This document shows, piece by piece, positions 1 through 64,000 of a DNA stretch of 64,000 nt (positions within the stretch are counted from its first letter, which is position 1; every line of letters starts with the position of its first letter). Origin of the DNA: Microvenator marinus (lineage in GTDB: Bacteria > Myxococcota_A > Bradymonadia > Bradymonadales > Bradymonadaceae); assembly GCF_007993755.1 (NCBI RefSeq), contig NZ_CP042467.1, positions 1,650,001 to 1,714,000 on the forward strand, read 5' to 3'. The notes beneath the pieces were generated by a model. The model was not told where the DNA came from. It ran no database searches and saw nothing but the letters and a program-made list of their open reading frames with translations. Position numbers and translations under genes: made by a program.

Positions 1-69
1 TGCTTGCGCCCAGAGGGTCGATGAAGTCGCCAAAATCCCGAAGATTAATACAATGCCAATTCGTGTCAT
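1..69 (-). CDS. N-terminus of an exported protein (partial)
   Basis: The reverse strand from an ATG at 69 reads MTRIGIVLIFGILATSSTLW and then AQA before it leaves the window. A short basic start, a hydrophobic core and an AxA-like end make a classical Sec signal peptide. Only 23 residues are visible, so the mature protein and its function cannot be named. It is the first gene downstream of ttcA on the same strand, 84 bases away. Confidence 0.55.
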   Translation of the reverse strand, partial: MTRIGIVLIFGILATSSTLWAQA

Positions 70-153
70 GATACCGCCTTACACCACTGACATTATACGC
101 GCATGTCCTACATGACCAATAATTTCAGGATTTTTTTGACGCTCGGCCCGATC

Positions 154-891
154 TCAGGTCCCCGCGTTGTAGAGCGCATCTCGAACGGATGCCCTGAAAT
201 CAGGTTGAAGGCTTTCAAATGAGCGCAACAATTCCTTGATATTTCGCCGCTGTGAAAGCGGGTAATCATCACACACGGGGCATGCGACAGGTGAGATGCC
301 GGCCTCGGCAACCCAGGCTTCTACCTTTCTTTCTTCCACAAGAATCATTGGGCGAATTGTGGAAACCCCGGCTTGCGACGGGGTAAGCGCCTTTAGAGGC
401 TCGAGCTTTCGTTGAAAGAGCAGGTTCAGAAAAAACGTCTCAACCGCGTCGTCCAGATGATGGCCCATTGCAAGTTTGTTAAAGCCATTCTCCCCGCACC
501 ACCGATTCAATATTCCACGCCTCATACGCGAACAAATCGAACAAGGAATCTGACCGGGCTTGAGATTCGCCTGAACCACCGAATGTGTGTCCTCTCGCAC
601 GACCTCGCAAGGAATGCCGCAACGCTCTAATATATGGTCGAAACCCGCGCGATCAAAGCCAGGCTGGGCTTGGTCAAGATGAACTCCTGTCCATTCAAAA
701 TCAAAATCTCCGCGCTCTTGTAGTGCACGCAGGACAAGGGCGAGCAAGATGGAATCTTTTCCGCCAGAGAGACCGACGGCGATGCGGTCGCCCGGAGAAA
801 TGAGCTCAAAATCTCGCACGGCCCGCAGCACGAGCTGCATCAGGGCCTGAGATGGCCCCGGAATTTCGATATCCAATTTCTGAGCTTCCAT
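154..891 (-). CDS. ttcA: tRNA 2-thiocytidine biosynthesis protein TtcA
   Basis: This is a PP-loop ATPase expected to thiolate cytidine 32 of certain tRNAs, using ATP and an Fe-S cluster. The ATP pyrophosphatase loop SGGKDS lies near residue 43. The central PCSICSRMRRGIL carries the CxxC pair typical of TtcA and is followed by GHHLDDAVETFFLN, also characteristic of the family. A third region, ACPVC at about residue 205, can supply the remaining cluster ligand. At 245 aa it is slightly shorter than the E. coli protein. It stands alone, divergent from the lipoprotein at 966. A TtuA-like thiolase is the alternative, but the cysteine layout favours TtcA. Confidence 0.88.
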   Translation of the reverse strand: MEAQKLDIEIPGPSQALMQLVLRAVRDFELISPGDRIAVGLSGGKDSILLALVLRALQERGDFDFEWTGVHLDQAQPGFDRAGFDHILERCGIPCEVVREDTHSVVQANLKPGQIPCSICSRMRRGILNRWCGENGFNKLAMGHHLDDAVETFFLNLLFQRKLEPLKALTPSQAGVSTIRPMILVEERKVEAWVAEAGISPVACPVCDDYPLSQRRNIKELLRSFESLQPDFRASVRDALYNAGT

Positions 892-965
892 ATTTCCGTC
901 TCGGTATTGAATCGTGCACCAATTCGCGACACTATGCGCAAGCTTTCTATTTCGTTGAGTTCACT

Positions 966-3026
966 ATGTACAGATCTGCCGCGATTTTATCTCTCTTCAT
1001 TCTGGCTGCTTGCTCAGATGACGCACCCCAAACAACTCCAGATATGGGGACACAGACCGATCAAGATCAGTCAGACGCTCAGCCTGACCTCGCGCCACAA
1101 GCCGGAACCCTGGTTCGATTCTCCACAGATGGTGACGCGTTCTCGCTGCCCTTTCCTTCCGACCTTCGGCAGAAAGAAGATGGATCCATGGGATTCACAG
1201 ACTTTGAAAAGCTAAGCGCAAATCGCGTCGGTGGTCTATGGACCGCGGCTGCCGACGATCTGAAAACAGGCTGGGGACTCGCGAGCGCGTTCTATTTTTG
1301 GTTCGACGCTCCGATTGATACCTCGACTTTGCCCGCGCTCACCGACTCACAAAACCTCGAGTCTTCCTCAGTTCTACTCATCAACGTGGACCGCGAGTCT
1401 CCCGAGTTCAAAAGGGTGATGCCTATCGAATGCAAGTTCATCGAAACGGAAGGTACGTATCATGCCGCAAATCAGTTGGCTTGCATCAGCCCGTTTGGCG
1501 TCCTTCGGCATGCGAACACACGTTATGCCGCCGTCCTGACCAATCGCCTCCTAGATACTGAGGGCGAGCCGATCGGAGCGGAGTCTGGGTTTCTCGAGGC
1601 AGCGCAAACCGAGCCCTACACACAGACCCTTGAAGTCCTCGACGAGATGGGCCTCGGCGACCAGGTTCGAGCAGTTTCGGTCTTCACCACACACGACCCC
1701 AGCGCTCGACACCGTCAACTCTATAAGTACTACTCAAGTCTCCCTGACCCCGAGCTCGATGAGACCAAGCCGGTCGAAGTGCTTCGCGAGTATGACAATT
1801 ACATCGTGTTGCAGGCGTATTACGACCTACCGAACATTCAACAAGGACCACTTCCTTACGATACCCAACCTGCTGGCAACATTCTTTGGGACGATGAAGG
1901 CAACCCAATCGTGCAGTTTCAAGAGTCGGTACGCGTTCTGATCACCGTTCCAAAACAGGCGATGCCAGAGGCAGGTTTCCCCACCCTTTTCTACATGCAC
2001 GGGTCTGGCGGAAAGGCGTTAGAGCTGCTTGACCGCGGGGTTCGAGCCGGTCTCAACGCTCCAGCCCAACCGGATATGGGACCAGCCGCAGTGATCGCAC
2101 CCTACGGCGTAGCGGGCTTCGCAGCTGACTTCCCACTTCACGATTCACGATTCCCACAGAACCCCGACACCACCGGACTCAAGCTCTACAATTTGCTCGA
2201 GAACCCACGAGCGATGGTGGATAACTTCAACGTATCCGCCAATGAAATCTCAATGCACGGGCGGTTGATGAAGAACCTTGAGATTCCCATTGATGGCCTG
2301 CCACTCGACCCAACCGACTTCCCTGACGGCGTGATTCGATTCAATCAAGACGCCTTTGCGACGATGGGACACTCGATGGGTTCAACCATCGGAACCCCAG
2401 CAATGACGCTCTCAAACGAGTTTGCGGCCTATATCGCGAGCGGCGCGGGTGGACTCTACATGGAAGTCGCTTTGAAAACTCAAGACCCGGTCAATCTCGC
2501 TCCACTTCTCAAGAATATCCTTCGACTCCGAAGGGACGAAGAGCTCGATCGTTTTGATTTTGTGCTCAACACCCTTCAACACGTGTTCGACTACGCAGAC
2601 GCCACTGTTCATGCGCCGCATGTCCAGGCACGCACCCATGAAGGCGTTCGACCCAAACACGTCTACCAACCCGTTGGCCTCCAAGATCGCTATTTCTCGC
2701 CGGGAAGCCGCGCGAGCCTCACAACCGCATTTGAGATTCCTCTGGTTGGTGAGGTGCTTGAGCCCGAGGCTTTCGATTTCATGAAGTGGGTTGGACAGGA
2801 AGAAGCCGAGCCCCTTCCAGCCGTAGGGCAGGTCATGGTGAACGGCGAGGCGTATACTGGCGCAGCGTTACAATTTGAGCCGGCATACGAAGGCGGTGGA
2901 CACTATGTCACCTTCGACCTCGACGCCGCCAAGGCCGTCTACGGCTGCTTCCTGAGAACTCTTGGCCAGGGTGTTCCCGAGGTTCGCGCGCCAGAAGACG
3001 CCACGCTTGAGAACTGCAATCCCTAA
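966..3026 (+). CDS. large lipoprotein with alpha/beta-hydrolase features
   Basis: I start this 686-residue protein at the ATG at 966 because it gives a lipoprotein signal, MYRSAAILSLFILAAC, with Cys16 as the lipidated residue. An Asp/Gln/Pro-rich linker (DAPQTTPDMGTQTDQDQ...) follows. The middle contains FYMHGSGG, which resembles an oxyanion-hole segment, and later GHSMGS, a GxSxG nucleophile elbow. A lipase, esterase or other serine hydrolase acting outside the inner membrane is therefore likely; the substrate cannot be predicted. A longer frame runs back to 852 but overlaps ttcA and would lose the signal peptide. It is monocistronic and ends a few bases from the convergent gene at 3030. Confidence 0.7.
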   Translation: MYRSAAILSLFILAACSDDAPQTTPDMGTQTDQDQSDAQPDLAPQAGTLVRFSTDGDAFSLPFPSDLRQKEDGSMGFTDFEKLSANRVGGLWTAAADDLKTGWGLASAFYFWFDAPIDTSTLPALTDSQNLESSSVLLINVDRESPEFKRVMPIECKFIETEGTYHAANQLACISPFGVLRHANTRYAAVLTNRLLDTEGEPIGAESGFLEAAQTEPYTQTLEVLDEMGLGDQVRAVSVFTTHDPSARHRQLYKYYSSLPDPELDETKPVEVLREYDNYIVLQAYYDLPNIQQGPLPYDTQPAGNILWDDEGNPIVQFQESVRVLITVPKQAMPEAGFPTLFYMHGSGGKALELLDRGVRAGLNAPAQPDMGPAAVIAPYGVAGFAADFPLHDSRFPQNPDTTGLKLYNLLENPRAMVDNFNVSANEISMHGRLMKNLEIPIDGLPLDPTDFPDGVIRFNQDAFATMGHSMGSTIGTPAMTLSNEFAAYIASGAGGLYMEVALKTQDPVNLAPLLKNILRLRRDEELDRFDFVLNTLQHVFDYADATVHAPHVQARTHEGVRPKHVYQPVGLQDRYFSPGSRASLTTAFEIPLVGEVLEPEAFDFMKWVGQEEAEPLPAVGQVMVNGEAYTGAALQFEPAYEGGGHYVTFDLDAAKAVYGCFLRTLGQGVPEVRAPEDATLENCNP

Positions 3027-3029
3027 CTC

Positions 3030-3473
3030 TTAGTCGGTCAACGAGGGGTCAAAAACCAGACGAAACCCAAGATCATCGGAGTGGCTCTGCCAACCAGCCC
3101 AGTCTGATTCGTCCCCTTTGCAGATCATCCGGAGATAGGGCTCGTCGGCAGACTTGGCGTCTTCGCACCAATGCCAGAGACTATCGAGGCATTCCGGACC
3201 TTGAGACGCTCCAAAGACTCGCCATTCTTCAAGCTTCGGAAGCCTAAAACCCTTGGGAAGCCCTTCTAAAACGCATTGTAAACTCTGCCATGTCACGCCC
3301 ACGACAAAGAGTTCTGGGGCTCGCACGACGGCTTGGTCCCAAACTTCGATACCTTCGCTTTCAAAGGAGTCCCAGACTTCGAAAATCATAGGTAGACGTT
3401 GAACCCAAACCCCGCCAACCTCTACAAAATCAGCCTCAGAGAGGAGCAAAGTTGGCCAGACGAAACGCGTCAT
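3030..3473 (-). CDS. small SUMF1/FGE-sulfatase-like protein
   Basis: This 147-residue protein has no signal peptide. FRLPKLEEWRVFG, WHWCED and a terminal DDLGFRLVFD match the order of landmarks in the formylglycine-generating-enzyme-like (SUMF1, C-type-lectin fold) domain, usually RLPTEAEWE...WEWCED...GFR. It is much shorter than true FGE proteins and I see no catalytic cysteine pair, so a binding rather than enzymatic role is more likely. Its start overlaps the stop of the upstream gene by four bases, so the two are translationally coupled. It is the last gene of a four-gene minus-strand operon. Confidence 0.55.
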   Translation of the reverse strand: MTRFVWPTLLLSEADFVEVGGVWVQRLPMIFEVWDSFESEGIEVWDQAVVRAPELFVVGVTWQSLQCVLEGLPKGFRLPKLEEWRVFGASQGPECLDSLWHWCEDAKSADEPYLRMICKGDESDWAGWQSHSDDLGFRLVFDPSLTD

Positions 3474-3718
3474 TCGAATTCTGATTCCAGCGTGTAGAGA
3501 CCTGCCATCAGTATTTGCCTCAAGGCCATACCTCTTCGAAGCTCCGCACTTTGAATGGACGAATCTTGCATCTTAGGAACGAGAATCTCGATGCGCTGCA
3601 AAACCTCTGGGGTGACCGTAATCGCCAACTCTACCACCCCGCTCTCCAATGCCTTTTGAATCTCGCCCATCTCCAGCGCGGAGATGCGTCTTGTGCTCAT
3701 CAAATCATCTTCAGCCAT
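3470..3718 (-). CDS. small hypothetical protein (82 aa)
   Basis: I do not recognise this gene. The product is short, soluble and mostly helical by eye, with the segment VELAITVTPEVLQRIEILVPKM followed by RRGMALRQILMAGL. The alternation of a short strand and two helices loosely recalls ribbon-helix-helix regulators, but the match is too weak to claim. It overlaps the HAD phosphatase gene upstream by eight bases and the SUMF1-like gene downstream by four. That tight coupling is the best evidence that it is real. Confidence 0.5.
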   Translation of the reverse strand: MAEDDLMSTRRISALEMGEIQKALESGVVELAITVTPEVLQRIEILVPKMQDSSIQSAELRRGMALRQILMAGLYTLESEFE

Positions 3719-4670
3719 CGGATTCCTCTACTTTGAGCTTGTGGCGAGTGACCACGTTCCAATTGTTGCGTGTTGCGTGTTCAATGTATGCCGAATCTGT
3801 CCCGGTATCCAAAAACAAGGGGAACTCCGCAAATTCTAACATTCCAAAATCGGTGTCTGAATCCCCTCCGACAATGGTCGGCCGAACACCGATTTCCCGC
3901 TCTATCGCTGCGCGTTTACCCTCTTTGAACATCACGGGCTCGATGATTTCGTCTGTCAGAACGCCGTCGACGACCCGAACTCGGTTGCCGATCACGCGAT
4001 CGCGTGGAACTCCATATCGTGCCGCAAACTCCCGAACCGTCCAGATATTGGTGGCAGAACAAATCCAAACTTCGATGCCGTTCGCGTCCAGAAGTCTAAA
4101 CAGCTCCCTGATCGCGTGGATCATGCGAATACCCCGTTCAACGGCAATCTCTTCGCCACGAGAGGTTAGAAAAGTCTGTCTTTCGAGCGGCTTAGCAAGT
4201 TCAGCGTCAATTGCTCGATTCGAAAGCTCGACCATCGCATCTTCGCCCAGACCCACGTGCAGACGCACTGCCCAAGCATAACAATCTCGTTTGCCCTCTC
4301 GCTCGAGGCGACGCGTGTAGATTGCGTTCATCTCCGACCGATACGAATCGTAGAGAGGGTGTTCAAACGGATCTGAAGAACATTGAATAGCCTCGACCAT
4401 ACGACGCAAGTCGTCACGACCATCACGGGCGTCGATCAGGTCCCAGAAGCTGTCCAAATCGTAACGATAGCTAATGCCATCAACGAGATGGTACGAAAAA
4501 ATCTCCCCGATATCATTGACGATGCACGTATTATCAAAATCAAAAACAGCAACTTCCCGTTCTTTGCGCGGGCGAGTGATCACTTCGGCCAAGGCCTGAC
4601 TGACCTGTTCAAAACCCAGTGCATTAAGCTGTTCAAACACGTTTTCCATAGAACTCATCGACTCTGCCAT
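3711..4670 (-). CDS. HAD-superfamily phosphatase (SerB-like, HAD-IB)
   Basis: The protein is 319 residues. Motif I is VAVFDFDNTC (nucleophile Asp and DxD), motif II lies around WICSATNIWTV, and motifs III/IV fall in GNRVRVVDG and GGDSDTDFGML. This set is typical of the HAD-IB group, which includes phosphoserine phosphatases and related phosphomonoesterases. The substrate is not evident; the long helical cap between motifs I and II exceeds that of SerB. The gene overlaps the upstream lipoprotein gene by 16 bases. An internal ATG four codons in (MSSMEN) is an alternative start. A cytoplasmic phosphatase is a safe call. Confidence 0.75.
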   Translation of the reverse strand: MAESMSSMENVFEQLNALGFEQVSQALAEVITRPRKEREVAVFDFDNTCIVNDIGEIFSYHLVDGISYRYDLDSFWDLIDARDGRDDLRRMVEAIQCSSDPFEHPLYDSYRSEMNAIYTRRLEREGKRDCYAWAVRLHVGLGEDAMVELSNRAIDAELAKPLERQTFLTSRGEEIAVERGIRMIHAIRELFRLLDANGIEVWICSATNIWTVREFAARYGVPRDRVIGNRVRVVDGVLTDEIIEPVMFKEGKRAAIEREIGVRPTIVGGDSDTDFGMLEFAEFPLFLDTGTDSAYIEHATRNNWNVVTRHKLKVEESDG

Positions 4671-5353
4671 CCAAACAACTCTCTGTGCTTCTTATCTTTC
4701 GCTACCAGATAGTCCCATAATTCGAGCGCAAACTCACCCGCAAAGAGTGTGACTTCTACACCTATCCAAAAGCCCTCGTGTCTTCCGGTGATCGTCTGCG
4801 GGTATTGCGAACCGATCCCTTCGAGACCATCTCGAAACGGCTCAGTTGACCAGCCTCCCCAGATTCCTGCAGCGATTCCCTTCCACTGGTAGTAGGAGAT
4901 GCCGGCCCCAGCCATCCAGGGCCAGTCTTGCGAAAAGTTCGATTGACCCATGAGCCAGATATCGAGCGATGTGCGCTTTTCAAGTAGCCCGGGATAGCGA
5001 AACCACGCTTTTTGGTCAAAATCCCAGATCGTCAACACGGGCAGATCCAGTCTGTAGGTACGTGACGTCCGATCGATCTTTCGCACGCCGCGCCCGCTTG
5101 CATCGTCGAGATACGCGATTTCACCTCGCTCAAATAAGAGCGGCATTTGCAGCCTTAAAACCCGAAAATCAGCCACGATAGACGTCGCATACTTCTCGAT
5201 ATGACCATCGACAGATACCTGTTCAGATACCCCGTTCACATTCTGCACAGATCCATGAAACGCACATGAACAGGTTAAAAAGATCGGAAGGAAGGCGATG
5301 AACAGGCTATGCTTCGGCGCGGAAACAATCTTTTTCTTAAACTTAGTCAACAT
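4655..5353 (-). CDS. putative lipoprotein/outer-membrane-associated protein
   Basis: I use the ATG at 5353 (MLTKFKKKIVSAPKHSLF), which gives a basic N-terminus, a hydrophobic run and a lipobox-like LTCSC. An in-frame ATG at 5383 would add residues that disrupt the signal. The mature part is rich in aromatic residues and alternating strands (MAGAGISYYQWKGIAAGIWGGW, FWIGVEVTLFAGEFALELW), which suggests beta-structure near the outer membrane. I do not recognise the family. It begins the minus-strand operon that continues with the HAD phosphatase, and it is divergent from the ECF sigma gene across a 105-base intergenic region. Confidence 0.5.
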   Translation of the reverse strand: MLTKFKKKIVSAPKHSLFIAFLPIFLTCSCAFHGSVQNVNGVSEQVSVDGHIEKYATSIVADFRVLRLQMPLLFERGEIAYLDDASGRGVRKIDRTSRTYRLDLPVLTIWDFDQKAWFRYPGLLEKRTSLDIWLMGQSNFSQDWPWMAGAGISYYQWKGIAAGIWGGWSTEPFRDGLEGIGSQYPQTITGRHEGFWIGVEVTLFAGEFALELWDYLVAKDKKHRELFGWQSR

Positions 5354-5374
5354 GTTACCAGAATACAGCATAAA

Positions 5375-5407
5375 CCTGTTCAAAAACCCTTTGACACCTG
5401 TTCAAAA
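5375..5407 (+). promoter_or_regulatory. operator-like 11-bp direct repeats around a TTGACA box
   Basis: CCTGTTCAAAA occurs at 5375-5385 and again at 5397-5407, exactly 22 bases (two helical turns) apart. A TTGACA -35-like hexamer sits between them at 5391-5396. The spacing recalls the tandem 11-bp direct repeats bound by CarH proteins around a -35 element. The link to the CarH gene downstream is inference. No convincing -10 follows at 17 bases. Confidence 0.45.
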
Positions 5408-5458
5408 CTTATGCACTCTCTCTTCGTGAACGATAACCACCCGCTCAAGGAGCGACAC

Positions 5459-6031
5459 ATGGAAGACAAAATTTTAGTCGAACGTTTGATGGCAAAAGAC
5501 CCAAAAGCACTAGAGTTTCTCTACAGCGAATACCGGGAACGTGTCCACGCCGTGGTACGCCGCTTTATCAGAGACGACTCCGACGCAGAAGAAGTCGTCC
5601 AAGACACCTTCTGGACCGTCTACCGAAAGATTCATCTCTTCCGTCAAGACTCAGCCCTTTGGAGCTGGATGTATCGAATCGCCGTCAACGCGGCGAAGAT
5701 GAGATTGCGAAAGTACAAGCGCATCCCAACTCCTGTTGAAGATTCAGCGCTACAAGCTTTCCAGCACGACGAGAGCATGCACGACCTCAACACACGCCCC
5801 GACGAGCGACTCGCCGTCAAGCGTATGGTCGCAGAAGTTAACGCATTCCTCGATGAGTGTGATGATATCAACCGAAAGCTCTACGTCAGCATGGAGCTCG
5901 ACGGAATGAGCAAAGAAGAAGTTGCAGAGATGCTCGACCTCACCGTTCCTGCAGTTAAGACCCGACTTCACCGCTTGCGTGTCGGTCTGCGCGAACGTAT
6001 CACTCCACTCCACGCCGGATTGGCGAGCTGA
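5459..6031 (+). CDS. ECF-family RNA polymerase sigma factor
   Basis: This is a 190-residue extracytoplasmic-function sigma factor. Region 2 is visible in FLYSEYRERVHAVVRRFIRDDSDAEEVVQDTFWTVYRKI and region 4 in MSKEEVAEMLDLTVPAVKTRLHRLRVGLR, the -35-binding helix-turn-helix. The ATG at 5459 is preceded by AAGGAG; an upstream in-frame start would overlap the operator-like repeats and lacks a ribosome site. No anti-sigma factor gene is adjacent. The CarH gene follows after seven bases, as in light-response loci where CarH/LitR-type regulators control a sigma factor. It may therefore be expressed in light and drive further genes. This regulatory reading is inference. Confidence 0.88.
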   Translation: MEDKILVERLMAKDPKALEFLYSEYRERVHAVVRRFIRDDSDAEEVVQDTFWTVYRKIHLFRQDSALWSWMYRIAVNAAKMRLRKYKRIPTPVEDSALQAFQHDESMHDLNTRPDERLAVKRMVAEVNAFLDECDDINRKLYVSMELDGMSKEEVAEMLDLTVPAVKTRLHRLRVGLRERITPLHAGLAS

Positions 6032-6038
6032 GGTTCGA

Positions 6039-6947
6039 ATGGCTGAGAAGTCTCCAAATCAAGCAGATACAGGCATGAGCATCGGGGCCCTGTCCAAAGA
6101 GACCGGCATCCCTGTGGAGACCTTGCGAACCTGGGAGCGTCGTTATGGGTTTCCAAACCCTGATAGGAATGATGCCGGGCATCGCGTGTACTCATCTTCC
6201 ACAGTGGAGAGACTGAGGTTGATCGATACCGCGCTTAAAGAGGGTCACCGCGCGTCCGCGGCACTCCAGATGAGTGTTCCTCAACTTCAAGAGATTGCGT
6301 CGGCCGTAACGGCGGTCGTAGAAGAAAAAGGTCCTACCTCGTGGATGGATGCCGTCCGTGATTTTGACGGCGAGCGGCTCGAAGAAAGCATGCGACGCGA
6401 GTGGGCGACGCTTGGGGCTCTCACGTTTCTGAAGAAGAAGCTGAGCCCTTTTTTAGTCGAGCTGGGAATCGCCTGGATGAATCACGAAGTGGACGTCGCG
6501 CACGAGCACTTTGCAAGCGAACGAGTTCGCGACTTCCTGACGCAGCACTGGCGCCCAATTTCGGACCGCTCCAAAGGACCACGAGTACTCGCTGCAACCT
6601 TGCCCTCAGAGACTCATTACCTGGGTCTTCAAATGGCCTGTACCGCGCTTGCGATGAGCGGAACTCAAATTGTGTACCTTGGAGCAGATACACCCGTAGA
6701 TGACGTGATCGCCGCCGCTACCACACAATTTGTGGACGCCGTCTGTATCAGCGTCTCCATTGCCGCGAATAGGTCAATGACCGTCCGAGATTTAAACAGC
6801 TTACGCCGCCATTTGAGCAGTGATATAGAACTAGTCGTCGGCGGTCTGGGTGCACCTGATATCGACGGCATCACCATTATTCGAGACTTAGAGGAGCTCC
6901 AGAAATGGGGAGAAGAGCTCTCGTTGCAGCAACGCTCGCGACATTAA
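6039..6947 (+). CDS. carH: CarH-type adenosylcobalamin photoreceptor/repressor
   Basis: The 302-residue protein has a MerR-type winged helix at the N-terminus (MSIGALSKETGIPVETLRTW, residues 13-32) and a cobalamin-binding module behind it. The helical part carries W146-x9-E156-H157, the Wx9EH signature of light-sensing AdoB12 domains. The Rossmann part carries E191-T-H193-Y-L-G196, the ExHxxG form of the B12-binding motif, with His193 as likely lower ligand. Known CarH proteins bind DNA as AdoB12 tetramers in the dark and release it when light breaks the Co-C bond. The gene sits between an ECF sigma factor and a photolyase gene, which fits light control of that operon. The function call is strong; the target genes are inferred. 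Confidence 0.85.
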   Translation: MAEKSPNQADTGMSIGALSKETGIPVETLRTWERRYGFPNPDRNDAGHRVYSSSTVERLRLIDTALKEGHRASAALQMSVPQLQEIASAVTAVVEEKGPTSWMDAVRDFDGERLEESMRREWATLGALTFLKKKLSPFLVELGIAWMNHEVDVAHEHFASERVRDFLTQHWRPISDRSKGPRVLAATLPSETHYLGLQMACTALAMSGTQIVYLGADTPVDDVIAAATTQFVDAVCISVSIAANRSMTVRDLNSLRRHLSSDIELVVGGLGAPDIDGITIIRDLEELQKWGEELSLQQRSRH

Positions 6948-7657
6948 CTTTCAATTCAGCATGGGCAGAATCCAAACCACCGTCGCTCGACGGTGAATGG
7001 GCACTCGTGCAGGTACAAACCTCGGAATCGCGCGTTCCCGTTGTGGGAGCCGTTATCTCAACCACGACCTCGGTACTCCACGTGCGCATGAAGCAAAACG
7101 GAAAGAACCTCAAGGTGGCCTCCACTCCTTGCGCCGTGCAGATTAAATCCGAGATCGACACGGTCAAGACCGTGATCCCTCAGGCTTTTCTAGATGCCGT
7201 GGGGACCACCAACGCCGTCGCCAGAATCGAAGAGATCAATGGCAAATGGGTATTCGACCAGGCACCTTCCGTTTCGGTCACGGGCGCAGTGCTCAAGAAC
7301 AACTGGCGAGATCCACTGCCTACTTCGGCGGACGATCAACGTGTCTTTGATGCGGATTCAGACGGTCGCCCGGGCGTCAGCGTCCTAATCCGCGGCCTAT
7401 TAGACGGCTCAATCTTCTTGGTGCAGCGGTCTTGGACAGCGCTTCGCGGCGTTCTGAGCTCAAAAGACCAAATTGCCGGCACCGTTCGCTGGAACACCGA
7501 GCAAAAAGTACTCGATGCGACGTCCATGTTTCTGAAGTCCGAACCTGAAACCCGGCCTCATCCAGACAAGGAGCGCAGTCGATTCGTTGCCCGCCGAATT
7601 CCCACAGGCACCCAGTGCTCGGAAATCGTCAAAACACCTCGCCTCAACACATTATGA
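6905..7657 (+). CDS. exported protein of unknown function in the CarH operon
   Basis: The start at 6905 lies 43 bases inside carH and has a GAGGAG ribosome site about ten bases upstream. MGRRALVAATLATLTFNSAWA is a Sec signal peptide ending in AWA. The mature domain (about 229 residues) is beta-rich, with DGEWALVQVQTSESRVPVVGAV near the start and paired segments such as GTVRWNTEQK; two cysteines (PCAV and QCSEI) could form a disulphide. It resembles a small periplasmic lipocalin-like or DUF domain, but I do not recognise a family. Its stop overlaps the next start (ATGA), so it belongs to the light-response operon. Confidence 0.6.
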   Translation: MGRRALVAATLATLTFNSAWAESKPPSLDGEWALVQVQTSESRVPVVGAVISTTTSVLHVRMKQNGKNLKVASTPCAVQIKSEIDTVKTVIPQAFLDAVGTTNAVARIEEINGKWVFDQAPSVSVTGAVLKNNWRDPLPTSADDQRVFDADSDGRPGVSVLIRGLLDGSIFLVQRSWTALRGVLSSKDQIAGTVRWNTEQKVLDATSMFLKSEPETRPHPDKERSRFVARRIPTGTQCSEIVKTPRLNTL

Positions 7658-9231
7658 AGAAATTACATGTCGTCGGGATGGACCAACTAAACTTAGAGCT
7701 CCACCCCGAGGACGCTACCCTAGTGTTCATCGAATCTTATGCCGAGCTTCGCAGACGGCCATACCACAAGACGAGACTCGCTTTCCTCATGACGAACTAC
7801 CGCCATTTCGCGGCGGAATGCGAAGAAAGCGGCAGAGACGTCCGCTACCTGAAGACTCAAAAACCCATCCACGAAGCCCTGAAGGAGCTCGAACCCAGCC
7901 AACTCACCATGGTTGAGCCTGCCGAGCGCGAGCTCCTTCAAAGTCTCGACGACTTGATAAGCTCAGGGGCACTGACTCTTCTTCCTCATAGCGGGTGGCT
8001 GACCACGGCCGAGGACCTTCGCGCTGTTGAAAAGAACTTCTTTTGGAAGATGGACTCGTTCTATCGACATGTCAGGAAGCGCACAGGCGTGCTGATGGAC
8101 GGCGACCAACCGGTCGGTGGGAAGTTTTCTTTTGATACGGAGAACAGAAAACCATGGAGAGGAGACCCAGAGCCCCCAGGGCTTCCCGAATTCGAACCCG
8201 ATGAGATAACTCAAGAGGTCGTCGATCTCATCAATACGCAATTCGCGGACAACTTTGGGGAACTCGACGAACGCAACATTCCGCAACATCGTGCGGATGC
8301 CCAACGGCTTTGGGAATGGGCCAAAAACGAGTGTTTGCCTCTTTTTGGACCTTATGAAGACGCGATGTCTTCAAATGAAAAAAACCTATTCCACACGCGA
8401 ATTTCAGCGATTTTGAACGTTCATCGCCTGATGCCTAAACGGGTGGTTGCGGAAGTTGAAGCACTCGAGATCCCCATTCAGAGTAAGGAAGGTTTTATCC
8501 GTCAAGTTCTCGGATGGCGTGAATTCGTGTTTCAAATTCATCGCACGACCGATGGCTTTCGTGACCTTCCAATTCCCTACGGCCAAGCACGTCAGGACGC
8601 CGGCTACTGGGAATGGGCACAAAAAGACGCGCCCAATGTTGTCCAAGACGGAGCCACCCCAAGCGCACTAAAGGCACACCAGCCTCTCCCGCCTGCCTTT
8701 TGGGGCCAAAAGTCGGGACTGAATTGCCTGGATACGGTCGTCAGGCACGTCATTGAAGACGCCTACTCGCATCATATCACCCGTCTTATGATCTTGGGCA
8801 ATCTCGCGACCTTGCTTAGTATCGAGCCTCGCGAGATCACGGATTGGTTCTGGATTGCCTATATCGATTCCTGGGACTGGGTAGTCGAACCTAATGTCCT
8901 CGGCATGGCCACGTACGGGACGGGGCCACTTTTCACCACCAAACCTTATGTTGCGGGAGCAAATTACATCTCCAAGATGAGTGATTTCTGCGATCACTGC
9001 GCGTTCACGGCTGGAAAAGACTGCCCGGTGACCCGCCTTTACTGGAGCTTTCTCTCGCGAAATCAAGATTTACTGGCTGACAACCCACGCTTAAGACCTG
9101 TGATCTACGGACTCAAGAAGCGCAAAGGCGCTGACCTCTCGAAAGATCAGGCGGTCTTTGAATGGACAACGAACACGCTACAAGCCGGTGGGTTACTCAA
9201 ACCCGAAGAAATGCCGGAAGGAAAATCATGA
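7654..9231 (+). CDS. phrB: Fe-S photolyase/cryptochrome (FeS-BCP, DPRP family)
   Basis: The 525-residue product matches the deoxyribodipyrimidine photolyase-related family of prokaryotic (6-4) photolyases and CryB-like photoreceptors. Four cysteines at residues 358 (NCLD), 446 and 449 (FCDHC) and 457 (DCPVTRLYWSF) match the Fe-S cluster ligand pattern of this group. The FAD region includes ILGWREFVFQIHR and LMILGNLATLLSIEPREITDWFWIAYIDSWDWVVEPN. Members repair UV lesions with blue light or act as light sensors. The ATG at 7654 overlaps the previous stop (ATGA), and the stop overlaps the next start in the same way. Membership of the CarH operon supports light-induced DNA repair. Confidence 0.85.
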   Translation: MKKLHVVGMDQLNLELHPEDATLVFIESYAELRRRPYHKTRLAFLMTNYRHFAAECEESGRDVRYLKTQKPIHEALKELEPSQLTMVEPAERELLQSLDDLISSGALTLLPHSGWLTTAEDLRAVEKNFFWKMDSFYRHVRKRTGVLMDGDQPVGGKFSFDTENRKPWRGDPEPPGLPEFEPDEITQEVVDLINTQFADNFGELDERNIPQHRADAQRLWEWAKNECLPLFGPYEDAMSSNEKNLFHTRISAILNVHRLMPKRVVAEVEALEIPIQSKEGFIRQVLGWREFVFQIHRTTDGFRDLPIPYGQARQDAGYWEWAQKDAPNVVQDGATPSALKAHQPLPPAFWGQKSGLNCLDTVVRHVIEDAYSHHITRLMILGNLATLLSIEPREITDWFWIAYIDSWDWVVEPNVLGMATYGTGPLFTTKPYVAGANYISKMSDFCDHCAFTAGKDCPVTRLYWSFLSRNQDLLADNPRLRPVIYGLKKRKGADLSKDQAVFEWTTNTLQAGGLLKPEEMPEGKS

Positions 9232-10607
9232 CGCGAACCTTTGAAAAATCCTCCACGTTTCCGGTGTCTGTAAACGCGCTCTATGACTGGCATGCCCGCA
9301 AAGGTGCATTCGAACGGCTGGTTCCACCGTGGGAGGATATCCGCGTGGTATCAAGCGATCACTCGATATCCGAAGGGTCGAAGCTGATCATGGAATTGCA
9401 CCGAGGCCCCGGATGGGTCACCTGGGAGGCTCGGCACGGTTCGTGCCAGCACCCTGCCCTCACAGGCATAGGTTTCTTCACGGACACGGCAGTTCGAGGC
9501 CCGTTCAAATCATGGGTTCACAGACACGAGTTCGCGGGCGATCACGAGTCATCGACCCTCCGAGACTTTGTCCAGTACGAACTCCCAGTCGATTCCATGG
9601 TGCCCGAAGTCTTAGCGGGGTTTGGAGAAGCCGAATTGGAACGTATGTTCGAGTTTAGGCATCGAAGGACCGCACAGGACCTCGCGCGCCATACTCGCTA
9701 CAGCGGAGAACCCATGAAAATCGCAATATCTGGAGCCACAGGGCTGATTGGAAAGGCGTTGAGCGCGTTGCTTACGACCGGCGGCCACGAAGTACTGGCG
9801 ATCTCGCGCACCCCAGGCCCAGACACCATCGAGTGGGATATCAACGCAGGGAAACTAGACGCCGCCGCTCTCGAAGGGCTCGACGCGGTCGTACACCTCG
9901 CCGGAGAATCAATCTCGGGACGTTGGACCGACGAGAAAAAGCGGCGCATCTTGAAGAGCCGGGTAGACGGAACCACATTGCTCGCCGAAACCTTGGCCAA
10001 GCTCCAGAGGCCACCGTCAGTCTTCGTCTCGGCTTCTGCGATTGGATATTATGGCGACCGAAAAGACCTTCCAACCAATGAGCTCTCTGAAGCAGGTGAG
10101 GGATTTCTTCCAGATGTGTGCAAAGCCTGGGAGGACGCCTCAAAGCCAGCCGAAGACGCTGGAATCCGTGTGGTCAATCCGAGAATCGGTGTGGTCTTAA
10201 GCGCACAAGGTGGCGCTCTAAAGCCTATGCTTCCAGCGTTTAAACTTGGACTCGGTGGCCCCATCGGCGATGGAAGGCAATACATGAGTTGGATCGCAAT
10301 CGACGACGTAATTGGCGCGATCCTCCACCTGATCAAAACAGAATCTCTTTCCGGCCCCGTCAACCTTACGGCTCCCAATCCGGTGCAAAATCGCGACTTC
10401 GTCAAAGCCCTCGCCGATGTGCTTTCACGTCCTTCGGTCATTCCCCTTCCCTCGTTCGCGGTCAAAGCTGCCATGGGTGAGATGGGCGACGCACTTTTGC
10501 TCGAAGGCGCGCGAGTCTACCCAGAGAAATTGCTCGCCAGCGGATTCGACTTCCATTTCAGCAAACTTGAGGAAGCCTTGAGATTTCAGCTCGGGAAATC
10601 GCGCTAA
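9228..10607 (+). CDS. SRPBCC domain fused to TIGR01777-family epimerase
   Basis: This 459-residue fusion has an SRPBCC/cyclase-like ligand-binding domain at residues 1-155 (FEKSSTFPVSVNALYDWHARKGAFERLVPPW) followed by a Rossmann NAD(P)-binding epimerase domain from about residue 163 (MKIAISGATGLIGKALS, GYYGD, EDASKPAEDAGIRVVNPRIGVVLS). The second part is the TIGR01777 (YfcH/SulA-like) group, whose substrates are unknown. The ATG at 9228 overlaps the photolyase stop. Such fusions are, from general knowledge, frequent companions of photolyase genes in light-regulated loci. A role in flavin, lipid or pigment chemistry is possible but unproven. It ends the coupled part of the operon. Confidence 0.8.
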   Translation: MTRTFEKSSTFPVSVNALYDWHARKGAFERLVPPWEDIRVVSSDHSISEGSKLIMELHRGPGWVTWEARHGSCQHPALTGIGFFTDTAVRGPFKSWVHRHEFAGDHESSTLRDFVQYELPVDSMVPEVLAGFGEAELERMFEFRHRRTAQDLARHTRYSGEPMKIAISGATGLIGKALSALLTTGGHEVLAISRTPGPDTIEWDINAGKLDAAALEGLDAVVHLAGESISGRWTDEKKRRILKSRVDGTTLLAETLAKLQRPPSVFVSASAIGYYGDRKDLPTNELSEAGEGFLPDVCKAWEDASKPAEDAGIRVVNPRIGVVLSAQGGALKPMLPAFKLGLGGPIGDGRQYMSWIAIDDVIGAILHLIKTESLSGPVNLTAPNPVQNRDFVKALADVLSRPSVIPLPSFAVKAAMGEMGDALLLEGARVYPEKLLASGFDFHFSKLEEALRFQLGKSR

Positions 10608-10612
10608 TCCCC

Positions 10613-10642
10613 TCCCGAGCTTGACCTCAAGCCTGCTCGGGA
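10613..10642 (+). other. intercistronic hairpin without U-tract
   Basis: TCCCGAGC (10613-10620) pairs perfectly with GCTCGGGA (10635-10642), and TTGA/TCAA can pair inside the loop. No T-run follows, so it is a weak terminator candidate. It may be an RNA-processing or stability element between the epimerase and the ClpB-like gene, 16 bases before the latter's ATG. Confidence 0.4.
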
Positions 10643-10658
10643 AGTATTGCTGCTCGCG

Positions 10659-12956
10659 ATGGCCAAACAACTCCGCACAATTGATATTCTGGTCGATAAG
10701 ACCGAACATTTCGTCTACGCGCAGACACTCTTCGACTCTGACTACGCCGCCATTGCAGCCACTGAAAAGGAAGCCATCGAGCAGCTTGGCCGCCTCCTCG
10801 AGTCCCTACTCGAAGTGGACCCGGGGATGGGCGCCGTGGACACCGAATACATCTCGCGAAATATCAAGGTTGAGATTCCCGCTGCAACAGGCTCGCGGCT
10901 CGTAAATCTTGAGCTCAATCTATTTGCGGTCTGTGAGCCCCTTACTTCGGGATACAAGGTCTGGCTGCCACAACTTCAGCTTAGATACCGCGTCGAATCA
11001 CTAGAAGAGCTCGAGCATGTCAGCGCAGAATGGGTTCGTGACGCCTTTCCGATGGATCGCCGAGCAAACTACCTGCAACGATTCACGCATCCGCTTTCAG
11101 CTGGCAACGAGCGCGGCTCGAGAATCAAAGCTGAAAAATTGGAGATTCGCTTCAGGCCAAACAAGCCAAAGAACACCGAGGACGAACTCAGTACGCCGAC
11201 GTTGAGTACAGTGGGTGAACTCTTGAACCCTCGGATGTTAAAGCGTGACGCCCCACGGGCTTACGAACGAAGAGCTGAAGTTCAAACCGTTCTCGATTAC
11301 CTATCTGAGTCGCAGGAGCGAAGCGTACTTCTAACCGGACCACAAGGGGCCGGAAAGACCGCGGTAACCTATGAGGTGGCGTACCGAATCGCCAAAGGCG
11401 AGGCCCCTGAACGGCTGCAAAACGTGCCGATTTGGCAGATCAGCGGCGGCCGACTTCTGGCCGGAATGCGTTTTCTCGGACAATGGCAAGAGCGTGTTCT
11501 TGCGCTCCTCGAAGAAGTCAAAGAAGTAGGCGCTATCCTATTCGCCGAAAACCTGATCGAACTCCTGGAAACTTCGGGAAATGACAAGCATTCTCAAGGT
11601 ATTCCAGGCATGCTCCTGCCACATATGCTCTCTGGTGATCTTGTGATCATCACGGAAGCTCGACCGGAACAGATCGCCCGCGCTGAGCAAAGCCACCCGG
11701 GCTTCTTGAGGGCACTCAGACGCCTTTCGATCGACCCGCTGCAGCCCAGCGCCTGCGACAAAGTCCTAGATCGACTCAGCTATCGACTCGGTCGGCAATA
11801 TGGCGTTCGACTCACCTCCGAGACACGCGAGCAAGTCCTTGAGCTCGTGGGCCGATTCAAAGGCGTTGCGGCGCTCCCTGGTCCCGCTGTGGACCTCGCA
11901 GAGCGCATGGCCCGAACCAACGCCAAACCCGGAATCGTGGATGAAGACGGCGAAAGACCGGCTCTGACGCCTTCCCACGCCATCGACGCCTACGCCTCGA
12001 TGACAGGGTTACCACGCCCACTGATCGACCCCAAGACGCCGTTTCAGCGACAAGACGTCATCACTCATTTTGATCGCGCGGTGTTTGACCAACCCGAAGG
12101 CATCCAGGCGATGGTCGAACTCGTCACTACGATGAGGGCTGGGCTCAATAGTCCAGAAAGACCGCTCGGGAGCTTCCTCTTCCTCGGACCCACGGGTGTC
12201 GGAAAGACACAAACAGCGCTCACACTCGCCCAATACCTCTTTGGGAACAAAGACCGGCTCATTCGATTTGATATGTCAGAATATCAAGATGCGTGGTCGG
12301 CAGGCCGACTTGTTGGGCGCTATCAGGGTGAACAGGGCGAGCTCGTCAGACGAGTACGGGAGCAACCGTTTTCGGTGATTCTCTTGGATGAAATCGAAAA
12401 GGCGCACTCGAACGTCTTCGACTTCCTCCTTCAAGCCCTCGGGGAAGGCAGACTCACAGACGGAATTGGCCAAACAGTGACCCTCACGAGCGCGGTCATC
12501 ATCATGACCTCCAACCTGGGTGCGGGTGGACCAAGCTCGTTGGGATTCGGACAACGCTCTAGTGAGGTCAAACGAAACGCAGAAGTGGCCCACTACACGT
12601 CCGCGGTTGAGAATTACTTTCGACCTGAGTTTGTGGGGCGAATCGATAAGATCATTCCGTTCCGCTCCCTCTCTCAACGCACCGCGAGGAGATTGGTTGA
12701 AAAGGCGCTCGAAGAAGCGTTTGCGCGAGAAGGCTTGGTGCGCAGAAGGCTCCAAGTTCGGGCTTCCGACGATCTCATTGAACATCTGATTACGATCGGT
12801 TTTGACGAGAAATACGGTGCACGACCTTTGAGGCAAACCGTCGAAAATCTAGTGACCACGCCGCTCGCTAAATTTCTGGCTGCAAACGTCAATATCCAAA
12901 ACACCGCGCTCATCATGGACCTCAAAGACAATGTGGTTGCAGTGAGCAGCGTTTGA
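10659..12956 (+). CDS. divergent ClpA/ClpB-like double AAA+ ATPase
   Basis: The 765-residue protein has two AAA+ modules. Module 1 has Walker A GPQGAGKT (227-234), but its Walker B reads LFAENL where ClpB has LFIDEL, so the catalytic Glu is replaced. Module 2 has an intact GPTGVGKT (510-517), Walker B ILLDEIEKAHS and FRPEFVGRIDKI, as in ClpA/ClpB. The N-terminal 200 residues are not a Clp N-domain repeat, and I see no long ClpB middle coiled coil. I infer an unfoldase or disaggregase-like machine with one active ring. The ATG at 10659 is chosen over an in-frame TTG at 10647. It follows the light operon by 51 bases. Confidence 0.78.
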   Translation: MAKQLRTIDILVDKTEHFVYAQTLFDSDYAAIAATEKEAIEQLGRLLESLLEVDPGMGAVDTEYISRNIKVEIPAATGSRLVNLELNLFAVCEPLTSGYKVWLPQLQLRYRVESLEELEHVSAEWVRDAFPMDRRANYLQRFTHPLSAGNERGSRIKAEKLEIRFRPNKPKNTEDELSTPTLSTVGELLNPRMLKRDAPRAYERRAEVQTVLDYLSESQERSVLLTGPQGAGKTAVTYEVAYRIAKGEAPERLQNVPIWQISGGRLLAGMRFLGQWQERVLALLEEVKEVGAILFAENLIELLETSGNDKHSQGIPGMLLPHMLSGDLVIITEARPEQIARAEQSHPGFLRALRRLSIDPLQPSACDKVLDRLSYRLGRQYGVRLTSETREQVLELVGRFKGVAALPGPAVDLAERMARTNAKPGIVDEDGERPALTPSHAIDAYASMTGLPRPLIDPKTPFQRQDVITHFDRAVFDQPEGIQAMVELVTTMRAGLNSPERPLGSFLFLGPTGVGKTQTALTLAQYLFGNKDRLIRFDMSEYQDAWSAGRLVGRYQGEQGELVRRVREQPFSVILLDEIEKAHSNVFDFLLQALGEGRLTDGIGQTVTLTSAVIIMTSNLGAGGPSSLGFGQRSSEVKRNAEVAHYTSAVENYFRPEFVGRIDKIIPFRSLSQRTARRLVEKALEEAFAREGLVRRRLQVRASDDLIEHLITIGFDEKYGARPLRQTVENLVTTPLAKFLAANVNIQNTALIMDLKDNVVAVSSV

Positions 12957-12963
12957 CTTTCCC

Positions 12964-12992
12964 TTGTCGCCCAAACTTCGCTGGTTTAGAGT
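12964..12992 (+). promoter_or_regulatory. possible sigma-70-type promoter for fur
   Basis: TTGTCG (12964-12969) and TAGAGT (12987-12992) are separated by 17 bases and lie 21 bases upstream of the fur start, which has an AGGAG site. Each hexamer matches the consensus at four positions. Confidence 0.3.
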
Positions 12993-13012
12993 CCGAATCC
13001 TTGCAGGAGTGA

Positions 13013-13489
13013 ATGGCCGTGAGTGCAAATCCAAATGAAGAACAAGTCGCGGATGCGATGTCGTCATTTCACGAGCGCCTTCAAGAGGCCGGACTGAAAT
13101 CCACAAAGCAGCGAGACATCATCGTCGAGACGTTTTTCCGCCTCGACAAGCATATCAGCGCCGAAGAACTCCTCGACGAGGTTCGCCAGGAACAGCCTAA
13201 GATCGGTTATGCAACGGTCTACAGAACCCTGAAACTCCTCGTAGAACAGAACTTTGCCCTCCCTAAAAACTTTGGCGACGGTCAAACCCGCTACGACCCC
13301 ATCCACGATCAAGATCCGAATCACGACCACCTCATCTGCGTGGACTGCAGGCGAATCATCGAATTTAACGACGAGATACTCGCCGCGCGAATGACTGAAG
13401 TCGCCCAAGACTTGGGTTTTTCACTTCGTCGAAAGAAGATCGAACTTTATGCAGAATGCACGAAAAAGGTCTGCGAGTTCCGACAATAG
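13013..13489 (+). CDS. fur: Fur-family transcriptional regulator
   Basis: The 158-residue protein has the Fur winged helix (LKSTKQRDIIVETFFRLDKHISAEELLDEV, then GYATVYRTLKLL) and a dimerisation domain with NHDHLICVDCRRIIEFND, which holds the CxxC zinc pair and metal-binding His residues. A second cysteine pair lies in ECTKKVC near the end. This pattern fits Fur better than Zur or PerR, although Fur, PerR and Zur cannot be fully separated by eye. It would repress iron-uptake genes with Fe(II). AGGAG lies four bases before the ATG; a GTG two codons in is an alternative with better spacing. It is probably monocistronic. Confidence 0.8.
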   Translation: MAVSANPNEEQVADAMSSFHERLQEAGLKSTKQRDIIVETFFRLDKHISAEELLDEVRQEQPKIGYATVYRTLKLLVEQNFALPKNFGDGQTRYDPIHDQDPNHDHLICVDCRRIIEFNDEILAARMTEVAQDLGFSLRRKKIELYAECTKKVCEFRQ

Positions 13490-13643
13490 CCCATCGTTAC
13501 GCCGCTTAATCGCTGAGGGGTTCATGATCTTGCGCATTGTTTGTTCATTCTTTCAATGCTATGCGAATCCCGCGTAAAGACTAGAGCATCAAAAACTCGA
13601 CAAAAATGTATACAAAAGAGTTCTCCTGAACCCAGGTTCCAAA

Positions 13644-14822
13644 ATGAAAGACGATTTTACACTCAAAGGTGATGTGATTGCGGCGCTAGAATCCATCGAA
13701 GATTCGGCCAAAGGTAAGAACATCGTCGATGCACACATGGTTGAAGCCGTTCAAGTCTCCGCTGGCGTTGTCGACCTGACCATCATCATCGAAAAGGACC
13801 GAAGCAAGGACGAGCGTTTCGCCCTTGAAGACAAGATCTACGATGCCGTTGAGGCGGTAGACGGCGTTCGCGAGGTCAAAGTCAAACTCATGTCTCCGGA
13901 GGCTATCAAGCGTGAGGCGTCAGGCGAACCTGCGCCGAAACAGGCGACTCCTACCCCAGCAGCTGCACCACCTGCCCAATCAGCATCTATACCCGCATCT
14001 GCACCCATCGAAGGGGTTGGGAAGGTTATCGCAGTGGCTAGTGGTAAAGGCGGCGTTGGAAAGTCCACGGTTGCTGTCAATCTTGCGCTCGCCCTTCAAA
14101 AGAACGGATTCCGAGTTGGCCTTCTAGATGTAGATATCTACGGCCCTTCACTTCCGACACTCCTTGGACTCGCCGGTAGACCGGCTGTGCGGGAGCGACG
14201 AATCGTACCGCTTGAGGCTGATGGTTTACGCGTGATGAGCCTTGGGTTCCTCATGGAAGATGACACGCCTGTGATCTGGAGAGGACCCATCGTTACGGGG
14301 ATCATCCGGCAGTTCTTGAGGGACGTGGATTGGAGTGGTCTCGACTACTTGATCGTGGATATGCCTCCTGGCACGGGTGATGCGCAGCTTGCTCTGGCGC
14401 AAACGGTCCCAGTCGACGGGGCGGTAATCGTCACGACGCCATCCGACCTCGCTCTCATTGACGCTGCCCGTGGCCTTCAGATGTTCAAGACTTTGAACAT
14501 TGACGTAATCGGAATAGTGGAAAACATGTCTTACTTTGTTTGCCCGTCTTGCCAGAGCACGCATCATATCTTCGGCAAGGAAACGGTTGAGGCCGAGGCA
14601 AAGAGACTGGAGACCAAACTTCTCGGGGGAATTCCTCTTGATATGGCAGTGCGTAAGGGTGGCGACGAAGGCCGTCCTGTGGTCATCGCTGAACCAGAGT
14701 CTCCAGTGACCAAGGCATTCCTCGAGCTTGCGGAAGCGATCGCTGACGCGGTGCCGCTCGATGCACCGTCAGGTGACGATACGCCGAAAAAGAAGGGACT
14801 TTTCTCCTTCCTCAAAAGTTAA
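13644..14822 (+). CDS. mrp: Mrp/ApbC-family Fe-S carrier P-loop ATPase
   Basis: The 392-residue product has an N-terminal MIP18/DUF59 domain (FTLKGDVIAALESIED... to about residue 90), an Ala/Pro-rich linker, and a ParA-like ATPase domain with ASGKGGVGKST, the deviant Walker A of the Mrp/NBP35 family. CPSC near residue 298 is the conserved CxxC that bridges an Fe-S cluster in the dimer. It is expected to deliver Fe-S clusters to apoproteins in the cytoplasm. It ends in a Lys-rich tail (PKKKGLFSFLKS). The Fe-S photolyase, TtcA, LipA and YdiJ-like proteins encoded in the window are possible clients in the cell. Confidence 0.88.
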   Translation: MKDDFTLKGDVIAALESIEDSAKGKNIVDAHMVEAVQVSAGVVDLTIIIEKDRSKDERFALEDKIYDAVEAVDGVREVKVKLMSPEAIKREASGEPAPKQATPTPAAAPPAQSASIPASAPIEGVGKVIAVASGKGGVGKSTVAVNLALALQKNGFRVGLLDVDIYGPSLPTLLGLAGRPAVRERRIVPLEADGLRVMSLGFLMEDDTPVIWRGPIVTGIIRQFLRDVDWSGLDYLIVDMPPGTGDAQLALAQTVPVDGAVIVTTPSDLALIDAARGLQMFKTLNIDVIGIVENMSYFVCPSCQSTHHIFGKETVEAEAKRLETKLLGGIPLDMAVRKGGDEGRPVVIAEPESPVTKAFLELAEAIADAVPLDAPSGDDTPKKKGLFSFLKS

Positions 14823-14845
14823 TTCCGTTTTTTGAGTATTCTTTC

Positions 14846-14874
14846 TTGAGTGTTTGGAGATCACGCCCTACAAT
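14846..14874 (+). promoter_or_regulatory. sigma-70-type promoter upstream of the tandem RHH gene
   Basis: TTGAGT (14846-14851) and TACAAT (14869-14874) are separated by exactly 17 bases and lie 38 bases upstream of the ATG at 14913. Both hexamers match the housekeeping consensus well. Confidence 0.55.
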
Positions 14875-14912
14875 CAATTTAGGAAACATCCCCAAAACGC
14901 GAGTCATGAGGC

Positions 14913-15242
14913 ATGGCCAAAAGAGGTCGACCAAAAAGTCGTACACAGAGCGTAGTAATCTCCGTGCGCGTAGATCAGGGAGTTCTGGAAGAAATTGATC
15001 GTTTGCTTCAATTTCGATTCAGAGCTCCTATCGGCCGAGAAACATACCTTCGTATGATTCTCTACGGTGACGAACCCCCTGTGAGTTACACCGTCGAAAA
15101 AGGAAACCTGGTCCGCTTGGACTTCAGGCTTCCCGATAACAGCGCAATGGAGATCGCCGACCGAGTCGGTGATGGCAACCGCTCCGAGCATATCCGTCGT
15201 ATTCTCCTCGGTCTCGAGGACCCATTGCGACCACCCACTTGA
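14913..15242 (+). CDS. small protein with two ribbon-helix-helix-like halves
   Basis: The 109-residue product begins with a basic AKRGRPKSRTQ arm like an AT-hook. The first half, SVVISVRVDQGVLEEIDRLL...GRETYLRMILYG, has the strand-helix-helix layout of RHH (CopG/MetJ-like) DNA-binding proteins. The second half, LVRLDFRLPDNSAMEIADRVGDGNRSEHIRRILLG, repeats the layout, including the NRSEHIRRIL helix. It may be a single-chain pseudo-dimer. It has its own promoter, and the patatin gene follows after 20 bases. A DNA-binding regulator is likely; the target is unknown. Confidence 0.55.
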   Translation: MAKRGRPKSRTQSVVISVRVDQGVLEEIDRLLQFRFRAPIGRETYLRMILYGDEPPVSYTVEKGNLVRLDFRLPDNSAMEIADRVGDGNRSEHIRRILLGLEDPLRPPT

Positions 15243-15262
15243 CCCGCACCCGGCGCTAAAGT

Positions 15263-16708
15263 GTGAGTCGTTTCGGCAGACATTTTGTCCGAATACGGGA
15301 GCTCAAAGCCTGTGAAAGGCGGCTGATCAAACTGCTCGTTGAGCGGCCTGGTGCGCTGCATCACAGGCATGAAGCGCTCTTTCGCTACGCGCTATCCCTT
15401 GCACAAACCAACCTCTTTCGAGACCCGGAAGGTCAAGATATCGTGCTCGCTGACGATGTTGATGACTTGCGCACGTGGATGCTTGAACACGTCGCCCCAC
15501 TCATACCGGAAGGGACGGAACCTAAGATCGACCTACTCAGGCAAGTCGCCCCACTTCTCGCGATTCGCTGTGACGTCACGCGCCAACATGTCCTGCAAAG
15601 ACACGCACTAGCCTTTGGCCCCGAACACCTCGATTCAGAGATGCGCCAAAAGAAGCTCGCCCTCGTCCTCGGCGGCGGCGGCGGCTCCGGGCTTGTTCAT
15701 CTCGGGGTCTTCTCAATGCTCAACGAAATGGGAGTGACGCCAGAACTTATCGTGGGGAGCTCCATGGGAAGCATCATGGGACTCCTTCGTGCCATGGAAA
15801 AGAGCTACGACCCGGTCAATACCGTGCTCTCACTCCCCAGACATCTCGACCTAAACTCCATCTTCAGTCCCTTCTCGGGATATTCGAGATACGGGTTCCC
15901 AGGCGCCTTCCACCTCAACCTCCTCAGAGTTGGGCGTGAGATCTTCCAGAGCCTCGTCGGCTCGCCGATGCCTAGATTCAGCGAGCTTCCGATAAAGCTC
16001 GAAATCGTTGCCTGCGGCATCCGTAAAGGCTTTCAACTCGATTCCGCACGCTATGAGCAGATCGCCAAAGACGACCCGGGAATCAATCCAACTTCGATGC
16101 GAAAGAAGCTCAAGCTCTTTTTCGCTGCCGTACGTGACCTGACTAAGAATCCAAGACTCCTCTCACAGGTTGTTTTTGGGCGCGACAATGAGACTCGGGA
16201 CTTTCCTGTCCTCGAGGCCATGGGCTTCTCCTGCGCGGTTCCCGGACTCCTTCACTACGATATTTTTCATGACGACCCCGACACGATCGAATCACTCGAT
16301 TCGATTTTCGAGCGAGACCAACTCCTGCGTCTCTGCGACGGTGGCGTTGTGAACAACGTACCAAGCCAAGTCGCCTGGGATTCCGTTCAGTCAGGAACAA
16401 TGGGTAGCCGAAACTCGTTTATCTTCGCGATCGACCCTTTTGCACCGGTCACGCGAGGCGCCAACATGATTTGGATTCCCGTTCAACAGATTGCTCGACC
16501 CACCGTCCTGAACAATCGCCCCTACTCTGATTACCACAAGACCTTCAAGCAGACCCCGAGCCCACTTCAGGTCGTGCTAACGAGTTACTCAAAACTCAAG
16601 GTCGTGGTAGATAGCTCCCGTGAACAACTCAAGAGTGATGAGCCCTACATCAAACGCGCTCTTGAGCCCCTGCCTCCTTACGGTACCTGGGAAATCGGTG
16701 AGTACTAA
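15263..16708 (+). CDS. patatin-like phospholipase
   Basis: The 481-residue protein carries the patatin signature: an oxyanion-hole GGGGGSGLVHLG, a catalytic serine in GSSMGS (GxSxG), and the Asp of the dyad in CDGGVVNN (DGG/DGA). About 120 residues precede the domain and may help recruit it. There is no signal peptide, so it is cytoplasmic or membrane-associated, and it probably hydrolyses acyl lipids. The start is a GTG at 15263. Its stop overlaps the ATG of the YdiJ-like gene by one base (TAATG), so the two are coupled. Patatins are often secreted effectors, but nothing here indicates secretion. Confidence 0.82.
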   Translation: MSRFGRHFVRIRELKACERRLIKLLVERPGALHHRHEALFRYALSLAQTNLFRDPEGQDIVLADDVDDLRTWMLEHVAPLIPEGTEPKIDLLRQVAPLLAIRCDVTRQHVLQRHALAFGPEHLDSEMRQKKLALVLGGGGGSGLVHLGVFSMLNEMGVTPELIVGSSMGSIMGLLRAMEKSYDPVNTVLSLPRHLDLNSIFSPFSGYSRYGFPGAFHLNLLRVGREIFQSLVGSPMPRFSELPIKLEIVACGIRKGFQLDSARYEQIAKDDPGINPTSMRKKLKLFFAAVRDLTKNPRLLSQVVFGRDNETRDFPVLEAMGFSCAVPGLLHYDIFHDDPDTIESLDSIFERDQLLRLCDGGVVNNVPSQVAWDSVQSGTMGSRNSFIFAIDPFAPVTRGANMIWIPVQQIARPTVLNNRPYSDYHKTFKQTPSPLQVVLTSYSKLKVVVDSSREQLKSDEPYIKRALEPLPPYGTWEIGEY

Positions 16709-19599
16709 TGGCGCTGAACCTAGCTGAACTTCTTGAAGCCGGACTCGACGTCCGAGCGGACTCGTTGCACCAAAAGCTCTACGCACAGGATGCCTCGGTT
16801 TACGAGCACCAACCTCTTGGTGTGGCCTTCCCGAGAACTGCGGATGAGCTCGTCAACCTCGTAGCGCTTGCCAATGAGGCGCGCATTCCTCTGGTTCCTC
16901 GGGCGGCGGGAACGTCCTTGGCTGGTCAGGCAACGGGCCCTGGTCTCGTGGTAGATACCGGTCGTCATATGACCAGGATTCTCGAGCTCAACCGAGAAGA
17001 GGGATGGGTTCGCGTGGAGCCAGGGGTCATACTTGACGAGCTAAATCGTTATCTCAGCCCTTTTGATCTTTTCTTTGGTCCGGACACGTCGACGTCCAAT
17101 CGATGCATGATCGGCGGAATGATCGGCAACAACTCGTGTGGGTCCCATTCCATCCTCTATGGAAACACCATGGCACACGTCCTCGAGCTCGAAGTGGTCT
17201 TCGCCGATGGCACTCGGGAAGTCTTGAAAGACTGGAGTGACGACGAATTGCTGCATCACTCCAAGCGTCAAGACGCACTTGGTGCGGGGCTCAGGGAACT
17301 ACTCAGCATTGAGGATACTCACCGAGAGGAAATCGAGGCTAATTATCCGCCGCGCGCCCTTGTGCGCAGAAACACTGGCTATCCGCTCGATGATTTTATC
17401 TGGCGCACTCCTAAGAACCTCGGGCGTTTTTTGTGTGGCACAGAAGGAACACTGGCTTTCACGGTTTCGGCAAAACTCAATTTGGTAGCGAAGCCGAAAC
17501 ACAAGATTTTGGTTTGCGCACAATTCCACGACCTAATCGAGTCTCTGGAAGCCACGGTGTTGGCGGTTTCCCACAATCCCGCAGCCGTGGAGCTCATCGA
17601 TCGCCGAATCTTGGAGCAGACTAAGTCCCACCTCGAGCACCAACACAATCGCTTCTTTGTTGAGGGTGACCCTGATGCCGTGCTCGTCATCGAGTTCTAT
17701 CGAGACACCGTGGCAGAAGCCGAAGAAGCAGCCGCGCGGTTAATCGAATCACTCCAAGAAAAAGGCATGGGATATGCTTGGCCAATCGTCAGGACACCGG
17801 ACGACAAACGCGTCTGGGAGCTCCGGAAGGCGGGGCTCGGCCTCCTGATGGGCGTCCCCGGAGATACCAAGGCCGTTTCTGTGGTCGAAGACACAGCTGT
17901 GCCCGTTGAAAACCTCCCGGCCTACGTCAAAGAGTTTCAGCGCTTGATGGAGAAGTACGAGACTCAAAGCGTCTATCATGCGCACGCTTCTGTGGGAGAA
18001 TTGCACCTACGCCCTGAACTCAATCTAAAGGACTTGCAAGACGTCCAGAAGTTTAAGGATATCGCGAGAGAGACCGCTCTACTCGTCAAGTCTTTCAGGG
18101 GCTCGCTCAGCGGGGAACATGGTGACGGACGGGTCCGATCCCCCTTGATTCGCGAGTTTTTTGGTGACGAAGTCTATGAACTTCATCAACGGGTAAAGAG
18201 CGCATTCGATCCAAACAACATCCTAAATCCTGGGATTATTGTTAACGCTCATCCGATCGACCATCATTTCAGAGTAGAGCCTGGCTCCACTCCCCCCGAT
18301 CTGGAAGCCACCTTCTTTGATTGGTCCTCGGATCTTGGGTTTATGCGAGCGTTGGAGAAGTGCAATGGTGCCGGCGCGTGTCGAAAGCTCCCCGAAGCGG
18401 GAGGAACGATGTGCCCGTCCTACATGGCGACTCTTGACGAAAAAGACTCCACAAGGGGACGAGCCAACATCTTCCGACAAGTCTTCCTGAATCAACCAGC
18501 GAGCTGGATGACCGACGAAGACCTCGCGGAGGCCCTGGACCTCTGCCTTTCGTGCAAAGCCTGCAAGAGTGAATGCCCGGCAAGTGTGGATATGGCGAGG
18601 ATGAAAGCTGAGTTTTCCCAACACCGTGCCGATGCTGGCTCACAAGGCCTACGTTCAAAGTTCTTCGGAAATTACACCGCTCTATCCAAGCTCGGCGCCC
18701 TCCTTCCTGGATTATCCAATGCAGGTCTGAAGTTTGGACCGGCACGACAAGTCATGAACCACGTACTGAAGATTGCGCCCGAGCGCTCAATCCCAGAATT
18801 TGGGCTCGAGAGAGCCTCGACCTGGCTAAAGCGTCGAGCCCCGGCCGCACACAAACGTTCTGTCTGGCTCTTCGTCGACCCGTTCACCGAGTTCAACGAC
18901 CCTCATCTCGCCAAGGAAGCAACGCTTTGTTTGGAAGCTCTAGGGTTTCGCGTAGACCTTCTGCCAATTGAAGACGACGGACGCACCTTCATTTCAAAAG
19001 GAATGCTGCGTCAAGCCAAGGCGCTGACGAATCAAAACCTGCAAACGCTCCGACCACTTCTAGAACAAAGTCCTCAAAAGAAGATTGTAGGAATCGAGCC
19101 AAGCGCCCTTTTAACACTTCGCGACGAAACACCAGACCTCGCTGATAGAGAGCTGAAGCCGGTCGCACATGATCTGGCGAAGCGTGCCCTACTCTTCGAT
19201 GAATTCATTTCTGAAATCATCGACGCTGGCGACTTCCCTGACCTCGATCATATGGGAGAGAAAGTCGTCTTTCATGGCCATTGCCACCAAAAGGCACTCT
19301 CAGACCTCTCTCACACGATCAAACTCCTGAGGCTGAGCGGCTACGACGTAGAAGTTCTGAAGACCGGATGTTGCGGAATGGCCGGCTCGTTCGGGTACGA
19401 AGCTGAACATTACGAACTCTCCATGAAGATCGGAGAACTCACCCTCTTCCCAGCACTGCGCCAAACGGACGCTAGCACCTGGATCGTCGCAACTGGCACC
19501 TCGTGCCGTCATCAAATCAAAGACGGCGTCTCACGCGATTCTGTACATCCTGTGCAGCTTCTAAGCCGAGCATTGCGCCTGAATTCGTCGGAACCTTGA
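16708..19599 (+). CDS. fused FAD/Fe-S D-2-hydroxyacid dehydrogenase (YdiJ/GlcDF-like)
   Basis: This 963-residue fusion has an FAD-binding PCMH domain at the N-terminus (VPRAAGTSLAGQATGPGLVV), the FAD-oxidase C domain (LRPELNLKD, SGEHGDGRVRSPLIREFF, NPGIIVN), then a Fe-S part with CNGAGACRKLPEAGGTMCPS and CLSCKACKSECPASVD as a 2x[4Fe-4S]-like module. CCG-type cluster-binding segments (HGHCHQK and GCCGMAGSFGYE) come last. It corresponds to E. coli YdiJ, a D-2-hydroxyglutarate dehydrogenase, or to fused GlcD-GlcF lactate/glycolate dehydrogenases. Electrons probably pass to quinone. It overlaps the patatin stop by one base and is followed by a strong terminator. Confidence 0.85.
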   Translation: MALNLAELLEAGLDVRADSLHQKLYAQDASVYEHQPLGVAFPRTADELVNLVALANEARIPLVPRAAGTSLAGQATGPGLVVDTGRHMTRILELNREEGWVRVEPGVILDELNRYLSPFDLFFGPDTSTSNRCMIGGMIGNNSCGSHSILYGNTMAHVLELEVVFADGTREVLKDWSDDELLHHSKRQDALGAGLRELLSIEDTHREEIEANYPPRALVRRNTGYPLDDFIWRTPKNLGRFLCGTEGTLAFTVSAKLNLVAKPKHKILVCAQFHDLIESLEATVLAVSHNPAAVELIDRRILEQTKSHLEHQHNRFFVEGDPDAVLVIEFYRDTVAEAEEAAARLIESLQEKGMGYAWPIVRTPDDKRVWELRKAGLGLLMGVPGDTKAVSVVEDTAVPVENLPAYVKEFQRLMEKYETQSVYHAHASVGELHLRPELNLKDLQDVQKFKDIARETALLVKSFRGSLSGEHGDGRVRSPLIREFFGDEVYELHQRVKSAFDPNNILNPGIIVNAHPIDHHFRVEPGSTPPDLEATFFDWSSDLGFMRALEKCNGAGACRKLPEAGGTMCPSYMATLDEKDSTRGRANIFRQVFLNQPASWMTDEDLAEALDLCLSCKACKSECPASVDMARMKAEFSQHRADAGSQGLRSKFFGNYTALSKLGALLPGLSNAGLKFGPARQVMNHVLKIAPERSIPEFGLERASTWLKRRAPAAHKRSVWLFVDPFTEFNDPHLAKEATLCLEALGFRVDLLPIEDDGRTFISKGMLRQAKALTNQNLQTLRPLLEQSPQKKIVGIEPSALLTLRDETPDLADRELKPVAHDLAKRALLFDEFISEIIDAGDFPDLDHMGEKVVFHGHCHQKALSDLSHTIKLLRLSGYDVEVLKTGCCGMAGSFGYEAEHYELSMKIGELTLFPALRQTDASTWIVATGTSCRHQIKDGVSRDSVHPVQLLSRALRLNSSEP

Positions 19600-19614
19600 T
19601 TCTCTGAGCTCAAG

Positions 19615-19646
19615 AAACAAAAAAGGCAGGTGAAACACCTGCCTTT
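19615..19646. terminator. bidirectional intrinsic terminator
   Basis: AAAGGCAGGTG (19622-19632) and CACCTGCCTTT (19636-19646) form an 11-bp perfect stem with an AAA loop. In the minus direction a T-rich run follows, ending rplI transcription; in the plus direction only a short T-run follows, ending the YdiJ-like gene less strongly. Confidence 0.8.
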
Positions 19647-19667
19647 ACTTCGTTGAGAGTAGACCTC

Positions 19668-20111
19668 TTAGAGAGCTACAACCCAAACCTTAACGTGGGC
19701 TTGGATACCGCTCGCGAGCTTAACTGGAACACTGTAGATTCCAAGCTCCGAGATTGGTCGATCCAGGTCAACCTGTCGACGGTCGACTTTGTGACCTTGC
19801 TGCGTGAGCACATCAGCCACTTCGCGAGACGTTACCGAACCGAAGAGTTTGTCTTCGTCGCCAGCACGCTTTGGAATGGTGATAGAAACGCCATCGATCT
19901 CGCCAAGAAGTTTGCGGGCTTCTGCCTGCTGAACTGCCTTTGCTTTCTCGATTTCAGCGAGTTGGTGCTCGAGCTGCTTCTTATTTCCCATCGTGGCGAG
20001 TACCGCCATACCTTTGGGGATTAGAAAGTTTCTACCGTAGCCAGCAGCCACTTTGACAACTTCGCCCATCTCACCAAGGTTCTTCACGTCTTCTTTAAGG
20101 ATGACTTCCAT
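19668..20111 (-). CDS. rplI: 50S ribosomal protein L9
   Basis: The 147-residue product begins MEVILKEDVKNLGEMGEVVKVAAGYGRNFLIPKG, the invariant L9 N-terminal domain, followed by the long connecting helix (HQLAEIEKAKAVQQAEARKLLGE) and the C-terminal domain. It binds 23S rRNA domain V. Its ATG lies one base after the rpsF stop, so the two are co-translated. The usual rpsR gene (S18) between them is absent here. Confidence 0.97.
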   Translation of the reverse strand: MEVILKEDVKNLGEMGEVVKVAAGYGRNFLIPKGMAVLATMGNKKQLEHQLAEIEKAKAVQQAEARKLLGEIDGVSITIPKRAGDEDKLFGSVTSREVADVLTQQGHKVDRRQVDLDRPISELGIYSVPVKLASGIQAHVKVWVVAL

Positions 20112-20112
20112 C

Positions 20113-20508
20113 TCACTCCTCCTCGCCCATCAGGACATCGTGAACTTCTTCCTCAACACCGCGAGCGAGACGCTCTTCTGGAATGAGGTCTTCCTGCAAT
20201 TTAACCGTGAGGAACTTCAACACGGGATCGAGAATGCGCAAGTTACGCTCGATCTCGGCTACCGTCGTCGCTGGTGCGAGGAAGCGGTAGTACTGGTAGT
20301 GACCACGCTCGTGGTACGAAGCATCCGTGCGGTCACGAACTTCGTACGCCAAGCGGCGAAGGCCCCAATCATCAAAGCGAAGCATGTGTCCGCCTGTGTT
20401 CTCGATGACACCTTCAACACGCTCGCGTGTCTTGGTCACATCTTCGGGGCTCACACCAGGGCGCAAGATATAAACTGTTTCGTATTCTCTTTGTCTTTCA
20501 ACTGCCAC
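20113..20508 (-). CDS. rpsF: 30S ribosomal protein S6
   Basis: The product (about 131 residues) contains YETVYILRPGVSPEDV and LRRLAYEVRDR, typical of S6. I place the start at the GTG at 20508 (MAVERQREYET) because ACGAGG lies six bases upstream; the longer frame from 20526 has no ribosome site. S6 normally pairs with S18 on the 30S platform, so rpsR must lie elsewhere in the genome. The C-terminus is acidic (GVEEEVHDVLMGEEE). Confidence 0.94.
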   Translation of the reverse strand: MAVERQREYETVYILRPGVSPEDVTKTRERVEGVIENTGGHMLRFDDWGLRRLAYEVRDRTDASYHERGHYQYYRFLAPATTVAEIERNLRILDPVLKFLTVKLQEDLIPEERLARGVEEEVHDVLMGEEE

Positions 20509-20567
20509 TTTTAACCTCGTGGACACTGGCCCCCACCGTTTGTGGGAGCGAGGTAATCAACCTAAAA

Positions 20568-22862
20568 TTACTGAACTTTTGCCGACTCTTCTTGAGCCGG
20601 GGCGGCAGGTTCTGCCTCAACTACGGGTGCTTTGTCAATAGCTGCAGCCAATTCTTCCGTTTCCACCACAACTTCCTGAGCTGCGGTTGCAGCTGGAGCA
20701 GCGGTCTCAACTGCGTCAAGCGCGATGACCGGAGCAAGTACCAATGCCACAACACTCATCAGTTTAAGAAGAATGTTGAGAGCCGGACCAGCCGTATCTT
20801 TGAACGGGTCGCCCACGGTGTCACCGTTAACCGCTGCTTTGTGAGCTTCACTGCCCTTTCCGCCGTGATGTCCACCTTCGATGTACTTCTTAGCGTTGTC
20901 CCATGCACCACCGGCGTTGGACATGAAGATTGCCATCGCGACGCCCGAAGTTGTCACACCGGCAAGCAATCCACCGAGCATATTGGCGTCGTAGAAACCA
21001 ACCACAACCGGAACGATGATCGCCATGAGTCCTGGTGCAACCATTTCTTTAAGAGCCGCCTCAGTTGAGATGCTCACACATTTTGCGTACTCACCTTTAG
21101 CGGTTCCTTCCAACAAACCCGGGATCTCGCGGAACTGACGTCGAACTTCTTCGATCATCGCGCCAGCGGAACGGCCCACTGCCTGCATAGCCATAGCCGA
21201 GAAGATGAAGGGCATCACAGCACCGATGAACACACCTACCATAACGGTTGGGTTCAAGAGATTGATGCCCTGCGTCATGTTCGCTTGCTGAGTGAACGCG
21301 GTGAAGAGTGCGAGTGCGGTCAAAGCAGCCGAACCAATGGCGAAGCCTTTTCCGATAGCGGCAGTGGTATTACCCACCGAGTCGAGCTTGTCAGTACGAC
21401 CACGAACTTCCTTTGGAAGATGGCTCATTTCAGCGATACCGCCAGCGTTGTCGGCAATCGGGCCGAACGCGTCAACAGCGAGCTGGATACCAGTGGTTGC
21501 GAGCATGCCGAGAGCCGCGAGCGCGATACCATAGAGACCGGAAGTTTGGTACGAAACCAAGATTGCAATTGCGATCAACCCAACAGGAATTGCTGTAGAC
21601 TTCATACCGAGACCCAAACCAGCAATGATGTTTGGTGCAGTTCCCATCTCACTTTCTTTTGCAATCTCTTGGACCGGCTTGAAGTGGTCGCTTGTGTAGT
21701 ACTCGGTCACGAAGCCGATCAGGGTTCCCGCAACAAGACCTGCAAGTGTTGCCCAGAATGGACCCATTTGTGTGTAGTGCTCGCCCGTTACGAGCGTGAT
21801 TCCTTCAGCAGGAAGCATCAGATTGACAAGAATACCCGTGCCGATTGCGGCAGTAATCGCTGCACCCACCGTGCCGGTGTGAAGCGCCTTTGCGGGATTT
21901 CCGTCTTCGCTCACTCTTACGAAGAAAGTGAAAACGATGGAGACGATGATGCCCATGGAAGCGATCATCATTGGAAGCATGATCGGATTGACATTGCCTT
22001 CAGACATCGCCCAGGGAATCGCCAGAACCATGGCACCGATGATGGAGCCTACGTAGGATTCGAAAAGGTCAGCGCCCATACCAGCCACGTCACCCACGTT
22101 GTCACCAACGTTGTCTGCAATGGTGGCAGGGTTACGCGGGTCGTCCTCGGGAATTCCGGCTTCAACTTTACCCACGAGGTCGGCACCAACGTCGGCAGCT
22201 TTGGTGTAGATACCACCACCAACACGAGCGAAGAGAGCGATCGAACTTGCGCCGAGGCTGAACCCAGTCAAAACGCTAAGAAGCTGCGTCATCACGAAGC
22301 CATCTTGAGCCATTCTGGTTGGCTCGGTGAACATCGTCATCATGTCGATGCCGAGAACTTTCGTGTAAATCACGAGAAGCGAGCCAAGGCCCAAAAGCCC
22401 AAGGCCCACAACGTTCATTCCCATCACGACGCCGCCCGAGAACGACACCTTAAGAGCCTGTGACAAGCCTGTTCGGGCAGCATTCGTGGTTCGAACGTTG
22501 GCGAGAGTCGCCACTTTCATACCGAACCAACCTGCAAAGCCTGAGCACACGGCTCCGACTACGAACGAGAGCGAGACCAACATCATCGTGGTCGCGTTGA
22601 AGATGCCACCTGTGTTGGTCGAGAGGGCCTCTGGAGCCTGGCTCATGTAGATACCAGCGAGTGCAACGGCAACAACCACCACAAAAATACTGAGCCACTT
22701 GTACTCACGTCGAAGGAACGCCATGGCTCCCTCTTGGATGTACCCGGCAATTTCAGCCATCTCTGCGGTACCTACCTCTTGCGAGGCGACCCATTTGGCT
22801 CGCATGAATGCGAACACCAAAGCGATCAAGCCCGCCACGGGAACGATCAATGTTAAATCCAC
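20568..22862 (-). CDS. hppA: membrane-bound pyrophosphatase, K+-dependent type
   Basis: The 764-residue polytopic protein couples PPi hydrolysis to H+ or Na+ export across the inner membrane. The substrate site is evident: [52 protein letters not shown] in TM5-6 and later repeats. [15 protein letters not shown] has Ala where K+-independent pumps carry Lys, so this is the K+-dependent subfamily. An Ala/Glu-rich tail of about 50 residues follows the last helix. The start is a GTG with GGAG upstream. It may work with the PPi-type phosphofructokinase at 44525. H+ versus Na+ specificity cannot be settled by eye. Confidence 0.95.
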
Positions 22863-22899
22863 GATTTTCTCCAGTTAAGAAATTATCTTTGTTGTCGTC

Positions 22900-22913
22900 G
22901 GTGCACGTGCACC
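22900..22913. promoter_or_regulatory. perfect 14-bp palindrome between pth and hppA
   Basis: GGTGCACGTGCACC is a perfect palindrome four bases beyond the pth stop on the minus strand and well upstream of nothing else, since hppA lies beyond it. It has no T-run, so it is more likely an operator or RNA-processing hairpin than a terminator. Confidence 0.35.
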
Positions 22914-22917
22914 GCGT

Positions 22918-23484
22918 TTATCTACCGTTAAACTGATTCTGCGCCGCACTCGCGCCATCTGCCAAAATGGCTTCCAACGCGTCACAAGCCGTGTCCAACT
23001 CAATCAAGAGTTCGTCGGTATCTGCCGCTGGAAACGGACTGAGTACCCAGTCCGTCACACTTCCCTTCTCGGGGCGACCGATGCCCATACGAACACGAAT
23101 AAAGTCGTTTTGGCCCGTCTGAGCGATGATATCCCGGAGGCCATTGTGCCCTCCGTGTCCACCACCGATCTTTATCCGGACAACGCCAAATGGAAGGTCA
23201 AGTTCATCGTGAACCACAATGACGTTTGGCATCTCTATGTCGAAAAAACTCCGAGCCGCAGCTACGGACTTTCCCGAGAGATTCATAAACGTTTGCGGCT
23301 GCAAGAGATGTACTTTCTCGCCCCGGCAAATGCCCGACGCGTATCGACCATGAAATTTCTGCTGTGTCAACGCAATACCGAGGCGATCGACAAATCTGTC
23401 GATCACTAAAAACCCGATATTGTGGCGGGTTAACTCGTACTTTGGCCCCGGATTACCGAGGCCCGCCAGCAGATAGGAACTCAC
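22918..23484 (-). CDS. pth: peptidyl-tRNA hydrolase
   Basis: The 188-residue product contains the whole Pth fold: LAGLGNPGPKYELTRHNIGF with the catalytic His in RHN, QPQTFMNLSGKSV, HDELDLPFGVVRIKIGGGHGGHNGLRDI and the C-terminal half. It cleaves peptidyl-tRNA that drops off ribosomes and recycles tRNA. The start is a GTG. It lies 18 bases downstream of rplY in the conserved prs-rplY-pth order. Confidence 0.95.
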   Translation of the reverse strand: MSSYLLAGLGNPGPKYELTRHNIGFLVIDRFVDRLGIALTQQKFHGRYASGICRGEKVHLLQPQTFMNLSGKSVAAARSFFDIEMPNVIVVHDELDLPFGVVRIKIGGGHGGHNGLRDIIAQTGQNDFIRVRMGIGRPEKGSVTDWVLSPFPAADTDELLIELDTACDALEAILADGASAAQNQFNGR

Positions 23485-23502
23485 GCCTGAGATCTCCCAG
23501 GA

Positions 23503-24090
23503 TTAGCCCTTGCCTTTCGCAGCAGCTCCACGAGGGACGGCAATTTGATAGACAGCGAAATCGGCCTTGTAGCCAGGCTCAACACCTTCTGGCAACTCCA
23601 GCTCGCTCGCCAAAAACACAGCGCCCAAACCGAGGTCCGAGATATCGTGAGTAAGCTTCTCAGGAATGTCGTCAGGACGAGCCATCAGCTCAACTTGAGG
23701 ACGAACCGCGCGAAGCTTTCCACCCTCACGCTCACCACGTGAACGGCCGGTGGTCTCCACTGGGACGGTAACTTTGACCTTTTTGTTCGGGTCAACCACC
23801 ACAAAATCAGCGTGGACGAGGTCGCGCTTGATTGGGTCGATTTGGTATTCTTTCACCATGACGTAGTCAAAGCTTGAACCACCCTCGATCTCCAAACGGA
23901 AAACGATGTTTCGACGACGTGGACCCGTAAGGAGCTTGTAAAGCGCGTCTGGATCGGCAACCACCGAGATGGTCTCGGAATTCATTCCGTAGCAAACTGC
24001 TGGCAATTGACCAGCTGCGCGAAGCTTACGAGCGACGCCTTTGCCACTCTCGGTGCGTCCGGTGACGCTAAATGTTGGTTTTGTACTCAT
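23503..24090 (-). CDS. rplY: 50S ribosomal protein L25 (CTC-type)
   Basis: The product contains the L25 barrel (FSVTGRTESGKGVARKLRAAGQLPAVCYG) and the extended CTC-type C-domain (VETTGRSRGEREGGKLRAVRPQVELMARPDDIPEKLTHDI). The ATG at 24090 (MSTKPTFSV) is preferred to 24102 because GGAGG lies upstream of it. It binds 5S rRNA. It lies between prs and pth in a conserved housekeeping operon. Confidence 0.94.
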   Translation of the reverse strand: MSTKPTFSVTGRTESGKGVARKLRAAGQLPAVCYGMNSETISVVADPDALYKLLTGPRRRNIVFRLEIEGGSSFDYVMVKEYQIDPIKRDLVHADFVVVDPNKKVKVTVPVETTGRSRGEREGGKLRAVRPQVELMARPDDIPEKLTHDISDLGLGAVFLASELELPEGVEPGYKADFAVYQIAVPRGAAAKGKG

Positions 24091-24130
24091 TCTTTCCTCC
24101 ATATGACTTCGAAAGACGCGAAGCCATATA

Positions 24131-25087
24131 TCAACCGTTCGATAATTTAAATAGCGAACTTACAGAATCACCACCGTGGACACGTCGAATTGCCTCACCA
24201 AAGAGGTCTCCGACACTACATATCTGTATTTTTTCACAGCCTCTGGCTGCTTCGCTCAAAGGAATTGAGTCCGTGACGAAAACGCGTTTCAGCACAGAAT
24301 TAGAGATCCGTTCGATCGCAGGGCCGCTCAACACGGGATGGGACGCTGCTGCATAAACCTCAGAGGCACCGTGCTCCAGAACAGCGGCAGCCGCCTGAGT
24401 GAGTGTCCCTGCTGTATCGATCATATCGTCTACGATGATCGCGTGTTTGTCTTTCACGTCACCGATAAGATGCATGGCGTGAGCCACACCTGGTGCGCTG
24501 CGACGCTTGTCCACGATCGCCAACGGACATCTGAAGACGTTTGAGTAATGGCGCGCGCGCTCCACCCCTCCAGCGTCCGGCGAAACAAACACGAGTTTGT
24601 CAGACGGAATCTCGAGAGAGCGCAACGAGTGAATGAGAACCGGACTCGCGTAGATATTGTCTACTGGCTTCGTAAAGAAACCCTGAATCTGGCTCGCGTG
24701 GAGGTCCATCGTGATCACACGCGAAAAACCGGCCGCCTGAATCAAGTCAGCAATCAGCTTCGCAGTGATGGGCGTTCGAGGCTTTGCCTGCCTATCTTGG
24801 CGCGCATAGCCAAAGTAGGGGATCACAGCAGTGATCTCGTCAGCTGATGCACGCCGAAGCGCGTCACCCATAACGAGGAGCTCCATCAAATTATCATTCA
24901 CGGGCCAAGAGAGCGTCTGGATCAGGTAGGTTTGACGATGGCGGACGCTGGTCTGAATTTCGACCTGAATCTCACCGTCAGCAAAACGCCCGACCATCGC
25001 ATCGCTCATGTTCAAACCCAGATAGCTCGCAATGGCGGAGCTGAGTGCGGGATTTGAGTTTCCCGCAAAAAGCATCATATCACTCAT
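24131..25087 (-). CDS. prs: ribose-phosphate pyrophosphokinase
   Basis: The 318-residue product makes PRPP from ribose 5-phosphate and ATP. Visible landmarks are FAGNSNPAL, GRFADGEIQVEI, the catalytic flexible loop around GYARQDRQAKPRTPITAKL, and the PRPP-binding IIVDDMIDTAGTLTQAA. The ATG at 25087 (MSDMMLFAGNSNP) is chosen because an upstream in-frame start runs into the terminator and the tRNA-Gln gene. PRPP feeds purine, pyrimidine, His and Trp synthesis. Confidence 0.95.
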   Translation of the reverse strand: MSDMMLFAGNSNPALSSAIASYLGLNMSDAMVGRFADGEIQVEIQTSVRHRQTYLIQTLSWPVNDNLMELLVMGDALRRASADEITAVIPYFGYARQDRQAKPRTPITAKLIADLIQAAGFSRVITMDLHASQIQGFFTKPVDNIYASPVLIHSLRSLEIPSDKLVFVSPDAGGVERARHYSNVFRCPLAIVDKRRSAPGVAHAMHLIGDVKDKHAIIVDDMIDTAGTLTQAAAAVLEHGASEVYAAASHPVLSGPAIERISNSVLKRVFVTDSIPLSEAARGCEKIQICSVGDLFGEAIRRVHGGDSVSSLFKLSNG

Positions 25088-25109
25088 GACAAAGCCTCTG
25101 GGTGAGAAC

Positions 25110-25143
25110 AAAAACGCAGGCGCTACCTTTCGGTAAGCCTGCG
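25110..25143 (-). terminator. terminator after tRNA-Gln
   Basis: On the minus strand CGCAGGC and GCCTGCG (25137-25143 and 25115-25121) pair, with an inner TACC/GGTA stem, followed by TTTTTG. It ends transcription after tRNA-Gln and before prs. Confidence 0.65.
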
Positions 25144-25159
25144 TGATGGCGAGAGCCAA

Positions 25160-25231
25160 CAGGGGTGCTAGGATTCGAACCTAGGAATGCCGGTACCAAA
25201 AACCGGTGCCTTACCACTTGGCGACACCCCT
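25160..25231 (-). tRNA. tRNA-Gln (anticodon TTG)
   Basis: The reverse strand folds into a cloverleaf: acceptor AGGGGTG/CACCCCT (25225-25231 with 25161-25167), anticodon stem CCGGT/ACCGG around loop TTTTGGT with anticodon TTG, and a T-arm CCTAG-GTTCGAA-CTAGG. The discriminator is G and CCA is not encoded. Placement upstream of prs is a conserved neighbourhood in related bacteria. Confidence 0.93.
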
Positions 25232-25300
25232 ACACTCGAAGAGGTACATCTCCGAGGCGGGCGACTGTCTATCACCCGTCAAAATACGTGTCAAGCAACT

Positions 25301-26125
25301 TTAGAAACAAGCGCCCCATCCAAGTGATTCTCCCGACGAATTGCGCATAATCTGGCATGTCGTGGACTCGGGACACGTGTCGACTTCTTCATCTGGATTG
25401 CAAATTTGTTTGCAAGTTAAATCACTTGCGCCCGTCCCGGCACAACGGAAACCTTCATTGCACTCGTTTGAATTTTCGCACGTCACGCCAGGTTCGGCTT
25501 CCGGATCAAAGATCCCACACCGAGTTCCATTGTCCGTGGAGTAACATTCGCGATCGGCCGGGCAAGAATCGGGGAAGAACGTACACTCATTGGTGGCCAG
25601 AAAACATATTCCAACACGACTCTCTCGCCCGAACGGACGACACGTGTAGTCCGGCGCACATTGGGGCTGGGCATCCGATCCCGTGCGACAATACTCAACG
25701 CAGACGCTCTCGCCACCTTCTGGGGCGAGGCAAGTCAACCCTGCCCTACAATCCGAATCGGCTTCACACGGCGTGTCTTGAATGCCTGCACCCGCATCCA
25801 CGCAAGATACTTCAAATCCCTCTGCGTTTTCCTCAGTGACGCAGGCCTCACCGGAATCACAACCCCTCTGACAAAGGGGATCGCAGACACCAATCTCGGG
25901 ATCGAGGAGATCACAATCCGGAAGTGGCCCGGTGGTGTTGTTCGTTTGAGTAGCCGACTGATTGGTCGACGGTAGTGTGGCGTTATTGGACGTGTTCGTC
26001 TGAGTATTGTTCGTATTGGTCTGATTATTCGTCCCAACCGACATATTGTTCGTACTGGCGGGAGGAGCTGTATCGTCTCCGCACGCCACAAGCAGACTCA
26101 CGATGGCAAGGTAGATCCAACGCAT
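25301..26125 (-). CDS. Cys-rich lipoprotein, tandem array member 1
   Basis: MRWIYLAIVSLLVAC gives a lipobox with Cys15. A long Asn/Thr linker (TNNQTNTNNTQTNTSNNAT...) follows, then about 190 residues with many Cys in spaced pairs (CDLLDPEIGVCDPLCQRGCDSGEACV, CRTGSDAQPQCAPDYTCRPFG). The disulphide-rich repeats recall EGF/Kazal-like modules of surface proteins, but no family is certain. It is the last of five related genes. Its ribosome-binding region lies inside a terminator-like hairpin, so it may be expressed at a lower level. The protein is probably anchored to the outer membrane and exposed. Confidence 0.75.
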   Translation of the reverse strand: MRWIYLAIVSLLVACGDDTAPPASTNNMSVGTNNQTNTNNTQTNTSNNATLPSTNQSATQTNNTTGPLPDCDLLDPEIGVCDPLCQRGCDSGEACVTEENAEGFEVSCVDAGAGIQDTPCEADSDCRAGLTCLAPEGGESVCVEYCRTGSDAQPQCAPDYTCRPFGRESRVGICFLATNECTFFPDSCPADRECYSTDNGTRCGIFDPEAEPGVTCENSNECNEGFRCAGTGASDLTCKQICNPDEEVDTCPESTTCQIMRNSSGESLGWGACF

Positions 26126-26157
26126 AAAAAAATCTCATCTCTTGAAGGAGATGAGAT
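26125..26157 (-). terminator. terminator-like hairpin abutting a start codon
   Basis: ATCTCATCTC (26132-26141) pairs perfectly with GAGATGAGAT (26148-26157). On the minus strand the stem is followed by seven T and then the ATG of the downstream lipoprotein. It may act as an attenuator or make the two genes separately controlled. Confidence 0.6.
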
Positions 26158-26185
26158 CTTAGCGTCAAAACTTATGGCGCTCAAC

Positions 26186-27169
26186 TTACATTCCCATCAA
26201 GCAGGCACCGAACGGCAATGCACCATTAGGCCCTTGGAGGGTAGTACATTGCTCACCTTCCGCGCACTGGTCAGTGGAGCCAGTTTCGCAGAAATTGCGG
26301 CACGTGGTTGAACCTTGCGGTCCTACGCAGCCTTGACCATCGTTACATTCGTTTGGACCTGCACACGCAGCACCGACAGTTGCATCCGCCTTAAAATCGA
26401 TGCAACGCAATCCCACTTGTGTGAGATAGCAATTCTGTCCCTCAGCACAGCTATCATTCGGGAACTGTGTACATTCGTCTTCCGGAGTCTCACAGATCCC
26501 GGCGCTTCCGTCTTGAGTAATTGGTGCGCAGACATCGCCTGTGGCGCAGGAGGGCTCTCCACCCGACGGACGGCAGAATTTGATACATGTACCAGTCGTT
26601 GCACCCTGAGCGGTAGGCACACACATCATGCCCACTTCGCAAAGGTTCGCACCGCTGCACTCCTCACCTTCACCCGCTGTGCCAGTTCCTACGCAACCGG
26701 TCTGAGGTGCCGATGCGGTACCACCAGTGATGGCGCAAGATTGACCGGCTGCGCATCCAGTCTGACAAACTACGTCGCAGGCCCCAGCGAGTGTCGAAGG
26801 CACACACTCGTCTGGATTGTTATTCGTGTTGTTCGGATCAACAGTCGTGTTGTTGTTCGTGTTGTTCGGATCAACGGTCGTATTGTTGTTCGTATTGTTC
26901 GGATCAACAGTCGTGTTGTTGTTGTTGGTATTGTTCTGGTTGTTCGGGTTTCCAGTTGTCGAGACGCAATAACCACTGGTGCACATCTCTCCGGCACCAC
27001 ACACACCTGCGTTGCATGGGGAGAGACATTGTGCGGGGCTTGCGCCAACTTGCACGAGGTCTTGACCAGCTGGGCACGATGAATCTTTCGAATCATCGCC
27101 ACACGCACCAAGAATCATTACGCACGAAAGTGCAAACACGCTACTCAACCTTAAAACTGACTTTTTCAT
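26186..27169 (-). CDS. Cys-rich lipoprotein, tandem array member 2
   Basis: The 327-residue protein starts at 27169 (MKKSVLRLSSVFALSCVMILGAC) with AGGAG upstream; a longer frame is unlikely. The lipid-anchored Cys is in LGAC. The linker holds three exact 11-residue repeats (TTVDPNNTNNN). The rest is Cys-rich with the same spacing as its neighbours (CDVVCQTGCAAGQSC, GEECSGANLCEVG). It is paralogous to the other four and has no enzymatic motif. A surface adhesive or structural role is the simplest reading. Confidence 0.75.
   Translation of the reverse strand: MKKSVLRLSSVFALSCVMILGACGDDSKDSSCPAGQDLVQVGASPAQCLSPCNAGVCGAGEMCTSGYCVSTTGNPNNQNNTNNNNTTVDPNNTNNNTTVDPNNTNNNTTVDPNNTNNNPDECVPSTLAGACDVVCQTGCAAGQSCAITGGTASAPQTGCVGTGTAGEGEECSGANLCEVGMMCVPTAQGATTGTCIKFCRPSGGEPSCATGDVCAPITQDGSAGICETPEDECTQFPNDSCAEGQNCYLTQVGLRCIDFKADATVGAACAGPNECNDGQGCVGPQGSTTCRNFCETGSTDQCAEGEQCTTLQGPNGALPFGACLMGM
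26826..26924 (-). repeat. three 33-bp tandem repeats in lipoprotein linker
   Basis: Units 26826-26858, 26859-26891 and 26892-26924 are near-identical and encode 11-residue Asn/Thr/Val/Asp units in frame. The copies differ by single bases, which suggests slippage-type length variation. Confidence 0.8.
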
Positions 27170-27212
27170 CTTTTCTCCTGACCAGGCTTGGTTCATCCAA
27201 TCGAACCGATTA

Positions 27213-28418
27213 TTACTCGCAATAGTTATCTACACACATTGCCGTACATGGGGTCGTACCATTACAACAATCTTGTACTTCATTTCCAGCACTACATGGG
27301 ATTCGGCAAAGGCCCGCGTCTGGCCCTGAATCAATGCACTCAAACTCGCCGCACGAATCTGCATCAAGTGGATCGCACTCTGGTAAGCAAAGCCCGAGTC
27401 CAGCAGGACCCACATAGGGGTCACAGAGGGCGGCTGGGGTCAAACCGCTGCAATCATTGCCACCAGGCCTGCAATAGGGAATGCAAAACGCTTGTCCCTC
27501 CCCAAAGTCTTGGCACAACGTGCGGTCGCCACACCAACTTCCCGCCGGGGAACAAGACTGAAACGCCGCTCTTGGTGGACTCGTCAACGTGTTTGTGCAA
27601 AGCGCCTGTCGCTCGGTGACGAGTTCGCCACAAGCCTGCTGTGCACCACAGCTACCGACTTGGAAGGGGTCACATAGTCTCCGGCATACTCCCGCAGTGC
27701 TTGACCCGTCCGTATCGCAGAAGAATCCCTGCCCGCATTGATTATTGGAAGAGGTGCAGGCCGAACCCTCAGGCAAGTTTCCTCCCGGAAAGCAGAGGCC
27801 GAAATCATCGAGGAATTCGAGACAGGTTTGGGCGCCACACTCGGCTGTCGAGGTACACTCAGACTCGACACAATAGTTCGCATCACTGGTCGAGTTGACG
27901 GCGAGGCAGAATTGGCCGGCGCCACAACTCGAACGACTGCCTCTCTCTTCGCAAGATTGAAAGCATCGTCCTTCATTCGAACCGCTCTCAACAAGACACA
28001 AGAACCCTTCTGGTTGTGCCCCCTGACATCGGTCGCCAACTTGTGTGCAAGCCGGAAACTTACAGCCATTTTCGGTGCAAACTTGTGGTGCCACGCAGGT
28101 GGGCGAACAAGCGCTTTCACAAACCCCGGCCACGCAAGTTTCGTTGGGTCCGCACTCCGGAGAGCACGTTTCGCTCAAGTCGGGCTCCAGATCTGGTTCT
28201 CCGCCTTCGTCTGGCAAAGTTTCCATGTCAGGTTCCGGCTCAACCCCTTCATCGGGGACAGAAAAATCCGGAGCGCTTCCAAGGTCCGGCGAGATGCAGA
28301 TTCCGTCTACACATTGCCCGGGAAAGCACTCTGCGTCTTCCACACACTGGACTTCGGGAGCCTCGGCCGTCGCGCAACCAAAGAGCACCAATGCAAAAAG
28401 CAACCCGAATCCACGCAT
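27213..28418 (-). CDS. Cys-rich lipoprotein, tandem array member 3
   Basis: The 401-residue protein begins MRGFGLLFALVLFGC, a lipobox ending at Cys15, with AGGAG upstream. A short Asp/Glu/Pro-rich linker (PDFSVPDEGVEPEPDMETLPDEGGEPDLEPDL) replaces the Asn/Thr linkers of members 1, 2 and 5. Cys-rich modules follow (CSPECGPNETCVAGVCESACSPTCVAPQVC), with 'C..G..C' spacing like EGF-type repeats. Paralogous to its neighbours; function unknown, probably surface-exposed. Confidence 0.75.
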   Translation of the reverse strand: MRGFGLLFALVLFGCATAEAPEVQCVEDAECFPGQCVDGICISPDLGSAPDFSVPDEGVEPEPDMETLPDEGGEPDLEPDLSETCSPECGPNETCVAGVCESACSPTCVAPQVCTENGCKFPACTQVGDRCQGAQPEGFLCLVESGSNEGRCFQSCEERGSRSSCGAGQFCLAVNSTSDANYCVESECTSTAECGAQTCLEFLDDFGLCFPGGNLPEGSACTSSNNQCGQGFFCDTDGSSTAGVCRRLCDPFQVGSCGAQQACGELVTERQALCTNTLTSPPRAAFQSCSPAGSWCGDRTLCQDFGEGQAFCIPYCRPGGNDCSGLTPAALCDPYVGPAGLGLCLPECDPLDADSCGEFECIDSGPDAGLCRIPCSAGNEVQDCCNGTTPCTAMCVDNYCE

Positions 28419-28499
28419 ACATTCACTCCTATGTCATGAAATGTAGGGCGGTGATTGAACACGGTTCCCACCAGAATGTCAAATGAGGTGCATCAAGAC

Positions 28500-31205
28500 T
28501 CATCGCGGGTCGCGACAAACCCCCAGATCGGCCACCAGAGCCGCACATTCCATTCCGGCCGGGCACGTCGACTGCGAGAGGACTCCGTTCGAATCCGGTC
28601 CTTCGTACTCGCAGAACCTGAAACAAAGATTTCCCGCCGGATCCGCGACGCAAATCGAATCTTGGCCACACGCCTCGCCAGGGCGCGTACAGGGAGCTCC
28701 CGGCAATGCAGACTCCACGACCGGCGCACAATGCCCGACATCCGCGCTATAGGGGTAGTTGAAGAGACACGTCTCTCCGTTTGCACACCCAGTGCCCGAG
28801 AACGGATCACAACGCAACGTACACGTCGGAACCAATCCTTGCGCCCCCACATATGGCGAAAGCAACGAGAACAAGAAGTCCGTCTGTGCCGAGCGCGGAT
28901 AGAGACACTCGGCCTGAGGCACACAATCGGCTCCCGAGCACATCTCTCCGGGCGCTATCAGTCCAGAAGCGGAACAATACGTCGGCTCATCGCGTACCGA
29001 AGGCTCGGAAGCACCCACGGTTTCCAAGACAAGAGAGGCACTAGGCAGACACGAATTCTGTCCCGTTGGGCAGCTCGCATCACCGAACATTTCTGACTCG
29101 CACGCAACAGCGCATTCCCCAGCGATAAGTTCGTCGTCAATCAATTTGCATTCGCGTCCAGCCTCGCACCCAAAAGTGCCATCGGTGGCGCATAGGCTAT
29201 GACACACGCCTCTTAACTGAGGGTCGAAGTCCGGCGCCGCGTTCCCGTATTCCTGGCAATAAAGGCCTCGTTGGCATTGAGCGATACCGAACGGGTTACA
29301 CTGACTTCCCTCAACTTTTGAGCCGATCGGAGCGCAAATATCTTTCCACTCAGCCGTGTCGTCCAAGAAGACGGGGGCGCATCCCATCCCCTCTCCCTGA
29401 CAAGTCTCCGCGTTGAGGTAAGACTCCGACGACTCGCAAGTTTGCTGACAAAACCCGAAAACATCATTCCCCAAAGAAGAGCAAATGAACCTATCGCCAC
29501 CGGTTGGCTCAAGAGGCGCAGGTATTGGCAAATTTACGATTTCGAGAGCAGCACTATCGAGGGCGTCCAATGTGCCGCTCACGTAGTTTGCGTCTCCAGC
29601 CGTTAAGCCGAGTTCCGATATAATCAGCGCGGAGAACCTCGTCCTTTCGGCACCCGCCTCGAATACCAACACGTCACCTTCGAATGCCGAAGCCTCTACG
29701 CTCACCCCGGGCTCGAGCCCCTCAACGAAGAGAGTTTGGTTTTGGTCATTGGGTTCTTCTCCACTCGGTACCCCGACAAGATCGAGTGGCCCAAGATCTG
29801 TGGAGGCATGAATCACGGATACCGATCCCAGGGCGAACTCCCTCGCTCGCACTTCTGGCTCAGACCCAGCCGCCAGAATCTCAATCTCATAAGTGCCTCC
29901 GCTCTCGGCATCGAAGACGAACTCGGCGAGCGGGACGTCGGTGGAAGGGCCTCCTGCTGGTCTTAACGCGAGCGTCGTTCTTCCAGGTTCGATCTCAAAC
30001 ACGCCATCATTGAACTGGCTTCTCGGTTCGAGTTGGCCTGCCAGAGAGTCGCCCACATAAACGTCAAACTCCTCCAGATCGGTCGCGAGGTGTGCCAAAA
30101 CAATACCTGCCGGGTCTACGGGCGGATTGGGACAGCGCGAATCTCTCAAGGCTTGCGTGGTTGGACTCACTGAACCATCGGCCTCCGCCGGTGCGTCACG
30201 AATATCACAAATCGGATGGCATCGAGCCTCGCCGGCCAGACCCTGTGCTACATTTGGCTCCTGAAGCACCACGCAGAACGTCCCGTCCTCGCATTGAGAC
30301 GCGCCTGGCTCACATCGCGAAAAGGCGGGCAAATTACCCGACGGTACACAAAGCCCAAGATCCGCTGCCACTGGTTGGCAAGATTGGCCTTCGCCACACT
30401 CACCCTGGCTAAATGGCTCACACTGCTCCCCGCAGAAACCTGTATCCGGGCCTGCGATCGATTCCTCAGCCAGTAGACAATCACCACTTGCGCAAGAGCT
30501 ATTCTGGTCGCAGAGGGCACGGCAGATACCACCCAAACACCCAAGACCAGGCGAACATAGGTTGGAGATATTTCCAGATATCAAGGCCTGATCGAGTGCA
30601 GAACAAGACTCCCCTTCAGTGCGAGGTCCTGCCGCGAAACAATAGGACGCGTCGTTCCCAGCGTTGGCGCAGATGGCGCCGTTCGGAAAGTTTGGATCTC
30701 CTTCATAGAGTGCGCGACACGTATCCAATCCTGCGATTGGCCCCTCACACTCTGAAGGCTGGCAAATGGTGTCTCTGCAGGCACCAAACTGACACGCTTG
30801 ATTCGCCCCGCACTCATCGTTGGAGGTGCAAGCCGGGTCGAGACTTGACTCCACAAAGAAGCAGAGTGAACCACCTGCACATTCTCCGGCCTGACATTGT
30901 TCGTAACAGGAAGCCGAGACACCGTCGAAGCTTAGACATAGGAATCCGTCATTTGTCTCAAATCTCGGATCACAAGCTTCTTGAGGAGCCTGACACTGTA
31001 TGGGAGGCGTTGTGCACGCGCCGTCAACACAGGCCAGTCCTGCGGGACAACCACCTGGGCATTCCCCTGCATTGACGCAGAGCCCAGATTCGGCGTTGCA
31101 AACGCTTCCCTCTGGACAGCCCCCCGGACAATCATCATCGCAGCCGGAACAACCGCTGAAAACTAACAAGAAGAAGAGGCCCACTATACTGATTAAAACG
31201 CGCAC
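28500..31205 (-). CDS. Cys-rich lipoprotein, tandem array member 4 (largest)
   Basis: This 901-residue protein is the largest in the array. It starts at a GTG (31205) with AAAGGA upstream; MRVLISIVGLFFLLVFSGC gives the lipobox. CPGGCPEGSVC and similar modules repeat through the chain, interrupted by an insert at about residues 365-570 with few Cys (LEEFDVYVGDSLAGQLEPRS..., resembling a DUF4397-like beta domain: VSVIHASTDLGPLDLV). That insert makes it different from the others. I infer a large modular surface protein. No catalytic motif is seen. Confidence 0.75.
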   Translation of the reverse strand: MRVLISIVGLFFLLVFSGCSGCDDDCPGGCPEGSVCNAESGLCVNAGECPGGCPAGLACVDGACTTPPIQCQAPQEACDPRFETNDGFLCLSFDGVSASCYEQCQAGECAGGSLCFFVESSLDPACTSNDECGANQACQFGACRDTICQPSECEGPIAGLDTCRALYEGDPNFPNGAICANAGNDASYCFAAGPRTEGESCSALDQALISGNISNLCSPGLGCLGGICRALCDQNSSCASGDCLLAEESIAGPDTGFCGEQCEPFSQGECGEGQSCQPVAADLGLCVPSGNLPAFSRCEPGASQCEDGTFCVVLQEPNVAQGLAGEARCHPICDIRDAPAEADGSVSPTTQALRDSRCPNPPVDPAGIVLAHLATDLEEFDVYVGDSLAGQLEPRSQFNDGVFEIEPGRTTLALRPAGGPSTDVPLAEFVFDAESGGTYEIEILAAGSEPEVRAREFALGSVSVIHASTDLGPLDLVGVPSGEEPNDQNQTLFVEGLEPGVSVEASAFEGDVLVFEAGAERTRFSALIISELGLTAGDANYVSGTLDALDSAALEIVNLPIPAPLEPTGGDRFICSSLGNDVFGFCQQTCESSESYLNAETCQGEGMGCAPVFLDDTAEWKDICAPIGSKVEGSQCNPFGIAQCQRGLYCQEYGNAAPDFDPQLRGVCHSLCATDGTFGCEAGRECKLIDDELIAGECAVACESEMFGDASCPTGQNSCLPSASLVLETVGASEPSVRDEPTYCSASGLIAPGEMCSGADCVPQAECLYPRSAQTDFLFSLLSPYVGAQGLVPTCTLRCDPFSGTGCANGETCLFNYPYSADVGHCAPVVESALPGAPCTRPGEACGQDSICVADPAGNLCFRFCEYEGPDSNGVLSQSTCPAGMECAALVADLGVCRDPR

Positions 31206-31279
31206 GACTTTCCTTTCTTTGGAATCGTTGCATCCTACTCAGAATTCAGCCTCAGATCACGCAACACGTGGTTCTCCAA

Positions 31280-31316
31280 GAAAAAAGGCAAAAAAAAGCC
31301 CGGCAGAGCCGGGCTT
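31280..31316 (-). terminator. intrinsic terminator after lipoprotein member 5
   Basis: AAGCCCGGC (31296-31304) and GCCGGGCTT (31308-31316) form a 9-bp stem with an AGA loop and are followed on the minus strand by eight T. It ends the transcript of member 5, so member 4 needs its own promoter. Confidence 0.85.
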
Positions 31317-31336
31317 GTGGTTCGGACTAGTATTTA

Positions 31337-33190
31337 CTAACCCGCACACACTCCATATTCACCAATAGAGAGATCGATCACCTCCATTGTCATGGGGTCT
31401 TGGAATGAAGTCAAACACTGGCTCGTTCCTGGACATCCACTGGTTTCTCCCTCCGCTGGGTTTGGATTGCAGAGCATATAGCAGCCCGTTTCGCCAGAAT
31501 CGAACTGGATACAGAAGCCTCGATCAGCACAAGCAGTGTCTGGCGTCTCACAAGCACCGAAAGGCTGGGTCGTAGGCTGGGCCTGTCCTCGCTCCAAGCA
31601 GAAGCCATAACCAAGCGTTGGATTCAAAAGGTCGGCTACGCAATGCTCGTCGGCTGCGCAATCATCTCCAAACGGATCGCACAACATACGGCACTGGGCT
31701 GGCGCTTCGAGGTCTGCATTTGTACCTGTACCGACGTTGACGATATTGGTGCACAAGGAGCCTGGAGCACACGTGTTCGAGAAGATATCGTCACATGCTT
31801 CCCCATTTGCAACTGTTCCAGACTGTGAGCAAATCGGTACATCTGCAGGGAAACAAGTTTGAAGGCCGGCTGGGCAAGAGGTGTCGCTAAATCCACTTGG
31901 ATCGCAAGGCTCACCACAGACCCCGAGCTCGTCGAGAACTGGTTGGCAAACCTCTGTTCCAGAACATGCCAAGAGGGGGTTGGTATCTGCATCGCGAAGA
32001 TCGCAGTATGCTCGGCAGACACCCGCGGTTCCGTCGCCTGCAGCCTCACAGAATGCGCCTTCAACGCAATCTACAGAATCAGCTTGTGGGTCACATGCTT
32101 CACCAACAAGTTTGGTACCAGCGGCGTCGAAGAAACAAACATTCTCGCCACGAGCAGGGCGGCAATGGAACTCACCCGCACACGTGTTCTGGCCGTAGTC
32201 ATCCAGGCCACATCCTGCCAGGCAAACACCGTCGTTGGTCGGCGAGGCATCAAATGCTTCAAGGCAAAACCCGTCGCATGATGACTCCACACCCGTTCCA
32301 CAGCGCGGCATACAGGTGCCTGTCGTTGCACCTGCTTCAAAAGTCACACAAGTCGAGCCTTCACTACATTGTGCCGTCATTGCGGTCGCAGAACACTCTT
32401 CGTACGCAGGAATGTCGCCAGCATCAATACAGAAGCCGTCTTCTTCAAGAATCGGGAAGCAGCCCTGACCTGTTGGACATTGGCCGGTGCTGTATGAATC
32501 ACAGCCGACAACACAGGCGCCTACGTTTGCATCGAGGAAATCAGGGTCGGTATCGCCGAAGCATCGCTCACCCTCGCCGTCGCAACCCGCATCGTTGCTG
32601 CAGATTGGAGCGCAGATATCGTTGAGGCAGATATTCCCTGCTTCACACTGACTGTCGCTTGTACATGCAGCGCCTTCAGCGACGGTGCCTGCAGGCAGGC
32701 AGAGGAATGAATTGTTCACAGCGCCAATGCAAGTTGCGCCGTTCTCGAAGTTGAACGCGTCACACGAAGTTGTGTCGTTCCAACCGTTACATTGTGAAAC
32801 CGCACAGAATGTTGGCCCACCGTTTCTGGCAGCGAGACACGCCTGGCCGGATGGGCAAGGGTACTGTGCACCTTCGGCAGGTGGAGTACATGCTTGTGAG
32901 CATTTTGCGCCATCCCCAAGGTCTTCACAAACAAAACCAGCCCGAGTTGGGTCACCCACCGTACACGTTTCACCGACAGCATTACACTGTGTTCCGGTCA
33001 CCGTGGTTTCGTTGTTGGTTGGACCCGTTGTAGTAGGCGTGGTTTCGTTGTTCGTCTCGTTGTTGGTTTCCGTGGTGTTGTTGTTGGTCGGATTAGTCGT
33101 GTTGTTCCCCTTATCTCCACCGTCGTCACCACAGGCAACGGCGAGAGAGAGGCAAAACAAAACGCCCACATTTCTCAAATTTCTAAACAT
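31337..33190 (-). CDS. Cys-rich lipoprotein, tandem array member 5
   Basis: The 617-residue protein starts at 33190 (MFRNLRNVGVLFCLSLAVAC) with AGGAG upstream, a lipobox, then an Asn/Thr linker (NNTTNPTNNNTTETNNETNNET). Long Cys-rich modules follow (CTVGDPTRAGFVC, CSQACTPPAEGAQYPC, and GFCIDAGDIPAYEEC). It shares module style with member 4. The promoter at 33233 and the terminator at 31280 make it a separate unit. Likely surface-exposed; no enzymatic motif seen. Confidence 0.75.
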   Translation of the reverse strand: MFRNLRNVGVLFCLSLAVACGDDGGDKGNNTTNPTNNNTTETNNETNNETTPTTTGPTNNETTVTGTQCNAVGETCTVGDPTRAGFVCEDLGDGAKCSQACTPPAEGAQYPCPSGQACLAARNGGPTFCAVSQCNGWNDTTSCDAFNFENGATCIGAVNNSFLCLPAGTVAEGAACTSDSQCEAGNICLNDICAPICSNDAGCDGEGERCFGDTDPDFLDANVGACVVGCDSYSTGQCPTGQGCFPILEEDGFCIDAGDIPAYEECSATAMTAQCSEGSTCVTFEAGATTGTCMPRCGTGVESSCDGFCLEAFDASPTNDGVCLAGCGLDDYGQNTCAGEFHCRPARGENVCFFDAAGTKLVGEACDPQADSVDCVEGAFCEAAGDGTAGVCRAYCDLRDADTNPLLACSGTEVCQPVLDELGVCGEPCDPSGFSDTSCPAGLQTCFPADVPICSQSGTVANGEACDDIFSNTCAPGSLCTNIVNVGTGTNADLEAPAQCRMLCDPFGDDCAADEHCVADLLNPTLGYGFCLERGQAQPTTQPFGACETPDTACADRGFCIQFDSGETGCYMLCNPNPAEGETSGCPGTSQCLTSFQDPMTMEVIDLSIGEYGVCAG

Positions 33191-33232
33191 GTACTCTCCT
33201 GTCATCATATCTCTTACACTGAGAAGGCGCGC

Positions 33233-33261
33233 ACAGTAGAAAAAAGTCGAAACTGTGTCAA
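33233..33261 (-). promoter_or_regulatory. sigma-70-type promoter for lipoprotein member 5
   Basis: On the minus strand TTGACA (33256-33261) and TACTGT (33233-33238) are separated by exactly 17 bases, 43 bases upstream of the ATG at 33190. A good housekeeping-type match. Confidence 0.6.
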
Positions 33262-33323
33262 TCACATTGCCGAAATGTCACAAATGCGCGGGATTATTGA
33301 TTCTGGCTAGGGAAGGAAGATGT

Positions 33324-34943
33324 CTACTCTTCAGTCTTTTGCTCAAGGCGATCGCGTAGAAGATCACCGAGCGCCATGGCAGATTCTTCCTTATATTCGG
33401 TCATTTCGGACACATCACCGAGGGAGTCGCGCTTCAAGGAAAGCCCGATACGTTGCCCCTCTCGGTCAAAACTAAGCACAAGAGGTTTTACGGTATCGCC
33501 GGGCTTGACCACCTCTGTCACACGTTGAACTCGCTCTTCACGGAGCTCCGAGATGTGAATCAAGCCTTCGATTCCAGGGATGATATCGACGAACGCGCCA
33601 AAATCAGTAGTCCGTGACACCGTGACTTCGATCTTCTCTCCGGGAACGGCGATCTTGGCGGCCTGCTCCCAGGGGTCCTCGCTCAATTGCTTGAGCCCAA
33701 GGGCAAGCCTTCCTTGCTCTACGTCTACCTCAAGCACTACCGCCTCGACCTCTTGGCCGAGCTCGAGCACTTCCTCGGGTTTGACGACTTTCTTCGTCCA
33801 AGAGAAGTCAGAAATATGAATAAGGCCGTCTACACCGCTCGCTACTTCAACAAACGCGCCGAAGTCGGTGAAGTTCACAACCTTCCCGGTAACTCTAGAC
33901 CCAGCAGGGTGCTCCACAGCGAAAACCTCCCATGGATTCGGGAGGTTCCGCTTTATGCTCAAACTCAGGCGTCTTTGGTTTTGGTCGATACCAATGATTT
34001 GAACCTTCACTTCATCGCCCACATTCAAGACATCAGAGGCGTTTTGCACTCGGTCCCAAGAAATCTCGGTCACGTGGACGAGCCCTTCCACATTATCTCC
34101 GATCGCCACGAACGCACCAAAATCAACCAGGCTCGTGACTTTTCCTTCGAGGATATCTCCCTCAGTAAATCCGTCGATCGAGGTCTCCCACGGGTCATCT
34201 TGGAGCTGCTTATGTCCAAGTCCTATGCGCCCTCGCTCTTCATCCACATCGAGCACCACAACACGCACTCGGTCTCCGACCTGCATGAAGTCCGAAGGTC
34301 GCCCAACGCGTCCCCAACTCATATTGTCACGGTGAAGGAGGCCTTGCACACCAGCGCCAATCTCTACAAAAGCGCCATAACGTGTGACGGTGTGAACCAC
34401 TCCGTCAAACTGCTGGCCTGGGCTTAGCTCTTCGAGAAGCTTCTTCTTCTCGTCTTCGAGGCTCTCTTCCAACAAGGCACGTCGGCTCAGTACAAGGTCG
34501 GCATCCTTTTCATTGAACTCGATGACCTTAAAGGGCATTCGACATCCAATGAGAGGAGTCGCATCTTCGACGCGATACCGGTCGATCTGGCTCATCGGCA
34601 CGAACCCACGAACACCAACATCCACACTCAAGCCACCACGATTGACACTGAGGACTGTCCCCTCAACGACGGCACCCTCTTGGGCCCATCGCTTCAATTC
34701 TTCCCAGAGGCCAAGAGACTTTGCCTTGCGCCACGAAGCTTCCCAATACTCAGGCGTTTGGGACTCCACCAGTACTTCGATCGACTCACCCTCTGCGGGT
34801 TCTACGAGAAACTCGTCAGCTTCTACAAAGGCTGGAACATCGGAGCCGATATCAAAAAGGAACCCGTATTCGTTCTTTCCACTCAAGGTGGCGGTGACGA
34901 TGGTATTCTCGAGATTCTCGCTAGCAACTTGGACATCATTCAT
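33324..34943 (-). CDS. rpsA: 30S ribosomal protein S1
   Basis: The 539-residue product has six S1 OB-folds, seen as the recurring G-x(2)-x-x-x-FGAFV-x(4)-GL(I/V)H pattern, for example GKVTSLVDFGAFVAIG, GKVVNFTDFGAFVEVA and VTVSRTTDFGAFVDII. It binds mRNA leaders on the 30S subunit. I choose the ATG at 34943 (MNDVQVAS): AAGGG then sits nine bases upstream, while the ATG at 34952 has no spacing. It lies 38 bases downstream of thiE. Confidence 0.95.
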   Translation of the reverse strand: MNDVQVASENLENTIVTATLSGKNEYGFLFDIGSDVPAFVEADEFLVEPAEGESIEVLVESQTPEYWEASWRKAKSLGLWEELKRWAQEGAVVEGTVLSVNRGGLSVDVGVRGFVPMSQIDRYRVEDATPLIGCRMPFKVIEFNEKDADLVLSRRALLEESLEDEKKKLLEELSPGQQFDGVVHTVTRYGAFVEIGAGVQGLLHRDNMSWGRVGRPSDFMQVGDRVRVVVLDVDEERGRIGLGHKQLQDDPWETSIDGFTEGDILEGKVTSLVDFGAFVAIGDNVEGLVHVTEISWDRVQNASDVLNVGDEVKVQIIGIDQNQRRLSLSIKRNLPNPWEVFAVEHPAGSRVTGKVVNFTDFGAFVEVASGVDGLIHISDFSWTKKVVKPEEVLELGQEVEAVVLEVDVEQGRLALGLKQLSEDPWEQAAKIAVPGEKIEVTVSRTTDFGAFVDIIPGIEGLIHISELREERVQRVTEVVKPGDTVKPLVLSFDREGQRIGLSLKRDSLGDVSEMTEYKEESAMALGDLLRDRLEQKTEE

Positions 34944-34990
34944 TTTGGGCATCCCTTGGTGTGATTTTCACCGCGTGAGCGCGCGTCTTA

Positions 34991-35644
34991 CTACAGCTTT
35001 GCCCCTAGTTCCAGTCTGACGCGCTCAACAACGCCCAAGAGTTCACGCGCTGCCCCCTCGGGCGATTCAGCGTCACATATGGCCCGGACCACTGCGGCAC
35101 CATCAGCACCAGCACCAATCACTTCGACGATATTGGAAAGCTCTATCCCCCCGATACCCACGACGGGAATACCAACCGCCGCTTTGATCTCTCGAATCAA
35201 CCCAACCCCTTTCGGTCCCGAGGCGTTAGCCTTGGTGGCGTGTGCATCAAAGATGGCTCCACAACCAAGATAGTCCGCCCCCATGGCTTCGAGCTCCTGT
35301 GCACGCCTCGAGTCGCCCGCCGATGCCCCGATAATCTTGTCGCCGATCATCTCTCGTACGTCCGAGACACTCGCGTCGTGCGGCCCGACATGCACACCGT
35401 CGGCGCCGCATTCAAGAGCGAGATCAATACGATCATTGATCAGAAGGACTGCCCCCATCTCATGTGCCGCTTCAACCAAGTGCCGAGCCTCGTCAACGCC
35501 GACCAAATCATGCTTGTCGCGAAGTTGAAACACCCGAACGCCAGCCCGAGCCGCACCGCTCAAAATCCCCAGCAGGTCTCGCCCGGGTTTGGCGTCCAAT
35601 ATGGCATACACCCCAAAATCGATGGTTTCCGTTCTTGCCCCCAT
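34991..35644 (-). CDS. thiE: thiamine-phosphate synthase
   Basis: The 217-residue TIM barrel condenses HMP-PP with HET-P in thiamine synthesis. Landmarks are VFQLRDKHD, LLINDRIDLALECGADGVHVG, ASAGDSRRA, GADYLGCGAIF and GIPVVGIGGIELSNI. It lies six bases downstream of lipA, and its product TPP is a cofactor of the pyruvate dehydrogenase E1 encoded at 47099-49177. Confidence 0.9.
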   Translation of the reverse strand: MGARTETIDFGVYAILDAKPGRDLLGILSGAARAGVRVFQLRDKHDLVGVDEARHLVEAAHEMGAVLLINDRIDLALECGADGVHVGPHDASVSDVREMIGDKIIGASAGDSRRAQELEAMGADYLGCGAIFDAHATKANASGPKGVGLIREIKAAVGIPVVGIGGIELSNIVEVIGAGADGAAVVRAICDAESPEGAARELLGVVERVRLELGAKL

Positions 35645-35650
35645 CTCTCT

Positions 35651-36616
35651 TTAACCTTTGCTGGCTACGATCTCGGCCTGTGCATCTGCCATATAACTTG
35701 AACGCACGAGAGGGCCGGACTCAACATGTTTAAAGCCCATGGCTTCGCCCTCGGTCTTAAACATCTCGAACTCCTCAGGCGTGACCCACCTCATCACAGG
35801 TAAGTGCCTCTTCGACGGTCTCAAGTACTGGCCGAGGTTGAGTACTTGCACACCTGCATCTACAAGGTCTTTCATCGCCTTTAGAACCTGATCGTTCGAC
35901 TCACCAAGACCCAGCATCAAGCCAGTCTTAACGAGCGAGCGGCCGTCGCGTGCCGCCTGTTCCAAGACTGCGATACTGCGGTCATATCGAGCCTGCGGCC
36001 TGACGGTACGATGCAATTCTTCCACGGTCTCAAGATTATGAGAGAAACACTCGGGAACCGCATCCAGAACCGTTTGTATATCCGATGCGACGCCCTTAAA
36101 GTCCGGAGTCAGAACTTCTACACCTGTTCCGGGACTCGCTTCGTGAATGCGCCGAATGGTTTGCGCCCAAATCTCAGCGCCTCCGTCGGGCAGATCGTCT
36201 CTGTCCACCGAAGTAATCACCACGTAATTCAGGTTTAACTTGGCAAGCGTCGTTGCGACACGTTCTGGCTCAGTCACGTCGACAGCGCCCGGGCGCCCAG
36301 TCTGGACGTCACAAAATCCGCAACTCCGCGTACAAACATTTCCCAAGATCATGATCGTCAGAGACTTTCGGCTCCAACATTCAACGATATTCGGGCACTG
36401 TCCTGATTCACAAATTGTGTGCAATCGCGCATCTTCCACCAACCTTTTAGTCTCAAAGTAGTCGGAGTTCAGGCTGAGGCGTTTTCGAATCCACCTCGGG
36501 CGCGGTCCTGCCTGGTCTTCAAGATGTTGAAGCGTAGGACGGGCTGGCCCAGAATTTCGTTGGTCACCTTTAGGCTCTACTCGTGGCTCGAGCACCGGTA
36601 ATGAGATGCGTTTCAT
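35651..36616 (-). CDS. lipA: lipoyl synthase
   Basis: The 321-residue radical-SAM enzyme inserts sulphur into octanoyl groups on lipoyl domains. GNVCTRSCGFCDV is the CxxxCxxC SAM cluster, and CESGQCPNIVEC supplies the auxiliary cluster cysteines. The start ATG at 36616 (MKRISLPV) is chosen because a longer frame has no support. It co-occurs with the lipoyl-dependent E2 at 45836. Confidence 0.95.
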   Translation of the reverse strand: MKRISLPVLEPRVEPKGDQRNSGPARPTLQHLEDQAGPRPRWIRKRLSLNSDYFETKRLVEDARLHTICESGQCPNIVECWSRKSLTIMILGNVCTRSCGFCDVQTGRPGAVDVTEPERVATTLAKLNLNYVVITSVDRDDLPDGGAEIWAQTIRRIHEASPGTGVEVLTPDFKGVASDIQTVLDAVPECFSHNLETVEELHRTVRPQARYDRSIAVLEQAARDGRSLVKTGLMLGLGESNDQVLKAMKDLVDAGVQVLNLGQYLRPSKRHLPVMRWVTPEEFEMFKTEGEAMGFKHVESGPLVRSSYMADAQAEIVASKG

Positions 36617-36724
36617 AAAAGACTCCAGAACACGGCTTGCACAAGCCGCAGGGCCTGCTACGTCTATCAGGGCCGTGTGTGCCACACAAGGGACCAAAGC
36701 GGCCCGAGGGCCAAAGAGAAAGCG

Positions 36725-39550
36725 ATGACCAAGCCAAAACATTCCACACTTCCAGACCTCCCTCAAACGAGCGCCAATGAGGACCTTCTCATTGTAGAAG
36801 GGGCCCGGGTTCACAACCTTCAGTCTGTGAGCGTCAGGATTCCGAAGCGAAAGCTCGTGGTATTCACCGGCCCGAGCGGCTCGGGAAAGTCCAGTTTGGC
36901 CTTTGACACCATCTACGCTGAGGGGCGTCGGAGGTATGTGGAGTCCATGTCGATCTACGCGCGGATGTTTTTAGGGACAGCCGAGAAGCCCGATGTAGAC
37001 CGACTGGCTGGCCTCAGCCCAGCAATCAGTATCGAACAGCAAACAACCGTGACCAATCCACGAAGCACTGTCGGTACCGTGACCGAAATCTACGACCATA
37101 TGCGTGTGCTATGGGCTCAGCTTTCGGTCTTGAAGTCTGAGGACAATTCATCGTTGACTGAATCACAGATCCTTTCCCGTCTGATCGAGCTTCCTGACGG
37201 TACAAAGTACATGCTCCTCGCCCCTTTGGTTCAGAACCGAAAGGGCGAGTTCAAGGACCTGCTGGCTAGCCTCCGGAAGGCGGGGGTTGCCCGCGCACGG
37301 ATCGACGGAGAAATCTCAGAACTCGAGTCGATCGAAAAGCTCGACCTAAAGAAGAAGCACAACATCGACGTCGTCGTGGATCGTTTGGTCGCCCGGCCCC
37401 AAGCGCGTGGACGCATCGAAGAAGCCCTGACCAACGCTCTGAGTGCTGGCGAAGGGCGTGTGATCCTCCTCATCCCCGGCGAAGGAGGCGCACAGGCACA
37501 CGAAGAGGTGTTCGTGCGGGACCAGGCGCAACGGAGCCTCAGCCACCAGAACTTCTCATTCAACAGTCCCGTAGGTTGGTGCCCTGCATGCCGCGGAATC
37601 GGCACAAGGCCCCATCTCGACCCGTCATTGCTCATCCTCAACCCCGGCCTCTCACTACTCGATGGCGCGCTCGTACCGCTCGGAAGGGAGCCTTCTCGCG
37701 AGGCAAAGTCATTCGTGCTCGTTCAAGAAGTAGAATCGATCTGGGACGACCTCTTTGAAATGCAGAACGAAGGCTTTCTCGATCTCGCGACGCCATGGAA
37801 CCAGATTGAGCCCACAGTCCAAGACCTTATCCTCAACGGTAAACGCGGCGTGTTCGCCGGGATTATCAAGCTCCTTGCGCAGCTGAGGCGGAAGTCACAA
37901 AGACAAGCCGTCAAAGACATGCTCGACGAATTCTACATCGACACACAATGCGCCGATTGCCAGGGTACGCGGCTCAATGACGAAGCATTGAAGTACACAT
38001 TTGCGGGCAAGACCATCGCCGAGATTGGTGACCTAAACCTAAACGCCGCGTACACATTCTTTGACCAAGCCAAGCTGAGCGGCCGAGACGCGACAATCGG
38101 TGAGGAATTGGTCAAGGAGATCGCGTCGCGACTCAAATTCCTTGTGGATGTGGGCCTGAGCTACCTCACCCTCAATCGCGGCACGGCCACATTGAGCGGC
38201 GGAGAGTCTCAACGAATGAGGCTCGCAAGCCAATTGGGGAGTGACCTCTCGGGAGTTCTCTACATCTTGGATGAGCCGAGTATTGGACTACATCAAAAGG
38301 ATAACGATCAACTTCTGGAAACCTTGCAGAATCTACGCGACCGGGGGAACTCGATCATCGTTGTGGAGCACGACAGGGAAACCATGGAACGCGCCGACTT
38401 TTTGGTCGACTTCGGCCCTGGAGCGGGGCGAAACGGTGGTGAAATTGTTGCCGCAGGAAAACCCGAAGATGTGATCAACACTGCGGGATCCATCACGGGA
38501 GATTACTTAGCCGGCCGAAGAAGCCTCGAGACACCCAAGAAGAGACGTAAAGGAACGGGCAAGAAGCTGAGCGTCAAAGGGGCGACACACCACAACCTCA
38601 AGTCCGTCGACGTCGAGATCCCGCTTGGGACCTTCACATGCGTGACCGGAGTCTCTGGGGCGGGAAAGAGCTCGCTTGTTAACGAGATCATTCTTCCTGC
38701 GGTAGCGCGTCACGTCTTCTGGAAGCACCGTACCGTGGGTGCTCATGAGAGCATTTCGGGTCTCGAGAATTTCGATAAGATCGTTGAGATCGATCAGTCG
38801 CCTATCGGACGAACGCCGCGCTCCAATCCCGCGACCTACACCAAAGTCTTCGATCTGATCCGTCAGGTGTTCTCGAATCTGCCCGACGCCAAAGTATATG
38901 GATTCTCGCCTGGGAGGTTTTCCTTCAACGTGGCCGGCGGGCGCTGCGAAGAGTGTCAGGGCGCGGGCGTCAAGAAGGTGGAAATGGGCTTTCTGGCTGA
39001 CGTCTGGGTACCGTGCGACCTCTGTCATGGCCAGCGATTCAACTCCACAACGTTGATGGTCCGTTACAAGGGCAAGTCTATTTCCGATGTCCTCAACATG
39101 ACCGTGGCGGAGGCAGCAGAGTTTTTTGCGGCTCAACCGAAGATTTCACGAGTTCTGGAAACCCTTCTCGATGTGGGACTCGACTATATCCAGCTTGGGC
39201 AAAGCTCGACCACTCTCTCTGGCGGAGAGGCCCAGCGCATCAAGCTGTCACGTGAGTTGGCCAAGATCGCTACAGGCAACACCCTCTACATTTTGGATGA
39301 ACCGAGTACCGGCCTTCATTTTGACGATATTCGCCGTCTCCTCGGGGTTGTCGATCAGCTTGTGGATGCGGGAAATACTGTGCTGATGATCGAGCACAAT
39401 TTGGACATCATCAAGGCTGCAGACTACGTCATCGACATGGGGCCCGATGGAGGAGAAGCGGGAGGCGAGGTTGTCGCTCAGGGTATCCCAGAGCAAGTTG
39501 CCCGTGTGGCCAAAAGCTACACGGGCAATTATCTCAAAGATGTGTTGTGA
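36725..39550 (+). CDS. uvrA: UvrA-like excinuclease ABC subunit A, altered zinc site
   Basis: The 941-residue protein has two ABC ATPase modules: Walker A GPSGSGKSS and GVSGAGKSS, signatures LSGGESQRMRLASQL and LSGGEAQRIKLS, and Walker B ILDEPSIGLH/ILDEPSTGLH. The UvrB-binding region (RKGEFKDLLASLRKAGVARARIDGEI) is present. The C-terminal zinc finger is complete (CEECQGAG...CDLCHGQR). The first zinc finger lacks its N-terminal CxxC pair; only CPAC remains. It is thus a divergent UvrA or paralogue. Its neighbours on both sides are on the minus strand, so it stands alone. Confidence 0.9.
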   Translation: MTKPKHSTLPDLPQTSANEDLLIVEGARVHNLQSVSVRIPKRKLVVFTGPSGSGKSSLAFDTIYAEGRRRYVESMSIYARMFLGTAEKPDVDRLAGLSPAISIEQQTTVTNPRSTVGTVTEIYDHMRVLWAQLSVLKSEDNSSLTESQILSRLIELPDGTKYMLLAPLVQNRKGEFKDLLASLRKAGVARARIDGEISELESIEKLDLKKKHNIDVVVDRLVARPQARGRIEEALTNALSAGEGRVILLIPGEGGAQAHEEVFVRDQAQRSLSHQNFSFNSPVGWCPACRGIGTRPHLDPSLLILNPGLSLLDGALVPLGREPSREAKSFVLVQEVESIWDDLFEMQNEGFLDLATPWNQIEPTVQDLILNGKRGVFAGIIKLLAQLRRKSQRQAVKDMLDEFYIDTQCADCQGTRLNDEALKYTFAGKTIAEIGDLNLNAAYTFFDQAKLSGRDATIGEELVKEIASRLKFLVDVGLSYLTLNRGTATLSGGESQRMRLASQLGSDLSGVLYILDEPSIGLHQKDNDQLLETLQNLRDRGNSIIVVEHDRETMERADFLVDFGPGAGRNGGEIVAAGKPEDVINTAGSITGDYLAGRRSLETPKKRRKGTGKKLSVKGATHHNLKSVDVEIPLGTFTCVTGVSGAGKSSLVNEIILPAVARHVFWKHRTVGAHESISGLENFDKIVEIDQSPIGRTPRSNPATYTKVFDLIRQVFSNLPDAKVYGFSPGRFSFNVAGGRCEECQGAGVKKVEMGFLADVWVPCDLCHGQRFNSTTLMVRYKGKSISDVLNMTVAEAAEFFAAQPKISRVLETLLDVGLDYIQLGQSSTTLSGGEAQRIKLSRELAKIATGNTLYILDEPSTGLHFDDIRRLLGVVDQLVDAGNTVLMIEHNLDIIKAADYVIDMGPDGGEAGGEVVAQGIPEQVARVAKSYTGNYLKDVL

Positions 39551-39568
39551 AAGCAGCGGAGGCTGATC

Positions 39569-39832
39569 TCAGAAAGACCGAGAGGTCTCTCGTCGCGAGT
39601 CTTTACGACGCTGGCGCTCAGCTTCGCGGGTCTTACGACGCTTAGCCACGCTTGGCTTTTCGTAATACTTTCGGCGCTTCACCTCGCGGTTAACACCTTC
39701 GCGGCCGATCTCGCGCTTGAGCGAATTCAAAGCGCGATTCACGTTATTGTCGATCACGGGCACTTCAATCGGCCCCAACGTACTTTCTTCTCTTTTGCGA
39801 CGAGGACGTCGCATATCACGTTGTTCTTCCAT
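39569..39832 (-). CDS. rpsU: 30S ribosomal protein S21-like
   Basis: The 87-residue basic product contains VPVIDNNVNRALNSLKREIGREGVNREVKRRKYYEKPSVAKRRKTREAER, close to the S21 consensus (VIDNxPFExALRRFKR...YEKPS). The N-terminus (MEEQRDMRRPRRKREESTLGPI) is about 20 residues longer than usual. It is 13 bases downstream of the restriction-like gene, an unusual operon partner. Confidence 0.85.
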   Translation of the reverse strand: MEEQRDMRRPRRKREESTLGPIEVPVIDNNVNRALNSLKREIGREGVNREVKRRKYYEKPSVAKRRKTREAERQRRKDSRRETSRSF

Positions 39833-39845
39833 CTCAATTCCCTAA

Positions 39846-40538
39846 TTAGTGCAGGAGTCGGTGAACCAAGGGTTCCTGCGATTCAAAGCCACCCAAACCT
39901 TCTGGGCTAAAGATGGTCCAGAAGTACTTAAATTGATTCAAGTCGCCCGAAAGCAGTGCTTCCATGAGGTTGACTTGGAAGTAGGTCGAGAAGAGACCAG
40001 AAGTTTCACGGTGGTAAAGCCGCCACTCTTGGCCATTCGTCAAGATACCCCAGTTGACCCCGGTCGAACGGATGATGCGATCGATGTCGTAGGCTGGGTT
40101 GTTTGGACCTTCGTGTGAGGACTCGTATTCGTCCAAGGAAGCATCCCAAGGAAGGCAACGCACAACACCGAGAGCCTGCGAGAAGAACTCGCGCTCGCCT
40201 CGGTGATTCAAGGCGTTGCGGAAGTCATCACCGTTGTAGAAGAGGGTGAAATCAGGACGAGCAGACTCGTCACCACCTGGAGGTTGCTCGGCGATGCTGA
40301 ACGTGAATCCAAGGTAACGGAATACGGCGCTGACCCAGTGGTACTGAGTCTCAAGCTCACTGAGCTGCTTGCCTTCTTCCATTTCCTCGAACAATTGCTC
40401 ACGGCGATTGTTGAGTTCCAAAAGTGCGTGTCGCACTTCGTCGATGCGCGATGCGCCCCATTCAGCGGTATTGCCGATTTCAGAAAGGCCTTGCTCTTCG
40501 AACAATTGGCCGTGGTTTCGAAACACTTGTTCCGACAT
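39846..40538 (-). CDS. nuclease-like protein with ruined PD-(D/E)xK site
   Basis: The 230-residue protein matches the N-terminal nuclease domain of type IIG/Eco57I-like restriction enzymes: YLGFTFSIAEQ, RPDFTLFYNG (PD at 95-96), VNWGILTNGQEWRLYHRETS and a FKYFW tail. The ExK that should follow (for example GEAKRWD) is replaced: VVRCLPWD, with Arg127 and Leu129 in the E and K positions. No methylase or specificity domain follows. It is thus a stand-alone, probably inactive domain. A binding role or a decoy/regulatory function is possible. It lies in an operon with rpsU. Confidence 0.6.
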   Translation of the reverse strand: MSEQVFRNHGQLFEEQGLSEIGNTAEWGASRIDEVRHALLELNNRREQLFEEMEEGKQLSELETQYHWVSAVFRYLGFTFSIAEQPPGGDESARPDFTLFYNGDDFRNALNHRGEREFFSQALGVVRCLPWDASLDEYESSHEGPNNPAYDIDRIIRSTGVNWGILTNGQEWRLYHRETSGLFSTYFQVNLMEALLSGDLNQFKYFWTIFSPEGLGGFESQEPLVHRLLH

Positions 40539-40665
40539 GATCTCTCCGGTGTTGCGGCCAGCGGCCGTCTAGCAAATTCTTTTAAAGTTGATGCAATTTG
40601 GACGCTTTACGCCCGCCTCAAACAGGCGCGGCAATATAGGGTCGAGCTCTAAACCTGTCAAGCGT

Positions 40666-41151
40666 TCATTCGTCGGACTCTAAATCCGCGTAAAGTTCGA
40701 GCAATCCTCGCTCATCGAGCATCTGAGAATTGTAGTTCCCCCAGATGTTGTTGATCGCCACAAGCTCGCCCGCCTTGAGTTTTGGAGTGAGGTAGATCGC
40801 ATAGTATTTACCGCCCTCCTCTGTCTTCATTCCTGGAATAATATCAAGCTTTGCCCCGCTCGAAGGTACGGTGAGTTCGCAAGGCACACCCTCTTTGAAG
40901 GCGACCTCAGAAACCTTGCTTGAGTCCCCGTAGAACGGGCTCAAAACCACATCCTCCACAAGGTCACCCTGACGAACACGAACTTTAACGCCGGGTTCAC
41001 CCGAAAACTTCGGACCATCATGATCGATAAGATCTTCACCATTGGGGCCGAAGGCCTGGGTGACGACCATCACAAGTCCCGAGTCGTTCAAGGGCTTGAG
41101 ACGTGTATGGGTATCATTTCTTTCGAATGGGTTTTGTGTGTCGTTCGACAT
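40666..41151 (-). CDS. hypothetical cytoplasmic protein
   Basis: I do not recognise this 161-residue protein. It has no signal peptide or membrane segment. Beta-rich segments (VKVRVRQGDLVEDVVLSPFYG, PCELTVPSSGAKLDIIPGM, YYAIYLTPKLKAGELVAINNIWG) suggest a small beta-barrel; an acidic tail (LYADLESDE) follows. It lies between the nuclease-like gene and the lipoprotein at 41232, in the same orientation, but with 80- to 130-base gaps on both sides. Confidence 0.5.
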   Translation of the reverse strand: MSNDTQNPFERNDTHTRLKPLNDSGLVMVVTQAFGPNGEDLIDHDGPKFSGEPGVKVRVRQGDLVEDVVLSPFYGDSSKVSEVAFKEGVPCELTVPSSGAKLDIIPGMKTEEGGKYYAIYLTPKLKAGELVAINNIWGNYNSQMLDERGLLELYADLESDE

Positions 41152-41231
41152 GAGCTCTTACCTCGGGCGCTGTCCATTGCTCAAATGGCATACCCTATCG
41201 TTTCACCCATGACAACGTTTTGATTGTGTTC

Positions 41232-41978
41232 TCATGGCGAACAAGTAGCCGCAGGACAATTCCCTCGAATCTCACGGTACTCTTTTCCTGACTCCATAAG
41301 GTCTAGCGCCCCTCGACATTCGGCCATGGCCGCTTTAGAAGCCGTCTCTTTAGAATCATGCACGCCCCACCCGCAAACCATATCGTCCTCGCCCTGGCAC
41401 ACAGCCCTTCCATCCACGATCGGGCAGACCGACACGCAGGACATACACTGATATCCTGAGGGTTTGGCTTTCGGTGGAGCCTTCCGTGAGGCCTCGACCT
41501 CCCTTCTTAATGCCTCTACTTCTTCCCTCGCCGAGACAATTCCAGACTCACGAGCCAGCAGATCGGCGCGTACACTTTCATTCCTCTTCTCGACCTCAAA
41601 TTCGCGTTTTGCGAGTTCTGCGTACTTTGATTCCACCTCAGCTTCCCTTCTACTGAGCTCCGCCTCGCGAAGGCGAAGTTCTCTTTCGCGACTTTCAAAC
41701 TCAGCCATATCCACAGCTGAAACCGGGGGATCCGTGGTTTTGGTCACATCGGTGGTTGGGTCTAGAGGATCGGGCTCAACCGGATCAGGTTCAACTGGAT
41801 CGGGCTCAACCGTGCCGGTTGTATCAACCCGAACAGCCTTCTCCATAGCCACGAAGTAAAAGGGATCCTCAGATGGCGGAGGAGGACGACCGATCAAATC
41901 GTCCGCTGGCCTCTTCTTCTCGGCCTCTGGCGCCGCACAACCCGCCAGAATCAATACTAACACGATAAGTCTATTCAT
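41232..41978 (-). CDS. lipoprotein with coiled coil and Cys-rich tail
   Basis: The ATG at 41978 gives MNRLIVLVLILAGC, a lipobox, in preference to a longer frame. Three VEPDP repeats (41767-41811) and DPLDPTTDVTKTTDPP form a Pro/Asp-rich spacer. A long coiled coil (about residues 95-165, for example FESRERELRLREAELSRREAEVESKYAELAKREFEVE) follows, then a Cys-rich end (CMSCVSVCPIVDGRAVC...CGWG). It overlaps the GtrA gene by eight bases, so they are coupled. Role unknown; perhaps spans the periplasm. Confidence 0.65.
   Translation of the reverse strand: MNRLIVLVLILAGCAAPEAEKKRPADDLIGRPPPPSEDPFYFVAMEKAVRVDTTGTVEPDPVEPDPVEPDPLDPTTDVTKTTDPPVSAVDMAEFESRERELRLREAELSRREAEVESKYAELAKREFEVEKRNESVRADLLARESGIVSAREEVEALRREVEASRKAPPKAKPSGYQCMSCVSVCPIVDGRAVCQGEDDMVCGWGVHDSKETASKAAMAECRGALDLMESGKEYREIRGNCPAATCSP
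41767..41811 (-). repeat. three 15-bp repeats encoding VEPDP
   Basis: Three 15-base units (41767-41781, 41782-41796, 41797-41811) differ at a few positions and encode a five-residue VEPDP repeat in the lipoprotein spacer. Confidence 0.75.
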
Positions 41979-42432
41979 CCTTGAACGTCCAAAGGTGTGA
42001 CACAGCCAAGTTGATCGCCATACCAGCAGCGATCCCGCTAAGCAATGCTGCGTCGGGTGAGACGTCATGCCTCAAAAAACGCATATCTAAATGTTGCCAG
42101 ACAAACTCGTAGCTTAGGGATGTTAGGGCCAATTGAACGCCACCCGCAATAGACGCGGTCAGATAGTATTTGCCGAGGCGATGCCACCAACGCCCCGCCC
42201 CCTTGATGCGGTCTCCCCAGGTCCAACGGTCATTGAGGAGGAAATTTGTGAAGATGCTCACCACAACACCAACGAGATTGGCCGCAAAAATCTTGGCATC
42301 CATGCGGATAAAATCGCCCAAAAGCCAGAGCATGACTCGAAAGACCACAAGATTTACGACTACCCCAGACCCACCAACGACTCCAAACTTCAAGAGTCGA
42401 TACACCCGCCGTTTAAGCGTCAGAGAATCCAT
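41971..42432 (-). CDS. GtrA-family membrane protein
   Basis: The 153-residue protein has four membrane segments in the GtrA pattern: FGVVGGSGVVVNLVVFRVMLWLL, FAANLVGVVVSIFTNFLLNDRWTW, YYLTASIAGGVQLALTSLSYE and LLSGIAAGMAINLAVSHLWTF. Family members act in flipping or loading of prenyl-linked sugars for cell-surface polysaccharide. The stop overlaps the next lipoprotein gene. It lies directly downstream of the GNAT gene by six bases. Confidence 0.8.
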   Translation of the reverse strand: MDSLTLKRRVYRLLKFGVVGGSGVVVNLVVFRVMLWLLGDFIRMDAKIFAANLVGVVVSIFTNFLLNDRWTWGDRIKGAGRWWHRLGKYYLTASIAGGVQLALTSLSYEFVWQHLDMRFLRHDVSPDAALLSGIAAGMAINLAVSHLWTFKDE

Positions 42433-42438
42433 TTGAGC

Positions 42439-43326
42439 TCACGAGGTCGCAACAAAAACTGTCTCATACGCGCTGTGGCGCGCAAAGCCAATCTTCTCGT
42501 AAACACGTATCGCCGAATCATTTTCGTCGTTTACGTAGAGCGTGACGCGTGGATAACCCCGCTCGAATAGAGCCAAACAGAGGTCCCGTAGAGCTCGCGT
42601 CGCGATTCCCTGCCCTCGTAGAGCCGGCGGTGTATAGACGCCCGAGATTTGCGCTCCGTAGGAGCTCTGGGCGGAGATATCCGCCTTGAAGAGTAATCGT
42701 CGCCTCTCATTAAACCACACCCAGGTTCTCTCGGAAGAGATTCGATGCTCCACATGTCGCCTAAAGTGTCGTGCATCTCGCTCAAGCGGGTCTTCAAGCG
42801 TCTCTTCGGCATGCATTCGTGCCGATGCCAAAAAGACAGCATCAATATCAAAGGAGTTGGCCAGCGTGATCTCAGTGGTTGTGCCCCAGTCCTGGCTCAA
42901 AAATGCATCCCGCTCCAAGACGTAGAGCGTTTGATTTCGGTCCAGACGCGCAGCCAAACCGCCCCTGGTATAGGCGTTCCAAAACGGTGAAACACAACGT
43001 CTCGACGAAACCACGTGTTCGAGCACCACCCCACGACGCACAAAGTCCTCGCCAAAATGAGAGGACCATTCCGCGTCTAAAGAGTCCAGGAGTACAAGTC
43101 TCTTCGCCACCACTAGCGCAATTGCACTGAGTACACCCTCCACCTCAAGCGCAAGGAACTCGAAGAGATCCGACTGAGACGGCGGTGCCGTCCCGAAGTT
43201 TTCCGCCCATGAAAGCATGAAGAGATTTTCGACTGGATCGCGTTCCAAAAAGCTTTTCAGAAGTTCATCCTGGCCACGACCGATGCGCCGAATCGTGGTT
43301 TGGGATGGTTGAAACGCGGCGGTCAT
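42439..43326 (-). CDS. GNAT-family N-acetyltransferase
   Basis: The 295-residue protein ends in a GNAT domain: acetyl-CoA loop motif QISGVYTPPALRGQGIATRALRDLCLALFERGYPRVTLYVNDENDSAIRVYEKIGF, with the R/QxxGxG/A signature RGQGIA. The first 150 residues are a different, less conserved domain. Substrate unknown. The stop is six bases from the GtrA start, and the start six bases from the coiled-coil gene upstream. Confidence 0.8.
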   Translation of the reverse strand: MTAAFQPSQTTIRRIGRGQDELLKSFLERDPVENLFMLSWAENFGTAPPSQSDLFEFLALEVEGVLSAIALVVAKRLVLLDSLDAEWSSHFGEDFVRRGVVLEHVVSSRRCVSPFWNAYTRGGLAARLDRNQTLYVLERDAFLSQDWGTTTEITLANSFDIDAVFLASARMHAEETLEDPLERDARHFRRHVEHRISSERTWVWFNERRRLLFKADISAQSSYGAQISGVYTPPALRGQGIATRALRDLCLALFERGYPRVTLYVNDENDSAIRVYEKIGFARHSAYETVFVATS

Positions 43327-43332
43327 TCGTGA

Positions 43333-44157
43333 TCAAAGGGCAAATGGATCGTCAGCACTCTCGAGAAGCTTCTCAAGTTCGCTGGCCTTCTTATTTGCCT
43401 TGCGTCCTACGGCATCTGTCTTAGCCTTCGGCGCCGATGTTGCCTTGGGCCGACTCGTACTTGCGGAACGTGTCGATCTGCGAGACGTTCGTTTCGGCTC
43501 CTCTTCCACTTCTGCTTCAGGTTCGGCCTTGGGGATCAAAGTAAAGCCGCGCTCCACCATCGCCACCTGAACCGTTTTAGGCGAATAGACAACTTTAGAG
43601 TACGGCGTTGCGTCCGGCTCGTAGCCACCACTCGCGATCGCAAAGATTGCTACACCAGCCACAAGCAGGGCCGCGAAACCTGCCGCGATCAGCTTGACGG
43701 GTGCACTATTGTTGTTTGCAGCTACTGTCGGTTGATTAGGCTGCGCTTCGGATGCCACACGCGCTTGCGCTGCAGCTTTTCGAGCCTCGGCCATCGCTTG
43801 CTCTTCGAGCTCTCTCTGCCTACGGGCTTCTTCTTCACGCTGCTTGGTAGCCTCGATTTCGGGGTCTACCCATTCACCGCGCTCTTTGAGCTCTTCGATC
43901 TTGAGCGCCTGCATTTTTTGAGTTCTACGCTCCGCATTCAAACTTTGGCGCTCGAGCTCTGCTGAGATTCGCGCCTCCGCCTCTTGGCGTTTTCGCTCCT
44001 CCTCTTGCGCCTTTCGCCTGCGCTCTTCTTCTTCTCTGGCCTGGATTTCACGCTGGATCCTTTCTTCCTCAGCACGAGCATCCATCTCGGTTTCGTCCAG
44101 AATCCCGGCGAGCAAATCTCCCGCATCGTCGTCGCTAGCCCACTTTCTCTTGCTCAC
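43333..44157 (-). CDS. coiled-coil membrane protein
   Basis: The 274-residue protein has a long charged helical region (residues about 25-145, rich in EEER/REEEARRQ repeats), one transmembrane segment (LIAAGFAALLVAGVAIFAIASGG), then a basic Ser/Lys/Arg tail (SRRSTRSASTSRPKATSAPKAK). I do not recognise a family. The start is a GTG at 44157, next to a 367-base gene-free stretch. It may link cytoplasm and periplasm structurally. Confidence 0.6.
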   Translation of the reverse strand: MSKRKWASDDDAGDLLAGILDETEMDARAEEERIQREIQAREEEERRRKAQEEERKRQEAEARISAELERQSLNAERRTQKMQALKIEELKERGEWVDPEIEATKQREEEARRQRELEEQAMAEARKAAAQARVASEAQPNQPTVAANNNSAPVKLIAAGFAALLVAGVAIFAIASGGYEPDATPYSKVVYSPKTVQVAMVERGFTLIPKAEPEAEVEEEPKRTSRRSTRSASTSRPKATSAPKAKTDAVGRKANKKASELEKLLESADDPFAL

Positions 44158-44524
44158 GTCCGCACCTCTTTACTATTGCTGTCCGAGTGTTTCATCGTCG
44201 ATGAGTATAGGGACAGCGAACTCAATACTCAACCCGCGTCTGCTAGTTTTCAGAACGGGCGCCGAGTGTTTTGGATCTAAAGGCGTTCACAAGAAACAAC
44301 TTCGCCCCCGAAGAAGGGGGCGAGTCGTCTAGTTCACGGTGCTTATAAGATAGGATCTTATGGAAGGAATCTGGAAGGATTCTGAAGATATGGGGTAGGA
44401 ATTAGTAGGACACCGTGTTTTTGAGTCACTTGATGCAAGCCTTCCTTGCATGTCTATATAGATGTCCCAATATGAACGAAGATTCATTCTGATGTGTGCC
44501 AATTATGTGCAAAAGCTCAACAAG
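44158..44524. other. 367-base gene-free stretch with structured sequence
   Basis: No ORF supports a gene here. The stretch holds a GC-rich hairpin TCGCCCCC/GGGGGCGA (44302-44309 with 44316-44323), a hairpin ATAAGAT/ATCTTAT (44345-44361), a long-range pair CACGGTG/CACCGTG (44335-44341 with 44411-44417) followed by five T in the plus direction, 11-bp direct repeats (44361-44382) and a hairpin ATGCAAG/CTTGCAT (44433-44451). These suggest a structured RNA or leader, not tested. Confidence 0.45.
44361..44382 (+). repeat. 11-bp tandem direct repeat
   Basis: TGGAAGGAATC (44361-44371) is followed immediately by TGGAAGGATTC (44372-44382), one mismatch in eleven. One turn per unit is compatible with a protein-binding array, but no nearby promoter is clear. 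Confidence 0.4.
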
Positions 44525-45805
44525 CTATGCGTCAACGGCATCCCTAACCGAGTCTTCCCAAGAATACATGGCGGGTTCGGACTCGATTAACGGCCCAAAA
44601 TAGGAGACGAACTCCTCAACACTCGACTTTGCAGCCGCAGCTAGCCCTTCCAATTCTTCCTTCGAATCAAAATCTTTCGCCGTCAAACGCTGCATGTAGC
44701 GCCGAGCGACAAGATATCCCTCTTGAGACACGTCCACGTTTCGCACGCGTGTCTTCCCGGTCTTTTGATCGCGCATCTCGTAGAACGGAATCGATTTGCG
44801 CTTTCCGTTCTCGATCAGCACCATCCCGTTGGTCCCTCCTTCCACAAGGAACCGAATCGCGGCGAAGCCCAAGTCTCGGGTGTACTCGATATCAAAAGGC
44901 ACAGGATCGGCGCATCGAAGCTCGTAGCCGAGCGTAACTTCGTTGAAACGCATGCCAATCTGACGTTGTTTCAGACGCTCTTCTACTTTTTCGCAAAGCA
45001 GACGCCCAAGTTGGAGGTCTGCGAGCAAGATATGACCAAATGAATCTCGCCGAATCTCTGGGAAATTCTCGAGGTCTTTATGGTCGAGATTCTCAATGAG
45101 ACCCTCTGCAACCACTGCCACACCCCACTTACGACCGCGCGAAAGGCCCTTAATGACGGCACCTTCAATGATCCGGGTGAGATTCTCGAGAGTCACGGGT
45201 CCATCAAACTCTTCGGGGATCAAAGTGAGCGTGGCGCCGGCTGCCTTCCCTATCCCGAGAGCCAAGTGGCCTGCTTGACGGCCCATACTGGTCACGATGT
45301 ACCAGCGGCTGCACGTCTGAGCATCGCGCATCAGGTTCTTAACCAGACCCACGCCCACGTGGCGCGCGGTGGTGTAGCCGAAGGTCGGCACGCCCTCTGG
45401 GAGCGGCAGGTCGTTGTCGATGGTCTTTGGCACATGCACGGTCTTCAGTTTGCCGGCCATCGCCTCCGCGATGACACTCGCACCATAGGCTGTATCGTCC
45501 CCGCCTATGGTCAGGAGCATATCGATCTTATGACGCTCTAAGGTAGCCACGACCTTCTCTAGGACTTCTGGTTGCTTGGGGTTTGTCCTCGACATGCCGA
45601 GAACTGCACCGCCCTCGAAGTGAATCCACGACACATCCTCAACCTTCAGTTGCTTAAGCTCGTCATCACGAAGACCTCGATAGCCGTCGAGAACGCCAAA
45701 GACTTCCCAGCCTTGATTGAGCGCCTCTAGAGCAGCGGCGTTGATTACAGAGTTGATGCCGGGAGCCGGGCCCCCACTTGCCAAGATCGCGATTCGCTTC
45801 GTCAT
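44525..45805 (-). CDS. pfp: PPi-dependent 6-phosphofructokinase
   Basis: The 426-residue protein is a phosphofructokinase of the PPi type. GGDDT (101-105) has Asp104 where ATP enzymes carry Gly, and PKTIDND (126-132) has Lys127 where ATP enzymes carry Gly; both are hallmarks of PPi use. The fructose 6-phosphate pocket is seen in GRQAGHLALGIGKAAGA and MGR. The reaction is reversible. Thirty bases separate it from the E2 gene. With the membrane pyrophosphatase at 20568 it suggests PPi as an energy currency. Confidence 0.85.
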   Translation of the reverse strand: MTKRIAILASGGPAPGINSVINAAALEALNQGWEVFGVLDGYRGLRDDELKQLKVEDVSWIHFEGGAVLGMSRTNPKQPEVLEKVVATLERHKIDMLLTIGGDDTAYGASVIAEAMAGKLKTVHVPKTIDNDLPLPEGVPTFGYTTARHVGVGLVKNLMRDAQTCSRWYIVTSMGRQAGHLALGIGKAAGATLTLIPEEFDGPVTLENLTRIIEGAVIKGLSRGRKWGVAVVAEGLIENLDHKDLENFPEIRRDSFGHILLADLQLGRLLCEKVEERLKQRQIGMRFNEVTLGYELRCADPVPFDIEYTRDLGFAAIRFLVEGGTNGMVLIENGKRKSIPFYEMRDQKTGKTRVRNVDVSQEGYLVARRYMQRLTAKDFDSKEELEGLAAAAKSSVEEFVSYFGPLIESEPAMYSWEDSVRDAVDA

Positions 45806-45835
45806 CGTTCTAACCCGTTGGTATTGAGAGTTTGG

Positions 45836-47089
45836 TCACACGAGCAACAAGATTGGGTTCTCAAGTAGGCGTCGAAGCTCCATCAAGAACTCCGCACCTA
45901 CCGCCCCGTCCACCGCGCGGTGGTCACACGAAAGTGTGATCTTCATGCGAGTTCCGACCACGATCTCGCCGTCCTCGACCACCGGCGTCTGGCGAACAGA
46001 CCCACAGGCAAGAATGGCTGCCTCTGGCGGGTTAATGATCGCTGAGAACTCGTCGATCTGGTACATGCCGAGGTTCGAAATCGAGAAGGTGCTCCCCGTG
46101 TATTCATGCGGCTTGAGTCGCTTATCCTTCGCGCGCGAAGCCAACTCTCGAATCTCAGTTGCAACCTGACTAAGTGTCTTCTGGTCTGCGTCTCGAATCA
46201 CTGGAGTGATCAGGCCATCAGGGATAGCCACGGCGACGCCAACGTGCACGTCGTCGTATTGCTCGATGCTATCGCCACGGAACGCCACGTTCATCTTCGG
46301 ATAGTTTCGAAGCGCCACAGCACTCGCTTTGACGATCAGGTCGTTCACCGAAATCTTGACTTCAGATCCGGCAGCCTTGAGTTGTGCATTGATCTCCGCG
46401 CGCTGAGCCATGGCCTTCGCCATGTCGATATCTGCGGTGAGGTAGAAGTGTGGAGTATCGTTCCAAACTTCGACCAACCGACGCGCGATGGTCTTTCTCA
46501 TCTGACTCAGGGCGACCATATTGGACGAGCTATCTGCCGCGCCCTGGGCCACTCTGCTTTGAGACGGCGCACCGGCTTCTTCCACATCTTTCATGATGAT
46601 GCGCCCATGTGGACCAGAGCCTTCGAGGGTCGCAAGGTCCAACCCCTTTTCCTTGGCCATCTTTCTCGCGACAGGGCTCGCTTTGATGCGGTCCGAATCA
46701 TCCGATTCAGGCTTAGGAGCCGCCTTCTCTGGCTTGGCTTCGGCTTTGGGAGCTTGCTCCTCAACGGCCTTGGTCTCCGGCTTTGCTTCCTGAGCAGGCG
46801 CGGATGAACCCTTCTGACCCAGGCCCGCCAAAAGATCGGAGATATCCTCGCCCTTCTTTCCGACCACCGCCAGTGGAGCTCCAACCACCAGGGCGTCACC
46901 CTTCTTTGCGATGAGCTTCAAGAGCACGCCGTCGTGGAAGGACTCCATCTCCATCGTCGCTTTGTCGGTCTCGATTTCAGCGATCAGCTCTCCTTCCTCT
47001 ACCGAATCACCTTCGGACTTCAGCCACTCCACAAGAGTGCCTTCTTCCATCGTCGGGCTCAGAGCCAACATCGTAATTACTTCAGCCAT
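45836..47089 (-). CDS. pdhC: pyruvate dehydrogenase E2 (dihydrolipoyl acetyltransferase)
   Basis: The 417-residue protein has one lipoyl domain with the lipoylated Lys43 in ETDKATME, a flexible Ala/Pro/Glu linker, a peripheral-subunit-binding domain (SPVARKMAKEKGLDLATLEGSGPHGRI) and the catalytic acyltransferase domain with LSCDHRAVDGAVGAEFL (catalytic His in DHRxxDG). It transfers acetyl groups from E1 to CoA. It lies nine bases downstream of pdhB. Lipoyl attachment requires lipA, encoded at 35651. Confidence 0.93.
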   Translation of the reverse strand: MAEVITMLALSPTMEEGTLVEWLKSEGDSVEEGELIAEIETDKATMEMESFHDGVLLKLIAKKGDALVVGAPLAVVGKKGEDISDLLAGLGQKGSSAPAQEAKPETKAVEEQAPKAEAKPEKAAPKPESDDSDRIKASPVARKMAKEKGLDLATLEGSGPHGRIIMKDVEEAGAPSQSRVAQGAADSSSNMVALSQMRKTIARRLVEVWNDTPHFYLTADIDMAKAMAQRAEINAQLKAAGSEVKISVNDLIVKASAVALRNYPKMNVAFRGDSIEQYDDVHVGVAVAIPDGLITPVIRDADQKTLSQVATEIRELASRAKDKRLKPHEYTGSTFSISNLGMYQIDEFSAIINPPEAAILACGSVRQTPVVEDGEIVVGTRMKITLSCDHRAVDGAVGAEFLMELRRLLENPILLLV

Positions 47090-47098
47090 GAAATCTCC

Positions 47099-48079
47099 TT
47101 AGTCGCGATAGCAGGCTCGTTTGACGGCCTCGATAACCTTCTCCTCGTTCGGGAGGTTAAGCGGCTCAAGGTTAAACGCGTAGGGCATCGGAATATCGCG
47201 CTGGTGCACTCGGCCCACTGGCGCATCAAGATAATCGAATAGATCTCGGGAAATGAAATCGGAAACACTCGCTCCGACACTAGCCCAGGTCCATCCTTCT
47301 TCCACAATGACCACACGGTTGGTCTTCTTAATCGAGCGACGAATCGCGTCCTTGTCCAAGGGCCGCAAAGAACGCAAGTCCAGCACTTCAGCCGAGATGC
47401 CCTCCTCTTCGAGCTTCGCAGCCGCGGCCATCGACGTGTGAACCATTCGACTCCACGAAATGATCGTACAATCAGAGCCCTCTTTCTTGACGTCAGCCTC
47501 GCCAAACGGAATCAGATACTCTTCTTCGGGGACCTCTCCTTCCCAGCCGTACATGATTTCCGACTCGATGAAGATCACCGGATCCGGGTCACGAATCGCC
47601 GTCTTCAACATACCCTTCGCATCGTAAGGGGTTGCTGGCATCATCACTTTCAAGCCCGGGAAATGAACATATTGTTGCTCGAGTGCTTGAGAATGCTGCG
47701 CGGCAAGCGCGCCACCTGCCCCACCCGGGCCACGGATGACGATAGGACATGCAAGCTGTCCGCCCGACATATATCTCATTTTGGCGGCCGTGTTCGCGAT
47801 TTGGTCCAACGCCAAAATCGCAAAGTTGAACGTCATCATCTCCACCACGGGCTTCATCCCGACCATGGCTGCGCCAATCCCGATACCGGCAAAGCCGGCT
47901 TCGGTGATAGGTGTGTCGATAACGCGTTTTGCGCCAAACTTGTCCAAGAGACCCTGGCTGACCTTATAGGCACCATTGTACTCTGCCACTTCCTCGCCCA
48001 TCAGGAACACGTGTTCGTCGCGTGACATCTCCTCGGCGAGCGCTTCATTTAATGCTTGTCTAAAGGCAATTTTTCGCAT
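47099..48079 (-). CDS. pdhB: pyruvate dehydrogenase E1 beta subunit
   Basis: The 326-residue product has the transketolase pyrimidine-binding half (FLMGEEVAEYNGAYKVSQGLLDKFG, DTPITEAGFAGIGIGAAMVGMKPVVE) and C-domain (TIISWSRMVHTSMAAAAKLEEEGI..EVLDLRSLRPLD). It is the E1-beta partner of the gene at 48095. The operon order is E1-alpha, E1-beta, E2, PPi-PFK. Confidence 0.94.
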   Translation of the reverse strand: MRKIAFRQALNEALAEEMSRDEHVFLMGEEVAEYNGAYKVSQGLLDKFGAKRVIDTPITEAGFAGIGIGAAMVGMKPVVEMMTFNFAILALDQIANTAAKMRYMSGGQLACPIVIRGPGGAGGALAAQHSQALEQQYVHFPGLKVMMPATPYDAKGMLKTAIRDPDPVIFIESEIMYGWEGEVPEEEYLIPFGEADVKKEGSDCTIISWSRMVHTSMAAAAKLEEEGISAEVLDLRSLRPLDKDAIRRSIKKTNRVVIVEEGWTWASVGASVSDFISRDLFDYLDAPVGRVHQRDIPMPYAFNLEPLNLPNEEKVIEAVKRACYRD

Positions 48080-48094
48080 GATTTTTCACTCCGC

Positions 48095-49177
48095 CTATTC
48101 AATGTCCCAAGACCAATCCACATAAATATCCGTTTCGAGCTCCGAAGGATCAGGAAACGCGGAATCGTCAGCAAATTTAACCGCGTCTTTAGCGATATCC
48201 TTGGCTTTCGCGTCCATCTCGTTGAGCTGGTCCGGAGTCCGAATCTGCGTCGAAGCGAGCCACTGCTGCACCCGAATCAACGGATCAGCTGCCATTTCGG
48301 CTTCGAGTTCTTCTTTGGTTCGGTAGTTCGCAGGGTCGCTCATCGAGTGACCACGGAATCGATAAGTCACAACGTCTAGGAGAGTAGGCAACGACTCGTT
48401 GCGAGCGCGATCGATGGCGTCCTTGATGCCATAATACGAGCGGAAGAGGTCCTTTCCATCAACCTGGGCTCGAGCCATTCCGTACGCAAGCGCCTTCTCA
48501 GAAAGGTCGTGAACCGAGCTTGCACGGCTCAACTCAGTACCCATCGCGTACTTGTTGTTTTCCACGATGAAGACGATCGGCAGCTTCCATAGTTGCGCCA
48601 TGTTGAACGTCTCATGGACCACGCCCTGATGAATCGCGCCGTCGCCAAGGAAACACAGCGTCACCGCGTTCTCATCGCGGTACTTGGCAGCAAATGCGAT
48701 ACCCGCAGCGGTAGGTACCTGTCCACCAACGAGTCCCCATCCGCCGTAGAATTTCTTCTCGACGCTGAATAGGTGCATCGAGCCACCTTTACCGCGGCTA
48801 CATCCAGTCTCCTTTCCGAAGAGCTCTGCCATGACTTCACGTGGCGTCATTCCTTTGGAGAGCGCGTGGCCGTGGGCACGGTAGGCAGAGACGGCGTAAT
48901 CCTTATCTTCCAAACCCGCCATTGCACCTACGGAAACAGGTTCTTGCCCAATATAGAGATGGCAGAACCCTTTGATCTTCCCCATCTGATATTGGCGACC
49001 GGCTACTTCCTCGAATCGGCGAAGCACGAGCATTTCTTCGTACATCTCAACAATTCGGTCCTCGCCCAGATCCTTCAAGGCGCGCTTCGCAAGAGCCTTG
49101 TCCAAATACTCGGGGCTTCCGTTCTTGGCAGATTTGCGCTTCGCGGGTTGCTCAGCGGCTGACGACTTTTCAACCAT
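48095..49177 (-). CDS. pdhA: pyruvate dehydrogenase E1 alpha subunit
   Basis: The 360-residue product carries the TPP-binding motif GDGAIHQGVVHETFNMAQLWKLPIVFIVENN, together with RAHGHALSKGMT and YRFRGHSMSDPANYR, typical of E1-alpha. It decarboxylates pyruvate with TPP. An N-terminal Lys/Ala-rich extension of about 25 residues precedes the domain. No E3 gene is seen in the window. The F1-alpha-like unit lies 43 bases upstream. Confidence 0.94.
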   Translation of the reverse strand: MVEKSSAAEQPAKRKSAKNGSPEYLDKALAKRALKDLGEDRIVEMYEEMLVLRRFEEVAGRQYQMGKIKGFCHLYIGQEPVSVGAMAGLEDKDYAVSAYRAHGHALSKGMTPREVMAELFGKETGCSRGKGGSMHLFSVEKKFYGGWGLVGGQVPTAAGIAFAAKYRDENAVTLCFLGDGAIHQGVVHETFNMAQLWKLPIVFIVENNKYAMGTELSRASSVHDLSEKALAYGMARAQVDGKDLFRSYYGIKDAIDRARNESLPTLLDVVTYRFRGHSMSDPANYRTKEELEAEMAADPLIRVQQWLASTQIRTPDQLNEMDAKAKDIAKDAVKFADDSAFPDPSELETDIYVDWSWDIE

Positions 49178-49220
49178 GTCTTGCTCTTATGTAGGAAACA
49201 ATAAAAGATGCGCGATATGC

Positions 49221-50270
49221 TTAGTTCTCGGGATGCTGAGAGTCAAGCAGCGTGGCTAGCGAGAAGTCCAATTCGTCCGCCCGCGCGATGGTAGTGCGCT
49301 CTTCGTCGGTGAGCTCAATATCCCCGAGCAAACTTCGGCGTTCTCGGGCGAGTTCAGCGCGGTTGAGAAGCGCCAAGACTTGACTTCCGTCACCCAATTT
49401 TGAATGGCTTCGCGTGATATCCACGGTGCCATCAGGCGCGACCCAGAGTCGGGTATCCGCATCACAAAAGCTCAACGACTCCGCGTAAAACGCCGACCCC
49501 ATCCCCTTGAGCGGGACACGGATGAAAACGGTGACCTTACCTGATTTCGTACTTACGACCGACTCGAGTAGGTCATCAAGGGCACGGCTCAAGGGTTTAC
49601 CCTCCATGACCGGACCAGATTCATGCTGAATCTCTAGGATGGGCAACTCGAACCCCAGGGCAATGTCTTTGCCTGCGTCTCGGGATGCGGCGGTCTGAGC
49701 CACTGCGGCTCGAATCGCAAACCACCTCTCGTACGCATCTTGGCCCACGACTTGAACATCGGCCTCGAGGCTCTCTCCGGCCACGATTCTGTGCACGTTG
49801 CCCGATCGCCGCCAAAGTGCATTCCAAATCTGACTGTCAGACGTCTCATCAAAGATCAGATTTACACCACCTTGGACGAGTGGCACTGCCTCATCGACTT
49901 CGGCGACGCCAAGCGAAATCGCACCTCGATTGGGGTCGATCTCCATAAACCCAGGAATTCTAGAGTCGAGCGCAGCGCCATGCTCTGCCCATTCAAGCTC
50001 CCTGACTTCGCTTCGCGCTTTTAAGGGCGAAAGTTTGGCTGGAAATCCCAAAACCTCTACCTTAGCCCCCACGGTCCATTGAGACGTATCAAACACTTGA
50101 ACCCTAGCTTTCCGCGAGCCCGTAAAGGAATGCACCCGGCCGATCGCTCCTTCAGACTTGATGGCCTGCCCAATGGTGGCGCGCACGTCTCCCAGATCCA
50201 CAATCACTTCGTGGCTACCGACCTCCACCACTTGCAGGTCGGTGGATGCGTAATCATAGAGATCGTTCAT
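49221..50270 (-). CDS. F1-ATPase alpha-like protein lacking P-loop
   Basis: The 349-residue protein shows the F1 alpha layout. There is an N-terminal strand-rich region (residues 10-120); GVAEVDEAVPLVQGGVNLIFDETSDSQ (121-147), where F1 alpha has [28 protein letters not shown], so the Walker A is gone; LPILEIQHESG (209-219) at the Walker B region without its Asp pair; and a C-terminal half close to alpha, from FIRVPLKGMGSAFYAES through TRSHSKLGDGSQVLALL to the helical ERRSLLGDIELTDEERTTIARA. It cannot bind ATP in the usual way. It overlaps the coiled-coil membrane gene by four bases. Family inference is by eye; function unknown. Confidence 0.5.
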   Translation of the reverse strand: MNDLYDYASTDLQVVEVGSHEVIVDLGDVRATIGQAIKSEGAIGRVHSFTGSRKARVQVFDTSQWTVGAKVEVLGFPAKLSPLKARSEVRELEWAEHGAALDSRIPGFMEIDPNRGAISLGVAEVDEAVPLVQGGVNLIFDETSDSQIWNALWRRSGNVHRIVAGESLEADVQVVGQDAYERWFAIRAAVAQTAASRDAGKDIALGFELPILEIQHESGPVMEGKPLSRALDDLLESVVSTKSGKVTVFIRVPLKGMGSAFYAESLSFCDADTRLWVAPDGTVDITRSHSKLGDGSQVLALLNRAELARERRSLLGDIELTDEERTTIARADELDFSLATLLDSQHPEN

Positions 50271-51760
50271 TTGCTTACCTCACTAAGGTTTTTCGGCTCC
50301 AAACCGCCAGGAATCTCCCACGCATCGGGTCTAATCGCCGTCATCGGCGCATCGTAGTTGTCCCAGTGTTTGAAATTTCGACCTTCGCAAAAGACACATA
50401 TACCCGAGGAGCTCACCGCCCAACCAAATGACTGCTCGCTTCGCCACTTCTCAATTTTTGCCTCTAACTTTATCTCTTTTCCGTCAATGAAGAGCTTCGA
50501 GGCTCGGATCTCGTAATCGGTTTCTTCTGCTTCCTCAGAAAGACTCAAGATTGCCGGCGGCCATGTCATTCTCCAATGACGTACGATCGCTCCCAATACA
50601 AGCCAGGTTGCCACCGTTCCGAAACCGACGGGGAAGACCCATGGCCGAAACCAAACTGGGGTTCCTCCCATCTGAAGCATCGTCCCAAACACGATGCTGA
50701 ACACAAAAAAGGGTCCCGCGACGACCAAGAATTCGAGCGCGGAGATTGGAGCCCACTCGTCGACCACTCGACTTGCGACCCCTCGCACGCTCACTTCCTT
50801 TGGCGCCTCCTCTAATTTCTCTTCGACCGGCTCTTCTTCGACTACCTCTTCTTCGACCGCTTCTTCTTCGACTTCAACCGGCTCTGATTCAGATTCTTCT
50901 TCGACCGGCTCGTCGTCGAATTCTTTCACCGAATCCATGGGAGCTGTAGGCCCGACGTCGGGGTCCGTGGGGCCCCAAGTTTCGGCCGACTCACGCTCCC
51001 ACTCACTCGTCCCTTCGGTGGGTAACTTTTCGGTCTTCCGGCTCGATTCGTCCGGCACGACGACCTTTTCCTTAGGCTTAACTCCAAAAACGAGGCCCCT
51101 CATCAAGTCCAAAAATTCCTCGAGTTCCTCCAAACCTTCGCCAACATGCTCCAATCCCTCGAAGACCAGGCGCTCCAGAGTCTCCCAAGCGGCTTTCGCC
51201 TCCTTTGCCCGAGCTCTCTGCTCCTCCCAAAGATCGGCGATCTCCTTTTGAGTCTCCTCGCCTCGCTCCACGTCTCCACTCGACACCAACTGCTGGAGCG
51301 CGTGTTCATCCTTCTCTCGTTTTTCCTCAATATCGAGGAGCACCTCATCGAGTATATCTGCAAGCTGTTCTTGCGCTTCTTCCGCCCCAATCCGCGTCCG
51401 TTCGGAGAGCTTTTGCAGAAACTCACCCACCTCTTCGAGCTCTTCGGCAAACGAATCATCTGGTGATTTGCCTACAAAATTCGTTCTAAAGAGCGTTTCC
51501 ACACGAGAAGCACCAAACGCCACGACCCGCGGCCCAAGGACAAGACGCATCTCGTCGAACTCAAACTGGAACCATTCCCGAATCCAAGCGGGGTCAATCT
51601 TTAGCCAAATGGGCATCCCGTTTGATGCCTTCGAAATTCTCCCCTCATAGGTGTCCAATTCCTGAGCCAGCCGATCCCTCAGATCGTCCAAATCATCTTC
51701 AAGTCTGGACAGCGCGCCGCTGACAACACGGTCTTGGCGCGGATCGCTTTCATTACTCAT
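50267..51760 (-). CDS. coiled-coil two-TM membrane protein, partner of the F1-alpha-like gene
   Basis: The ATG at 51760 (MSNESDPRQD) is preferred to an upstream TTG. Residues about 105-230 are coiled coil, followed by a very acidic stretch with EEE and EPVE repeats (about 265-330), two transmembrane segments (ISALEFLVVAGPFFVFSIVFG and VFPVGFGTVATWLVLGAIV), and a C-terminal soluble domain with an Ile/Val-rich strand region. I do not recognise the family. The stop overlaps the F1-alpha-like start by four bases (ATGA), so they form an obligate unit. Confidence 0.6.
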   Translation of the reverse strand: MSNESDPRQDRVVSGALSRLEDDLDDLRDRLAQELDTYEGRISKASNGMPIWLKIDPAWIREWFQFEFDEMRLVLGPRVVAFGASRVETLFRTNFVGKSPDDSFAEELEEVGEFLQKLSERTRIGAEEAQEQLADILDEVLLDIEEKREKDEHALQQLVSSGDVERGEETQKEIADLWEEQRARAKEAKAAWETLERLVFEGLEHVGEGLEELEEFLDLMRGLVFGVKPKEKVVVPDESSRKTEKLPTEGTSEWERESAETWGPTDPDVGPTAPMDSVKEFDDEPVEEESESEPVEVEEEAVEEEVVEEEPVEEKLEEAPKEVSVRGVASRVVDEWAPISALEFLVVAGPFFVFSIVFGTMLQMGGTPVWFRPWVFPVGFGTVATWLVLGAIVRHWRMTWPPAILSLSEEAEETDYEIRASKLFIDGKEIKLEAKIEKWRSEQSFGWAVSSSGICVFCEGRNFKHWDNYDAPMTAIRPDAWEIPGGLEPKNLSEVSK

Positions 51761-51911
51761 CAATTCTACCCGGGTTTGCTCCGCGCGTACTCTGGATGAA
51801 CACGGCGCACTTCGTCAACACGAGCCTGTAGGGGAGTGCCGTGAAACCCTTGTCTTGTACGAGATAATCACGTAGGTTCGAGAAGTTGAGGGACACAGAG
51901 CGGAGAGAAGC

Positions 51912-52547
51912 GTGTACGAAGCAAGTACTTCAAAAACCAGTAACCTAATTCTGGCGGGTGGCGTTGCAGTTGCCGTCTGCCTCACTGTCATTCTAGTTTT
52001 TATGGTCTTCAGCTCAGATGCAAGTGCTGACGAAGCTGACGTCAATCTGGAGGCTCTGACCAAAGCCTATGAGCAGCACGTCAAGTCGGGCTCGAAGGAT
52101 CTGCGTGCATTCGAGACGCGCGTTAACCAACCCGATATCTACAGCGGTACAGACCGTGTTTCTGTTCAACTCGACCAGAAAGGCACCCTTGTAGGGTTCG
52201 TGGACAATGACGGTACTCCCGGCTATCAGGCGACCGATACGCTCGTGTTCAATTTGGAAGCTGAGAAAGAGAGCGAGAAAATCGTGGCAAACGATCGCCA
52301 GCAGCGCTACTACTCGTATCACTCTCCCGGAATCTTTCACTATTACTTGATCTCCCGAATGCTCACCAACCAGCACTCGTATTACGGCGGTCGCTACTAC
52401 CGTGCCCCTAGCTCGGCGCGATACGTCAAATCGGGCTATCACAGCCGTCTGAAGCGCTCAGTGGGCTCAAGTTCGAGCCGAAGCGTGCGTTCCGGTAGTT
52501 TTGGCAGTCGCCGCTCATCAGGCGGCAGTTCTGGTTTCGGCAAGTGA
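51912..52547 (+). CDS. single-pass membrane protein with Ser/Gly/Arg tail
   Basis: The 211-residue protein starts at a GTG (51912) with GGAGAG upstream. One membrane segment (LILAGGVAVAVCLTVILVFMVF) is followed by a beta-rich domain (about 50-120) and a basic Tyr/Ser/Gly/Arg tail (SSSSRSVRSGSFGSRRSSGGSSGFGK), perhaps phosphorylated or nucleic-acid-binding. It lies nine bases before the spermidine synthase-like gene, so an operon is likely. Confidence 0.6.
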   Translation: MYEASTSKTSNLILAGGVAVAVCLTVILVFMVFSSDASADEADVNLEALTKAYEQHVKSGSKDLRAFETRVNQPDIYSGTDRVSVQLDQKGTLVGFVDNDGTPGYQATDTLVFNLEAEKESEKIVANDRQQRYYSYHSPGIFHYYLISRMLTNQHSYYGGRYYRAPSSARYVKSGYHSRLKRSVGSSSSRSVRSGSFGSRRSSGGSSGFGK

Positions 52548-52556
52548 ACATAGACC

Positions 52557-54137
52557 GTGCATAACGACATCGAAGAACCTGAGGTTCCTCCAAACCTGAG
52601 CCGCTCTGACCGTGAGCGGCTCGCGGTGCTTTTGGGGTCCATCCTCCTCATCGCGCTTTGCAGCATCACCTACGAGCTGATCATTGGGACACTCTCGAGC
52701 TACCTGCTCGGAAACAGCGTCTACCAATTCAGCATCATCATCGGGCTCTACATGAGCGCGATGGGCGTGGGGTCCTTTTTGAGCCGCTACGTCACAAAGA
52801 ATCTGCTCGAAGCCTTCTTCTGGGTTGAAATCGGAGTCGGAATCCTGGGCGGGCTCTCGGCGACAGCTCTCTTTGGCCTCTTTGTGTTTTCTCCGTATTT
52901 TCAGTGGTTCATATGGCTTTGGACCTTTGCAATCGGGGTGCTGGTCGGGCTCGAAATCCCGCTTCTCACACGCTACGTGAGGCGATACGCAGCTCTAAGG
53001 CATGCACTCGCCAATGTTCTAAGCTGGGACTACATCGGAGCTCTCGCAGGGTCGCTGGCGTTTCCTCTCGTGCTTCTGCCCCAACTCGGACTCTTGAACA
53101 CGGCAGCCGCCGTAGGTGTCATTAATCTCGCTGTCGCCGGACTCGGGATCTGGTTTTTCCGCGACGAAATCACCGGCAAGACACGACTCATGGGCGCATT
53201 CTTCATTGCGCTCACGGGCCTGATCGGAATCCTCTTAACGAGCACGACTTTCGAGTCGTTTCTGGACCGCAGGATGTTCGCGGACACAGTCATCCACAAA
53301 GAAGTCACCAAGTATCAGAACCTCACCATCACGGCATGGAATAACGATCTGAGGCTCTACATCAACAATAATATTCAATTCTCCAGTGCCGATGAATATC
53401 GCTACCACGAGGCACTGGTGCTCCCGGCGATGGCGGCAAAACCAGACGCCAAACGTGTGGCTATCCTCGGTGGAGGAGATGGACTCGTCGTGCGTCAGCT
53501 CCAGGCATTCCCTGAAGTCGAAGAGATTGTGATGGTGGACCTTGACCCTCGAATGACCGAGCTCGCGAGCGAGCACGCGGCGCTCAAGCGAGTTAATAAC
53601 TTCGCCATGGAAGACCCTCGCCTCCGAGTTGTGCATGATGACGCCATGGCGTGGCTACAGGCTACTCCTGAGCGATTCGACGTCATCATCATTGACCTCC
53701 CCGACCCCAATAACGAAAGCCTCGCCAAGCTCTATTCAGTCGAGTTCTATCGACTCATCAGAAATCACCTCGCCGAAGACGGAGTCGCCGTTACCCAAAG
53801 CACCTCGGCCTACTATTCGGTCCGAGCCTTTTGGAGCATCAATCGGTCCATCGAAATGGCGTTCTGTGAGGACCGCTGCGAGGAACTCAACCTTCTGCCC
53901 TACCACGTCTGGGTCCCTTCGTTCGGGGACTGGGGGTTCAATCTCGTATCCAAGACCCCTTTGGAACCTGAGACTTGGGTGTTTGGCGATCACGCAAAAT
54001 TCATGACCCGTGAGAACTTCCAAACCGCGCTCTACTTCCCGCCGGACCTCGCCCGACAAGATGTCAAACCAAACCGATTGATTGAACCGGTGCTCATGGA
54101 CTATTACATGCGCGATTGGCGCCGGTTCCACCCTTAG
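52557..54137 (+). CDS. speE: membrane-fused spermidine synthase-like protein
   Basis: The 526-residue product has an N-terminal half with about seven transmembrane segments (LAVLLGSILLIALCSITYELIIG, WFIWLWTFAIGVLVGLEIPLL, ALAGSLAFPLVLLPQLGLL, AAAVGVINLAVAGLGIWFF) and a C-terminal SAM-binding fold with GGGDG, VDLDP and DDAMAWLQ...FDVIIIDLPDP, as in polyamine aminopropyltransferases. Whether it makes spermidine is unproven. It starts at a GTG and is co-directional with its neighbours. Confidence 0.8.
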   Translation: MHNDIEEPEVPPNLSRSDRERLAVLLGSILLIALCSITYELIIGTLSSYLLGNSVYQFSIIIGLYMSAMGVGSFLSRYVTKNLLEAFFWVEIGVGILGGLSATALFGLFVFSPYFQWFIWLWTFAIGVLVGLEIPLLTRYVRRYAALRHALANVLSWDYIGALAGSLAFPLVLLPQLGLLNTAAAVGVINLAVAGLGIWFFRDEITGKTRLMGAFFIALTGLIGILLTSTTFESFLDRRMFADTVIHKEVTKYQNLTITAWNNDLRLYINNNIQFSSADEYRYHEALVLPAMAAKPDAKRVAILGGGDGLVVRQLQAFPEVEEIVMVDLDPRMTELASEHAALKRVNNFAMEDPRLRVVHDDAMAWLQATPERFDVIIIDLPDPNNESLAKLYSVEFYRLIRNHLAEDGVAVTQSTSAYYSVRAFWSINRSIEMAFCEDRCEELNLLPYHVWVPSFGDWGFNLVSKTPLEPETWVFGDHAKFMTRENFQTALYFPPDLARQDVKPNRLIEPVLMDYYMRDWRRFHP

Positions 54138-54173
54138 CCCGCCCTACACATTTCTGCTCAACCGAGGTCGGTC

Positions 54174-55844
54174 GTGGCACGCGAAAAGATTTCAGAACTC
54201 GTACAATCTCACTCATTCCTTCCCCAAGTTCCTGCTCGGGAGCAGATACACTGGATGCTGGACCGACCCGATGCCGATGCGTTTATCGAGGCTCAAGACC
54301 CGGTCGTCTTGCTTCGCGTCATGGAGGAGGCAGGCTGGGAAGAAGCCAGTGCACTCGTCCCGTACATTAGCCCGTGGCAACTCCAAGTCTTTCTCGACTT
54401 CGATGTTTGGAGAAAGGACCGTTTCGTCAGCCAAAAGTTGATTCGCTGGTTCGAGACAGCTCTTGAGCTCGCCGACGACCAGAAGTTCAAGCGATTCTGC
54501 CGCGAAACGGATGCGGAGATGCTCGCCCTGCTCTTCCAAGAACACCTCATGGTCGGGCTTTTTGACGAAGATGGCGATCCACCGCCGGAATTCAATGCGT
54601 ACGATTGGTCCAACAGTCCCGACGGAATCTACGCCATCGTGTTCCCGGAAGACGAAGAAATGTCGGTACTCCTGCGCAACATGATCAACCGACTCTACGA
54701 AGTCGACCGCGTCATGGGCTGGACCCTGCTCGAGGCTGCACGTTGGGAGCTCCATTCGAATATGGAAGAAGAAGCTTATCGATGGAGAAACTCCCGACTC
54801 GAAGAGTTCGGGTTTGTCAGTCGCGAAGAAGCCATGGATATCTACCGGCCAATCGACCCCGTGAAGCTGAGGGACAAGGGCTACCAAGATATCGAACACA
54901 AGCGGCTGGACAAGATCGGAAAGACCACGCTCCCTGCGCTTTTCGACCCGAGCCAGACTGGCAACTTCTACATCCTCCAGATACTGGACGCCCTGCCCGA
55001 GGACGAACTCACCCTGCTCTTCAACGAGCTCATCGCGGTACAGAATCGCGCGCTGTTAGCCGATGGTGTGGAGCCGTCGAACGCCGCTATCGCCCGAGAG
55101 ATCACCGAGAGAACACTCGGCTATATGAGCGTGGGCCTTGAGTTTCTGGCACGTGGAGACGACGACGAGGCAGAGGCATGGATCTCCAATCTCGCGATGA
55201 GAGAGATCTTTAGGGTTGGGTTCTCTCTTGTTTCAAGACTTCAACGAACGGCTCGAGAGCTTGAAAAACGGCCAACGCTTACCATCTTGGAAGGCGAGCG
55301 ATTCTCGTTGCTCAACGAAGACGAACGCGCCTTTTTCGAGGGGATTTCTAGACCCCGACCAGTTCTTCAGGACCCGGAGGGATTCAGGAACTTCGAGCGC
55401 CAAGCCGATATCGACTCCGCAGCGGGTCGGCTAGCGCTTATCGCCTTCAAACAGATTTGGACCTTTGGAATCGAGAAGTTCGAGGCGGCGAGCATCGCCG
55501 AACTAGCGACCACCTGCGCAAACCCAGCGACTGAGCTCGGATTCGACCTCCTCTTCCGAACGCGCGTCGCTAACGAGCTTCTCAAACAGCCTTCTTATGC
55601 GCCGCTCGATACAACGAAGCTCGCTGAGCTGGCCCAGCTAGTCAAAGAGCGGTCTCAGAATGACGACTTGTTCCAGTACTTTAAAGAAATGATGGCCGAT
55701 ACCGTTGTGGCTGTCGGTCCGAACGCGGCTCGCCCAATCTCCGCTTGGATCAGCGCGAGCATTGCACGCCTCAATGAGGAGATTGGAAGCGTGGTGAACC
55801 CCGACCCAGCCCTTTTGGGAGAAGTGGTACTGCTCAAGGCTTAA
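54174..55844 (+). CDS. large uncharacterised cytoplasmic protein (DUF6178-like)
   Basis: The 556-residue protein starts at a GTG. It is helical and acidic, with no signal peptide or transmembrane segment; the segment FLPQVPAREQIHWMLDRPDADAFIEAQDPVVLLRVMEEAGWEEASALVPYISPWQLQVFLDFDVW recalls the uncharacterised DUF6178 family of delta-type bacteria (from memory, low certainty). Its last four bases overlap the convergent lysK. Function unknown. Confidence 0.55.
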   Translation: MAREKISELVQSHSFLPQVPAREQIHWMLDRPDADAFIEAQDPVVLLRVMEEAGWEEASALVPYISPWQLQVFLDFDVWRKDRFVSQKLIRWFETALELADDQKFKRFCRETDAEMLALLFQEHLMVGLFDEDGDPPPEFNAYDWSNSPDGIYAIVFPEDEEMSVLLRNMINRLYEVDRVMGWTLLEAARWELHSNMEEEAYRWRNSRLEEFGFVSREEAMDIYRPIDPVKLRDKGYQDIEHKRLDKIGKTTLPALFDPSQTGNFYILQILDALPEDELTLLFNELIAVQNRALLADGVEPSNAAIAREITERTLGYMSVGLEFLARGDDDEAEAWISNLAMREIFRVGFSLVSRLQRTARELEKRPTLTILEGERFSLLNEDERAFFEGISRPRPVLQDPEGFRNFERQADIDSAAGRLALIAFKQIWTFGIEKFEAASIAELATTCANPATELGFDLLFRTRVANELLKQPSYAPLDTTKLAELAQLVKERSQNDDLFQYFKEMMADTVVAVGPNAARPISAWISASIARLNEEIGSVVNPDPALLGEVVLLKA

Positions 55845-57481
55845 GCGGAGACCTTAGCCCACTTTTCGGGGCCGAGCTTTTCTTCGAGCAGTCGAAGGGT
55901 CTCTTCTTTACCGTAGAGGTCAATGAAGGTCCCAAGTCGGGGTCCACGCTCTTGTCCAAGCAGCAGCTTGTACATGGTCGCGAACCAAACCCCGAGCTTC
56001 ATTCCAGCCTCTTTGCCCGCCGAGTAGGTGGCGCTCTGCAACGCCTCCGCACCCTGGATCTCTGGGTTTCTGAGCGCTGCGACCAAAGCCCCGAGCGCCT
56101 CAAGAGCTGCCTCATCCTCGGGGACTTCGTAGACCTTTGTCGGCACGATGAAATCTCGATAGAACTGTAGCGCTCTGTCGATCATATCATCGATCGTCTT
56201 GCGGTCAGAATCTGCCGATGGTGCGTAGCGAAGGATGTAGTCCCATACAATCTCGGAGTCGTCCGTGTTGAGCACGTTTACCAGGTTAAGAAGCATCGAG
56301 TAGCTGACTCCAGCGCTATACTGCACCGACTCGCCGCGCCGAATTGCGGGTTGCTCCAAGAAGAAGATCGGATTGTTGACTCGATCTTCTGACTCCTGCC
56401 CAAACTTCTCTCGGTCGCTCAGATAGTCGTCCACACTCTTTGGAATCATGTCGAAGTAGAGCTTCTTGGCCTTGATCGGGTTTTGATAAATAAACCACGA
56501 AAGACTCTCAAGAGGTCCGTACTTTAGCCACTCATCGATTTCGAGTCCGTTTCCTTTGGACTTAGAGATCTTCTGGCCATTTTCGTCCAAGAACATCTCG
56601 TAGAAGAATCCCGCAGGTGGCTCTCCACCAAGGACTTTGACGATTTCCGAAGAGAGATTCGCGGACTCGATCAAGTCCTTGCCGTACATCTCAAAATCCA
56701 CTCCGAAGACGTACCAACGAAGCGCCCAATCTACCTTCCAGCCTACTTTGACGCGGCCATCAGTCACCGGAATTCGCTCGCGATGACCGCAAGCGGGCAC
56801 TTGAATTCCTTTGAAGTCAAAACCGTTGGAACACGAATACGTCAGTTCACCATCCGCAGGATAAACCTCCTCAACGCGTGTGGTGTAAACCTTTCCGCAG
56901 TTCGTGCACACAGGCATGAAAGGGCTCCACGCAGACTTATCGCCCTCGTCATCGCGCTTTTGGCCAAGGGTCGGGAGAATGATTCCACGCACGTCGTCGT
57001 ACTTCTCGAGAATCCTCAGCAAACCGTGATTAAAGACACCACCGCGATACTGATCCTTCGAAGACTTGAACTCGTAATCAAATCCAAAATGGTCCAGAAA
57101 GCGCCTCAGTTTGGCATTCATATAGCCCGAGAAACTCTCCTCTTCGCCAAAGGGATCAGGAATCTCACAAAGCGGCTTTCCCAAATGCTTCTGAAGCATT
57201 TCCGTATTGGGAATATTGTCCGGAACCGCACGCAGCCCGTCCATATCGTCGGAGAACGCAAAAAGCTGGGCAGACTTGCCGGTCATTTGCTCGTAGGCGT
57301 ACCTCACCCACGTGGTGCGAGCGACTTCCGCGAACGTTCCAATATGTGGCAATCCGCTCGGACCGTACCCTGTCTCGAAGAGCACCGCTTCGCGTTTGCG
57401 CTGACCACTGGCGGTTTCTCGTTCAACTTTATCGATGGCATCTTGGGCCGCTTGATATGGCCACGCCTTGAGATCTGACAT
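55841..57481 (-). CDS. lysK: lysyl-tRNA synthetase, class I
   Basis: The 546-residue protein has the class I signatures GLPHIGTF (HIGH region) and KISKSKGNG (KMSKS). A Cys-rich insert (CTNCGKVYTTRVEEVYPADGELTYSC...CGHRE) can bind zinc. It charges tRNA-Lys. Class I LysRS is common in archaea and found in some bacteria, including alpha- and delta-type groups. It is convergent with the gene at 54174. Confidence 0.93.
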   Translation of the reverse strand: MSDLKAWPYQAAQDAIDKVERETASGQRKREAVLFETGYGPSGLPHIGTFAEVARTTWVRYAYEQMTGKSAQLFAFSDDMDGLRAVPDNIPNTEMLQKHLGKPLCEIPDPFGEEESFSGYMNAKLRRFLDHFGFDYEFKSSKDQYRGGVFNHGLLRILEKYDDVRGIILPTLGQKRDDEGDKSAWSPFMPVCTNCGKVYTTRVEEVYPADGELTYSCSNGFDFKGIQVPACGHRERIPVTDGRVKVGWKVDWALRWYVFGVDFEMYGKDLIESANLSSEIVKVLGGEPPAGFFYEMFLDENGQKISKSKGNGLEIDEWLKYGPLESLSWFIYQNPIKAKKLYFDMIPKSVDDYLSDREKFGQESEDRVNNPIFFLEQPAIRRGESVQYSAGVSYSMLLNLVNVLNTDDSEIVWDYILRYAPSADSDRKTIDDMIDRALQFYRDFIVPTKVYEVPEDEAALEALGALVAALRNPEIQGAEALQSATYSAGKEAGMKLGVWFATMYKLLLGQERGPRLGTFIDLYGKEETLRLLEEKLGPEKWAKVSA

Positions 57482-57502
57482 TCGACTCTCCGATTAAAAC
57501 GC

Positions 57503-57525
57503 AAAAGAAAACCCATTGAAGGGTT
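57503..57525 (-). terminator. weak terminator-like hairpin upstream of the kinase 3' side
   Basis: AACCC (57510-57514) pairs with GGGTT (57521-57525); on the minus strand it is followed by TTTTCTTTT. A short stem, so only a weak terminator for the kinase gene at 57587. Confidence 0.35.
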
Positions 57526-57586
57526 GCGCACTACTTAGGTGATTTCAGGAAGGCTGGCAACCTAGTCCACGGCGCGACGGGGCGCC

Positions 57587-59707
57587 TCAGTCAAAGAGCG
57601 GAATGATCTCAGGCTGCTTCGGCTTGGGTTTGGGCTTTGGCTTCGGTTTGGGCTTAGGCTTCGGCTTAGGTTCCGGCGCCACTGGCTCAGGCTCAGGCTC
57701 GGGCTCCGGTGCCTCGATCTGAGTGAGCTTCAAATTGAAGGTGTGTTCGCCTGCCTCCGTGAACTCAACCTTCTCTGGCTCAAAACCCTCTTTGGTCACC
57801 GCAACCTGAAGGGGGAGCTTATCCACTGAGAACTCGAATCGTGCAGGAGTAGTGCGTGGTTCCTCTCCCTCGATTTCTACTTGAGCGCCTTCCGGCACAG
57901 AGTAGACCCTGAAGTCGATGACCTTTGGTTCTTCCACAGGAGCTTCGATTGGAGCTTCGCTTCCAACCTTCTTTTCCACAGGAGGCGTCACAGCAACCTC
58001 TGGCTTGTCATCACGACCAGAGAGATAGAAGAAGGTTGCGACGATCAGCAAAATACCCACAACCAAGAGGCCCACGACCCCGGCGAGTATCAAAAGCCAC
58101 TTATTGCGCGCTTCCTTTTGTTCGGGAGCGACTTTGCTCGCGTCGTACTCCACAAACTCAGTTCGGTACTCGTTGATTTGGCCAGGGCCCTGTCCAGGGA
58201 CTCCAGGATTCGGAAAACCTTGAGACGGATTGTTCTGAGCGCCTGAAAACGGCATCGGAGCGCCAACACCCTGACCCGGCACCTGAGAAACGTTTTGGGC
58301 ATGGTCCACAGGCTGAAAGCCCTGTGACGGGCTCGGAGCGGGCGCAGACCATGACGGGGTCGGCAAGTTGGCCGATGGGGTAACACTCGGTGTTGGGTTG
58401 GACTCCACAGGCGCGAATTTGGCCGTCGGAGCTGAGCCACTTAGCGATGGGACATCACTGATGTCCACCATCTCTGTCGCGCCCTCCATCGGGTCGGACT
58501 CCTCGTCCAACCCGGTATTGCCAGGAATCTGTACTTTGGGCGCCGACGCAGGCTCTTCGTAGCTCGGAACATCCACAGCACTGAGCATCTGAGTGGCACC
58601 GTCGTCCTCAACCGCGTCCCCACCGAGATTTAGCGGTTGTCCGGCACTCAGAGCCGCTATCGCCTCATCCGCGTCGATTCGCATGGTCGGTGCGTAATCC
58701 TCTTCGTCCTCATCATCATCCTCGACCTCACCGACCAACACGGAACCCGTGGTCATGACTGGCGTCACCTCTCCTTGTGTGGAAGGAAGTGGCGGTTCAG
58801 GCTCCACCGGAGTCCTGGGGTTCGAGCTAGGCAGGACGTAATTCAGACTCGCCAATCCCGAGACGCCCGAGTCCAGCGCTTGAAGCATCTCATCAGCACT
58901 TTGGTAGCGCTCAGAGAGCTCCTTCTTCAGGGCCTTCTCAAGCCACGGCCAAAGCGACGAGGCCTTTAACTCCTCAGGCACCTTCAGCGGCTCAGGCGAG
59001 AGCTGAGCTTGAGCCGCTTCCACCGAATTCTCAAAGTTTAGAAGTGGCTTACCGATGATGGCTTCCGCCATCGTAATCGCGATCGAATAAACGTCACTCG
59101 CTGGTGTCGGATTGTCTCCCCGAAGAAGCTCCGGCGGCATATACCTCGGGCTGCCGAGCGCTACGCCCGCTGCGGTCAAGTCCGTATCTCCCATGACCGT
59201 CTTTGCGATGCCGAAGTCGAGAATCTTCACGAAGTCGCGCTCGCCATAGATATTGCAGAGCATGATATTCGCAGGCTTGAGATCTCGATGAACAATGCCC
59301 TGCGCATGCGCCTCCGCAAGTGCCTTCAGGATACCTGGAGCCATAGCGCGCACGCGGTCCTCGCCCAACGCCCCGTCTTGTCGAATAACCTCGACGAGAT
59401 TCCTACCGTCTAGGTACTCAAGAACGAGGTACATCGACCCATCCGGTGCCTCGCCAAAATCGTACTGTCGGATGGTATGCGGATGGTTCAGATTCCGAGC
59501 CATCATGGCTTCGCGCTTGAAACGCTCCTTCATCTGCTCCTGCATCTTGGGATCGCCGGCAGGATGTAGCATCTTCACTGCTACGTCGCGTTCCATCCCC
59601 AGCTGCACCGCACGAAACACAACGCCAAAGCCCCCACGGCCAATCTCTTCGACCAACCGATAGCGATTCGAAATGACGTCCCCGACTTGGGCCATCCCTT
59701 CAGACAT
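57587..59707 (-). CDS. Ser/Thr protein kinase with TM and PEGA domain
   Basis: The 706-residue protein has a Hanks kinase domain (residues about 15-275; GRGGFGVVFRA, VAVKML, HRDLKPANIM and DFGIAK all intact), a long acidic/Pro linker with short A-T-[QE]-M motifs, a transmembrane segment (WLLILAGVVGLLVVGILLIVATFFYL), and a periplasmic PEGA domain (YSVPEGAQVEIEGEEPRTTPARFEF) ending in a Lys-Pro repeat tail. It likely phosphorylates cytoplasmic targets and senses the envelope. It lies 15 bases downstream of the PEGA-TPR gene. Confidence 0.88.
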   Translation of the reverse strand: MSEGMAQVGDVISNRYRLVEEIGRGGFGVVFRAVQLGMERDVAVKMLHPAGDPKMQEQMKERFKREAMMARNLNHPHTIRQYDFGEAPDGSMYLVLEYLDGRNLVEVIRQDGALGEDRVRAMAPGILKALAEAHAQGIVHRDLKPANIMLCNIYGERDFVKILDFGIAKTVMGDTDLTAAGVALGSPRYMPPELLRGDNPTPASDVYSIAITMAEAIIGKPLLNFENSVEAAQAQLSPEPLKVPEELKASSLWPWLEKALKKELSERYQSADEMLQALDSGVSGLASLNYVLPSSNPRTPVEPEPPLPSTQGEVTPVMTTGSVLVGEVEDDDEDEEDYAPTMRIDADEAIAALSAGQPLNLGGDAVEDDGATQMLSAVDVPSYEEPASAPKVQIPGNTGLDEESDPMEGATEMVDISDVPSLSGSAPTAKFAPVESNPTPSVTPSANLPTPSWSAPAPSPSQGFQPVDHAQNVSQVPGQGVGAPMPFSGAQNNPSQGFPNPGVPGQGPGQINEYRTEFVEYDASKVAPEQKEARNKWLLILAGVVGLLVVGILLIVATFFYLSGRDDKPEVAVTPPVEKKVGSEAPIEAPVEEPKVIDFRVYSVPEGAQVEIEGEEPRTTPARFEFSVDKLPLQVAVTKEGFEPEKVEFTEAGEHTFNLKLTQIEAPEPEPEPEPVAPEPKPKPKPKPKPKPKPKPKQPEIIPLFD

Positions 59708-59722
59708 GGATTTCCTACATTT

Positions 59723-60697
59723 TTAAAACGCGCCGGAAATGCTCAGACCTGCATGATCAGACCCGAAGACCGGCGTAACACTCAAGCTCTCCTCATCTTG
59801 GTCTTGGAGGAGCAGATATGTCAACCAACCACCGCCGCCAGCGATCAGCGCCGCACCACCAATATAGCCCACCAAAGCCATAGTCGCCTGTGAGGATCGC
59901 TGCTCGGTCAGTCGCTGATAGTCCGACGTGCCTGGGGCAAACGCCTCACGCTCCTCGTCTGTTCCCGGAATCAGAACAAGGTCAGAAACCAAGCCGAGCA
60001 CGACAAGCCCTACGCCCACCCCAGCAATACCGCCTGCCACATAGTGATACGTGTAATCAGGACCAGTGCTAGGAATGCGCACTGGCTCTTGCACAACCAC
60101 GGGCTCGGGAACTTCCTCGACTTTTTCCTGCATGGAGGCTGCCACCGTTGCATCGCTCTGCGGTGAAAGTTTTACGGTTCTCTCAAAAGTCTCGTAGCCT
60201 TCTAATGTGAAGACGAACTTCTGCTCACCTTGGCCCAAGAGCACGGTCTCGAAAGGGGTCTTTCCAAGTTCCTTGCCATCGAGCGAAACGCTAGCCCCAG
60301 TAGGAACGGAACTGAACATGACGCGACCTGACGCTTCGTCGTCGAACGCGTCGCACGCAAGCTCGTCAGCCTCTTTATTGGCGGTCTTTACCAGCGAGTC
60401 TTCAGCGTCGTCGGCGCGAGAAAACGCCTTAAAGTACGCAACTGCATTGGCACAATCACCACTGCGCGCGTACGACCGAGCAATGTTGAGCAAGAGACGA
60501 GAATTCGGCTGAATACGATTCGCAGTCAACAAAAGCTCGACCGCCTTATCGTAGTCTTCTGCATCATAAGCCGTCTTGGCTTGCCCAATCGCTTCTTCAA
60601 ACGTCAAATCCTCGGCCCACACGCTGGACGAGCACGCGAAGATGCTCGCGCCTGCAATGATGGCCATTCCCAAACGTGTAATACTTTCTCGACTCAC
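59723..60697 (-). CDS. exported PEGA/TPR-like protein
   Basis: I start at the GTG at 60697 (MSRESITRLGMAIIAGASIFACSSSVWA), which gives a signal peptide; a longer frame to 60754 has no clear ribosome site. TPR-like helices (EAIGQAKTAYDAEDYDKAVELLLTANRIQPNSRLLLNIARSYA) come first, then a PEGA domain (FSSVPTGASVSLDGKELGKTPFE), then two membrane segments. It lies between two PEGA kinases, which suggests that all three share an envelope signalling role. Confidence 0.8.
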   Translation of the reverse strand: MSRESITRLGMAIIAGASIFACSSSVWAEDLTFEEAIGQAKTAYDAEDYDKAVELLLTANRIQPNSRLLLNIARSYARSGDCANAVAYFKAFSRADDAEDSLVKTANKEADELACDAFDDEASGRVMFSSVPTGASVSLDGKELGKTPFETVLLGQGEQKFVFTLEGYETFERTVKLSPQSDATVAASMQEKVEEVPEPVVVQEPVRIPSTGPDYTYHYVAGGIAGVGVGLVVLGLVSDLVLIPGTDEEREAFAPGTSDYQRLTEQRSSQATMALVGYIGGAALIAGGGGWLTYLLLQDQDEESLSVTPVFGSDHAGLSISGAF

Positions 60698-60865
60698 AAC
60701 CACCGCCTTTGGCTCAATTCCTAAATTACTTTCACTTATCCGGTCTTGGTGCAATCTACTAGAGCTTTCGTGGTCGGCGCAAGTTTGCTACCGTCTCACG
60801 AACGTTGATTTTCCAGATACATTAAGAGATAACGCCCGGCGAACCGTGGCACGATAGGAAGCACG

Positions 60866-62566
60866 ATGCAAGGCCTGCCCCAGATTGGCGACATTTTAGA
60901 CGAGACATACCGAATCGAATCTCTTCTCGGACAAGGCGGATTCGGTGCCGTCTACCTCGCGCGCCAGATCTCGATGGATCGACAGGTCGCCATCAAGGTC
61001 CTTGTGGCTCATGCGATGAACGTCGACGAGATGATTGAACGCTTCCGGCGAGAGGTCATGGCAGTCCGGAATCTTCAGCATCCAAACACCATCAGGATTT
61101 ATGATTTCCGCGGGGACCGCGAAGATGGCCTGCTCTACTACGCCATGGAGTTCATCAAAGGGGACACTCTTAAGGACCAGATGAAGGGGCCGCTCCCCCT
61201 CGATCGCACTATCCATATCCTCAGGCAAATCCTGAAAAGTCTTTCGGAAGCACACTCCTATGGCATCGTGCACCGCGATTTGAAGCCTGCCAACATCATG
61301 ATTGCGGACCTTCACGGCGAGCGAGATTTTGTGAAAGTTGTGGACTTCGGGATCGCCAAAATTGTTGGCCAGGCTGAAGAAGATGACGACGCAGACCCGC
61401 TGACATCCGCTGGCGTTTTGGTCGGCACACTGCGGTATATGGCCCCCGAGCAAATCACCGGACAAGGCATCGGTCCCCAAAGTGATATCTACGCGCTGGC
61501 ACTTATCGGTGTGGAAATGCTCACCGGTAAGAGCGTTTTTGAAGGCACGGGTAGATGGGAGGTCCTGCACAAACAAATCAGTGACGACCCCGTCGATATC
61601 CCGCAAGAGGTTATCGATTCGCCGCTCGGTAGGATCTTCGTCAAAGCACTCGAAAAAAAGCTCGACAGACGTTACACCTCTGCCGACGAGATGCTCCAAG
61701 ACCTCAATGAGTTGGTGCAATCTCGTGGGGGCCAGGTCAGCGTCCCAACAGGACTTCAGCCTGTGCAGGTACCCGTAGCAGCGCCGGCACAACCTGCGCC
61801 GAAGCCCGCAGACGATGACGCAACGCAAATGGTGGAAATGGCCGAGTTGCCACAGGCCCCGGCGCCACTTCCAGAGCCTCAAACCAAACCATCGACCCCA
61901 GCCCTAAATCCGGGGCTGAGCACCAAGCTGCCTTCTAACGACGACACCGGCCAGATCGAGATACCGCAAAAGAAATCCCCGATTGCGCTGATTCTAGTTG
62001 CTGTCTTGGTCGTTGCAGGACTTGGTGGTGGAGCCTACTACTTCCTCGGCATGCAAGGCACGACAGCAACGCCCGACGCCAACGCCAGTGCCATGGTTGA
62101 ACCTGAAACACCTACCACTGTCGCGGCCGAACCCGTTGCAGCCGAGCAAGTCGAAGAAAAATGGGTTGAAGTTAAGACACCCGGAGTCGTGGCGACACTC
62201 TTTGACGGAGAGACCCGAATTGACCAAACCCCCTTGCGGGTCAAGGTCGAAGGTAACGAAGCATACGTGCTGAAAGCGGACGGCTACATTGACTCGCCGC
62301 TCACACTTACCAAGGACTCTCCTGCTTCCGTAGATGTCGCGCTCGTTGCCAATCCGGTGCCCCCAGCAGAGCCCGAGGTTGAGCCTCCCGTCGTGGAGAA
62401 GCCCGCCGAACCCGAACCAGACCGCGTTGCATCCAAACCCTCAGAGCCGGCCGCGAAGACGAAGAAGGAACCGGTCAAGACGAAGAAGCAACCTGAGACC
62501 AAGTCCAATGACGACTGGGTCGACATCAAGCCCGCTGAAAAGAAACCCGAAGTTCCGATTTTTTAA
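60866..62566 (+). CDS. Ser/Thr protein kinase with TM and C-terminal beta domain
   Basis: The 566-residue protein has a complete Hanks domain (residues about 15-280; GQGGFGAVYLA, VAIKVL, HRDLKPANIM, DFGIAK) followed by a Pro-rich linker with DDATQMVEM, a transmembrane segment (PIALILVAVLVVAGLGGGAYYFLG) and a PEGA-like beta domain (ATLFDGETRIDQTPLRVKVEGNEAYVLKADGYI) plus a Lys/Pro/Glu tail. It is divergent from the PEGA-TPR gene and resembles the other kinase. Confidence 0.87.
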   Translation: MQGLPQIGDILDETYRIESLLGQGGFGAVYLARQISMDRQVAIKVLVAHAMNVDEMIERFRREVMAVRNLQHPNTIRIYDFRGDREDGLLYYAMEFIKGDTLKDQMKGPLPLDRTIHILRQILKSLSEAHSYGIVHRDLKPANIMIADLHGERDFVKVVDFGIAKIVGQAEEDDDADPLTSAGVLVGTLRYMAPEQITGQGIGPQSDIYALALIGVEMLTGKSVFEGTGRWEVLHKQISDDPVDIPQEVIDSPLGRIFVKALEKKLDRRYTSADEMLQDLNELVQSRGGQVSVPTGLQPVQVPVAAPAQPAPKPADDDATQMVEMAELPQAPAPLPEPQTKPSTPALNPGLSTKLPSNDDTGQIEIPQKKSPIALILVAVLVVAGLGGGAYYFLGMQGTTATPDANASAMVEPETPTTVAAEPVAAEQVEEKWVEVKTPGVVATLFDGETRIDQTPLRVKVEGNEAYVLKADGYIDSPLTLTKDSPASVDVALVANPVPPAEPEVEPPVVEKPAEPEPDRVASKPSEPAAKTKKEPVKTKKQPETKSNDDWVDIKPAEKKPEVPIF

Positions 62567-62601
62567 GTCAAAGATCTACACTTTAAGTATTGAGGTGAAC
62601 C

Positions 62602-63756
62602 ATGAGCACGCCACTCACTGTGCTTAGCGAAGACGAAATCATGTTCCAACAAGCGGTCCGAGATTGGGCACGCAAGGAAGTTGCCCCTAAGGTCCATGCC
62701 ATGGACCAGGCAGGCCAGATCGACAAAAGTATCATTAAGGGCGCGTTCGATTTGGGACTCATGGGAATCGAAGTCCCGGGACAATACGGTGGCTCCGAAA
62801 GCTCCTTCATGATGGCCATCCTCGCCATCGAAGAAATCGCGACCATCGACCCAAGCGTCTCGGTATTTGTCGACGTGCAGAATACTCTCGTCAACAACGC
62901 CATCCATAACTTTGCGTCCGACGCTCTCAAAGAGAAGTACTTCCCAAAACTTTGCTCCGAATGGGTCGGCTCCTACGCCCTGAGTGAGCCCGCGAGCGGA
63001 TCCGACGCGTTCGCCCTTCAAACAAGAGCGGAAGATTGTGGTGATCACTGGAAGCTCAATGGCACCAAGCTATGGATTACGAACGGCGCCGAAGCTAGCT
63101 TCTATATTGTGTTCGCCAACATCGACCCATCCAAAGGGTACCGTGGAATCACCGGTTTCCTGGTCGAGCGTGAGTTCGAAGGGTTCAGCGTTGGTAAGAA
63201 GGAAGACAAACTTGGAATCCGCGCATCTTCGACCACAGAGCTCATCATGGAGAACTGCATCGTTCCCAAAGAGAACGTTCTCGGCGAAGTCGGCAAAGGC
63301 TATAAAGTTGCTATTGAGACCTTGAATGAAGGTCGCATCGGCATCGGAGCCCAAATGATCGGGCTCGCCAAGGGCGCATTTGATGGCGCCATGGCGCATA
63401 TGATGGAGCGCGAACAATTCGGCCAAAAAATCGCTGAATTCCAAGGTCTTCAGTTCCAATATGCAGAAGTCGCGACGCGTATCGAAGCCGCTCGACTCAT
63501 GGTCTACAACGCAGCCAGACTCAAAGACGCCGGCAAGCCGTTCGTCAAAGAAGCCGCAATGGCCAAACTCTATTCGAGCCAAGTCGCAGAATACGCCGCC
63601 TCAAAATGTGTCGAATTCCACGGCGGAGTCGGCTTCACCAAGGAGTTCCTCGCTGAGAAGTTCTACCGTGACGCAAAGATCGGGACGATCTACGAGGGCA
63701 CCTCGAATATGCAGCTTCAAACCATCGCGAAACTGCTTCTTTCGGAACGTTCCTGA
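62602..63756 (+). CDS. acyl-CoA dehydrogenase (short-chain type)
   Basis: The 384-residue protein carries the ACAD signatures YALSEPASGSDAFAL, the flavin-binding WITNGAEA, and YEGTSNMQLQTIAKLL, with the catalytic Glu in YEGTS. It introduces the alpha-beta double bond into an acyl-CoA and passes electrons to ETF. An AGG site precedes the ATG. The stop overlaps the next start (TGATG). Confidence 0.9.
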   Translation: MSTPLTVLSEDEIMFQQAVRDWARKEVAPKVHAMDQAGQIDKSIIKGAFDLGLMGIEVPGQYGGSESSFMMAILAIEEIATIDPSVSVFVDVQNTLVNNAIHNFASDALKEKYFPKLCSEWVGSYALSEPASGSDAFALQTRAEDCGDHWKLNGTKLWITNGAEASFYIVFANIDPSKGYRGITGFLVEREFEGFSVGKKEDKLGIRASSTTELIMENCIVPKENVLGEVGKGYKVAIETLNEGRIGIGAQMIGLAKGAFDGAMAHMMEREQFGQKIAEFQGLQFQYAEVATRIEAARLMVYNAARLKDAGKPFVKEAAMAKLYSSQVAEYAASKCVEFHGGVGFTKEFLAEKFYRDAKIGTIYEGTSNMQLQTIAKLLLSERS

Positions 63757-64000
63757 TGACTTTCGATCGTGAGAAAGCCTCCCTAGACATGATCCAGGCA
63801 GGCAGGGCATTTTATCAGTTCGGTTGGCTCTTGGGCACGTCCGGAAATCTCTCCGTGCGTGCCTCAGACTCAACCTTTTTGATCACTGCGTCCGGGAAGA
63901 ACAAGGGCGAGTTGCAAACAGACGACTTCCTCCTTTGCGACCTCAGAGCAGCCCCGGCTGAACCAACCATTCACAAGCCGAGCGCCGAAACACTGGTCCA
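63756..64000 (+). CDS. mtnB: class II aldolase/adducin, probable MtnB (partial)
   Basis: The first 81 residues include GWLLGTSGNLSVRAS, FLITASGKNKG and HKPSAETLVH, close to methylthioribulose-1-phosphate dehydratase (ATSGNFSVR...ITPSGKDKG...KPSAETLLH). The gene runs off the window. It overlaps the acyl-CoA dehydrogenase stop (TGATG), so it is probably co-transcribed. Other class II aldolases are possible. Confidence 0.65.
   Translation, partial: MTFDREKASLDMIQAGRAFYQFGWLLGTSGNLSVRASDSTFLITASGKNKGELQTDDFLLCDLRAAPAEPTIHKPSAETLV

Follow-up and report, generated by a model that had tools for sequence, protein, structure and literature searches.

The five tandem genes for Cys-rich lipoproteins in the genome of Microvenator marinus form a real and well-conserved array, which is new as a named architecture and ordinary in kind. 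Its history is best read as that of an ancient array with an old duplication of the D and E genes, one later duplication of A/B and the loss of a domain in E. The window, meaning the whole stretch of DNA that was analysed, comprised 64,000 nucleotides (positions 1650001-1714000 of the single-contig genome of 5,847,748 bases). Positions below are those of the window unless a genome is named.

Gene layout, transcription units and linkers

The five genes, designated A to E, were located on one strand (minus) at 25301-33190. Together with the neighbouring features, they were as follows.

25159..25232, minus strand: tRNA-Gln (TTG), the conserved downstream boundary of the array
25301..26125, minus strand: A (g1), lipoprotein of 274 aa with Asn/Thr tether and Cys modules; lipobox LVAC
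26129..26160, minus strand: 13-bp hairpin and U-tract between B and A; -20.3 kcal/mol for a 55-nt stretch, z -5.7
26186..27169, minus strand: B (g2), lipoprotein with short Cys stretch, (TNNNTTVDPNN)n linker and Cys modules; lipobox LGAC
27213..28418, minus strand: C (g3), lipoprotein of 401 aa with Asp/Glu/Pro linker and about 50 Cys; lipobox LFGC
28500..31205, minus strand: D (g4), lipoprotein of 901 aa with N-terminal Cys arm, tandem DUF4397 and C-terminal Cys arm
29478..30143, minus strand: predicted Cys-poor tandem β-sandwich (DUF4397 pair) in D, residues 355-576; from the model, PF14344, Foldseek and homology with the E insert
31296..31316, minus strand: intrinsic terminator between E and D, 9-bp GC-rich stem with T-run; z -3.9
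31337..33190, minus strand: E (g5), lipoprotein with CGDD and Asn/Thr tether and two homologous Cys-rich arms; lipobox AVAC
33324..34952, minus strand: rpsA (S1 domains), the upstream boundary in M. marinus, genome G004 and the g2-genus genomes

The initial annotation had described five tandem genes in the same direction, each with a lipobox and Cys-rich modules, encoding products of 274-901 aa, and all of these open reading frames were found where it had placed them. The Cys content of the five proteins ranged from 8.7 to 12.7%. E is 617 aa long from the ATG that follows AGGAG, with the start at 33190 as annotated previously. B is 327 aa long from the ATG after AGGAG (start 27169), or 336 aa from an upstream ATG. 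The lipobox of D reads FSGC, or ends at a second Cys three residues on (CSGC). None of the five proteins matched a Pfam or NCBIfam profile above its cut-off, and no named family of either collection covers the whole architecture of D and E, that is, two Cys arms around a DUF4397 pair. Pfam matches to herpesvirus, alphavirus and trypanosome proteins were rejected as low-complexity or under cut-off.

The array is interrupted at two points and does not form one operon-like unit: there is a strong terminator between E and D, and between B and A a strong hairpin is followed by a U-tract. At 26126-26160 the U-tract of this hairpin touches the ATG of A, with no Shine-Dalgarno sequence between them. 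Expression of A may need read-through, or a leaderless message may be translated. In G004, a genome from another genus of the family, a terminator-like hairpin was located at the matching site before A, but about 20 bases ahead of the start.

The linker types agreed with those first described: A, B and E have Asn/Thr linkers, C has an Asp/Glu/Pro linker and D has no linker. The linkers of B and C come after a first short Cys-rich stretch and not directly after the lipobox. As a distinguishing trait, the linker type did not hold. Matches of the A/B profile at N-termini revealed at least 15 other M. marinus lipoproteins, a lower bound as it rests on profile matches, in which an acidic start and an Asn/Thr tether come after the lipobox (in genome G000, e.g. 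L055 9341-11368, L100-L108, L111, L113-L115 and L117); most of them showed no array-type modules in the part covered. The B linker of Persicimonas consists of DEDTG repeats, and E of two related genomes (L060 1-1260, L061 3-1331) carries long (GDEEE)n or (GDN)n repeats at a cut contig end. The linker is thus a generic tether, which occurs genome-wide and varies between genera, and linker type was ruled out as a functional signal on both grounds. The combination of lipobox, acidic residues and Asn/Thr appears to serve throughout the genome as a tether or for sorting.

Conservation of the array across the bradymonad family

The gene order rpsA-E-D-C-B(-A)-tRNA-Gln-prs-rplY-pth is ancestral and was kept across the bradymonad family. 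In G004, all five genes were present as 1:1 orthologues and arranged as in M. marinus, with rpsA on one side and tRNA-Gln/prs/rplY/pth/H-PPase on the other. The identities between the M. marinus and G004 proteins were 45% for E, 41% for D, 37% for C, 38% for B and 36% for A. The neighbouring housekeeping proteins shared 53-79% identity with those of G004, so the array proteins, at 36-45%, have diverged faster. Faster divergence is frequent for extracytoplasmic proteins. Most other genera retained subsets of the array in the same order, upstream of tRNA-Gln. In Persicimonas, profile searches located B, C, D and E one after the other and adjoining prs, and in genome G012 the members were spread over several contigs.

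A census of 21 family genomes detected E in 18/21, D in 14/21, C in 13/21 and A/B in 7/21; several of these genomes are incomplete, and some absences may be gaps. Each member was normally present in one copy. Two copies of A/B were found only in M. marinus and G004, and a few genomes gave a second C match that was weaker or partial. In the genome presumed to be Bradymonas sediminis FA350 (G007), D was present, at about 4,286,172-4,288,886, and E, C and A/B were not detected; in those presumed to be Lujinxingia (G013/G016/G018), E was present and D, C and A/B were not detected.

Outside the family, 36 other genomes of the class yielded no full-length D. Neither did a pattern-based scan of a genome collection of 84,980 species, which can miss distant relatives; it returned 9 loci, the majority of which are identical to bradymonad family contigs. 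A class-wide ancestral array was considered and rejected, as the other families examined displayed only scattered Cys-rich genes near tRNA-Gln/prs (G033, G026 and the f7 genomes). In the f7 genomes (L127, L132, L133), a protein of 535-551 aa with 14% Cys was observed near prs or on the corresponding contig, with no match to the array profiles.

Several family genomes contain two prs paralogues, which in M. marinus lie at 24131-25159 of the window and at G000:C1:105410-106336. An in-frame stop in the second prs of M. marinus proved to be the natural end of the gene. The array-linked prs was not found in many genera where the array persists.

Judged from the sequences, the array is ancient, with its order kept across the family, and not a recent expansion; among the duplications, the A/B split alone looks later. 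The initial annotation had proposed repeated duplication and module gain. The paralogy stood, and the duplication and gain proved mostly ancient: every member forms a separate line of orthologues, as a rule single-copy, with the gene order unchanged across the family. That annotation had also named a conserved single-copy family with a known role as what would speak against it; single-copy conservation was found, and a known role was not.

Architecture of D and E and the DUF4397 insert

Profile comparisons indicated that D and E are collinear, with probabilities of 99.9% between their N arms and 100% between their C arms. The two arms are also related to each other inside one protein (98.6% in E, 94% in D). 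C resembled the D and E arms with probabilities of 95.5-98.7%, and A/B showed a weaker likeness to the E arms (97.0-97.7%). On this comparison of profiles, D and E are ancient collinear duplicates, in which two Cys-rich arms flank a predicted Cys-poor tandem β-sandwich.

D contains a stretch of 216 residues without Cys. The D and E inserts are homologous (99.7% probability, E 2.8e-25) and occupy the same junction between the arms. PF14344 (DUF4397) was matched in 5/10 D and 6/12 E family members, with best E-values of 1.8e-8 and 1.8e-18; M. marinus D by itself remained under the PF14344 cut-off (13.5 vs 30.6 bits). The insert was located at the homologous site in the D orthologues and in most E orthologues. 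The Cys-poor insert of the largest protein, which the initial annotation had called unusual, is therefore not unusual, given the DUF4397 pair in D and in most E orthologues. E lacks the pair in M. marinus, G004, the g2 genus and a few others, which is most simply explained by loss, perhaps more than once. Elsewhere in the M. marinus genome (G000:C1:2384402-2385655), a frame of 524 aa displayed four tandem DUF4397 matches.

The AF2 model of full-length D had a mean pLDDT of 69 and a pTM of 0.39, and at this low pLDDT the arrangement of the arms is not readable from the model. The insert modelled alone reached a pLDDT of 85 and a pTM of 0.76. Foldseek aligned it to Pithovirus DUF4397 models (TM 0.69 and 0.66), to PepT1/2 ectodomains (TMq about 0.5) and to single AlgF domains (TMt 0.77 and 0.66). 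By profile in the orthologues and by its predicted fold, the insert is a DUF4397 pair. A lectin identity of the LecB/BC2L-C type was rejected, as it relied on one weak profile match (2xr4, E 0.002) and no such lectin was among the 50 best fold matches.

The Pfam family PF14344, whose likeness to the array lies in the Cys-poor insert of the D/E orthologues, has no known function; here the domain sits between two Cys-rich arms of a lipoprotein. AlgF and the PepT1/2 ectodomain share the tandem β-sandwich as a likeness of fold only, with about 10-17% sequence identity to the insert and no common context. No Pfam match to the AlgF family was obtained, and the scanned window neighbours were housekeeping or unrelated genes and not an alginate context. 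In Myxococcus, the Cys-rich repeats of TraA (PA14 + TIGR04201 + MYXO-CTERM) have been proposed as a rigid stalk that presents a β-rich domain on the surface (PMC3325183). The array proteins resemble TraA in combining Cys-rich repeats with a β-rich domain, but would be anchored by an N-terminal lipid, and no PA14 (Pfam), TIGR04201 or MYXO-CTERM (NCBIfam) match was found in them. Single modules matched Dickkopf_N (PF04706) weakly, under its gathering score (18.0 vs 25 bits), and the Cys-rich repeats of DUF7107 (PF23416) gave weak single-module matches in a few orthologues only. No adhesin or lectin family matched with a proper score.

Probable envelope location and possible function

A signal peptide and a lipobox ending in Cys were recognised by pattern in all five proteins and in almost every complete orthologue. 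Downstream of the lipobox Cys, the family proteins contain between 24 and 116 further Cys, an even number in 42/45 of them; the orthologues are not independent, and among complete proteins about 18 distinct count values were even and one was odd. In two control sets, even counts occurred in 10/18 and 7/17. The three odd counts belonged to two open reading frames cut by a contig end and to M. marinus D (77). As we infer from the sequences, the even counts support complete disulfide pairing within an oxidising compartment, in which the lipobox Cys takes no part, and they fit export. The description of these proteins as exported Cys-rich lipoproteins, paralogous at the profile level, was thereby borne out, and the pattern exceeds chance, with 1:1 orthologues and even Cys counts in nearly all family proteins against roughly half of the controls.

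In D, the Cys number is near-constant (74-77) at about 40% identity. Taking the second Cys of CSGC as the lipidated residue lowers the count of M. marinus D to 76, and the even count in several orthologues sharing the motif suggests that this may be the site. By the rule for E. coli, Asp at +2 is an inner-membrane retention signal. Under the canonical reading, none of the five lipoboxes has Asp at +2, and a classical inner-membrane retention signal is therefore lacking. With the second Cys of D as the lipid site, positions +2 to +4 read DDD, which would argue for the inner membrane by the same rule.

The lipobox, the export-type Cys pattern, the domain architecture, the ancient conserved array and the predicted fold of the insert are established by sequence or model; beyond these, we infer lipidation, outer-membrane and surface location, cooperation and binding. 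The array proteins would be lipoproteins of the outer membrane, with complete disulfide bonding in their exported portions. In D, and in E of most relatives, the DUF4397 pair lies between two Cys-rich arms, which a lipid and, in some members, a disordered tether would fasten to the membrane. The members would act together on the cell surface. There, the sandwiches may bind a partner, either a protein or a polymer, with C and A/B as accessory modules. An outer-membrane lipoprotein set acting as a surface scaffold or adhesin is our tentative preference. It was favoured because all five proteins have a lipobox, the Cys counts are even, Asp is absent at +2, the insert has a DUF4397 fold, D and E are collinear and the order was kept, and further because the proteins diverge faster than their housekeeping neighbours and the group is reported to kill by contact. 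Outer-membrane lipoproteins can also face the periplasm, which counts against a surface location. The lack of a properly scoring adhesin or lectin match, the uneven presence of members among the presumed cultured predators, the alternative lipid site of D and the low pLDDT of its full-length model likewise weigh against this reading.

Periplasm-facing lipoproteins that serve as assembly adaptors for polysaccharide or envelope machinery, as AlgF does in alginate acetylation, are a rather unlikely account of the array. Both AlgF domains are among the closest small structural matches of the insert, and most Gram-negative outer-membrane lipoproteins face the periplasm; however, no polysaccharide gene occurred among the array neighbours examined, and many disulfide modules with long tethers are more typical of surface proteins. 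It is unlikely that the members are structural, coat-like surface proteins that bind no specific ligand, a few among the many Cys-rich lipoproteins of this lineage, and that mainly a lack of rearrangement keeps the array together. The site beside rpsA, tRNA-Gln and prs does resemble genomic inertia, members were lost singly in genera, and weak matches to the E and A/B profiles occur at many further sites of the M. marinus genome. Against this, E and D have long been retained as single copies and the Cys number of D hardly varies, which suggests a specific, constrained fold.

A prey-recognition or contact apparatus of bradymonabacterial predation would fit a lineage of contact-dependent predators (PMC11509652, PMC7460792) in which full-length D was found and outside which no genome searched yielded it. 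We consider it very unlikely, as no member was kept in all of the presumed cultured predators and the same literature proposes type IV pili and a needle-less T3SS. E, C and A/B were not detected in the presumed Bradymonas, nor D, C and A/B in the presumed Lujinxingia, so no single member is needed for predation; since these predators share no indispensable member, a predation role is not readable from the distribution. It is similarly improbable that E-D-C-B is a lineage-specific contact apparatus in which the DUF4397 pair, held between the two disulfide-rich arms, would bind to the surface of prey or kin, and where the range of prey or partners would shift when the pair or individual members are lost. 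A literature search found no paper joining Bradymonas and Cys-rich proteins.

Killing by bradymonabacteria is reported to depend on contact (PMC11509652, PMC7460792). The array corrects the picture of a recent lipoprotein expansion, and the architecture of D and E places the uncharacterised DUF4397 domain in a definite biological context. For the bradymonad family, it provides a conserved, lineage-restricted set of candidate envelope proteins.
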